The position numbers and the translations under genes were made by a program. Under the pieces are notes generated by a model that saw only the letters and a list, made by a program, of their open reading frames with translations, ran no database searches and was not told the DNA's origin. DNA of 33,878 bases from TM7 phylum sp. oral taxon 352 (GTDB lineage Bacteria > Patescibacteriota > Saccharimonadia > Saccharimonadales > Saccharimonadaceae): assembly GCA_007845355.1 (NCBI GenBank), contig SDRQ01000007.1, forward strand, positions 1 through 33,878, in the 5' to 3' direction. The first letter of the stretch is position 1. Every line of letters begins with the position of its first letter. Of the stretch, positions 1 to 33,878 are shown in pieces.

Positions 1-1206
1 ATGAATTTTATCAAGCGGCGTATGATCCAACTTTGAAAATACTTCATCAATCAACGCCAGTGCGCCTGGAGTATCCAAATCGTCGTTCAATTTCTCGACC
101 AATGCCTGACGTCCCGCTAGCAACGAAACCGAATCGTCCTGCTCGTCCTTATCGTCATCATCTTCCAGCGTGTCGTGAGTTTGATGTCTCAGAACCGCGT
201 AATCCCGCCAATGGTTCAATCGCGCCTGCGCTGCTTCCAGGATTTCCCAGGTAAAATTGCCCTCCGTTTGATAATGCTTACTGAGAATCGCCAGCTTAAA
301 CGCCATCGGACTAAACCCTCGCGAAATAATATCGTCCAGTGTAATAATATTACCCAGTGATTTGCTCATCTTTCGGCCGTCAACTTTTATGTGATTATTA
401 TGCAGCCAAATTTGAGAAAATTGTTTTCCAGTCAGACTTTCGCTCTGGGCAATTTCATTCGTGTGATGAACTGGAATATGATCAATCCCGCCCGCGTGAA
501 TATCAATAGAATCCCCAAGTGTTTCACGGGCAATTGTTGAACATTCCAGATGCCAGCCAGGAAAACCGACTCCCCACGGACTATCCCACTCCATATCGCG
601 CTTGGCGTCTTTTGGTGAAAACTTCCATACGGCGAAGTCGGTAATATTGCGCTTTCCTTCGACGCTCACTCTGGCGCCAGCCTCCAGGCCCGCCACGTCC
701 AGTCGCGCCAATTTTCCGTAATCCTTCAAAAGCGACGTATCAAAATACATGCCATCGCCGTCGATTTTATATAAAAATCCTTTTTCGTCCAGCCCTTTTG
801 CGAAGTCAATCTGCTGCTGAATATAATCCGTCGCCCGCACCAAGTAATCTGGTTTTATCAATTTCAGCACGTCGTAAGCCTCGTGATTGGCTATGGAAAT
901 ATATCTTTCCGCCACATCCCAGGCAGTCTTCCCTTCACGGCGCGCACCTTTTTCCATTTTGTCCTCGCCGTTATCGTCATCACTTGTCAAATGTCCAACG
1001 TCAGTGATGTTTTGCGTTCGAACAACGGGAATATCTTGCCAGCGTAGCAGTCGCACCAATACATCCCAGTAAATATAGCCAACCCAGTTGCCGATGTGCG
1101 GCTGCGAATAAACTGTTAGACCACAGGTGTAAAATTTGACCGTTTCTCTGTCAAGCGGCGTCAGTTTGTCTTTTCGTCTAGTGAGCGTGTTATAGAGTTT
1201 TATCAT
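1..1206 (-). CDS. cysS: cysteinyl-tRNA synthetase (partial, C-terminus beyond window edge)
   Basis: Charges tRNA-Cys with cysteine in the cytoplasm. About 402 codons are present; the reading frame is open to the left edge. Near the N-terminus the protein reads YTCGLTVYSQPHIGN, which carries the first zinc-ligand Cys and a HIGH-type motif (HIGN). Mid-protein it has LECS and HAGGIDHIPVHHTNEIAQ, which supply the other zinc ligands in the variant form I associate with CPR CysRS (the usual form is GGxDLxFPHHENE). KMSKSLGN lies near 370-390. The ATG at 1206 was chosen because a near-consensus promoter ends 7 nt upstream and no Shine-Dalgarno is present, so the mRNA is predicted to be leaderless. 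Identification is secure. Confidence 0.96.
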   Translation of the reverse strand, partial: MIKLYNTLTRRKDKLTPLDRETVKFYTCGLTVYSQPHIGNWVGYIYWDVLVRLLRWQDIPVVRTQNITDVGHLTSDDDNGEDKMEKGARREGKTAWDVAERYISIANHEAYDVLKLIKPDYLVRATDYIQQQIDFAKGLDEKGFLYKIDGDGMYFDTSLLKDYGKLARLDVAGLEAGARVSVEGKRNITDFAVWKFSPKDAKRDMEWDSPWGVGFPGWHLECSTIARETLGDSIDIHAGGIDHIPVHHTNEIAQSESLTGKQFSQIWLHNNHIKVDGRKMSKSLGNIITLDDIISRGFSPMAFKLAILSKHYQTEGNFTWEILEAAQARLNHWRDYAVLRHQTHDTLEDDDDKDEQDDSVSLLAGRQALVEKLNDDLDTPGALALIDEVFSKLDHTPLDKIH

Positions 1207-1213
1207 TAGTTCT

Positions 1214-1242
1214 ATTGTACGGCACTATGGTCAGTTTTTCAA
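1214..1242 (-). promoter_or_regulatory. cysS promoter, leaderless type
   Basis: TTGAAA, 17 nt, TACAAT, then 7 nt to the cysS ATG. Transcription would start at or next to the A of the start codon. Confidence 0.8.
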
Positions 1243-1284
1243 AATTGGTATAAAAATAGCCCCAACGGGACTTGATAATTTTAA

Positions 1285-1335
1285 GGAAGAAATGACAGAC
1301 AGTATTATTACAAAACGCCGCCTGCCATTTCTCCC
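1285..1335 (-). terminator. 14-bp hairpin downstream of the 215-aa gene
   Basis: Read on the minus strand, GGGAGAAATGGCAG pairs over 14 bp (two G-U pairs) with CTGTCATTTCTTCC around a 23-nt loop. It starts 10 nt after the stop of the gene at 1345. There is no clean U-tract, so it may be a 3'-end stabiliser or processing site rather than an intrinsic terminator. Confidence 0.5.
1293..1303 (+). repeat. left copy of 11-bp inverted repeat
   Basis: TGACAGACAGT here is the exact reverse complement of ACTGTCTGTCA at 2108-2118. The pair brackets the gene at 1345-1992 and its leader. Function is unknown. Confidence 0.5.
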
Positions 1336-1344
1336 GTCGGAAGA

Positions 1345-1992
1345 TCAGTCCTGAGGACGCTTCCACTCTAGGAGGGTTTTAACCCTCCCGAGTAGTTTGT
1401 GCAACTGGGAGACTTGGTGCTCTTCCAGTCGAAGAAGATCGGAATTGTCGAGAAGCGTCTCGATATTCTCCTCTATTTGCAATGAGAATATCGCGATCTC
1501 TACGAGATAGTTTCCGAGATCTTTCACTCCCTTCCTCTGTTCTTCCAAGGAGCGCACTGCCTTTTTCAAGGCAGAGATGGTTGCGCCGTTCAGGCGCTTT
1601 TGTAGCCTGGCGTGACACGACGCAAGACGATTGTACTGTGTCATGGTCGCCCAAGCCATCCGGGGCTGAGTCCTGGCTGCAGCTCCCGCTGCAACAAATA
1701 CATCAACGAGATTCTGCTCCGCCGAATACGAAGCATGTACTGCTTCGCGAACAGAGTGGTACTTGACATCTAGAGTAGAACTCAAAATGTCATGCAAGAC
1801 AAGCATGACCGAAAGATACCCCTCGGTCATATTGGCGATGAACTCCTTCCTCTTCCAGTCTGGGATTTTCCCAGATTCTCGGAGGACGCGATCCAGACCG
1901 TCGATGGAATTCTTCAGTTTTCTGAAGAGCTTGATGTCGCTCTCTTTGAAAGAGAGGCTCTTTCCGTTGATCTTCAGGATGTTATCATCCAT
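1345..1992 (-). CDS. unrecognised 215-aa helical protein
   Basis: I do not recognise a family. The protein is predicted to be almost entirely alpha-helical and soluble, with heptad-like stretches (around residues 125-200), no signal peptide and no membrane segment. One Cys is visible. Codons such as CTC, ATC, GAG and TCG are more frequent than in neighbouring genes, suggesting different ancestry. It has a recognisable Shine-Dalgarno (GGAAAGAG) before the ATG and a long structured leader, unlike most genes here, which look leaderless. An 11-bp inverted repeat brackets the unit and a 14-bp hairpin follows the stop. It stands alone between cysS and gene remnants, with no operon partner. Coding status is likely given length and composition; function is open. 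Confidence 0.75.
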   Translation of the reverse strand: MDDNILKINGKSLSFKESDIKLFRKLKNSIDGLDRVLRESGKIPDWKRKEFIANMTEGYLSVMLVLHDILSSTLDVKYHSVREAVHASYSAEQNLVDVFVAAGAAARTQPRMAWATMTQYNRLASCHARLQKRLNGATISALKKAVRSLEEQRKGVKDLGNYLVEIAIFSLQIEENIETLLDNSDLLRLEEHQVSQLHKLLGRVKTLLEWKRPQD

Positions 1993-2041
1993 GATCTCTT
2001 TCCTATCTTCTCACCCCTTGATGGCTAAGTAACGTTTTGTC

Positions 2042-2102
2042 ACAAGGTGAGATTTCACGCCTCTTTTCTATTTTTTGCAAAAGGAATAAAAACTCACCTT
2101 GT
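2042..2102 (-). promoter_or_regulatory. 5'-leader stem-loop of the 215-aa gene
   Basis: ACAAGGTGAG (2042-2051) and CTCACCTTGT (2093-2102) form a perfect 10-bp stem around a 41-nt loop that contains a smaller A/U-rich stem. A -10-like TATATA lies just upstream on the minus strand, so this hairpin would sit at the 5' end of a leader of about 110 nt. Further upstream, GACAAG-11-CTTGTC (2132-2154) is an operator-like palindrome. No convincing -35 was found. Confidence 0.45.
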
Positions 2103-2107
2103 ATATA

Positions 2108-2118
2108 ACTGTCTGTCA
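2108..2118 (-). repeat. right copy of 11-bp inverted repeat
   Basis: Exact inverse of 1293-1303. It overlaps the presumed promoter region of the 215-aa gene. The stretch 2119-2295 otherwise shows only AT-rich sequence, including a TGG-TATAAT at 2218-2226 on the plus strand with no gene behind it. Confidence 0.5.
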
Positions 2119-2295
2119 AAGTGCGCTTTCGGACAAGGATTTACTCGACTTGTCAACAAAAGCTAGTATATGTATATCACTAATAGAATAAAATATCAAT
2201 AGATTTTGTCAAAAATGTGGTATAATATTTTTTCTCAACTCTGTTGCGGTTACAAAATATTTTTCTACTGTTTGTAAGAATCGCTAAATAAATTA

Positions 2296-2514
2296 CTAAT
2301 CCAGCTTCTGCTTCGTCGCCGCCAAATAATACCGATAATAACTCTTCGGGTCTGGCACGAAAAAGCCGTCGTCCATGTCGTCGTTCGGATGAACTTCAAT
2401 ATGCTGGTCGTTGGCATACGGCTTGATGAGGTGCGCGAATTCAAACTCGTATTCACCGGAAATCTGCTTCAACTCTCTACTCTGATCAAGCGGATCAGGA
2501 TAATCTGTCATCAC
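2296..2514 (-). pseudogene. small conserved-looking protein fragment (72 aa from first ATG)
   Basis: The product runs from MMTDYPDPLD to a C-terminal VPDPKSYYRYYLAATKQKLD. No family is recognised. A second, clearly decayed copy of the same C-terminus (SDPNSYYRFYVAETKHKID) lies at 11156-11360 on the same strand, which shows that this reading frame was under selection. No Shine-Dalgarno or promoter precedes the ATG. The frame stays open upstream to about 2610 without a start codon, reading plausibly as protein (SGQYFALV before the ATG). I therefore take it as the C-terminal part of a truncated gene, although a short functional gene cannot be excluded. Confidence 0.5.
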
Positions 2515-2543
2515 CAGCGCGAAATATTGCCCACTTTTAACTT

Positions 2544-2618
2544 TTAGCCTTGCCCTGCTTCTCGCAAAGCTTGATCCGTCGCTGTAATTAATTTTCGCAT
2601 AACTTCGTCATAATCTTC
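2544..2618 (-). pseudogene. remnant duplicating the C-terminus of the NrnA-like gene
   Basis: One minus-strand frame reads EDYDEVMRKLITATDQALRE and then stops. It matches the C-terminal tail of the DHH phosphoesterase at 3452 (ESYDEIVRELVTATDQALKN). Nineteen bases (2569-2587 and 3480-3498) are identical. It begins 5 nt beyond the stop of the CYTH gene. Deleting one base in the AAA before that stop would fuse the CYTH protein to this tail. Confidence 0.6.
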
Positions 2619-2622
2619 AAGG

Positions 2623-3207
2623 CTAATCTTTAAGCATGTCTGGCAGCGGCGAATCAAAGGTGACGTTTCGTATCGAGGCTACAGTGTCAAACGGAGCCAG
2701 GTGGGGATATTGCGCTCGGTAAGCCGCCATAACATCGCCAAAAATCGCATCGTCCCACGAAAAACCAAGAGCCTCGGCGGTCTCCCTGACTATATACTCA
2801 TTGTCCGCCTCAATTTCGATATACGGTGCCAGCCACGGCCATTCATCAATGACGATCTCAGCATCACCCAGTCGCCACGTTTCGCGTTTGGACTCCTGGA
2901 AAGAGGTATATGGTAGACCAGCGGCTTCTAGGATAGCGATGGTTTCCTCGAAATTATCAACGTTCACCTCGTACTCTTTGGCGCCGTCAACGGATGATTT
3001 ATTAAATTGCTTGTAAGTCATCGTCACACGGTCGCCCTCGTCGCGGACGCGCAAATAGCCTTTGTTCTGCTTCATTTCGGGGCTATCAATTGTTACTCGT
3101 CGCATTAGCCGCTCAGGCTTTTCGCATGATCCACCAAGAGACCGCAACTTCTGTCTAATCTTAGAGGTGTTTATATTGACAAATTTGGCTTCATACTCGG
3201 TTTTCAT
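2623..3207 (-). CDS. CYTH-domain (triphosphate tunnel) protein
   Basis: Member of the CYTH superfamily (class IV adenylate cyclase, thiamine triphosphatase, inorganic triphosphatase), 194 aa. The N-terminal ExExK signature is EYEAKF, followed by GYLRVRDEGDRV, KEYEV and a late IVIDEWPWLAPYIEIE strand pair that supplies acidic metal ligands. Substrate cannot be told from sequence; a triphosphate compound is expected from the family. A GTG at 3216 is possible, but AAGGAG sits 1 nt from it and 10 nt from the ATG at 3207, so 3207 is chosen. It lies downstream of a TTGACT/TATATA promoter and a 31-codon ORF. Its stop is followed directly by the NrnA-tail remnant. Confidence 0.85.
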   Translation of the reverse strand: MKTEYEAKFVNINTSKIRQKLRSLGGSCEKPERLMRRVTIDSPEMKQNKGYLRVRDEGDRVTMTYKQFNKSSVDGAKEYEVNVDNFEETIAILEAAGLPYTSFQESKRETWRLGDAEIVIDEWPWLAPYIEIEADNEYIVRETAEALGFSWDDAIFGDVMAAYRAQYPHLAPFDTVASIRNVTFDSPLPDMLKD

Positions 3208-3287
3208 TGTAGCCACACTCCTTGTGTTAAGTTAGTTTACCAAAAATTACTCTGAGAGTTCACTAAAGTTACGAATTCTGACGATAC

Positions 3288-3383
3288 TTACTGGTATTTT
3301 TTGTTACCAATGGTCACTTCTGTGGAGTCGCCAACTGATAGATCAAGTATGGCTTTGCTACCTATAAGCTCCTTGGAATGCAT
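3288..3383 (-). CDS. possible 31-aa leaderless small ORF
   Basis: Thirty-one codons beginning MHSKELIGSKAILDLSVGDS and ending VTIGNKKYQ, with a protein-like pattern. The ATG is 5 nt after TATAAT (promoter 3389-3419), matching the leaderless genes in this window. It could be a small protein, a leader peptide for the CYTH gene 81 nt downstream, or a truncated gene. No homolog is recognised. Confidence 0.4.
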   Translation of the reverse strand: MHSKELIGSKAILDLSVGDSTEVTIGNKKYQ

Positions 3384-3388
3384 ATAGT

Positions 3389-3419
3389 ATTATATAGCGT
3401 AGCTAAAGGATAAAGTCAA
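3389..3419 (-). promoter_or_regulatory. promoter for the 31-aa ORF and CYTH gene
   Basis: TTGACT, 17 nt to TATATA or 19 nt to the overlapping TATAAT. The small ORF's ATG lies 5 nt beyond TATAAT. Confidence 0.6.
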
Positions 3420-3451
3420 TTTTATAGGAGGCTAGGCGTGTTCAGCGCTAA

Positions 3452-4441
3452 CTATGAAGCGCTTGTATCGTTTTTGAGTGCTTGATCCGTCGCTGTAACT
3501 AGTTCCCGTACGATTTCATCATAGCTTTCATATACGCGGAATCCTGCCGCGTACGGATGGCCGCCGCCACCGAAGTATCCAGCCACAGTATCGGCAATTG
3601 GTAAATTACCCCGTAAGCGCGCAGTTAATTTGCCGTCAGGGTAAGTTTTAATAACGCAACTAAGCGCCACGCCTTCAACCAGCCGCAGTTCGTCGCCAAT
3701 CAACGCGCCGGGGTTGTAGGCGTCGCTGTAGGTTTGGATTTCTTCAAATGGCACATGCACCAGCGCCAATTGTCCGTCTAATAAATATTCGATTCGCTCG
3801 ATCAATTTTCCCTTGTACGCCAAAATTTCTGGCGATTTTTTCATAAATTCGCGTCGTCGTTCTTCAATTTCCGCATTAGACGCGCCCAGCTCTGTAAGTT
3901 CTCCCGCCGTATGGAAAGTCTGAGCCGTAGTGTTTTGCGTAGTAAGCCCCAGGCTATCGCTCATAATAGCTATCAATAGGTTTTCTGCGGCTTGGGCATT
4001 TATCTTCCAGTCAGAATACTTGAACAGTTTATATAGCAATTCCCCGGTCGCCACGACGGTTTCGGATAACATAATATGATCAAAGCTAAGTGTCGATTCG
4101 GCTGTGTGATGATCGATAACCAGAGTCGGGTGCGTTTCTAAGAAATGTCGCGCTCCAGGAGTTTCTAATACCTTGCTAAGAAGGATATCCGCGCTTGTAT
4201 CGACAATTATCGCGGCGTCGGCTTGAAACGGAAAGTCGTTCTGCACTCGATCCCAACCGCGAATGTAATGAAGGTATTTCGGTATATCTACTGGACAATA
4301 TAAAGTAACAGTCTTCCCTAGGTCGCTTAAGACTTCTTCCAGTGCCAAGCTTGAACCCAGGCTGTCGCCGTCGGGATTTTCGGCTTGAATAATAACTATA
4401 TTGTTTGCGGATTGAATGAATTGTTTAGCTGTATCTAGCAT
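3452..4441 (-). CDS. DHH/DHHA1 phosphoesterase, NrnA-like
   Basis: Predicted cytoplasmic phosphodiesterase/phosphatase of the NrnA group (nanoRNA degradation or pAp hydrolysis), 329 aa, normal length. Motif I is NPDGDS (about residues 22-27), motif II DTSAD (about 80), motif III DHH (about 110) and motif IV MSDS. The C-terminal DHHA1 substrate-binding domain has GGGGHPYAAGF. All metal ligands are present. The start follows an extended -10 (TGTTATAAT) by 7 nt, so the mRNA is predicted leaderless. Its C-terminal tail is duplicated as a remnant at 2544-2618. Whether it prefers short RNA, pAp or a cyclic dinucleotide cannot be decided here. Confidence 0.88.
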   Translation of the reverse strand: MLDTAKQFIQSANNIVIIQAENPDGDSLGSSLALEEVLSDLGKTVTLYCPVDIPKYLHYIRGWDRVQNDFPFQADAAIIVDTSADILLSKVLETPGARHFLETHPTLVIDHHTAESTLSFDHIMLSETVVATGELLYKLFKYSDWKINAQAAENLLIAIMSDSLGLTTQNTTAQTFHTAGELTELGASNAEIEERRREFMKKSPEILAYKGKLIERIEYLLDGQLALVHVPFEEIQTYSDAYNPGALIGDELRLVEGVALSCVIKTYPDGKLTARLRGNLPIADTVAGYFGGGGHPYAAGFRVYESYDEIVRELVTATDQALKNDTSAS

Positions 4442-4448
4442 ATTATTT

Positions 4449-4457
4449 ATTATAACA
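4449..4457 (-). promoter_or_regulatory. extended -10 promoter of the NrnA-like gene
   Basis: TGTTATAAT with 7 nt to the ATG at 4441 and no good -35, which suits an extended -10. Confidence 0.7.
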
Positions 4458-4575
4458 AATGATTTTTACTCTAATATAATATACATTGTTTTTAATTACA
4501 TAAGTGGTATAATATGTGACGGACTATTAAAAGTACTGCGCAATCAAAAAACATAAACATTTTTATAAATTATTA

Positions 4576-4604
4576 TTGACAAAATATAAAGATTGTGCTA
4601 GTAT
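4576..4604 (+). promoter_or_regulatory. promoter of the LPKTG surface protein
   Basis: TTGACA, 17 nt, TAGTAT. The leader is about 37 nt and contains a short AGCC/GGGCT stem and a strong Shine-Dalgarno (AGAGGAG, 5 nt before the ATG). A further TATAAT at about 4513-4518 could be a second upstream start. The rest of 4442-4575 is AT-rich without a gene. Confidence 0.75.
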
Positions 4605-4648
4605 GAGGACATAAAGCCTGAAGATAGGGCTGGAAAAGAGGAGTTTTT

Positions 4649-5815
4649 ATGGACAAATTTAAGAAAATCGGCATTGCTATCTCTTTGGGATTTGCTATGC
4701 TCGGTGGAATCTGGTTGGCATCGCCTTCACAGGCTGCCGGCTGTAACAGTTTTAACGTTGTATACTGTGGTACACATTCTATGTCAGAATTGCAAACAGC
4801 ATACAGCCGTACAGAAATTAAAGAACTATACAAAGAGTGGTACGTTACCGAGACTATGGTTCAAGGTGGCTCAAACATGCGTGAAGGTGTAGTTGACGCA
4901 AATGGTAATATTACAGTTGACGGTCGTGTTGTAGCTACAAACGCTATAACCGTACAGTCTAAAGCTGGTACTCGTCAGCCTCAGCCACAACGTAGCTACA
5001 AGACCTCAAACGGATATACTTATTACCAATACACAACTGGTCAGAGCTTCGTTGACGGACCTAAGAGCTACAATATTTACGCATGGTTTGACAATAACGG
5101 CTCATTTATCACTGGTGTGATTAAAGACTGTGGTAACCCAGTTTGGGGTAATCCAACAACACCTCCAGCAAAGCCTGCTCTAACATGTGACGCTTTGCAA
5201 GTAACTGAAATTTCTCGTAACACCTTCAAATTCAGCGTTAAGGCAACTGCCAAGGGTGGTGCATCTATCACCAGCTACACATACAACTTCGGTGATAACA
5301 ACATCAAGACAACTAACTCATCAGAAATTCAATACACTTACGCAAAAGAAGGCAACTACACAGTTACTATTACTGTAAACGGTAAAGAAACTGGTGAAGT
5401 TAAGAGGCAAAACCCTAACTGTCAAAAAACTGTTACGGTTAAGCCAGAGCCAAAAATGATCGTTTGCGACCTTAATACTAAGAAATATCCAACAGAAATT
5501 AAGGAATCAGAATTTGACAAGAGCAAGCATTCAAAGAATCCAAACGATTGTAAAGAAGCACCTGCTAAGATCACAGTCTGTGTAATTGAAGAAGGTGGCA
5601 AGAAGTATACTAAGGAGATTAAAAAGGAAGAGTTTAACGAAAAGATTCACAAGACTAACTTGGACGAATGTAAGGAAACTCCTACTCCTACACCAACACC
5701 TAGCCCAGAATTGCCAAAGACTGGTGCAAGTGACGCGATTATGTCAGCACTAGGCCTAGGTGGACTAACTACAGCTACTATCGCTTACATCGCTAGCCGC
5801 CGCCAAATGCAATAA
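4649..5815 (+). CDS. sortase-anchored surface protein with PKD domain and LPKTG signal
   Basis: Secreted, cell-wall-anchored protein of 388 aa. Residues 1-30 form a signal peptide (FKKIGIAISLGFAMLGG, cleavage near SQAAG). Residues about 175-250 hold a PKD/Ig-like domain (TYNFGDNN, YAKEGNYTVTITV). Two Cys-containing repeats of roughly 40-45 aa follow: VC, then KYPTEI, EFD..KHSKNP and DCKE, and again VC, KYTKEI, EFN..IHKTN, DECKE. This repeat type I associate with Saccharibacteria surface proteins. A short Pro-Thr linker leads to LPKTG, a hydrophobic segment and RR. It is monocistronic, with its own promoter and terminator. Likely role is contact with the host cell or matrix; this is inferred, not shown. 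Confidence 0.88.
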   Translation: MDKFKKIGIAISLGFAMLGGIWLASPSQAAGCNSFNVVYCGTHSMSELQTAYSRTEIKELYKEWYVTETMVQGGSNMREGVVDANGNITVDGRVVATNAITVQSKAGTRQPQPQRSYKTSNGYTYYQYTTGQSFVDGPKSYNIYAWFDNNGSFITGVIKDCGNPVWGNPTTPPAKPALTCDALQVTEISRNTFKFSVKATAKGGASITSYTYNFGDNNIKTTNSSEIQYTYAKEGNYTVTITVNGKETGEVKRQNPNCQKTVTVKPEPKMIVCDLNTKKYPTEIKESEFDKSKHSKNPNDCKEAPAKITVCVIEEGGKKYTKEIKKEEFNEKIHKTNLDECKETPTPTPTPSPELPKTGASDAIMSALGLGGLTTATIAYIASRRQMQ

Positions 5816-5829
5816 GCTAAGCTAGCAAC

Positions 5830-5859
5830 GAAATACCCGCCGAGATGGCGGGTATTTTT
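5830..5859. terminator. bidirectional intrinsic terminator
   Basis: AATACCCGCC and GGCGGGTATT form a 10-bp stem with loop GAGAT and a T-run on the plus strand. An A-run on the other side allows it to serve recR as well. Confidence 0.9.
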
Positions 5860-5881
5860 ATTGGTGATGAAGCCGTTGAGT

Positions 5882-6499
5882 CTATAACTGTTTTCGACCT
5901 TCTAGTGCGTGAGTTAGTGTAATTTGGTCTGCGTACTCAAGGTCAACGCCTACTGGAATACCTCTAGCCAAGCGTGTGATAGTCGTATTCAATCCAGCTT
6001 CCTGGATGTAGCGCTGTAAGAATAGCGCGGTCGACTCGCCTTCTACTGAAGCGTTCGTAGCGATAATAATCTCCTGAACGTCGTCGGTTTTTATACGCTC
6101 AATTAGTTCTGGGATATGCAATTGCTCCGGTCCAATATTATCAATTGGTGAGATAACGCCGCCCAGCACGTGGTACGTACCTAGGAACTGTCCTGTTCTT
6201 TCTATAGCAACAATATCTAGCGGCTCCTCAACTACACAAACGACTTTTTTATTCCTGTTCGAATCTGCGTATAAAGGCGACACATCGTCATCTGAGTCGA
6301 TCAACGCAAATGTCTTCGGGCAGGTTTTTACGCGGTCGTGCAATCGGTCTAATGAATGCGCTAATTGCTTTGCGGATTTAGGGTTGCGGCGTAAAACCGC
6401 GTAGGCATATCTTTCAGCCGTACGCGGTCCAACTCCAGGTAGATTACCAAAATCATCAATTAAAGCAGTTAGTGCTTTTGGTAAAATGTCGATTGACAT
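5882..6499 (-). CDS. recR: recombination protein RecR, zinc finger lost
   Basis: RecFOR-pathway protein that helps load RecA on gapped DNA, 205 aa. It has the N-terminal helix-hairpin-helix region (LPGVGPRTAERYA), a Toprim domain (VVCVVEEPLD, with the family E and D residues) and the C-terminal TRLARGIPVGVDLEYAD. The usual Cys4 zinc finger between them has decayed: the expected CxxC pairs read TCPKTFAL and DVSPLYAD, leaving one Cys. The start is 4 nt after the ybaB stop with no clear Shine-Dalgarno, so translational coupling to ybaB is likely. The ybaB-recR pairing is classic and supports the assignment. Confidence 0.94.
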   Translation of the reverse strand: MSIDILPKALTALIDDFGNLPGVGPRTAERYAYAVLRRNPKSAKQLAHSLDRLHDRVKTCPKTFALIDSDDDVSPLYADSNRNKKVVCVVEEPLDIVAIERTGQFLGTYHVLGGVISPIDNIGPEQLHIPELIERIKTDDVQEIIIATNASVEGESTALFLQRYIQEAGLNTTITRLARGIPVGVDLEYADQITLTHALEGRKQL

Positions 6500-6503
6500 G
6501 ACT

Positions 6504-6794
6504 TTAGAATGGCAAGTTGCCCAAGCCGCCCATCAATGGCTTCATAGTTTCAGCAGCGACTTCCTGAGCCTTTGTCATACCGTCGCGAACTGCGATTTCG
6601 ATCCAGTGCTCCAACTCTTCAATATTCTCCAAGTCGACCATTTCTGGGTCAATCTTTACGGACTTAATCTTTAACTCGCCAGTGATTTGTACGATCACAG
6701 CGCCATCGCCAGCCTCAACTTCGATGATTTCTTTGCCTAATTGTTTCTGTGCTTTGCGTAATTGTTGCAGCATTTTTACCTGATCAAACGCCAT
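6504..6794 (-). CDS. ybaB: YbaB/EbfC nucleoid-associated protein
   Basis: Small DNA-binding nucleoid-associated protein of the YbaB/EbfC family, 96 aa. Seen are an N-terminal amphipathic helix (QVKMLQQLRKAQKQLGKEI), the central beta strands with GDGAVIVQITGE and KSVKIDPEMV, and a C-terminal helix ending MGGLGNLPF. A strong Shine-Dalgarno (AAGGAGG, 4 nt before the ATG) and a -10 (TATAAT, 6819-6824) precede it, so it has its own short leader. It forms a two-gene operon with recR, as in most bacteria. Confidence 0.94.
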   Translation of the reverse strand: MAFDQVKMLQQLRKAQKQLGKEIIEVEAGDGAVIVQITGELKIKSVKIDPEMVDLENIEELEHWIEIAVRDGMTKAQEVAAETMKPLMGGLGNLPF

Positions 6795-6818
6795 ATTCCT
6801 CCTTATTTAACACTTACA

Positions 6819-6824
6819 ATTATA
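6819..6824 (-). promoter_or_regulatory. -10 box of ybaB-recR
   Basis: TATAAT preceded by AGGG, with about 24 nt to the ybaB ATG and an AAGGAGG in between. No convincing -35 is seen; the region upstream is the 3' end of the previous gene. Confidence 0.55.
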
Positions 6825-6826
6825 CC

Positions 6827-8287
6827 CTATTTGCGATCGGATGTGTAGATATAGAAGCGGTCGCCGTCTTTATGATCATTGACAATTACTGACGACAAGT
6901 GCCCAGAGTAAGTCTGCGGAATTTGAGACTTTACTCTGTGGCTAACATATAAAGTCTGTCCGACATTCACTGGCGCTGTGTGGATAATTGATATCTGGTG
7001 ATAGTTGTGTTTTTTAAGCGCTTCGTAAATCGGTGATTCTTCTTTGCTGACCAATAATGAGAATGAATCGGTCGACGCGGTATTTTTACGGAGTAGAGAT
7101 AAATCTTTATTAAAGCGTGAAACTGCTTCTGGGAAATAACGATAACCGTCAATATAGCGGAAGCTGCCACCCATCACCATAACGATAATTAGCATTGATA
7201 TAAAAACCAGTCCTGTGCCGCGAGCGTATGGATTGCGCGGGAAAAGTCCGTACCACATGTTCATTAGGGATTCCAATCCGACCGCCAAGAGAATAAATAG
7301 CGGGATGATGATTATCGGGGTGAGGCTTGGCTGGAAGATGAGTAGCGCCAATGCTAAGATTAGCCATGACCAAATCATAAACGAGCGGGCGCTGGAGATT
7401 TTTTGGAAGCTGCGGAATAGTCCTAGCCCGATTAGCACCATTGCGTTGATGTCCATAATTGGTGTGATTTGGTTCCCTACGACTGATGGGAAAATGCGGA
7501 TGTATGTGTAATATAAAGTCCTGAGGTTTGCGACGATGTCAAAACTTAGGCCGTTGATGCCGATGAGGTTGTAAAATAGCGCGTGGGATTTATAGCAAAG
7601 AAAACTAATCGCACAACCAATCGCGAATAAGATAGCGGACGGCACAATCCAAGACTTACGATGTTTTCGGGAGATGAGGAAATAGCGTGGGTGTGGATGT
7701 AGAAAGGCTATGATCAGAAGCCCCAGATTGATATACCAAAAATACGGAGTGAAGAGGCTGAGTGCCGTAGTGATGGCTAAGCTGATTCGCCAAATGGAGG
7801 CGTTCTGGGCTTTCTGGAGAATCAATGTGGCAAAAAGCAAAGTTAGCGCGGTGTAAAAGATGTATAAAATGCCAACAGTTGCGCTTTGACCGATGAATAA
7901 AAATTGACCAGTCGTTGCCATAATTAATAGCGATAGAATCGTTGTGGATGGCTTAAACCAGCGCTTTAAGAGGAAGAAAATAGCGACGGAGCTGGCGATA
8001 GAAAGGATTACGGCGGGCGCTTTAATTGTTAATAAACTGACGCCAAACAGTTTGAAGAATAACAATTGAAGAAGGTGGAATGGCAAATTTGTAACAGCGA
8101 TTCCTTCGATACTGAAGTTCAAGTGATTTGTCGTATTGACCATGTCGATTTCTGCTTGCGACAAACCTCCCGGCACGTGCAACGCGGAAATTATAATAGC
8201 CCCCACGTATAGTAACGCCAGCAGCGTATAGCCGAAAACGTAGCGCCATCGGTAAAGGAATATATCGGTAACTTTTTGCTTTTTCAT
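6827..8287 (-). CDS. multi-pass membrane protein, GT-C/GT39-like glycosyltransferase fold
   Basis: Integral membrane protein of 486 aa with roughly ten hydrophobic segments between residues 15 and 380 and a C-terminal soluble domain of about 100 aa. The layout, with a first extracytoplasmic loop carrying acidic residues (GLSQAEIDMV) and then NLPFHLLQLLFFKLFG, resembles dolichyl/undecaprenyl-phosphate-sugar mannosyltransferase and ArnT-like GT-C proteins. The diagnostic acidic pair is not clear, so activity is uncertain. Likely role: transfer of a lipid-linked sugar to an envelope acceptor. It starts 7 nt after TGTTATAAT (leaderless) within the dnaB-ybaB interval and lies between replication genes without functional link. 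Confidence 0.7.
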   Translation of the reverse strand: MKKQKVTDIFLYRWRYVFGYTLLALLYVGAIIISALHVPGGLSQAEIDMVNTTNHLNFSIEGIAVTNLPFHLLQLLFFKLFGVSLLTIKAPAVILSIASSVAIFFLLKRWFKPSTTILSLLIMATTGQFLFIGQSATVGILYIFYTALTLLFATLILQKAQNASIWRISLAITTALSLFTPYFWYINLGLLIIAFLHPHPRYFLISRKHRKSWIVPSAILFAIGCAISFLCYKSHALFYNLIGINGLSFDIVANLRTLYYTYIRIFPSVVGNQITPIMDINAMVLIGLGLFRSFQKISSARSFMIWSWLILALALLIFQPSLTPIIIIPLFILLAVGLESLMNMWYGLFPRNPYARGTGLVFISMLIIVMVMGGSFRYIDGYRYFPEAVSRFNKDLSLLRKNTASTDSFSLLVSKEESPIYEALKKHNYHQISIIHTAPVNVGQTLYVSHRVKSQIPQTYSGHLSSVIVNDHKDGDRFYIYTSDRK

Positions 8288-8294
8288 TGGTACG

Positions 8295-8303
8295 ATTATA
8301 ACA
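8295..8303 (-). promoter_or_regulatory. extended -10 promoter of the GT-C-like gene
   Basis: TGTTATAAT followed by 7 nt to the ATG. It lies between the dnaB stop and this gene. Confidence 0.7.
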
Positions 8304-8308
8304 CAATT

Positions 8309-9661
8309 CTATTCATGCTTGCGATCCAGACTCATAAAGCGTAGGCGCTCTGGGTGGAAGTATAGCTGGACTTTACCGACTGGGCCGTTACGATGCTTGG
8401 CGATGATGAGGTCTGTAATATTCTGAACTTCCGGGTTGTCGGGCTCGTAATATCCAGGGCGATAAATAAAGCTCACGATGTCGGCGTCCTGCTCAATGGA
8501 ACCGGATTCGCGCAGGTCGGCTAGTTGTGGAATTGGTGGCGTGCGCGATTCGACAGAACGGCTTAACTGACTCAGGGCAATTAGCGGCACATTCAATTCG
8601 CGAGCAATAAGCTTCAGTCCACGGGAAATTTCCGAAACTTCCTGAACGCGGTTCCCGTTGTGATTTCCATTGGCCTGCATAAGCTGTAAATAGTCGACGA
8701 TGATTAGTCCCAATTGGTTCTCATGAGCAATTCGACGCGCTTTCGTGCGCATTTCCAAAACTGATAATCCTGGTGTGTCATCGATGTAAATCGGTGCCTC
8801 AGCCATTTCTCCCATAGCCTCAGACAACTTTGCAAAATCTTCATCGCTCAGATTTCCGGTGCGAATATTCCAGCTATCAACTCCCGACGCATCCGCCAAC
8901 ATACGGTCGACCAGCTGTTCCTTGCTCATCTCTAGGCTGAAAAATAGAACTGGATTCTTTTCAATCGTCGCCACGTTGTAAGCCAAATTCGTCACCAGCG
9001 TCGTCTTACCCATGGCTGGACGAGCTGCCAGAATGATCAAATCTGATTTTTGTAAGCCAGCAGTCATGTTGTCCAGATCACGATATCCAGTGCGGACTCC
9101 TCTAAGAGAACCTTTATTCTTACTAAGCTCTTCAATTCGATCAAAGCTATCCGTCAGAATACTTTCCAGGCTGACTAAATCTTGCTTGGTTGATTGGTCT
9201 GACACGCTGAAAAGTTCAGCTTCTGCCTTCTCTAATAATTCCTGCGTGGTCGTCGATTCGTCATAGCCAAGCTCGGAAATGTCGCCGCTCGCTTTTATCA
9301 GACGTCTGCGAACTGCTGCTTGCGCAATCATCTCCGCGTAAGCCGATGCGTGCGCTGCCGTTGGGACGTAGTTTGTTAACTCTGTTAGATACGCTGATCC
9401 GCCGACCAATTCCAGCTCATCCTTACGTTTCAATTCATCGGTTAAGGTCAGAAGGTCGACAGGCTTATGTTTTTCAAATAGCCGCATCATTCCGGCAAAA
9501 ATCAATCCGTGATTCTTGTCGTAAAAATCGCTAGGGTGAGTAATTTCTGCAGCGTCCGCCAAAACTTCCTCGTCAATTAAAACCGCCCCAAGCAAACTCT
9601 TTTCCGCGTCCAAATTTTGTGGCGGTATCTTCCCTTTTACTTCTTCGCTTTTATCTGCCAT
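8309..9661 (-). CDS. dnaB: replicative DNA helicase DnaB
   Basis: Hexameric fork helicase, 450 aa. The N-terminal domain begins PPQNLDAEKSLLGAVLID. The RecA-like C-terminal domain has Walker A AARPAMGKTTLV, then FSLEMS, Walker B LIIVDYLQLM, the H3 motif LSQLSRSVESR and the arginine-finger region FIYRPGYYE. No intein or insertion is seen. The start overlaps the dnaX stop (TAATG) and a GGGAGG Shine-Dalgarno lies inside the dnaX end, so the two are translationally coupled. Placing the helicase directly after the clamp-loader subunit puts two replisome genes in one transcript. Confidence 0.97.
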   Translation of the reverse strand: MADKSEEVKGKIPPQNLDAEKSLLGAVLIDEEVLADAAEITHPSDFYDKNHGLIFAGMMRLFEKHKPVDLLTLTDELKRKDELELVGGSAYLTELTNYVPTAAHASAYAEMIAQAAVRRRLIKASGDISELGYDESTTTQELLEKAEAELFSVSDQSTKQDLVSLESILTDSFDRIEELSKNKGSLRGVRTGYRDLDNMTAGLQKSDLIILAARPAMGKTTLVTNLAYNVATIEKNPVLFFSLEMSKEQLVDRMLADASGVDSWNIRTGNLSDEDFAKLSEAMGEMAEAPIYIDDTPGLSVLEMRTKARRIAHENQLGLIIVDYLQLMQANGNHNGNRVQEVSEISRGLKLIARELNVPLIALSQLSRSVESRTPPIPQLADLRESGSIEQDADIVSFIYRPGYYEPDNPEVQNITDLIIAKHRNGPVGKVQLYFHPERLRFMSLDRKHE

Positions 9662-11109
9662 TAAATATCCTCCCGCTTAACTTCTTCGCCGCCACCCATT
9701 AATTCTGCAATTTTCGCCAATTTTTCGTCCTCTGGCGGTTTCTTCTCTCCAATTATATCAATTTCCAGATCCATCGCGGTTTCTTCTGAGATAATTTCCG
9801 AGATCAATGGTTTGTTTTTCGCGTCGTCCAGCTTTTTCTTATAAAACGCGGAACCTGCGTAAATTGTCAATTTTTCACCGTCAAACGACCACTGGCTTTT
9901 CTGTAATAATGACGCCAGTCCGAGGGATTTTTCTTTCGCTCTTTCAATGACTTTTTCCCAATTTAGCTCTAGTGGCGCGTCAGTTTTCTTTGGTTTTTCG
10001 GCGGGTTTTTTTGCTGGCTCGACTGGTTTTTCTTCTTTTTTAATCGGCTTTTCGGTCGGTTTTGCTGGCTCTGCGGTCTTAATTGGCGTTGGTTTTGTGG
10101 CGGGTTTTTGGGGCGTAGCTTGAGTTGTATCTTTCTTTGTTGCGACTGACTTTTCTGCCGGCTGAGAATTGCTATTCATAAATATCGTCAATAATTTCAA
10201 GTCTGGGTGCGGGTGTCGATCAACCTCGATCAATTGCTGAACCAGCCCAATAAGATTCGGATTTTTTCGTAACCTATTGCGAGCAATCGACAATAATTGA
10301 TGTGACACGATAACTGAATTCGCGCCGCTATTTTCTAATTCCTGAAAGATGTTTAAGACTTTCTCGTTGTCGTCGGACGGATATGAATCCAACAAATTGC
10401 CGAGCATCGTCGCGTCGCTCAGTCCTAAATATTCGGTAACCATATTCGCCGTCAGTGGCTGGTCTGATGTTGCTAGAATCGACAATTGGTCAAGCGTGCT
10501 AATGCCGTCACGGAATCCGCCACGGGAACGTTCAGCGATTAACCTGGCAGCATCCTCTTCAATTGCAAATCCTTCTTTTTTCGCTATATTCATTAACTGG
10601 CGTGTCATAATTTCCGTCGGAATTGGGCGGAAGAAAAATTGCTGGACGCGGCTAAGAATGGTGGCTGGAAGTCTGTCGGCGTCAGTTGTAGCTAAGATAA
10701 ACACCACGTGTTCTGGCGGTTCTTCCAGGGTTTTTAATAGCGCGTTAAATGCTGATTTTGACAGCATATGAACTTCGTCGATGATATAAACTTTTTTCGG
10801 CGCAGAAACAGGCGCGACTTGGGCTTTTTCCCTTAAAGCGCGAATGTCGTCAACGCCGTTATTGCTGGCTGCGTCAATTTCAATAATATCCAAGTTTGAA
10901 GAATCGTCATCATATGGCAAGTGGTTAATCTCGTGCGCCAGAATTCGCGCCACCGATGTTTTTCCCACGCCACGCGGTCCGGTCAACAAGTACGCATGAG
11001 CAATTTTTCCCTGCTCTAACGCTCGACGCAAAATACTAGTCACGTGATCTTGACCTAAAACTTCATCCAAACTGCGACTGCGATATTTACGATATAGCGC
11101 CTGACTCAT
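9661..11109 (-). CDS. dnaX: DNA polymerase III gamma/tau subunit
   Basis: Clamp-loader ATPase, 482 aa. Walker A is GPRGVGKTSVARILA, Walker B with sensor is VYIIDEVHMLSKSAFNALLKTLEEPP, then ATTDADRLPATILSRVQQF. The Cys4 zinc module normally placed between Walker A and the EIDAAS motif is absent; a short LAHEINHLPYDDDSS linker takes its place. Residues about 325-395 are a Lys-Pro-Glu-rich linker, and the C-terminal tau-like domain follows. A six-codon ORF overlaps the start by ATGA and would itself be leaderless (see 11106-11126). No Shine-Dalgarno is well placed apart from AGGAG inside that ORF. The gene is followed by dnaB. Confidence 0.96.
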   Translation of the reverse strand: MSQALYRKYRSRSLDEVLGQDHVTSILRRALEQGKIAHAYLLTGPRGVGKTSVARILAHEINHLPYDDDSSNLDIIEIDAASNNGVDDIRALREKAQVAPVSAPKKVYIIDEVHMLSKSAFNALLKTLEEPPEHVVFILATTDADRLPATILSRVQQFFFRPIPTEIMTRQLMNIAKKEGFAIEEDAARLIAERSRGGFRDGISTLDQLSILATSDQPLTANMVTEYLGLSDATMLGNLLDSYPSDDNEKVLNIFQELENSGANSVIVSHQLLSIARNRLRKNPNLIGLVQQLIEVDRHPHPDLKLLTIFMNSNSQPAEKSVATKKDTTQATPQKPATKPTPIKTAEPAKPTEKPIKKEEKPVEPAKKPAEKPKKTDAPLELNWEKVIERAKEKSLGLASLLQKSQWSFDGEKLTIYAGSAFYKKKLDDAKNKPLISEIISEETAMDLEIDIIGEKKPPEDEKLAKIAELMGGGEEVKREDI

Positions 11110-11126
11110 TCCCTCATGCTCCTCAT
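11106..11126 (-). CDS. six-codon leaderless ORF overlapping the dnaX start
   Basis: Encodes MRSMRE. Its ATG is 6 nt after TATAAT and its TGA shares ATGA with the dnaX ATG. If the mRNA is leaderless, the ribosome would first meet this ORF and pass to dnaX by termination-reinitiation, helped by an internal AGGAG. Whether it is translated is unknown. Confidence 0.45.
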   Translation of the reverse strand: MRSMRE

Positions 11127-11132
11127 GAGATA

Positions 11133-11141
11133 ATTATATCA
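11133..11141 (-). promoter_or_regulatory. extended -10 promoter of the dnaX-dnaB operon
   Basis: TGATATAAT, 6 nt before the mini-ORF ATG and about 23 nt before the dnaX ATG. No strong -35 is seen. Confidence 0.65.
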
Positions 11142-11155
11142 GAAAACGGCATTTT

Positions 11156-11360
11156 TTATGGATAGCGCAGATCGATTTTGTGTTTTGTTTCAGCGACATA
11201 AAAACGGTAGTAACTATTAGGGTCTGACACGGTTGGATTTTCAAGTATCTCGTCGTTTTCTTTGATTTCAATTTCATCATTACTCTTTAGCTGGTTGTTT
11301 TTTGATCGTTATAGAATCTTCCACTCTTCTATTAAAAAAGGATAGTCGTCGCTGACTGTC
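11156..11360 (-). pseudogene. decayed second copy of the small protein at 2296-2514
   Basis: From 11156 upward on the minus strand one frame reads SDPNSYYRFYVAETKHKID and LRYP before TAA. It matches VPDPKSYYRYYLAATKQKLD of the fragment at 2296. Further upstream another frame reads SDDYPFLIEEWKIL and stops, matching the TDYPDPLD segment. Frame changes and stops show that the copy is inactive. It fills most of the 331-nt gap between dnaX and the plus-strand unit at 11441. Confidence 0.65.
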
Positions 11361-11405
11361 TAGACCTGCAACAAGTTGTTATTCCTATCGTTTTACGCAT
11401 ATACG

Positions 11406-11434
11406 TTGACCAAACTATAGATAAAAGATACAAT
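11406..11434 (+). promoter_or_regulatory. promoter of the DUF2335 unit, leaderless type
   Basis: TTGACC, 17 nt, TACAAT, 6 nt, ATG at 11441. Confidence 0.8.
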
Positions 11435-11440
11435 AAAACT

Positions 11441-11683
11441 ATGGAAGAAAAATGTTTGACACCACCAAGCGGTTTTCTTAAATCACTTTTTTACGCAAGT
11501 AAAATTGTTACTAGAGAGTCATACCAGCACACTCGTTCTAAATGTATATTGAATGTAAGTGATAGCGACGCAATAGTAAACGATTATAAGGCTGTCTATA
11601 AAGAATATTCAAGGGCATTAAAAAATAACAAGAATAAAATACAATGGCTAGAAAACAATCAGCGCCAAAGAAAAGCGTCATAG
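11441..11683 (+). CDS. 80-aa unknown protein upstream of the DUF2335 gene
   Basis: No family is recognised. It is a basic, helical protein with SGFLKSLFYASKIVTRES near the N-terminus and NNKNKIQWLENNQ near the end, and it has no membrane segment. A near-consensus promoter places the ATG 6 nt beyond the -10, so translation should start without a leader. Its last 40 nt overlap the start of the next gene in another frame, suggesting a coupled two-gene unit. Such small-plus-membrane-protein pairs are often accessory or defence-related, but there is no direct evidence here. Confidence 0.6.
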   Translation: MEEKCLTPPSGFLKSLFYASKIVTRESYQHTRSKCILNVSDSDAIVNDYKAVYKEYSRALKNNKNKIQWLENNQRQRKAS

Positions 11684-12129
11684 CTAAAACTGAAAATCCT
11701 GAGTCTATTGAGGGTGAACTACTCGATAAGTTGCCAAAACGCGAGCGAGGAATCATTAAGGGTATGATATTCTCAGGGCCTTTACCTCCCCCTGATGAAT
11801 TTAATAAGTACCCGCCAGAAGTACAAAAAGCCATTGTGAATGATGCTAGAGCTCAAATGAAACATCGGCACAAAATCGAAAATAAAGTTGTTGATTCAGA
11901 CTCGTTTGCTGTAAAGACAGGTTCATTTGGAACAATAGCAATTTATATCATCTGTATCATCGGTACAATATTTTTATTTGCAATCGGGAAAATGATAGAA
12001 GGTGTGATGATCGGCACTGCGACGGGAATAGCTAAATCGCTAGTGCTATTTAGAAGTAATAATAATCACTCAGATTCTAAAGAACTACAAAAAGATAACG
12101 AGAAAACATCTAAGCCATCTAAAAAATAG
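11644..12129 (+). CDS. DUF2335 family membrane protein
   Basis: Protein of 161 aa resembling the DUF2335 family: a central SGPLPPPDEFNKYPPEV segment, a helix with MKHRHKIENKVVDSDS, then two short hydrophobic stretches (about residues 98-135) and a charged tail. The family's function is unknown; members tend to occur in accessory regions. The gene overlaps its upstream partner by 40 nt and has no visible Shine-Dalgarno, so it probably depends on coupling. The first 40 residues are Lys/Glu-rich and likely disordered. Downstream (12130-12218) a weak CCCGC/GTGGG hairpin precedes ATTTTT. Confidence 0.7.
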   Translation: MARKQSAPKKSVIAKTENPESIEGELLDKLPKRERGIIKGMIFSGPLPPPDEFNKYPPEVQKAIVNDARAQMKHRHKIENKVVDSDSFAVKTGSFGTIAIYIICIIGTIFLFAIGKMIEGVMIGTATGIAKSLVLFRSNNNHSDSKELQKDNEKTSKPSKK

Positions 12130-12218
12130 GTTGACTAAAGTAGATTTATGCCATTTTGTGAAAAATATTTCGTAAAAATAAGGACTGCCCGCGCTAGTAT
12201 TCGGAATTGTGGGTATTT

Positions 12219-13094
12219 TTAAAATAGCGCCAGCTGTTCGCTTGGCAGTTCCAGCTCAACAGGTCTGGTAATTTTTCTAGCACGGTAGCCGATGAATTTC
12301 TTAAGATTGTAAGCCAGCAGTTGACCGTCGTAATCAGTGATGACAATTGAGCCTATGACACTGCGTACGTGTCCGACCAGTTGACCATAATCCTTCATTA
12401 AAACGACACGTGACAAATCAACGCCAGCGGTTTGAAAATAATCTTCGCAAGGAATTAGCTTGGATTTCGGAAAAGACACGCCAATTTTCTGCTCAATTTC
12501 AAGTAATTTTTGTCGCAATTCCCTTTCGCCGACTGCATGGTCAAAAGGTAGTTTTATCAATTCCATCTTTTTGTGAACTGGCAGAGTTTCAATTATTCCG
12601 TCCAGCTTGGAAATTTTCGCCTCGTACTGCCTGGCGATCAATGCCGAAGAAAACGTTTCTAATTTTATGGCTAATCGCGCTCCCTGCTCCAATAATCTCC
12701 GAATTCCGCGCTCTTCTTGCGAGATTCCAACTTTTATGACGTTTGGTGCGAAGTATGCCAAGTAAACAAAGTGCGGATTTTGATTGATTTTTTCTTGTTG
12801 GACAGAAACCGAATTGGCGTTATAAAATGCTGGATTAAAGCCAGTTTTGTCGCGGCATTTTAGGCAATTTTCATACTTTTCATCAACCGTGGCGTGGTCT
12901 GGGCAGATTTGGCTACAGCGATTCTCAAAATCCACCCAACCCGTGCAATATTTGACGGAAAAATCAAACTCAAGAGACAAATCTTGTCCGAACAATTCAT
13001 GGCGCTCAATTTTACCGTCAACTTGACATTCGGCGAATGGCTTATTGTCAGTGTTAAAACTGGCGTAACTGAGCAAAAATTCGCTCGGTAGCAT
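12219..13094 (-). CDS. DUF2797 family protein
   Basis: Protein of 291 aa that I recognise as DUF2797 from HFVYLAYFAPNVIKVGIS followed by RRLLEQGARLAIKLE and an A..YEAKIS helix. This core resembles a GIY-YIG-like fold without obvious catalysis. The N-terminal half has a Cys-rich stretch (CTGWVDFENRC, C..H, CLKC) that could bind zinc. Function is unknown. The start is only 6 nt after the stop of the preceding gene with no Shine-Dalgarno, so the two form an operon. Confidence 0.75.
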   Translation of the reverse strand: MLPSEFLLSYASFNTDNKPFAECQVDGKIERHELFGQDLSLEFDFSVKYCTGWVDFENRCSQICPDHATVDEKYENCLKCRDKTGFNPAFYNANSVSVQQEKINQNPHFVYLAYFAPNVIKVGISQEERGIRRLLEQGARLAIKLETFSSALIARQYEAKISKLDGIIETLPVHKKMELIKLPFDHAVGERELRQKLLEIEQKIGVSFPKSKLIPCEDYFQTAGVDLSRVVLMKDYGQLVGHVRSVIGSIVITDYDGQLLAYNLKKFIGYRARKITRPVELELPSEQLALF

Positions 13095-13100
13095 AATATT

Positions 13101-13616
13101 TTACAGTGCAGCTTCGACTGCAGCCCAAGTTGCGTCAGGATTGTCTTCAGGGATGATGATTGTAACTTGGTCGCCGACGTTAATTCGGAAGTAAGTTACG
13201 CTAGCAAGCAAAATACGATATTCGCGACCGGAAGCCTCGACGTAGTAAATTCCGTCGTGCTGGACAAGTGTTCCGATAACTTGCTTTCGTGGTACAGGAC
13301 CGATCTGCTTGTAGATAAAGCTGCCGTCTTCAGCGATTGTCAATTTCATCAGGTCGCCTTCAACCAGCTTCGACTTTGAAGCGTAGTTAGCTGGGATTGG
13401 GTAATTTTTGCCGTCTGGGCTAAGCATCATCTGGCCATCAAATACGCCTTCGATAATCTTTCCTGCTACATCATCTGACGAATTTTTTGGCGTGACAACT
13501 TGTCCATCGTCGCCAATAATACTAATCAATAATTCTTTTGCGGCAGCTAAATTGGTTTCCGCCTCTTGAATAAGTGTCCTCAGACGCTTAATTTGCTTTT
13601 CTGGTAATTCAGACAT
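13101..13616 (-). CDS. conserved CPR-type protein of unknown function
   Basis: Protein of 171 aa with an N-terminal coiled coil (about residues 5-35: LPEKQIKRLRTLIQEAETNL) and a beta-rich C-terminal part. The middle has EGVFDGQMMLSPDGKNYPIP, ANYASKSKLVEGDLMKL and FIYKQIGPVPRKQVIG. I recall this pattern as widespread and unnamed in CPR genomes. The layout (coiled coil plus small beta domain) recalls GreA-like or OB-type nucleic-acid-binding proteins, but nothing decides this. It leads the DUF2797 gene. A TATTAT box lies about 30-45 nt upstream, with only a weak Shine-Dalgarno. It takes the position downstream of rplL where rpoB would normally be. Confidence 0.7.
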   Translation of the reverse strand: MSELPEKQIKRLRTLIQEAETNLAAAKELLISIIGDDGQVVTPKNSSDDVAGKIIEGVFDGQMMLSPDGKNYPIPANYASKSKLVEGDLMKLTIAEDGSFIYKQIGPVPRKQVIGTLVQHDGIYYVEASGREYRILLASVTYFRINVGDQVTIIIPEDNPDATWAAVEAAL

Positions 13617-13805
13617 GGTTCTCGCAATTCCTTTGTCTATTTTTTATAATACTTAACTAATATATAGCATATCCTTACATTTATATCAAGTCGTATCATT
13701 TGATTTTCTCTGATTTTCCACAGCGCTATAAGATATGGACGAAAAAGTGTTGCAAATTTTACTCTTGAAAATGATGTGCGGTTCGTGATATTAAGATTGG
13801 CGATA

Positions 13806-13837
13806 TAAAAATCACCGCCCAGAGCGGACGGTGATTA
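13806..13837 (-). terminator. rplJ-rplL terminator
   Basis: On the minus strand, AATCACCG and CGGTGATT form an 8-bp stem around TCCGCTCTGGG, followed by TTTTAT. The rest of 13617-13866 holds only AT-rich sequence and the promoter region of the gene at 13616. Confidence 0.9.
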
Positions 13838-13866
13838 AACGAAACAAATTGGCATTGTATAACAAA

Positions 13867-14244
13867 TTATGAAAGCTCGACAGTAGCGCCAGCGTCTTCC
13901 AAAGTTTTCTTTGCAGCTTCAGCTTCGTCCTTAGAAACTTTTTCCTTGACTGGTGCTGGAGCGCCGTCAACGATAGCTTTTGCTTCACCTAGACCTAGGC
14001 CAGTGATTTCTTTAACAGCCTTGATGACTGCAACCTTCTGAGAACCAGCGTCTTTCAAAGTAACTGTGAACTCAGTTTTTTCGTCAGCAGCGGCGGCGTC
14101 ACCACCAGCAGCTGGACCGGCAACAGCGACAGCTGCAGCAGCTGGCTCGATGCCGTATTCTTCTTTAAGATGATTTTTCAATTCGTTAACTTCTAGAACT
14201 GTCAATTTTACAAGTTCTTCAGCCAATTTCTTAATATCAGCCAT
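13867..14244 (-). CDS. rplL: 50S ribosomal protein L7/L12
   Basis: Stalk protein that recruits translation GTPases, 125 aa. The N-terminal dimerisation helices ([20 protein letters not shown]) lead to an Ala-rich hinge ([14 protein letters not shown]) and the globular C-terminal domain with [22 protein letters not shown] good Shine-Dalgarno (AAGGAG) precedes the ATG. It follows rplJ with a 65-nt gap and ends in an intrinsic terminator, so rpoB and rpoC are not in this transcript. Confidence 0.98.
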
Positions 14245-14309
14245 TGATATTCTCCTTTATTATTATATTGTTGCGATTGTTGCAACGTTACTAGTGTTGA
14301 TTGCTAAAC

Positions 14310-14834
14310 TTAAGCAGTAGCTTTGGCTTCGATGCCGTCCAAAAGTCCGTGCAAATTGCCGCCAAGCGCGTTGACCGTGTCGTGTACTGGTGATAGCAAT
14401 TGTGATACCACTTGAGCAACGAGCTGGTCTTTGCTTGGTAGACCTGCCAATGCTTTAACGTCAGCTTCGCTAATTGCCAAGCCTTCGCCTGAGAAGCCAC
14501 CTGCAAGTTGTAATGCTGGATGTGTTTTTGCAAACGTGTCCAATACCTTTGCTGGCATAACTTCATCTTCGGTGCTTACAGCGTAAACCAATTGACCAAC
14601 CAATAAGCTGGTGTCGGTTTCTTTGTAAGTATCGATTTCCTGAAGAGCTACGCGTATCAATCGGTTTTTAACAACCTTGATGGTAACGCCCGCTTCGCGA
14701 GCTGCCTTGCGTAGTTCTTGTAGGTCGGCAACGGTAAGGGTTTGATATCGAGCAAAAGCCGTACCCTTAGCGTCTTTTAATAGCTCTGTCAGTTCAGCAA
14801 CCAAAGTTTGTTTTTTATCGCGTGAAATTGCCAT
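14310..14834 (-). CDS. rplJ: 50S ribosomal protein L10
   Basis: Base of the L12 stalk, 174 aa. Starts AISRDKKQTLVAELTELLKD, has the family segment FARYQTLTVADLQELRKAA and VVKNRLIRVAL, and a C-terminal helix (VNALGGNLHGLLDGIEA) that binds L12 dimers. It is preceded by a structured L10 leader with a terminator, indicating autogenous control of rplJ-rplL. A Shine-Dalgarno-like GAAAGGA precedes the ATG. Confidence 0.98.
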   Translation of the reverse strand: MAISRDKKQTLVAELTELLKDAKGTAFARYQTLTVADLQELRKAAREAGVTIKVVKNRLIRVALQEIDTYKETDTSLLVGQLVYAVSTEDEVMPAKVLDTFAKTHPALQLAGGFSGEGLAISEADVKALAGLPSKDQLVAQVVSQLLSPVHDTVNALGGNLHGLLDGIEAKATA

Positions 14835-14839
14835 AAAAA

Positions 14840-15016
14840 TCCTTTCTTTGATTGAGTTAATTTGTTATGTGCCAATTTGTTAACGTGCGGTAATGGAGAA
14901 TCAAAAAACGTCTTTGATTCTCGCACTACCAAAGACGTCAAATAAAACTGTTAGTTTCATCCCTCGGTGGCATTTTTATACTTGTTTTACGCCAAGTCGC
15001 CACTGTCTTTGGTAAT
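14840..15016 (-). ncRNA. L10 leader (ribosomal protein L10 autoregulatory RNA)
   Basis: Minus-strand RNA between the promoter and rplJ. The closing helix pairs ACCAAAGACAG (15013-15003) with GACGTCTTTGGT (14939-14928). Inside are GTGGCGAC, GCCACCGAGGGATGAAAC and the kink-turn-like arrangement typical of the L10 leader family. The 3' arm of the closing helix is also the 5' arm of the terminator at 14903-14938, so the two structures exclude each other. L10 (with L12) binding the leader would decide the outcome. Confidence 0.85.
14903..14938 (-). terminator. attenuator hairpin in the L10 leader
   Basis: CGTCTTTG and CAAAGACG form a perfect 8-bp stem followed by TTTTTT on the minus strand. It lies about 70 nt before rplJ. 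Confidence 0.88.
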
Positions 15017-15026
15017 GTTCCAGACC

Positions 15027-15055
15027 ATTGTAGCAGAAATGACAACGAAAGACAA
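15027..15055 (-). promoter_or_regulatory. rplJ-rplL promoter
   Basis: TTGTCT, 17 nt, TACAAT. Transcription would begin near 15020, just before the L10 leader. The -35 lies immediately after the stop of the WhiB-like gene. Confidence 0.8.
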
Positions 15056-15067
15056 GAGTTATGGTGA

Positions 15068-15394
15068 TTATTTTCCAGCCGATTCAATCGCTTTATTTAT
15101 TGCATTTTCGCCTAATCGTAATACTCTTCTGCGTTGAGCGATGGTTTTGCCTCCCCAAATTCCATATTCTGCAGATTCTGGGTGGCGGAGCGCATATTCT
15201 AAGCATTGTTTTAATACTGGGTATTTTCGGCACATATCTATGGCAGCTTCCGCGGCTTCTGTCTTTCTGGCACCTCTTAAATCTTGGTCTGGAACATTTG
15301 GGTTTATTTGGAAAAACAAGCGATCAGCTTCTTTGGCGGACAGTTCCGCGCATTTAGCGCCTTCTAATAGACTCTCGTTATTTAATTCTGACAT
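15068..15394 (-). CDS. WhiB-like protein with three of four cluster cysteines
   Basis: Protein of 108 aa that aligns through its length with the Wbl family of actinobacterial Fe-S transcription regulators: KCAE and ADRLFF (Cys15), then DMCRKYPVLKQCLEYAL (Cys55, Cys64), the turn EYGIWGGKT (78-84) and basic QRRRVLRLG. In Wbl proteins the second block is CxxCPVxxxCL; here the middle cysteine is Tyr58, so only three of four 4Fe-4S ligands remain. The ATG at 15394 was chosen because TTGATT-17-TAAAAT ends 7 nt before it; an upstream in-frame ATG at 15451 would read through the promoter. In Actinobacteria these proteins contact the sigma factor. Presence in a CPR-like genome suggests transfer from an actinobacterial host. 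Confidence 0.88.
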   Translation of the reverse strand: MSELNNESLLEGAKCAELSAKEADRLFFQINPNVPDQDLRGARKTEAAEAAIDMCRKYPVLKQCLEYALRHPESAEYGIWGGKTIAQRRRVLRLGENAINKAIESAGK

Positions 15395-15401
15395 ATTTGT
15401 T

Positions 15402-15430
15402 ATTTTACAATAATAACGTAATAAAATCAA
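15402..15430 (-). promoter_or_regulatory. promoter of the WhiB-like gene, leaderless type
   Basis: TTGATT, 17 nt, TAAAAT, 7 nt, ATG. It follows a terminator, so the gene has its own transcript. Confidence 0.85.
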
Positions 15431-15451
15431 TAGGTTTCTAGGTCTAATCAA

Positions 15452-15481
15452 AGAGAAAACCCGCTCCGTGATGGAGCGGGT
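15452..15481 (-). terminator. terminator of the adhesin gene
   Basis: CCCGCTCC and GGAGCGGG form an 8-bp stem with a 5-nt loop followed by TTTTCTCTTT on the minus strand. Confidence 0.88.
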
Positions 15482-15529
15482 GTGGGTGGAACCTCCTTTC
15501 TGTATCTATCTGTCTGTAGGTTCTCCGTT

Positions 15530-15562
15530 GAGGGGTGCTAGTCGATTAAACTAACACCCCTC
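15530..15562 (-). other. 12-bp hairpin after the adhesin stop codon
   Basis: GAGGGGTGTTAG pairs with CTAGCACCCCTC (one G-U pair) around a 9-nt loop, 11 nt after the stop and about 50 nt before the terminator. It lacks a U-tract, so it may protect the 3' end or be a remnant of the donor's terminator. Confidence 0.6.
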
Positions 15563-15573
15563 GACGAGATGGG

Positions 15574-16878
15574 TTACCTCTCCGAGTGTGCCGTCTGACG
15601 ACGGCGCGCCCAAATGAGGAAGCCTCCGAGAGCCACTAGCGCGACCGCGCTGGTGACTACGTCTCCACTTGTACCAGTGACCGCCAGCTTCTTGTGCTGG
15701 GGTGCTGGTGTGGGGATAGCCGAGGGCGTAGGCTCCTTATACCGTTCAATAACGGGAGTGGGGAGCGGAGGCTTACGCGTGGGCGTCGTGCTCGGACTCG
15801 GAGTCGGTGTCACCGACGGGGTCGTGTTCGGCGTGGGTGCCGACGGTGTTGTCGACGGGCTCGGTGCCGACGGACTCGGTTCCGGTGTGGGCACGGGGCT
15901 CGGCTCCGGGGTTGGAGTCGGTTCCGGCGTGGGTGCCGGAGTCGGAGTCGGCGTCGGTGTAGGAGCAGGTGTGGCACCGTCTCCATCAGTTCCGCCGTCG
16001 ACCTTCACGTCGATCGTACGCTCGAGCTTGAGACCGTTGACCGTTGCGACATTCGTGACAGTCTTTGCGCCAGCAGGAGTGGCCATGGGCTTAGGCGTGT
16101 AGGTCACGCAGACCTTGGCATCCTTGGGAGCAGTTGCCTTGATGGTGTTCGCGTCGACGAACTCTGCGTCTGCGTAAACCGTCGTCTCGGGATCCCAAGT
16201 GGCACCAGTCGTGCACTTAACACCAGCGCTGAGCTCAGTGTACTCGTCGTGAATGGTGTAGACAGTACCGGGCTCGGCAATCCAGGTGATCATCCAGGAC
16301 GTCGTTCCGTCCGGGTTGGTCCACCCCCACTTTGAATTTTCGGGGGTGGCGTCCTCATAGTGACCACCCGAGCAGTCACTATCACAGGTTCCGTCTCCGT
16401 CCTTGTCGCCGAAGGTGAACGGGTAGACCTTGCCGTTCAGCGTGATCTCACCCGTCTTCTTGCCGACGGCAGTCTTCTGGATGCGAGCGCTGGTCCACCA
16501 CGTGCCGGAAATATCGGTCTTGTCCGCGATGGAGGCCGGGACGTTGTCCACAGAGCACGTAAGTGTGCCCTTGTCAGCCTTGCAGGAGCCGATCTTGTCG
16601 CCGGAATCCACCGTAAACGGGAAGTCGTACGCCCAGTTGATGACGTCGGACGTAACCGTGAAAGTCTGTCCGACCTCGAGCTTCTCGGTAGACCAAGTAC
16701 CCTTGACAGTCACAGGTGACGAGACCTGGGAGCCGCCCGAAGAGATGGCGGTGATCTTGGCGGTGATCTTGGCGGTGTTGGCGGCTCGTGTTGCGCCTCC
16801 GAAGAGGAACGATACGAGAATCGCGACGAAGGCTGCCACGATCGAGACTCTCAACGGAGTCCTGTTTCGGTTACGCAT
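15574..16878 (-). CDS. LAVTG sortase-anchored adhesin, actinobacterial type
   Basis: Secreted wall-anchored protein of 434 aa. Residues 1-33 are a signal peptide ([19 protein letters not shown]). About 34-170 resemble the Ig-like adhesive domain of MSCRAMM proteins in Gram-positives ([50 protein letters not shown]). [12 protein letters not shown] is a calcium-loop-like segment. Residues about 300-395 are a long Pro-Thr-Ser-Glu stalk, then LAVTG, a hydrophobic helix and ARRRQ. LAXTG signals are used by class E sortases of Actinobacteria. The gene is markedly GC-rich with C-ending codons, unlike its neighbours, indicating transfer. A strong Shine-Dalgarno (AGGAAGGA) and a 105-nt leader precede the ATG. 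Confidence 0.85.
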
Positions 16879-16983
16879 TTCTGCGTCCTTCCTGTAGTCG
16901 TTGATTCAGATACAGATGTTAAGGTCCTTTTATCCAGCTAGGCTGGAAATCAAGAAACTCTCGAACATCAGTACCTAGTGGAC
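16879..16983 (-). promoter_or_regulatory. structured 5' leader of the adhesin gene
   Basis: The leader of about 105 nt begins AGTCC and has GGACC about 55 nt later, able to close a domain. That domain encloses a perfect CCAGC-CTA-GCTGG hairpin near 16935-16947 and a GATGTTCGAGAG segment. No known riboswitch class is recognised. The 3' part carries the Shine-Dalgarno. Confidence 0.45.
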
Positions 16984-16989
16984 TCTACT

Positions 16990-17017
16990 ATTTTATCATA
17001 AAAAATGAAAAATGCAA
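16990..17017 (-). promoter_or_regulatory. adhesin gene promoter
   Basis: TTGCAT, 16 nt, TAAAAT in AT-rich sequence, in contrast to the GC-rich gene that follows. Confidence 0.65.
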
Positions 17018-17026
17018 TAGTAACAC

Positions 17027-17054
17027 AAAAATCCCGCCAGAATTGACGGGATTT
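17027..17054 (-). terminator. rplA terminator
   Basis: AAATCCCGTC and GGCGGGATTT pair (one G-U) with a short loop, followed by TTG TG-rich sequence with TTTTTG. It starts about 20 nt after the rplA stop. Confidence 0.8.
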
Positions 17055-17074
17055 AATTGCCTGAAATATAAAGA

Positions 17075-18082
17075 TTACAGAGAGTTCTCTACCTTAATGC
17101 CAGGACCCATAGTTGTGGCAATTGCAACGCTCTTAACGTAAACGCCCTTTAAGCTGGATGGCTTTTGGGAGTTCAAGCTGGTTAAGAATGCGCGTGCGTT
17201 TTCTGCCAATTTTTCAGCGCCGAATGATACCTTGCCGATTGACAAGTGAACGATGGCTTGCTTATCAACGCGGTATTCAACTTTTCCGGCTTTCGCTTCA
17301 GAAACGGCTTTAGCGACGTCAGTAGCAACAGTGCCAGACTTTGGATTTGGCATCAAACCGCGTGGACCAAGCAAACGTGCGTACTTACCAAGCTTTGGCA
17401 TGTACTGTGGAGTTGCAACCAAAATGTCGAAGTTCAATTCTTCCTTGTCCAATTGGCTTAGGAATTCTTCGTCACCAATGATGTCAGCGCCAGCTTTTTT
17501 AGCGGCGGCGTGTTCTGATTCTGGTGCGAAAACAGCAACGCGAACATCCTTACCTGTACCGTGTGGCAATGCTACGGTTGAGCGAATGTTTTGGTCGGCT
17601 TGGCGTGGGTCAACACCTAGGCGGATGTGGATTTCAACGCTAGCGTCGAACTTGACTGGGCTGGTTTCAGTAGCCAATTTCAAAGCCTCGTCTAAGCTGT
17701 ACAATTTGTTCTTTTCAACGTTTTTTGCAGCGTCTTGATATTTCTTACCGCGGCGCTCCAAGCGTGGACGAGTAACTGGCTTTGGACCCTTCTTTACGTG
17801 AGCTTCGGCGTCGTCTGATTGTGGAGTAGTGTCGCCAGCTTCCTTGCGAGCTTCCTTCTCTGCCTTTTCAGCGGCTTCGTCAAGAGCTTTTTGACTGCGT
17901 TTGCCAGACTTAGCGACAGTAGCTTCGCGCTCAGCAACAACGTCTTTGTCTTTGTTGTCTTGAGGCTTGCTTGCGTCTGTAGCTTCTGCAATTGCTGCTT
18001 CGATTTCAGCGATTGTGTTTTTTTCACTGACTTCTAGTTTTAGTTCTGCTGCTTTTTCTAGCAACTCGGCTTTCTTTGCCAT
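17075..18082 (-). CDS. rplA: 50S ribosomal protein L1 with SAP/HeH-like N-terminal extension
   Basis: L1-stalk protein of 335 aa, about 100 aa longer than usual. Residues 1-33 ([18 protein letters not shown], then TIAEIEAAI) resemble a helix-extended-helix module of the SAP/Rho N-terminal type. Residues about 35-105 are a Lys/Glu/Ala-rich linker. The L1 core follows, from [10 protein letters not shown] to the end, with [29 protein letters not shown] and the C-terminal GPGIKVE. The ATG at 18082 has GAAAGGA 6 nt upstream; a farther in-frame ATG at 18112 falls in the leader and lacks support. It is separated from rplK by about 2.6 kb of other genes. The extension may bind RNA or DNA; this is inferred. 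Confidence 0.95.
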
Positions 18083-18111
18083 AAAAAATCCTTTCTGTGG
18101 TACGAACGGCA

Positions 18112-18158
18112 ATTTGTCATCTTAACAAATCAGCCTCCCAACATTGATTGATAATGTT
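18112..18158 (-). promoter_or_regulatory. probable L1-binding site in the rplA leader
   Basis: Minus-strand RNA has AACATT/AATGTT flanking ATCAATC, then GGGAGGCTG, then ATTTGT-TAAGATG-ACAAAT. The TGGGAGGCT string matches the L1-stalk region of 23S rRNA (GUGGGAGGCU), so autogenous repression by L1 is likely. Matched from memory, not by structure search. Confidence 0.5.
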
Positions 18159-18161
18159 GAA

Positions 18162-18191
18162 ATTATACCATATTTTTAGAGATTGAGGCAA
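18162..18191 (-). promoter_or_regulatory. rplA promoter
   Basis: TTGCCT, 18 nt, TATAAT. It overlaps the upstream region of the divergent gene at 18234. Confidence 0.75.
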
Positions 18192-18217
18192 ATATTTACT
18201 TTTATGGAGAAGAATTG

Positions 18218-18223
18218 TATAAT
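18218..18223 (+). promoter_or_regulatory. -10 box of the 158-aa gene
   Basis: TATAAT, 10 nt before the ATG at 18234, with a weak TTTACT 17 nt upstream. The leader would be about 3 nt. Confidence 0.6.
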
Positions 18224-18233
18224 ATGTAATATT

Positions 18234-18710
18234 ATGAGTGAGTTTACGAAAATTGTAGGTAACGAAGACGGTTCTTTAGGCACGATAGATATCTATATCC
18301 CAGAGCAATGTATGTCTTGCCCAAGAATAATAGAAAAGTTAAACGACTTAGAAGAATACAGAAAAACAGTAAATAAACTTCTAGAAATGGCGTTTAGTGG
18401 TGATGAGGTGACATTGGTTAATAAGGCTACAGGTGAGGTATTAGATAAAGATCAATCTACTAAAATTGTTTGCAAAATGGCCGCCAGTGGAATGGACGAG
18501 CTAGATGAAAATATTGCAAAAGCGCAGAGGGATATTTACACGCTAACTAATGGGTGCGAAGGACCTTTAGTTCTTGGAGGGGCTGATGGTTCTCGGGTTG
18601 TGCGCGTCGCTATGTGTGATAGTCCGAAGGTGTTTTATTCGGGGTTGGGTGAAACTCAAATTGGTGAGCCAGTGATAATACAGCGCGACCTGAAGAAAAA
18701 TGAAGATTAA
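18234..18710 (+). CDS. unrecognised 158-aa protein
   Basis: I do not recognise a family. The protein starts MSEFTKIVGNEDGSLGTIDI and has CMSC near residue 26, a helical middle (IIEKLNDLEEYRKTVNKLLEMA), LVNKATGEVLDKD, two further Cys and a beta-rich C-terminus (VLGGADGSRVVRVAM). It is acidic and soluble, with no signal peptide. Longer in-frame starts at 18183 and 18204 are rejected because the -10 box lies between them and this ATG. It is divergent from rplA and directly upstream of eno, whose -35 overlaps its stop codon. Confidence 0.65.
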   Translation: MSEFTKIVGNEDGSLGTIDIYIPEQCMSCPRIIEKLNDLEEYRKTVNKLLEMAFSGDEVTLVNKATGEVLDKDQSTKIVCKMAASGMDELDENIAKAQRDIYTLTNGCEGPLVLGGADGSRVVRVAMCDSPKVFYSGLGETQIGEPVIIQRDLKKNED

Positions 18711-18736
18711 CATATAATTGCTGTTTTTGATAAAAT
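18707..18736 (+). promoter_or_regulatory. eno promoter, leaderless type
   Basis: TTAACA (overlapping the preceding stop codon), 18 nt, TAAAAT, 7 nt, ATG at 18744. Confidence 0.7.
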
Positions 18737-18743
18737 AGTAATT

Positions 18744-20024
18744 ATGGATATAACAATTACAAACATACAAGCAAGGCAAATTTTAGATTCGCGTGGAAAT
18801 CCGACGGTTGAGGCGGACGTGACTTTGAGTGACGGTTCGTTCGGTCGTGCGGCTGTTCCGTCTGGCGCAAGCACTGGTTCTTTCGAGGCTGTTGAGCTTC
18901 GGGACGGCGAGTTGGCGTTCGGCGGTAAAGGCGTTCTTCGTGCGGTCGAAAATGTCAATGGTGAGATTGCGCAGGCTTTGAAGGGCTCTAATCCGTTCGA
19001 CCAGGTCGCAATTGATGAAAAAATGAAGAGTCTGGACGGTACGCCGAATAAGGCGCGTTTGGGTGCGAATGCTATTTTGGCGGTGTCGCTGGCTGTGGCG
19101 AAAGCTGCCGCTAAGTCGCGTGGCGTGGAGTTGTATCAATATGTCAATAGCTTGGCTGGAAATCCTACAATGTGCTTGCCGATGCCGATGATCAACGTGA
19201 TGAACGGCGGTCAGCATGCGCTCGGTGCGACTGATTTTCAGGAATATATGATTATTCCAACTAGTGCGGCAACTTTTGCGGACGCAGTTCGAATGAGTGC
19301 GGAAGTTTTCCATACATTGGCAAAAATCCTGAAAGATGAAGGCTATCCTACGACGGTTGGCGATGAAGGCGGCTATGCACCTCATGTCAGGAATGGTAAT
19401 ATGGAGCCTATTTTGTTGCTATCTCGCGCCATCGAGCAGGCTGGCTATAAATTAGGCGTGGACTTTGGTTTTGCGCTGGACGTTGCGGCGAGCGAGCTTT
19501 ACAAGGACGGCAAATATAACTTGGCGACTGAACATCGAATTCTGTCGGCTGACGAAATGATTCGCACGTATAAAGCTCTGCTGGAACGCGTCCCTGTTCT
19601 CTCGATTGAAGATGGATTGAACGAAGAAGCTTGGGAAGATTGGGAGAAAATGACGGCTGATTTGGGCAATTTTGCGCAATTGGTTGGCGACGATCTTTTG
19701 GTGACGAATGTCGAGCGATTGAAGCGCGGAATTGAAGAAAAGGCTGGCAATGCGATCTTAATCAAGCCGAACCAAATTGGCACATTGACTGAGACAATTC
19801 AGGCTGTTTTGATGGCGAAGAACGCTGGCTGGAATACAGTAATGAGCCACCGATCTGGCGAGACGGAGGATGTAACGATTTCTCACTTGGCGGTCGGTTT
19901 GGGCACGGGTCAAATTAAGACTGGCTCAATGTCGCGTTCAGAGCGAATTGCTAAGTATAACGAGCTGCTGAGAATTGCGGAAAAGCGTCCAGATTTGGAG
20001 ATTGCACATCCGTTTGTGAAGTAA
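18744..20024 (+). CDS. eno: enolase
   Basis: Converts 2-phosphoglycerate to phosphoenolpyruvate in glycolysis; cytoplasmic, 426 aa, full length. Seen are [14 protein letters not shown], the loop [16 protein letters not shown], metal-ligand strands ([30 protein letters not shown]), catalytic Lys in [13 protein letters not shown] and [10 protein letters not shown]. No Shine-Dalgarno precedes the ATG and the -10 is 7 nt away, so the mRNA is predicted leaderless. It sits inside the split ribosomal-protein cluster on the opposite strand. Confidence 0.98.
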
Positions 20025-20031
20025 CTCGCAC

Positions 20032-20068
20032 AAAAAGACTTCCCCGTAATTCAGAGGAAGTCTTTTTT
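20032..20068. terminator. bidirectional terminator between eno and tsaC
   Basis: AAAAAGACTTCC and GGAAGTCTTTTTT form a stem with a 12-nt loop, with T-runs on both strands. Confidence 0.9.
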
Positions 20069-20099
20069 ATTTGGCGATTTTTTGACAATTATTCGAGGA

Positions 20100-20657
20100 T
20101 TATCTTCTTAAAAACTCAATTTCCCCGCCCTCATTGATTCGGATAATTTGCGACGGTTGAGCGTCGGCGGTTTCTCCAGAATCGACATAAATCGGCACTA
20201 ATTCGTGGAAGTAATTTATCGCTTCAGTGATGTTCTTTGCCGGTTCTTCTCCTGATGGATTTGCACTGGGCGCGGCCAAAAGACCAACGGTTCGAATTAA
20301 CTCTGCTAATGGAGATTCTGGCACGACTCTGAATGCCAATGTTCCGCCGTTTCTCGGAAGGTGCGGTAGAAAATTAGGACTCACTTTGGTGATGATTGTT
20401 GTTGGTCTATTTTTGGAGATTTCTTGATATTTGCGTTTGATCGACGGCGCGAGATTAGGAATGTCATCAATATCCGCAACCAAAATAATAACGGGTTTAT
20501 CTAAGGGGCGCCGCTTAACTTCGTATAATCTCTCGACGGCTTTTTCTGAATTGGCAGCGGCTAATATTCCGTAAACCGTGTCAGTTTTAGCAATTATCAA
20601 TTGCCCATTTTTAAGCGCGGAGATTGCGCTGTCGTCTAAAATATTATTCACAATCAT
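20100..20657 (-). CDS. tsaC: threonylcarbamoyl-AMP synthase (TsaC/YrdC family)
   Basis: Makes threonylcarbamoyl-AMP from Thr, bicarbonate and ATP for the t6A37 modification of ANN-decoding tRNAs, 185 aa. The YrdC domain shows LIIAKTDTVYGILA, EVKRRPLDKPVIIL, GTLAFRVV and LAAPSANPSGEEPA. It has no Sua5 C-terminal domain. It lies 64 nt downstream of rplK after a terminator hairpin. The start context is weak (GGAAGA about 9 nt upstream). Two tRNA-Thr genes in the window would be substrates. Confidence 0.93.
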   Translation of the reverse strand: MIVNNILDDSAISALKNGQLIIAKTDTVYGILAAANSEKAVERLYEVKRRPLDKPVIILVADIDDIPNLAPSIKRKYQEISKNRPTTIITKVSPNFLPHLPRNGGTLAFRVVPESPLAELIRTVGLLAAPSANPSGEEPAKNITEAINYFHELVPIYVDSGETADAQPSQIIRINEGGEIEFLRR

Positions 20658-20674
20658 TTATTACATCTTCCCAT

Positions 20675-20700
20675 AAAATAACCCCGAGAAGTCCGGGGCT
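20675..20700 (-). terminator. rplK terminator
   Basis: GCCCCG and CGGGGT flank GACTTCT, followed by TATTTTAT on the minus strand. It stands between rplK and tsaC. Confidence 0.8.
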
Positions 20701-20721
20701 ATTTGCTAAAAGTTCTGTAGA

Positions 20722-21147
20722 TTAGTCGACGACTTCAACGCCCATTGAGCGTGCTGATCCGGCGATAACTTTCATTGCGCCTTCGATATCGATTGCGTTC
20801 AATTGGTCTTTTTTCGCCTCAGCGATTTCTTGCAATTGTGCGCGAGTAATCTTACCGACCTTGTCTGAGTGTGGCTTGCCGCTACCCTTTTGGATTCCAG
20901 CTTTCTCACGAATCATATCGTCAACTGGCTGACCAAGTGAGTTCCAAGTAAATGTTCGGTCTTCGTAAACTTGAATGTGAACAATTACATCCTTGCCCAT
21001 CATGTCTTTTGTAGCGTCATTGAATGGATTGATGAAATCCATCATGTTTAGTCCCCACTGACCAAGCGTTGATCCCACTGGAGGACCTGCTGTTGCTCGA
21101 CCGGCTGGAATGCGTAATTTCAAATTACCAATAATTTTCTTTGCCAT
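20722..21147 (-). CDS. rplK: 50S ribosomal protein L11
   Basis: Part of the GTPase-associated centre, 141 aa. It has the N-terminal LKLRIPAGRATAGPPVG and LGQWGLNMMDF (normally PALGQHGVNI; His replaced by Trp), and the C-terminal RNA-binding domain with KITRAQLQEIAEAK and ARSMGVEV. Shine-Dalgarno AAGGAAG precedes the ATG, and it has its own promoter after nusG, so it can be transcribed apart from secE-nusG. Confidence 0.98.
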   Translation of the reverse strand: MAKKIIGNLKLRIPAGRATAGPPVGSTLGQWGLNMMDFINPFNDATKDMMGKDVIVHIQVYEDRTFTWNSLGQPVDDMIREKAGIQKGSGKPHSDKVGKITRAQLQEIAEAKKDQLNAIDIEGAMKVIAGSARSMGVEVVD

Positions 21148-21183
21148 AGTTCTTCCTTATAGTTTGTAGTGCGTAACTCGAAT

Positions 21184-21212
21184 ATTATATCGAAAAATGC
21201 TTAAAATTGCAA
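21184..21212 (-). promoter_or_regulatory. rplK promoter
   Basis: TTGCAA, 17 nt, TATAAT in the nusG-rplK gap. The leader would be about 30 nt. Confidence 0.75.
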
Positions 21213-21213
21213 G

Positions 21214-21759
21214 CTAAACTTTTTTAACCTGCAGGGCATCCAACTCGACTGGAGTGTCGCGACCAAACATGCTGACCATAACCTTCAAAGTGCCCTTAGA
21301 TGCATCAATTTCACTCACGGCGCCGTCAAAGCCCTTGAACGGACCGTCGATAATTGAAACAACTTCGCCTTCTGAGAAGTCAATCTGATGCTTTGGCTCT
21401 TCAACGCCCATTCGCTTCTTAATCTTCGCAATTTCTTTTTCAGAAACTGGAGTTGGCGTAGTGTCGGCGCCCACAAATCCTGTAACGCCCGGCGTGTTGC
21501 GGATAATGTACCAAGTTTCGTCGGTCAATTTCATCTCAACCAAGACATAGCCCTGGAAGATCTTAGCTTCAACAATTTTACGTTTGCCGTTACGAATCTG
21601 GATCTGTTTTTCCTTTGGCACGATAACGTCAAAAATCTTATCAGCCATATCAACGCCATTGATTCGCTGGCGGATTGATTCAGCAACTTTTTCTTCGTAG
21701 CCAGAATAGGTATGAATTGCATACCATTGCTTACTGTCGTCATATCGTTTTGAACTCAT
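21214..21759 (-). CDS. nusG: transcription elongation/antitermination factor NusG
   Basis: Binds RNA polymerase and couples it to ribosome or Rho, 181 aa. The NGN domain has KQWYAIHTYSGYEEKVAESI, FQGYVLVEM and NTPGVTGFVG; the KOW domain has EGEVVSIIDGPFKGFDGAVSEID. A strong Shine-Dalgarno (AGAGGAG) lies in the 10-nt gap after secE. Order and spacing with secE are the usual ones. Confidence 0.98.
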   Translation of the reverse strand: MSSKRYDDSKQWYAIHTYSGYEEKVAESIRQRINGVDMADKIFDVIVPKEKQIQIRNGKRKIVEAKIFQGYVLVEMKLTDETWYIIRNTPGVTGFVGADTTPTPVSEKEIAKIKKRMGVEEPKHQIDFSEGEVVSIIDGPFKGFDGAVSEIDASKGTLKVMVSMFGRDTPVELDALQVKKV

Positions 21760-21769
21760 AATATCTCCT

Positions 21770-22099
21770 CTATTTCAAAATTTGGTTAAAGCCCCAGTTG
21801 AATGCGGCGTCAAGTAATAAAATCAGAACGACAAACGTAAAGGTGAAGATAAGCACCGCTGCTGTCATTGCCCAAGTTGCTGAGCGGGTTGGCCAGCGAA
21901 CTAGCTTCAACTCTTCCCAAGCGCCCTTGAAATATCCAATCAATCCACCTTTTTCGCCAGATTTTTTAGACGCTTTTGTGGTGATTTTTGTTGGTTTATT
22001 GATTTTTTTCGCTACAGTTTTTTCTTTTTTTGGCGCGTCGTCGGTAGCCTTAATTCGACGAACCGTAGTTTTGCTGCTTGCCTTGCCTTTCTGTGCCAT
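21770..22099 (-). CDS. secE: preprotein translocase subunit SecE
   Basis: Small essential subunit of the SecYEG channel, 109 aa. The N-terminal 50 residues are Lys/Thr-rich and likely disordered. The conserved amphipathic segment YFKGAWEELKLVRWPTR precedes a single membrane helix (residues about 75-98). The ATG at 22099 follows TTGGGAG by 5 nt; an in-frame ATG at 22132 lies upstream inside the hairpin leader and is rejected. It leads secE-nusG. Confidence 0.95.
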   Translation of the reverse strand: MAQKGKASSKTTVRRIKATDDAPKKEKTVAKKINKPTKITTKASKKSGEKGGLIGYFKGAWEELKLVRWPTRSATWAMTAAVLIFTFTFVVLILLLDAAFNWGFNQILK

Positions 22100-22114
22100 A
22101 TTTTCTCCCAATTT

Positions 22115-22137
22115 AAAAAGTCTGTTTTTCACAGACT
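22115..22137 (-). terminator. hairpin with U-tract in the secE leader
   Basis: AGTCTGT and ACAGACT form a 7-bp stem around GAAAA, followed by TTTT on the minus strand. It lies between the promoter at 22148-22176 and secE, so it may attenuate the operon or end readthrough from the histidine kinase gene. Confidence 0.6.
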
Positions 22138-22147
22138 GTCAATAGTC

Positions 22148-22176
22148 ATTGTAATTCATCCAGTCCAAAAAAACAA
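22148..22176 (-). promoter_or_regulatory. secE-nusG promoter
   Basis: TTGTTT, 17 nt, TACAAT, about 49 nt before the secE ATG. Confidence 0.7.
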
Positions 22177-22188
22177 GTTGACCGAATA

Positions 22189-23382
22189 TTATTTGTCATT
22201 ATTCTTGAACTCTTTCAGCTTGAATCCGAACGTCGATCCGTGGTTTAATCGGCTTTCTACCTCAATTTTGCAGCCCAATTTCTTCGCCAACTTAGCGGAA
22301 ACGTATAGACCTAATCCAGTGCCTTTCGTCTCGCGAGTTCTATAATCTTCTGCGCGGTAAAACTTGTCGAAAATTTTTGCCATGTCGGCTTTACTAATGC
22401 CAATTCCCGTGTCAATAACCTTGAAGATGATTTCGCCAGATTTATTTTTCTTGATGGATAAAGTTATGGAGCCTTTTTGTGTATATCGAATGGCGTTGGT
22501 GATGAAGTTTTGGAGAATTTCCTCTAGATATAAACGAGAAACCTTAACCACGCCAAGCCGCCCGCCGATATCCAAATTGAAAGCCAAACCTTTTTCGCCC
22601 GCCTGAGGTGAATATTCTGAATTTATCTGAGCCGCCAACTCTGCTACGTCGATTATCTCCGTTTCATCAGCCACGCCTCGCTCTGCGCGTGATAATGTGC
22701 TGAGGTCGTTGATCATTCGCGCTAAGAATAAAATTTGCTTATGAGATTCGTCAATGGCTTCAGGAATTTTGCTAGTCATTTTACGCTCGACCAGTAATTT
22801 GGCGTTGCTCAGCGAACCTTCAGCAATAGCAATTGGCGTGCGTAATTCGTGACTAACTACGCTAATAAATTCATCACGCTCCTCTTCGAGGCTCTTCGTC
22901 TTCGTGATGTCGCGCAAGATAAGTACATATCCGTCCGGCGTCATCTTGTCGCCGCCTTGAACTGGCGCAAGTGTAACTTCCAGGCGAATATAATCGCCAT
23001 CTTCGATTTTCATTAGAATGTCGTCGCGCTGGCGAATTGCGGAAGACTTGGTGAGTTCCTTAAAAATGTCAATCGGCTTTTTATCTGTCGTTTCAAGGTT
23101 CAGCACTTGACTGATATGTTCGCCGTTAATTCCACTGTTCGTGTCAATCAAATTAAGCGCCGCTGAATTGTATGTATTGATAATTCCGTGTTCGTCCGTA
23201 CTGAGAATCGCGTCGGTAATATTATTGATAAGCGTGATCATTCTTTGGTGCTCGCTGAGGCTTTTTTTATCATTTTTACAATCAGATTTATCGCTAATTT
23301 CCGACAATATTTTATGCAAAACAATAGCTATAACACCTAAAACAACACTCAGAGTGATCAATAGAAAAATTAGCGCCCACAT
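22189..23382 (-). CDS. membrane sensor histidine kinase with PAS domain
   Basis: Two-component sensor kinase, 397 aa. One N-terminal membrane helix (about residues 2-24), then a PAS domain (MITLINNITDAILSTDEHGI, YVLILRDITKTK), HisKA with the phospho-accepting His in VVSHELRTPIAIAEG, and HATPase boxes NFITNAIRYT (N), DTGIGISKAD (G1) and GTGLGLYVS (G2). No response regulator is adjacent, so it is an orphan in this window. There is no sizeable extracellular sensor. Start: 6 nt after an extended -10 TGTTATACT, so leaderless. Confidence 0.93.
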   Translation of the reverse strand: MWALIFLLITLSVVLGVIAIVLHKILSEISDKSDCKNDKKSLSEHQRMITLINNITDAILSTDEHGIINTYNSAALNLIDTNSGINGEHISQVLNLETTDKKPIDIFKELTKSSAIRQRDDILMKIEDGDYIRLEVTLAPVQGGDKMTPDGYVLILRDITKTKSLEEERDEFISVVSHELRTPIAIAEGSLSNAKLLVERKMTSKIPEAIDESHKQILFLARMINDLSTLSRAERGVADETEIIDVAELAAQINSEYSPQAGEKGLAFNLDIGGRLGVVKVSRLYLEEILQNFITNAIRYTQKGSITLSIKKNKSGEIIFKVIDTGIGISKADMAKIFDKFYRAEDYRTRETKGTGLGLYVSAKLAKKLGCKIEVESRLNHGSTFGFKLKEFKNNDK

Positions 23383-23388
23383 AGCTAA

Positions 23389-23397
23389 AGTATAACA
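23389..23397 (-). promoter_or_regulatory. extended -10 promoter of the histidine kinase
   Basis: TGTTATACT followed by 6 nt to the ATG. Confidence 0.65.
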
Positions 23398-23412
23398 TAA
23401 GCATATGCGTTT

Positions 23413-24105
23413 CTATATGTATGGCGAATATTTTTTCAATTCATTTCGGTGGATTTTATAATGCGGGTCAAATTTGGCAACTTCGTCCCAGAATTTCGTC
23501 GAGTGATTCATATGCCTGGTGTGACATAATTCGTGGATAATTACGTAATCAATTAGCTCAAATGGCAAGTTCATCATCCCGATGTTCAAGCTAATTGTTC
23601 CAGATGAAGAGCAGCTTCCCCAGCGACTTGACGAGTGTGTGATTTTACTCCGAGCAAAAGAAAAACCGTGTTCTTTCGCTAAAAACGACAATCGCCTCGG
23701 CAGATATGACTTGGCTTCTTTTCTGAGTGCGATCAGAATTTTACTGCGAATAAGTTGTTGGTTTGCGGTAGATTCAACAGATTCTGCTTCATTTATTTCT
23801 GCTAATATCTGTGTTCCGACGATTTTCACGCTTGAAGGTTTCGCGGTCGTTTGTACCAATAAATTATGACTTTTGCCTATCTGCTGATTTTCTGTGTAAG
23901 AAAGTTTTTCTCTGTACTGAGAAACTAATTCGCGGATTTGCTTTCGAGAGGTTTCAATCAATGCCTTTGCAGTCAACAGCGGCACATATGGCGGCATTGT
24001 AATTTGTATTCGTCCGTCTGGCGCAATTTTCAAACTAACAGTCTTCGCTAAGCTGCGTTTTTTAACGACAATTTCTCCGAATTCTTCGTCGGTAATAATT
24101 GTCAT
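23413..24105 (-). CDS. YgjP-like zinc metallopeptidase (DUF45/M48 group)
   Basis: Protein of 230 aa with the YgjP-type arrangement: N-terminal beta-rich part (RSLAKTVSLKIAPDGRI, ITMPPYVP) and the C-terminal metallopeptidase core SRWGSCSSSGTISLN, VIIHELCHTRHMNHSTKFW. The HELCH motif gives two zinc His and the catalytic Glu; a later His is in HMNHS. No signal peptide, so cytoplasmic. Substrates of the family are not established. It starts 2 nt after the P-loop kinase stop and lies in an operon with it. Confidence 0.88.
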   Translation of the reverse strand: MTIITDEEFGEIVVKKRSLAKTVSLKIAPDGRIQITMPPYVPLLTAKALIETSRKQIRELVSQYREKLSYTENQQIGKSHNLLVQTTAKPSSVKIVGTQILAEINEAESVESTANQQLIRSKILIALRKEAKSYLPRRLSFLAKEHGFSFARSKITHSSSRWGSCSSSGTISLNIGMMNLPFELIDYVIIHELCHTRHMNHSTKFWDEVAKFDPHYKIHRNELKKYSPYI

Positions 24106-24107
24106 GG

Positions 24108-24650
24108 TTAACCTATGTTAATACGATTTCCGGCAATTGGGCGGCGTGGAGCTTCTGGGCGACTGGCGCCAATTTGCTTGAGGACAGTGCGAGCCTGACT
24201 GCTTAAGGTGTGCCGACCACTGATCACAATGTAAGATTCACTGCTGTGTGGAGCTGAAAACTGCTTTGATCGTCGCTCAAATGCCTCTTCGTCTGCGCCA
24301 TAAGCCTTTATCCAGCGATGTTTGGCGGTGGCTGGATCGGTTTGCACCCAAACAAATAGGACTTTATATCCATATTCCCTGGCAAGGCGATTGATACGCA
24401 TACGATTCGTGCGCTGATCCGTTGATCCGTCCAAAATAACAGTTTGTTTAGTCTTCAAAAATTCTTCCAAAAGCGACAATGTTGCATCAGAAATGGTTTT
24501 TGTATTGTCCGTAAAAACTTCAAATTGTCGAGAACTTACCACTGGAGAATTGAAAATCTTCGCAAATTCTACAGCGAATTGCGTCTTCCCTGAACCTGGC
24601 GCACCAACCATGGCGATAATATGCGGAAGTGAAGGTGATAAAGGTTTCAT
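24108..24650 (-). CDS. P-loop kinase of the AAA_33/zeta-like group
   Basis: Small kinase-like P-loop NTPase, 180 aa. Walker A is MVGAPGSGKTQFAVEFA (about residues 15-30), then SSRQFEVFTD, a Walker B-like VILDGSTDQRTNRMR and FVWVQTDPATAKHRW, the lid-type Arg/Lys region. This resembles the AAA_33 family of nucleotide, polynucleotide or sugar kinases. Zeta-toxin similarity is only at fold level, and no antitoxin is beside it. Substrate unknown. The ATG lies 8 nt after TGCTATAAT, hence leaderless. It leads the YgjP-like gene. Confidence 0.82.
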   Translation of the reverse strand: MKPLSPSLPHIIAMVGAPGSGKTQFAVEFAKIFNSPVVSSRQFEVFTDNTKTISDATLSLLEEFLKTKQTVILDGSTDQRTNRMRINRLAREYGYKVLFVWVQTDPATAKHRWIKAYGADEEAFERRSKQFSAPHSSESYIVISGRHTLSSQARTVLKQIGASRPEAPRRPIAGNRINIG

Positions 24651-24658
24651 ATTGAGAA

Positions 24659-24667
24659 ATTATAGCA
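24659..24667 (-). promoter_or_regulatory. extended -10 promoter of the kinase-peptidase operon
   Basis: TGCTATAAT followed by 8 nt to the ATG. Confidence 0.7.
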
Positions 24668-24681
24668 GATTTTTGACTAAT

Positions 24682-24711
24682 AAAAAAGATTCTCTTTCAA
24701 GCGAGAATCTT
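24682..24711 (-). terminator. tRNA-Trp terminator
   Basis: AAGATTCTC and GAGAATCTT flank GCTTGAAA, followed by TTTTTATT on the minus strand, directly after the tRNA CCA end. Confidence 0.9.
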
Positions 24712-24787
24712 GGCAGGAGTGGAGGGACTCGAACCCCCGACACCTGGTTTTGGAGACCAGTGCTCTAGCCACCTGAGCTACACTCCT
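24711..24787 (-). tRNA. tRNA-Trp (anticodon CCA)
   Basis: 77 nt including an encoded CCA. Acceptor AGGAGTG/CACTCCT, D-arm GCTC/GAGC, anticodon stem CTGGT/ACCAG with loop CTCCAAA, T-arm GGGGGTTCGAGTCCCTC. Discriminator G. Its position upstream of secE matches the ancestral order. Confidence 0.97.
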
Positions 24788-24875
24788 ATAGCAACCATTT
24801 TATCACGAATTAGCTTTGTCGCAAATGTTAAAATTGTGAAAAATAAAAAACTCGTGAAAAAGATCCCAAAATCCC

Positions 24876-24904
24876 TTGAAAAAACATAAGCGTAGTTCTA
24901 CAAT
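24876..24904 (+). promoter_or_regulatory. promoter of the GT4-GH57 operon
   Basis: TTGAAA, 17 nt, TACAAT, then 10 nt to ATG. The -35 is also an in-frame TTG that automatic start calling would choose wrongly. Confidence 0.8.
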
Positions 24905-24914
24905 TAACTCAGAG

Positions 24915-26117
24915 ATGAAAATTTTAATGCTTGGGTGGGAACTTCCTCCGCACAATAGTGGCGGACTTGGCGTTGCTTGCTATCAGATGTCGAAGGCGCT
25001 TGCTTCGGAGGGCGTTGATATTGACTTTATTATCCCCTACACCGCCAAGCATCCCGGAATTGACTATATGAATATCTATTCAGCTACTCCTTTGCCGCCG
25101 AATTATCACGATTTGGGCGCGTATAATAGCGGTTCGGAGGAAGATCGTGAAAATGCTAAGGACGAGTATGGTCTTTCACCGATGCGTGCCGTACAGAGGC
25201 GTTACGGCAAATACGTTCGGAAATTTGTGAAAAATCATCAGCCCGACGCGATTCACGCGCATGATTGGTTAACGATGGAGGCTGGAATGATTGCTAAGGA
25301 AATGACGGGCGCGCCGCTAATTGTGCATGTTCACGCGACGGAATTTGACCGTTCTGGCGAGCAGTCCGGGAATCCTCTGGTTCACGAAATTGAGCAACAA
25401 GGCTTGTTGATGGCTGATCGGATAATCGCCGTTAGTGAAATCACGAAGGAAATAATTGTTAAGAATTATCACATTCCGCCAGAGAAAATTGAGGTGGTTT
25501 ATAACGCGATTGATTTGGCTGATTTGCCGCCACACGAGTACGACGCCAGCACTTACAGATATTTGGAGGAGCTGAAAAAGGACGGCTATACGGTTGTCGG
25601 CGCGTTGACGCGACTCACTGTTCAGAAGGGTTTGACGTATTTTGTGCGAGCCGCAGCGAAGGCGCTTGAAAAATATGAGAAGATTGTTTTTGTTTTATCC
25701 GGAAATGGCGAGCAAAGAGATGAACTGATTGAACTGGCGGCAGATTTAGGGATTAGCGATAAGATGATTTTTACGGGATTTGTGCGCGGAAAACAGTGGC
25801 GAGATATTTACTGTTTGATTGATGTCTTTGTGATGAGTTCGGTTTCTGAGCCATTTGGCTTGACTGCCTTGGAGGCGGCGCATCATGACACGGCGTTACT
25901 TATTAGTCGTCAATCTGGCGTTGGTGAGGTCCTGAATAATATTATGCGGTTTGATTATTGGGACGTGAATAAATTGGCGGATGAAATTGTTAATATCGCT
26001 GAATCACCTGCCCTACAGAAATCTTTGAAGAAAAACGTTAAGAATGAATACGCGAGAATTTCCTGGCAGGACGCCGCTAGAAAATGTCTGAAACTGTACA
26101 AAGGAGCACTGGTATGA
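24915..26117 (+). CDS. GT4/GT5-type glycosyltransferase, glycogen-synthase-like
   Basis: Two-domain GT-B glycosyltransferase of 400 aa, predicted to act on nucleotide sugars in the cytoplasm. N-terminal KILMLGWELPPHNSGGLG is the acceptor-side glycine loop typical of starch/glycogen synthase-like proteins. HAHDWLTM and VHVHATEFDR follow. The C-terminal donor domain has ALTRLTVQKGL, FVLSGNGEQ and the E-x7-E-type SVSEPFGLTALEAA. The start is moved to the ATG at 24915 because the upstream TTG is part of the -35. It overlaps the GH57 gene by ATGA, and the pair probably makes or edits an alpha-1,4-glucan. Confidence 0.9.
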   Translation: MKILMLGWELPPHNSGGLGVACYQMSKALASEGVDIDFIIPYTAKHPGIDYMNIYSATPLPPNYHDLGAYNSGSEEDRENAKDEYGLSPMRAVQRRYGKYVRKFVKNHQPDAIHAHDWLTMEAGMIAKEMTGAPLIVHVHATEFDRSGEQSGNPLVHEIEQQGLLMADRIIAVSEITKEIIVKNYHIPPEKIEVVYNAIDLADLPPHEYDASTYRYLEELKKDGYTVVGALTRLTVQKGLTYFVRAAAKALEKYEKIVFVLSGNGEQRDELIELAADLGISDKMIFTGFVRGKQWRDIYCLIDVFVMSSVSEPFGLTALEAAHHDTALLISRQSGVGEVLNNIMRFDYWDVNKLADEIVNIAESPALQKSLKKNVKNEYARISWQDAARKCLKLYKGALV

Positions 26118-27316
26118 ATAAAAATAAAGGAATAGTTTTATATCTACACGTACACCAACCGTGGCGAATACGCGAGTATAGTATATTTGACGTGGCTTGG
26201 AGGCATAACTATTTCTCTGGCGGTCAAAATCCAGATCAGGACAATCAAAAAATATTCCAAAAAGTTGCAGAAAAGTCGTATTTGCCGATGAATGCTTTGC
26301 TTGAAAAATTATTGAAAAAATATCCTGATTTTAAGATCTCGCTGAGTTTTAGTGGAACGTTTTTAGAGCAAGCCGAAAGGTTTAATCCTGAAGTTTTGGA
26401 GAGCTTCAAGCGCCTGGTAAAAACTGGTCAAGTAGAAATATTATCAAGTCCGTATCATCACAGTCTGGCGTTTTTCTATTCACGCAAGGAGTTCGAGCGT
26501 CAAGTTGAGCTTCACCGCTGGAAGATTCGCGAGATTTTTGGTGCGGAAACGCGAGTTTTGGCAAATACGGAATTGGCGTATAGCGATGATTTGGCGAAGT
26601 GGGCTGAACAGGACGGCTTTAAGGGCGTGTTGGCTGAAGGCTGGGATCCGATTCTGAATTGGCGCAGTCCGAATTATGTATATCGCCCAAGAGGCACGAA
26701 GAAAATTGGATTGCTACTTAAGAATTATCGATTGAGTGATGATTTGGCGTTTAGGTTTAGTGATCGAAAATGGAATGAATGGCCGTTGACCGCGGATAAG
26801 TTTAATACTTGGGTGGAAGATTCTGTCCGTTACGCGCCACTGCTTAACTTGTTTATGGACTATGAAACTTTCGGCGAACATCAATGGGCGGAATCTGGGA
26901 TTTTCGGCTTCTTTGAGAAGTTTGTTGATAAATGGCTGAGTGTCGATGGCAATACTTTCTATACCGTTAGCGAAGCACTGGACGCGAATGCGCCTGCCGG
27001 TGAAATAAGTATGTCGTCGCCTGTAACGTGGGCGGACGCTGAGCGGGATTTGACGGCTTGGAATGGAAACAGCTTACAGAAAGAAGCTTTGCGATATGTC
27101 TATGAGCTTGAAGGTGAGGTCTTGAATAGCAAGGATGAAGGTCTAATTAGCGATTGGCGAAAATTGCAAACTTCAGACCACTTCTATTACATGGGAACGA
27201 AGAATTTTACCGACGGCGATGTCCACGCTTATTTTAGTCCGTATGATTCGCCATACGACGCTTTTCTTTACTATATGAATACCATTCGTGATATGAAATC
27301 TCGATTGAGGAAATAG
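26114..27316 (+). CDS. GH57 alpha-glucan hydrolase/branching-type enzyme
   Basis: Glycoside hydrolase family 57 protein, 400 aa. The conserved start is VLYLHVHQPWR (His residues of region 1), then SFSGTF, region 3 with the catalytic nucleophile Glu in NTELAYSDDLAKW, EGWDPILNWRSPN, and region 4 with the acid Asp in LFMDYETFGEHQW. Members include alpha-amylases, 4-alpha-glucanotransferases and branching enzymes; the exact activity is not decided by these motifs. The ATG at 26114 follows AAAGGAG by 7 nt and overlaps the GT stop (ATGA), giving tight coupling. No signal peptide, so it acts on internal glucan. Confidence 0.9.
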   Translation: MNKNKGIVLYLHVHQPWRIREYSIFDVAWRHNYFSGGQNPDQDNQKIFQKVAEKSYLPMNALLEKLLKKYPDFKISLSFSGTFLEQAERFNPEVLESFKRLVKTGQVEILSSPYHHSLAFFYSRKEFERQVELHRWKIREIFGAETRVLANTELAYSDDLAKWAEQDGFKGVLAEGWDPILNWRSPNYVYRPRGTKKIGLLLKNYRLSDDLAFRFSDRKWNEWPLTADKFNTWVEDSVRYAPLLNLFMDYETFGEHQWAESGIFGFFEKFVDKWLSVDGNTFYTVSEALDANAPAGEISMSSPVTWADAERDLTAWNGNSLQKEALRYVYELEGEVLNSKDEGLISDWRKLQTSDHFYYMGTKNFTDGDVHAYFSPYDSPYDAFLYYMNTIRDMKSRLRK

Positions 27317-27335
27317 TCAGACATTCTTGCTAAAT

Positions 27336-27365
27336 AAAAACTCCCTCTGAATGCGAGGGAGTTTC
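27336..27365. terminator. bidirectional terminator after the GH57 gene
   Basis: AAACTCCCTC and GAGGGAGTTT form a 10-bp stem with a 7-nt loop. It can also terminate rpmG from the other side. Confidence 0.88.
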
Positions 27366-27382
27366 TGTATAATCCTGTCAAA

Positions 27383-27601
27383 TTAGCTTTTACGAGCTTT
27401 AACTTCGTTACGACCAAGGTTTTTCTTAGTCTCAGTGTAAGTAGCGTGTTGTTTTGCAATTGGGTCGTACTTACGTAGTGTCAATTTACCCTGACCTTTT
27501 GTGGTGCGGTTCTGGGTGTTAACAGTAGTATAGTAAGTTCGGTGGTTGCTCAAGTTACTCACCAAACCAATCAGCTTTCGTTTCGTATTCTTCTTTGCCA
27601 T
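27383..27601 (-). CDS. rpmG: 50S ribosomal protein L33, cysteine-free
   Basis: Small ribosomal protein of 72 aa, longer than the typical 50-55. RKLIGLVS, HRTYYTTVNTQNRTT and KLTLRKYDPIAKQHATYTETKK match L33; the four zinc cysteines are missing, as in C-minus paralogs. The C-terminus is extended by about 12 basic residues. A TGCTATAAT box lies about 37 nt upstream. Its place before tRNA-Trp and secE fits the usual rpmG-secE association. Confidence 0.93.
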   Translation of the reverse strand: MAKKNTKRKLIGLVSNLSNHRTYYTTVNTQNRTTKGQGKLTLRKYDPIAKQHATYTETKKNLGRNEVKARKS

Positions 27602-27638
27602 CTCTTTACTCGTTAGATTTTATAAAACGTCTTGGCTA

Positions 27639-27647
27639 ATTATAGCA
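27639..27647 (-). promoter_or_regulatory. extended -10 promoter of rpmG
   Basis: TGCTATAAT with a leader of about 30 nt before the ATG. Confidence 0.6.
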
Positions 27648-27730
27648 TGGGCGAAGTGAAAATGCTAGTACCATATCAGATTTTACTAATTTTTATGCTT
27701 ACTTCGCCGATTGATAAGGCGCGCCGGACT

Positions 27731-28855
27731 CTAATCTTTCTTTTCCAAGTATAAATATTTATTCAGCCATTCATCTGTCGGTTCAAGGTGTCTGTCGTCA
27801 ATCTTTTTGAGTGGCATATTTTTTGCCATATCATCTGCAAGCTCCAATATTACGTCCTTGAGCTCAATATTATCCTTGTAATAATCCGGTATGTTTTTAT
27901 AGCCAACCCTCGCTCCAACGATATTTCCAGTTATTGCCGCTGTTGAATCTGAATCCCCGTCGTGATTTGCCGCCGCAATGATCGCCTCCTCAAAATCGTC
28001 TTGGTACTTGACCGAGCAATAAATAGCAATCGCAACCGACTCTTCGGCGACCCAACCTTCCCCGAGTTGATAAAGAGCTTCTTGATCTTCAACGTCAGAT
28101 TTGGCTAAGCGAACAGCGTTATTAAACAGTTTGGTCAGCTCAGCTTTTTCGCTATCACAACCAATCTCAAAAGGATCTTGATCTCCATAAATTTTCTCGG
28201 TAGCCCAGTCGTTCATTTTCTGGATTGCGATTTGCACGGCTTCTTCTATCGATTTTCCGTCCAGTGCGTAATAAATTATATATCCCAGTGTGTATGCAGA
28301 AAGAATTGCCAGAGGATGTCCGTGAGTCAGCGCACAAGATTTGGCGGAAATTTCACCGACAACGTATTCTTTGCAATACAGGGCAATTGGCGCGATTCGC
28401 ATAACTCCGCCGCAGCCTTTACTGCCGTTGAGACCGCCTTCTAATGTCCCCATTTCTCCTGATGAAAGTGAATCAAGGCACGTCATTCCTGGACTTCGCA
28501 CGGCGTTTAACTCCGGAATATTTTTTATCCAAGCTACTGGCGTGTGCTCGACCTGTCCAGCTTTTTGTTGCGTATCAAGCCAATCCAAATACGCCAAATA
28601 TATCGCCTTTGACGGAAGCGGCGCTATGCCACGCGTTTGAAGTCGTGTAGATCGCCATAAAAGTCCGCAAGCTGTAAATAGCGTCATCTGCGTATCGTCC
28701 GAAATCATACCAATTCCATCCGTAAATCGAGTCGTTGATCTCGGCACTATGTCGCGCTCAAACTCTATTTGATAGCCGAGCGCATCGCCAATTGCCCCGC
28801 CCAGCATTGACCCGCGCACTTTATCAATTCTCTGCTCTATCGATTGTTTCGTCAT
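27731..28855 (-). CDS. ADP-ribosylglycohydrolase family protein
   Basis: Removes ADP-ribose from proteins or small molecules using two Mg ions (DraG/ARH family), 374 aa. The fold signature is seen throughout: GSMLGGAIGDALG near the N-terminus, metal ligands DDTQMT, then GCGGVMRIAPIAL, THGHPLAILSAY and the C-terminal HDGDSDSTAAITGNIVGA. Strong Shine-Dalgarno (AGGAGGG) 4 nt from the ATG and TGATATAAT upstream. No ADP-ribosyltransferase gene is nearby, so the target is unknown. It is monocistronic. Confidence 0.93.
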   Translation of the reverse strand: MTKQSIEQRIDKVRGSMLGGAIGDALGYQIEFERDIVPRSTTRFTDGIGMISDDTQMTLFTACGLLWRSTRLQTRGIAPLPSKAIYLAYLDWLDTQQKAGQVEHTPVAWIKNIPELNAVRSPGMTCLDSLSSGEMGTLEGGLNGSKGCGGVMRIAPIALYCKEYVVGEISAKSCALTHGHPLAILSAYTLGYIIYYALDGKSIEEAVQIAIQKMNDWATEKIYGDQDPFEIGCDSEKAELTKLFNNAVRLAKSDVEDQEALYQLGEGWVAEESVAIAIYCSVKYQDDFEEAIIAAANHDGDSDSTAAITGNIVGARVGYKNIPDYYKDNIELKDVILELADDMAKNMPLKKIDDRHLEPTDEWLNKYLYLEKKD

Positions 28856-28878
28856 AACACCCTCCTAACCTTGTTAAG

Positions 28879-28887
28879 ATTATATCA
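28879..28887 (-). promoter_or_regulatory. extended -10 promoter of the ADP-ribosylglycohydrolase
   Basis: TGATATAAT, about 23 nt before the ATG, with a Shine-Dalgarno between them. Confidence 0.65.
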
Positions 28888-28979
28888 TTAGCTAAGTTTT
28901 TGGCGGTGTTTTATAGTATAATTATCAGAAAGGCTACTCACTAACAGTCGCGGAAATTATTTCTTGGAACATTTTCCAG

Positions 28980-29206
28980 ATGGACGGAATTAAAAACGTA
29001 ATACCAATGAGTTGTCGTCATGAAGTGATAGAAAAAGAAATCCCCCTATGGTCAAATTATGGGGCGAATCTCCAAAGATTATTAAGAATGAGTGTACTGG
29101 ATGTAAAAATAATGACCACTTTAAGCATAATGGTAAATATGTCTTTATTATGGATTGGGAAAAAGGAAAATCAGTTAAATTTGTAAACTTAATGAAGGCG
29201 GAATAA
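28980..29206 (+). pseudogene. small frameshifted gene with CxxC motif
   Basis: Two frames join naturally. The first (from ATG 28980) reads MDGIKNVIPMSCRHEVIEKE and then IP. The second (ATG 29048 to stop 29206, 52 codons) reads MVKLWGESPKIIKNECTGCK and ends KFVNLMKAE. They meet at a run of five C (29042-29046); one extra C would give a single protein of about 75 aa with C..H and CTGC, possibly a small zinc protein. A TATAAT at 28917-28922 lies upstream, and another frame just before 28980 reads NYFLEHFPDG, hinting at further N-terminal decay. The second frame alone could also be a complete 52-aa gene. Confidence 0.5.
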
Positions 29207-29232
29207 AAAAAGATTCGCATTTCTGCGAATCC
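29205..29232 (-). terminator. terminator of tRNA-Thr(GGT)
   Basis: GATTCGCA and TGCGAATC form an 8-bp stem with loop GAAA, followed by seven T on the minus strand. Confidence 0.9.
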
Positions 29233-29242
29233 GTGTTTCATA

Positions 29243-29318
29243 TGGAGCCACGATCGGGGCTTGAACCCGAGACCTCATCCTTACCATGGATGCGCTCTAC
29301 CAACTGAGCTATCGCGGC
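29243..29318 (-). tRNA. tRNA-Thr (anticodon GGT)
   Basis: 76 nt with encoded CCA. Acceptor GCCGCGA/TCGTGGC (one G-U), anticodon stem CATCC/GGATG with loop ATGGTAA, T-arm CGGGTTCAAGCCCG. Confidence 0.96.
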
Positions 29319-29365
29319 GTAACAGGCTTAATTTTAGCATATTAAGCTGTGTTTAATCAACCGAG

Positions 29366-29653
29366 TTATTTTTTACGAGTGGATTTCTTGACTGGCGTGC
29401 TGACTTCTTTTGGCAGTTTTGGCGTGACAAATGCCTCTATTATTCCCCACGCTATGCTATTGACCAGAAAAGTAACGAACAATATTCCTGAAGCTGATGC
29501 CGCCAAGTGCGCTGATGAGGCGTTAAATAATGTCAATAATCCAGCTACAGCCAGCCCAATTATAGCCAGCATAATATAAGCGTATTGTAATTTCAATCGT
29601 TGGTTTTTTTCGCTATTCCACAACGTCAGAATAGATTTTGTAAATTCAAGCAT
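29366..29653 (-). CDS. small two-helix membrane protein
   Basis: Unrecognised protein of 95 aa with two hydrophobic helices (about residues 25-45 and 52-75), an N-terminal amphipathic start (MLEFTKSILTLWNSEKNQRL) and a basic tail ending KKSTRKK. The arrangement resembles small proteins of the DUF/phage-holin type, but no family is claimed. The ATG at 29653 was chosen because TTGACT-17-TATTAT ends 6 nt upstream; an earlier in-frame ATG at 29671 lies inside the promoter. It stands between tRNA genes with its own promoter. Confidence 0.7.
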   Translation of the reverse strand: MLEFTKSILTLWNSEKNQRLKLQYAYIMLAIIGLAVAGLLTLFNASSAHLAASASGILFVTFLVNSIAWGIIEAFVTPKLPKEVSTPVKKSTRKK

Positions 29654-29659
29654 GCTCAT

Positions 29660-29688
29660 ATAATAGCACATATGCTTATAAAAGTCAA
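29660..29688 (-). promoter_or_regulatory. promoter of the small membrane protein, leaderless type
   Basis: TTGACT, 17 nt, TATTAT, 6 nt, ATG. Confidence 0.75.
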
Positions 29689-29708
29689 TATTGCTACTTT
29701 ACGCTATC

Positions 29709-29733
29709 AAAAAAGTCGCCCCGAAAAGGCGAC
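29709..29733 (-). terminator. terminator of the tRNA-Thr-tRNA-Tyr unit
   Basis: GTCGCC and GGCGAC flank TTTTCGG, followed by TTTTTT on the minus strand. Confidence 0.9.
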
Positions 29734-29746
29734 GATGTTTCAAACT

Positions 29747-29831
29747 TGGTGCTGGAAGTAGGACTCGAACCTACGAAGCCTTACGGCGGGAGATTTACAG
29801 TCTCCTGTGATTGCCACTACACGATTCCAGC
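29747..29831 (-). tRNA. tRNA-Tyr (anticodon GTA)
   Basis: 85 nt with encoded CCA and a long variable arm. Acceptor GCTGGAA/TTCCAGC, anticodon stem GGAGA/TCTCC with loop CTGTAAA, T-arm TAGGTTCGAGTCCTA. Confidence 0.96.
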
Positions 29832-29837
29832 GTGATG

Positions 29838-29914
29838 TGGAGCCGCTTCTCGGGCTCGAACCGAGGACCTACGGTTTACAAAACCGTTGCTCTAGCCAAC
29901 TGAGCTAAAGCGGC
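29838..29914 (-). tRNA. tRNA-Thr (anticodon TGT)
   Basis: 77 nt with encoded CCA. Acceptor GCCGCTT/AAGCGGC, anticodon stem ACGGT/ACCGT with loop TTTGTAA. It is 6 nt from tRNA-Tyr and probably co-transcribed with it. Confidence 0.96.
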
Positions 29915-29957
29915 AACTGAACTTATTTTATCAATTTTTTCTCTCTGTGACAAGAGT

Positions 29958-30641
29958 TTACATAACTATTTTTCGCGGTTGATGGATTTTGCGCTGTTGG
30001 CGTGGACGTGGCGTGTCGGCTTTCTTTGATGATGCCGTCGGAGTTAGCATTTTTGTAGCTTTCTTACGTAATTCTTCAGCCAGTTCGGTCTGTCCAGCAT
30101 TGTCATATGCTTCCGCTAAAATCTTCAACGTCTGAGGAATCGGCTCTAATTCGACAGCCTTTTCCAATGCATTAATAACCTTTTTCGTATTCCCTATTTT
30201 TTCCTGAACCTTGGCGTAGGCAATGTAGCGTGCTGCCAAATCATCTTCCATTTCCAGTGCCTGCTCGAATGCTAGCGACGCCTTCTCGTAATTCTCTGTT
30301 TCGTAATAAATTAAGCCGACATTATGAAGACTGGAGGCGCTTGGTTCCAAACTCTGGGCAATCTCAAAACACTCGATGGCGTCTTTGTATGCGCGCTGCT
30401 TAGCATATAAAATTCCCAAACGGTTGTATGCTGTGGCGTTTTTCTCGTCGACTCGCAAAATTGTCAATAAAGCCTTTTCTGCTCGCAGATATTTATTTTC
30501 ACGAATCGATTCTTGGGCAATTTCCCACAATTGATCAAGTTTATTAGTAATCTTAGTTGGCAGATCGCCAGTTTCTTTAATTGACGGATGATAAAAAATC
30601 GCCCAAATCATTAAAATCAGAATGAGGAGTAATCCAAACAT
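29958..30641 (-). CDS. membrane-anchored TPR protein
   Basis: Protein of 227 aa with one N-terminal membrane helix (about residues 2-19) and three to five tetratricopeptide repeats between residues 45 and 195 (AYNRLGILYAKQRAYKDAIECF, SSLHNVGLIYYETENYEKAS, AKVQEKIGNTKKVINALEKA). The tail (about residues 200-227) is Arg/Lys/Pro-rich. TPRs mediate protein contacts, probably on the cytoplasmic side. The ATG is 9 nt after TGATATAAT, whose box overlaps the holB stop codon, so it can be transcribed alone as well as with holB. Confidence 0.85.
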   Translation of the reverse strand: MFGLLLILILMIWAIFYHPSIKETGDLPTKITNKLDQLWEIAQESIRENKYLRAEKALLTILRVDEKNATAYNRLGILYAKQRAYKDAIECFEIAQSLEPSASSLHNVGLIYYETENYEKASLAFEQALEMEDDLAARYIAYAKVQEKIGNTKKVINALEKAVELEPIPQTLKILAEAYDNAGQTELAEELRKKATKMLTPTASSKKADTPRPRQQRKIHQPRKIVM

Positions 30642-30650
30642 ATCTATACT

Positions 30651-30659
30651 ATTATATCA
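30651..30659 (-). promoter_or_regulatory. extended -10 promoter of the TPR gene
   Basis: TGATATAAT, overlapping the holB stop codon and 9 nt before the ATG. Confidence 0.6.
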
Positions 30660-31461
30660 CAAGTTGCGTCAGCGCCAGCCTGACGTTGGCGTTGGATTTT
30701 AACGCGCTCGCAACGGAGGTGGTTTTTTCAAGTTGCTCTTCAAGCGACGGATTCATCCCGTGAGATAAAGCCTGAAAGCGAATCATATTCACTATAATAT
30801 CCGTTAGTGATATCGCTTTTTGGCGGTCAGAAAAGTATTTGGCGAGATTCTTAAACGCGTCGTATTCCTGATTCGTGGCTAAAATTTGCTTTGCGTCGGT
30901 GGCTAATTGGCGATATTCGGCGAATTTTTCTGGATTTTCCGCCAACTCTTTAATCAACAATGGTCGCCCAGCCGCGAGGAAAAGAATTTGCTGGCTGGAA
31001 GCTGGGTCTAGATTGTACTTTTCAAGCAGTTTTTTATCCTGGGCGGATGTCGTTTTATGAAGCGTCAACGTCTGGCAACGAGATCTAACAGTGTCAAGCA
31101 TCAACTTCGGGTTTTTCGCAACAAGGATAAAATTGGTATTTTTATTCGGTTCTTCCAACGCTTTCAGGAATGCATTTTGCGACGGCTCGGTCATTGAATC
31201 AGCTTCGTCAATGATAATAACTCGACGATTTATGGCGTAAGTTCGAAGCATAGAGATGAGCTCGCGGATTTGATCGACAGATATGGTCTGCTTTTCTGGA
31301 AGCGGTTTCAGATGAAAAGTATCACTATTTTTTGCTAACATTTGAGCTACGCCCAGCCCATCAAGCCCATAATCTGCAATCACCAAAAGTGCGTGCGGCA
31401 ATTGCGATGAAATCTGGCTAATTTTTTGAGCATCTCGAGCGGATATAATCACTTCAGACAT
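30652..31461 (-). CDS. holB: DNA polymerase III delta-prime-like clamp-loader subunit
   Basis: Clamp-loader subunit, 269 aa. The Walker A position reads ADYGLDGLGVAQMLA and cannot bind ATP, as is normal for delta-prime. RVIIIDEADSMTEPSQNAFLKALEEPN is the Walker B/sensor region, and the SRC motif that provides the trans arginine finger is in TVRSRCQTLTL. The C-terminal helical domain is diverged. It starts immediately at the rluD-like stop (TAGATG) with AGAGGAT upstream. A second clamp-loader gene, dnaX, is at 9661. Confidence 0.88.
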   Translation of the reverse strand: MSEVIISARDAQKISQISSQLPHALLVIADYGLDGLGVAQMLAKNSDTFHLKPLPEKQTISVDQIRELISMLRTYAINRRVIIIDEADSMTEPSQNAFLKALEEPNKNTNFILVAKNPKLMLDTVRSRCQTLTLHKTTSAQDKKLLEKYNLDPASSQQILFLAAGRPLLIKELAENPEKFAEYRQLATDAKQILATNQEYDAFKNLAKYFSDRQKAISLTDIIVNMIRFQALSHGMNPSLEEQLEKTTSVASALKSNANVRLALTQLVI

Positions 31462-32607
31462 CTATAAATCCTCTGGGAAGAATTTCTTGAATTCGTCAGG
31501 AATTGCGGCTTCAAAAACTTTTCTCTCGCCAGACGGCAAAGTTATTTCTAATTTTTGAGCATGCAACATCATACGGCAATCCGAAGACTTTCCATAAACT
31601 CGATCGCCGAGAATTGGAGCATTCAAATGAGCCAAATGGACGCGCAATTGATGAGTTCGACCAGTGGTCGGCTTCAGTTCCACGAGCGACTGAGTATCAT
31701 TTTCCGCCAAAACATGGTAAGTCGTCTGAGCTGGCTTCCCATTCGGATCTATACGAAAAGTGCTCGGCGCTGAAGGATTGCGACCAATTGGCAGGTCGAT
31801 TTTTGCGGCATTCAACTTTGGTTTACCATCGGTTACTGCTATGTAGGTTTTCTTGGCGGTTCGTTCGGCAAATTGCCTCTGTAGATGCGCGGCAGATTCT
31901 GGGTTTTTGGCGATAATCAGTAGTCCTGAGGTGTCGCGGTCAAGTCTGTGAACAATTCCCGGTCGATCAGTATCCGTCGCAAACGAAGTCTTCGGACGAA
32001 TTATTTCCGCGACCGTCGGTTCATCAGAAAGTCCGCCCTTCGCGTGCGTCAATAGTCCGCTTGGTTTATTAACGACAATCACATCGTCATCCTCGTATAA
32101 AATCGGCAAATCAACGTCCACTTGCTCTTTTTCTGGCAAATTAAGCGCAATCTCATCAGTTTCATCAACCTCAAACTTCGGCGTTGTCGCGACTTTACTA
32201 TTGACCGAAACGTATCCAGCTTTTATGTATTTTTGCCAAAGACTTCGGGAAATTGTCGTGTCAAATTTGGTCGATAAATAAATATCCAAGCGCACCTTAG
32301 TTGGCGAAATTTTGAACATTATGACATATTTTCCCTGGAACGGCGTTTCGATAAATTCTGGATCTAGTGGATTCGGTAAAATCTCGGCATTATCTGGTTT
32401 TTCCGTCCACAATTCGTCAATGGACTCTTCGTCGACAATCGAACCGTAAAGCAGTGCAAAATGCTGCTTGTTCAAAATAAATTCCGCAAAAACATGAGAT
32501 TTGTCCGTTTGAATTTCTAGCCGACGCAGTGCCTTAACTGGCGTATTGTCGTCCGCTAATTTGTACAATCTAGCTATTTTCAGCACTGTCCGAGGTAATA
32601 TTTTCAC
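31462..32607 (-). CDS. RluD/RluA-family pseudouridine synthase with N-terminal extension
   Basis: Isomerises uridine to pseudouridine in large-subunit rRNA (RluD subgroup likely), 381 aa. Residues 1-105 form an extension of unknown function (ALRRLEIQTDKSHVFAEFIL, HFALLYGSIVDEESIDELW). It is followed by an S4 domain (VRLDIYLSTKF..ISRSLWQKYIKAGYVSVN) and the catalytic domain with IVHRLDRDTSGLLIIAKN (catalytic Asp), KPTTGRTHQLRVHLA and ILGDRVYG. GTG start with GGGAG 8 nt upstream, 12 nt after trpS. Confidence 0.92.
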   Translation of the reverse strand: MKILPRTVLKIARLYKLADDNTPVKALRRLEIQTDKSHVFAEFILNKQHFALLYGSIVDEESIDELWTEKPDNAEILPNPLDPEFIETPFQGKYVIMFKISPTKVRLDIYLSTKFDTTISRSLWQKYIKAGYVSVNSKVATTPKFEVDETDEIALNLPEKEQVDVDLPILYEDDDVIVVNKPSGLLTHAKGGLSDEPTVAEIIRPKTSFATDTDRPGIVHRLDRDTSGLLIIAKNPESAAHLQRQFAERTAKKTYIAVTDGKPKLNAAKIDLPIGRNPSAPSTFRIDPNGKPAQTTYHVLAENDTQSLVELKPTTGRTHQLRVHLAHLNAPILGDRVYGKSSDCRMMLHAQKLEITLPSGERKVFEAAIPDEFKKFFPEDL

Positions 32608-32619
32608 GCGATTTGCTCC

Positions 32620-33672
32620 CTATTTTCGAAGCCCTACAGCTTTTTGAACGCGATACAAAGTTTCATTAGCGACGACATTCATATCTTTTTCACTGGAAGC
32701 CAGCTTTTCTTCAATTGCTCGCTCATCAACCGCCGCAAGCCGATTCTGGAAATTCTCCAAAAATTCCGCAACTTCGTCAGCCACGATTCGCTTGAAATCG
32801 CCATAACGATCCATACCGAAGTACTCGTTGGCGGTCTTCTCCAGAGTAACTTCCCCGTCAGCGTCTTGTCGAACCAGAGTCAAAATCTCCAGTAAATTAG
32901 AAATTCCCGGCTGATTTTCCTTGTCGTATTGAACTTTGCCAATTGAATCTGTTGTTGCGCTCATTATTTTCTTATGTGCCGATTTTGGATCGTCAGAAAG
33001 GAAGATAATTCCCTTGCCGCTCTCGTCAGATTTGCTCATTTTCTTCGCTGGATTCACTAGATCTTTAATCCTCAATCCTTGATCTTTTCCGAAGAATTGA
33101 TGTTGCTGAATTACGGGTTTTGGCACAGTGAATAGGTCGCCAAACTTACGGTTCATTCGCTCAGCAATATCACGAGTGAGCTCCAAATGCTGAGTCTGGT
33201 CGTCGCCAACTGGCACGTAAGTCGCGCCGTAAAGTAGAATGTCGGCGGCCATCAGGACGGGATAGTTAAATAGTCCGACAGAAGCGTCGCCTTTACTTCC
33301 CTTGTCCTTAAACTGTGTCATTCGACTCATCTCGCCAAATCCAGTAAAGCAATCTAAAATCCATGTTAGCTCGCTGTGAGCTGGGATATAACTTTGGCGA
33401 TATAGATGAATGGAGGGATTGTCCAGCGACAATCCAGCGGCAGTATAAACTCGAGCGTTGTTCAGGGTGCTGTCGTATAACTTACTGTGGTCAATTGGCG
33501 TCGTAAAACTGTGAAGGTCTGGGATGAATAGATTGATATCATATTCGTCCGGGCGACGTTTCGTCATGTTGATAATCGGCAAAATAGCCCCAAAGTAATT
33601 ACCTATGTGGATATTGTTGTTGGCGCGCACGCCAGTGAGAATGACGGGTTTTGATGGTTTCATTGTATTCAT
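32620..33672 (-). CDS. trpS: tryptophanyl-tRNA synthetase
   Basis: Charges tRNA-Trp, 350 aa. Class I motifs are ILTGVRANNNIHIGNYFG (HIGN as HIGH) and AKKMSKSDESG (KMSKS); ADILLYGATYVPVGDDQTQHLE is the family-typical tryptophan-site region. The first ATG (33672) has AAAGGAG 7 nt upstream and overlaps the stop of the preceding gene (TAATG). The substrate tRNA-Trp gene is at 24711. Confidence 0.97.
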   Translation of the reverse strand: MNTMKPSKPVILTGVRANNNIHIGNYFGAILPIINMTKRRPDEYDINLFIPDLHSFTTPIDHSKLYDSTLNNARVYTAAGLSLDNPSIHLYRQSYIPAHSELTWILDCFTGFGEMSRMTQFKDKGSKGDASVGLFNYPVLMAADILLYGATYVPVGDDQTQHLELTRDIAERMNRKFGDLFTVPKPVIQQHQFFGKDQGLRIKDLVNPAKKMSKSDESGKGIIFLSDDPKSAHKKIMSATTDSIGKVQYDKENQPGISNLLEILTLVRQDADGEVTLEKTANEYFGMDRYGDFKRIVADEVAEFLENFQNRLAAVDERAIEEKLASSEKDMNVVANETLYRVQKAVGLRK

Positions 33673-33878
33673 TATAACACTCCTTTGATTGTTAAGTAAC
33701 GTAATAAAATGTTCATTGGGTCAATGGTGTTTGGTTTTTCGGCGAAGGCGCAGGATAATTCGGTGCAGCCTAATAATATCGGCGGACTGCTGGGGTAATT
33801 ATTGATATAGTTTACTGCGTTTGCCTGTTCGGATTGGGCTGTTATTGGTATTTTATCCAGCGCTGCCTGAGATATTGT
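33672..33878 (-). CDS. Asp/Glu racemase family protein (partial, C-terminal part only)
   Basis: The final 68 codons of a gene whose start lies beyond the right edge. The visible part has ILLGCTELS (the second catalytic Cys of aspartate/glutamate racemases) and NTIDPMNILLRYL. Aspartate racemase-like is more likely than MurI, but the fragment is too short to decide. Its TAA overlaps the trpS ATG, so it is first in, or part of, the trpS-rluD-like-holB operon. Confidence 0.65.
   Translation of the reverse strand, partial: TISQAALDKIPITAQSEQANAVNYINNYPSSPPILLGCTELSCAFAEKPNTIDPMNILLRYLTIKGVL

Follow-up and report, generated by a model that had tools for sequence, protein, structure and literature searches.

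The window, a stretch of 33,878 nucleotides from TM7 phylum sp. oral taxon 352, carries a gene for a WhiB-like (Wbl) protein in which one of the four cluster cysteines is replaced by Tyr. This wbl gene lies on the minus strand at 15068..15394, with its ATG start codon at 15394 and its stop at 15068, and encodes a 108-amino-acid-residue protein with a Whib domain (PF02467). Since the protein has three of the four cysteines that are invariant in the family, we file it as a variant related to the Wbl family and not as a canonical [4Fe-4S] Wbl. The most likely reading, which we favour tentatively, is that the gene encodes a real, divergent WhiB3-like regulator whose cluster is weakened or absent; gene decay or a single-base artefact ranks second, and a cluster held by three cysteines with a substitute ligand third.

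The WhiB-like identity of the product, which had been predicted from the letters of the sequence, was supported by a Pfam profile, a sequence search of the PDB and the predicted fold. The Pfam Whib profile matched the product with 43.1 bits (E 6.4e-11), above the gathering cut-off of 23.6 bits, and so placed it in the Whib family; a profile search of the whole 636 kb source assembly found the domain only this once. The match begins at residue 22, so that Cys15 is outside the matched part. WhiB3 was the best match in the PDB sequence search (E 1.2e-6). An AlphaFold model built from 24 aligned class members had a mean pLDDT of 81 and was weak before residue 40, the N-terminal third being of low confidence. 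When it was compared with the PDB by Foldseek, all 13 matches were Wbl complexes, the first nine with a probability of 1.00; WhiB3 headed the list, with TM-scores by target of 0.80-0.84 for the first three. Chance similarity of a 108-residue protein to the Wbl family is ruled out.

The cysteines are Cys15 (codon at 15350..15352), Cys55 (15230..15232) and Cys64 (15203..15205), and Tyr58 (codon TAC, 15221..15223) stands where the third cluster cysteine would be, all on the minus strand. These positions agree with the original prediction, as does the GIWGG turn at residues 78-82 (15149..15163), which represents the G[V/I]WGG motif and includes Trp80, the equivalent of WhiB1 W60. Cys15, Cys55, Cys64 and Gly81 are invariant columns in the 24-sequence alignment, and for this reason Cys15 is presumed to be ligand 1; Cys55 and Cys64 correspond to ligands 2 and 4. 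Alignment of the class members also identified Phe27-Phe28 (15311..15316) as the equivalents of WhiB1 F17/F18. Both Phe residues, Trp80, the glycines and the basic helix are kept in the window protein.

Like Mycobacterium WhiB3 and Streptomyces WhiD (class III; PDB 8cyf, 8cwr, 8cwt), its best PDB match by both sequence and fold, the window protein has an RG...T element equally far from the CxxC position, the GIWGG turn, the FF pair and a basic C-terminal helix. The RGxxxT preceding the second cysteine aligns without gaps with RGRART of WhiB3, and R40 and K44 occupy the aligned places of class III Arg38 and Arg42, one identical and one conservative (Lys at the R42 equivalent). Unlike WhiB3 and WhiD, the window protein is found outside Actinobacteria, has Tyr for the third cysteine and has no Trp N-terminal of Cys15, where this subclass has an invariant Trp17 before the first cysteine. 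It also differs by a loop between Cys15 and the FF pair that is four residues longer than usual, and by a two-residue insertion ahead of GIWGG. The Cys1-to-FF spacing of one four-cysteine class member (L115) equals that of the window protein. Mycobacterium WhiB1 (5oay, 6ono) shares with it the Wbl fold, the FF and W contact residues and the CxxC...C spacing. At the rpoD locus, many class members are of the Streptomyces WhiB type (8dy7, 8dy9), to which the window protein does not belong and with which it shares distant similarity only (E 4e-5).

Tyr is a rare ligand. WhiB1 needs all four cysteines for its cluster, whereas the window protein has three, and WhiB1 C40A, altered at the position matching Tyr58, loses the cluster (A420/A280 of 0.04 against 0.35) (PMC3390391). 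In WhiD, substitution of any cysteine gives a null phenotype (PMC6282962). We regard it as quite unlikely that the window protein holds a real Fe-S cluster on three cysteines and a non-cysteine ligand, such as Tyr58, an Asp or Glu of the long loop, or water, and acts as a more labile or redox-shifted sensor. The family does offer precedents for three-cysteine function or a partial cluster: WhmD (WhiB2) of M. smegmatis requires three cysteines and an Asp, and the phage protein WhiBTM4 retains some cluster as C36S or C45S (PMC3390391). Those three-cysteine forms are laboratory substitutions, however, and the dispensable cysteine of WhmD is the first, whereas the window protein has lost the third. 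Some cluster supply exists in the source genome, as its sole radical-SAM protein found, NrdG, encoded next to NrdD (L276, G000 C10), needs a [4Fe-4S] cluster, so that the organism must obtain at least one. Against such a sensor, neither SufBD nor an IscU/NifU scaffold was found in the source assembly, which is 85% complete and lacks 15% of the genome.

The gene occupies the gap between rplA (ribosomal protein L1, 17075..18112) and rplJ (ribosomal protein L10, 14310..14834), which is followed by rplL (ribosomal protein L7/L12, 13867..14244); all are on the minus strand. An L10 leader RNA (Rfam RF00557, 54.1 bits) at 14894..15030, also on the minus strand, separates wbl from rplJ downstream, and rplJ-rplL is therefore under its own control. 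On the other side, a predicted terminator of the upstream gene (15459..15481, minus strand) parts that gene from wbl. A predicted promoter, TTGATT-17-TAAAAT (15402..15430, minus strand), ends 7 nt before the ATG, and a transcript from it would probably be leaderless. Taken alone this prediction is weak, with two such promoters found in the region and 1.7 expected by chance. This leaderless layout precedes 14 of 147 Wbl genes of the class, compared with 2.6 expected by shuffling, and a similar arrangement precedes the wbl gene of a genome of the same genus, G050. The window wbl therefore looks like a unit of its own dropped into a variable gap. Within the genus, the gap measures 3.5 kb in G050, where it holds another Wbl; in G052 it is 1.2 kb long and contains an unrelated ORF, and in G244 and G351 it is shorter than 0.5 kb. 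The G050 Wbl (L035:5940-6265) differs from the window's, its reading frame breaks close to a stretch of six C, through either sequencing error or decay, and it is flanked by two similar-looking ORFs.

The upstream neighbour (15574..16878, minus strand), outside the wbl unit, encodes a Pro/Thr-rich, secreted-looking protein with an LAVTG-type C-terminus that gave no Pfam or NCBIfam match. The gene has a G+C content of 61% and a GC3 of 0.71 in a window of 44% G+C.

The L1, L10 and L12 proteins of the window are 82-96% identical to those of G050, which flank a Wbl there too, and on these identities we judge the contig to be chromosomal and native to the lineage. Contamination is ruled out by the same ribosomal-protein neighbours. 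The base composition of wbl (G+C 0.425, GC3 0.32) is the same as that of its own genome and is not actinobacterial; together with the frequency of the family in the class, this rules out an isolated recent transfer. A phage or plasmid gene is likewise rejected: plasmids gave no match, phages a single weak one, and matches in viral contigs were just 36-49% identical.

We compared 149 Wbl proteins, the 148 collected and that of the window. The pattern C-x2-C-x5-C with an upstream cysteine was present in 141. Five of the eight exceptions come from ORFs that are short or truncated; in one of these (L076) Tyr replaces the second cysteine. Two others (L071 and L096) probably show shifted spacing only. 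The window protein is the sole apparently complete member with a substitution of the third cysteine. No orthologue with Tyr58 was found in 394 family genomes, the named genomes or viral contigs, so the alignment at this position across sister genomes, proposed with the original prediction, revealed no shared Tyr58. As the protein has no close homologue, Tyr58 rests on a single base of a metagenome-assembled genome in 38 contigs, and purifying selection and fixation of Tyr58 cannot be shown.

It is conceivable, if somewhat unlikely, that the substitution is non-functional, through decay of the gene or because the TAC at codon 58 reflects strain variation or a consensus error of the assembly (TGC read as TAC); the true protein of the lineage would then be an ordinary four-cysteine Wbl or an incipient pseudogene. 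TAC and TGC differ by one base, the change is a singleton in an incomplete, fragmented assembly and is seen in one apparently full-length protein of the 149, and the variability of the rplA-rplJ gap with the broken frame of the G050 Wbl suggests that the cell may be able to do without a copy in this place. However, the window ORF is intact and has a predicted promoter and terminator spacing, and the residues at the contact positions and the glycines are retained. In addition, the longer Cys1 loop, the missing Trp and the two-residue insert accompany the changed cluster site, which is unlike one random error.

Wbl proteins were taken to be restricted to Actinobacteria in the original prediction, and reviews call the family exclusive to that group, with four invariant cysteines (PMC6282962; PMC7363131). 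This restriction does not hold: a profile search found the Whib domain in 110 of 393 genomes (28%) and in 77 of 152 genera of the window's class, and several of the positive genomes are highly complete single contigs. A draw of 380 genomes from across the phylum gave 18 positives, every one of them from this class. The window gene is thus neither an isolated transfer nor exceptional in its lineage, half of whose genera have the domain. We found no report of Wbl proteins in Saccharibacteria, Patescibacteria, CPR or TM7 in the open-access literature, the scope of our search, with subscription papers and preprints outside it; database annotation may already name Wbl proteins of the class.

The highest domain identities of class members are 89% to Streptomyces WhiB, 80% to WhiB1, 62% to WhiB3 and 60% to WhiB4, the 89% and 80% examples coming from fragmented assemblies; two members in syntenic chromosomal contexts (L040 and L066) are 84-86% identical to Streptomyces WhiB. 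To judge from these identities, several actinobacterial Wbl types (resembling WhiB, WhiB1, WhiB3 and WhiB4) occur in the class, and repeated transfer from actinobacterial hosts would be the simplest reading for the group. The suggestion that the window gene is a transferred host regulator is therefore plausible for the group, with its several actinobacterial types; for the window gene itself it gains no support, as the base composition matches the source genome. A Wbl phylogeny (84 columns, 170 rows) left 98 forks open and the window protein unplaced, so that we claim no number of transfers; the domain is too short for a tree to demonstrate repeated transfer. Single genomes also contain arrays of two to four adjacent Wbl genes (L078:4141-5888, L124:3010-5983 and L089). 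In other members the Wbl domain is fused to 150-900 extra residues (L147, L151, L084, L066 and L041), and one fused Wbl carries a MarR-like helix-turn-helix.

In the window's family, no more than about 6 kb separate wbl from rpoD or polA in 24 of 34 Wbl-bearing genomes, and both genes were on the examined stretch in 23. The usual order is dnaG-rpoD-(kinase, on the opposite strand)-wbl-polA, as seen at L036 and L038-L069, the identities of dnaG, rpoD and polA having been verified by NCBIfam. Within the genus of the window, G244 has wbl in the dnaG-rpoD-polA neighbourhood. The same neighbourhood is kept without wbl in G050, G351, G377 and G395, and no remnant of a canonical wbl was detected between rpoD and polA in genomes of the genus that lack the gene there. 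The window wbl is off this locus. As the rpoD region is absent from the source assembly, a second, canonical Wbl in the source organism is possible.

The proximity to rpoD suggests that these Wbl proteins act on the cell's own sigma factor, since the Wbls of known structure bind to region 4 of sigma. That the window Wbl acts on its own sigma factor, as was also suggested, has indirect support from its rpoD-linked relatives, but the window copy itself is not at the rpoD locus. The sigma C-terminus in the class reads LRKHKDAKK, and His516-Pro517 of the actinobacterial sigma C-terminus is not kept in place; the Wbl-sigma interface in the class would therefore have to differ. In the actinobacterial proteins, WhiB1 F17/F18 contact sigma region 4 and loss of sigma His516 abolishes WhiB3 binding (PMC10245118), and sigma binding needs the cluster (PMC7363131).

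For the favoured divergent regulator, we propose a mechanism by analogy with these structures. The protein would be a WhiB3/WhiD-like Wbl native to its CPR class, and it is expected to use Phe27, Phe28 and Trp80 to dock on region 4 of the primary sigma factor of its own cell. The basic residues R40 and K44 and a C-terminal RRR helix are expected to touch promoter DNA, with a change in promoter choice. With Tyr for the third cysteine and no stabilising N-terminal Trp, the protein most likely has little or no hold on the O2/NO-sensing [4Fe-4S] cluster and acts as a weakened or cluster-independent regulator. As the actinobacterial Wbls need the cluster for sigma binding, the known route to sigma might be closed to a protein without one. 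The analysis itself establishes the family relation, the fold, the cysteine loss, where the gene lies and how its relatives are distributed; the binding of sigma and DNA, the state of the cluster and the function are inferred.

Cluster supply concerns the whole group. The profile search found SufBD above the cut-off in none of the 110 Wbl-bearing genomes; the 58 class genomes with SufBD all lack Wbl, with zero overlap among 393. This exclusion is strong by genome (p 1.4e-9) and modest by genus (Fisher p 0.027), since just five genera have SufBD, and shared ancestry could explain the association. Among 80 Wbl-bearing genomes tested, IscU/NifU_N was found in none and a radical-SAM protein was absent from 62. 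Nearly all Wbl-bearing genomes have a class-V aminotransferase; it is probably IscS, which also serves in tRNA thiolation. The Wbls of the class, including the window's with its three-cysteine site, would on this evidence be candidates for binding zinc or another single metal, as nearly all of them keep four cysteines in genomes without scaffolds. We consider this very improbable: domains 84-89% identical to the cluster-binding Streptomyces WhiB argue for the same cofactor, and the Wbl/SufBD exclusion is weak by genus. A broader view, which we hold to be fairly doubtful, is that a large, unreported CPR branch of Wbls sits beside rpoD in scaffold-less cells and uses another metal, a cluster assembled without a scaffold or supplied by the host, or none, and that the window member gave up a ligand.

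The window protein is a variant of the known Wbl family that, as read from this one assembly, has lost the third cysteine, and the mechanism given for it is a proposal. Wbls, said in reviews to be Actinobacteria-only, are widespread in one class of bacteria that are very small and probably depend on a host, occur there in several actinobacterial types and are often linked to rpoD. This distribution bears on transcription control in reduced genomes and on the exchange of genes between epibionts and their actinobacterial hosts. Given the absent SufBD and IscU/NifU scaffolds, how clusters are loaded is a question for the whole Wbl-bearing group, and the missing genes open to direct test the idea that a Wbl can fold and dock on sigma in the absence of a [4Fe-4S] cluster. 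With its three ligands, the window protein would be a natural test case for such cluster-less Wbl function.
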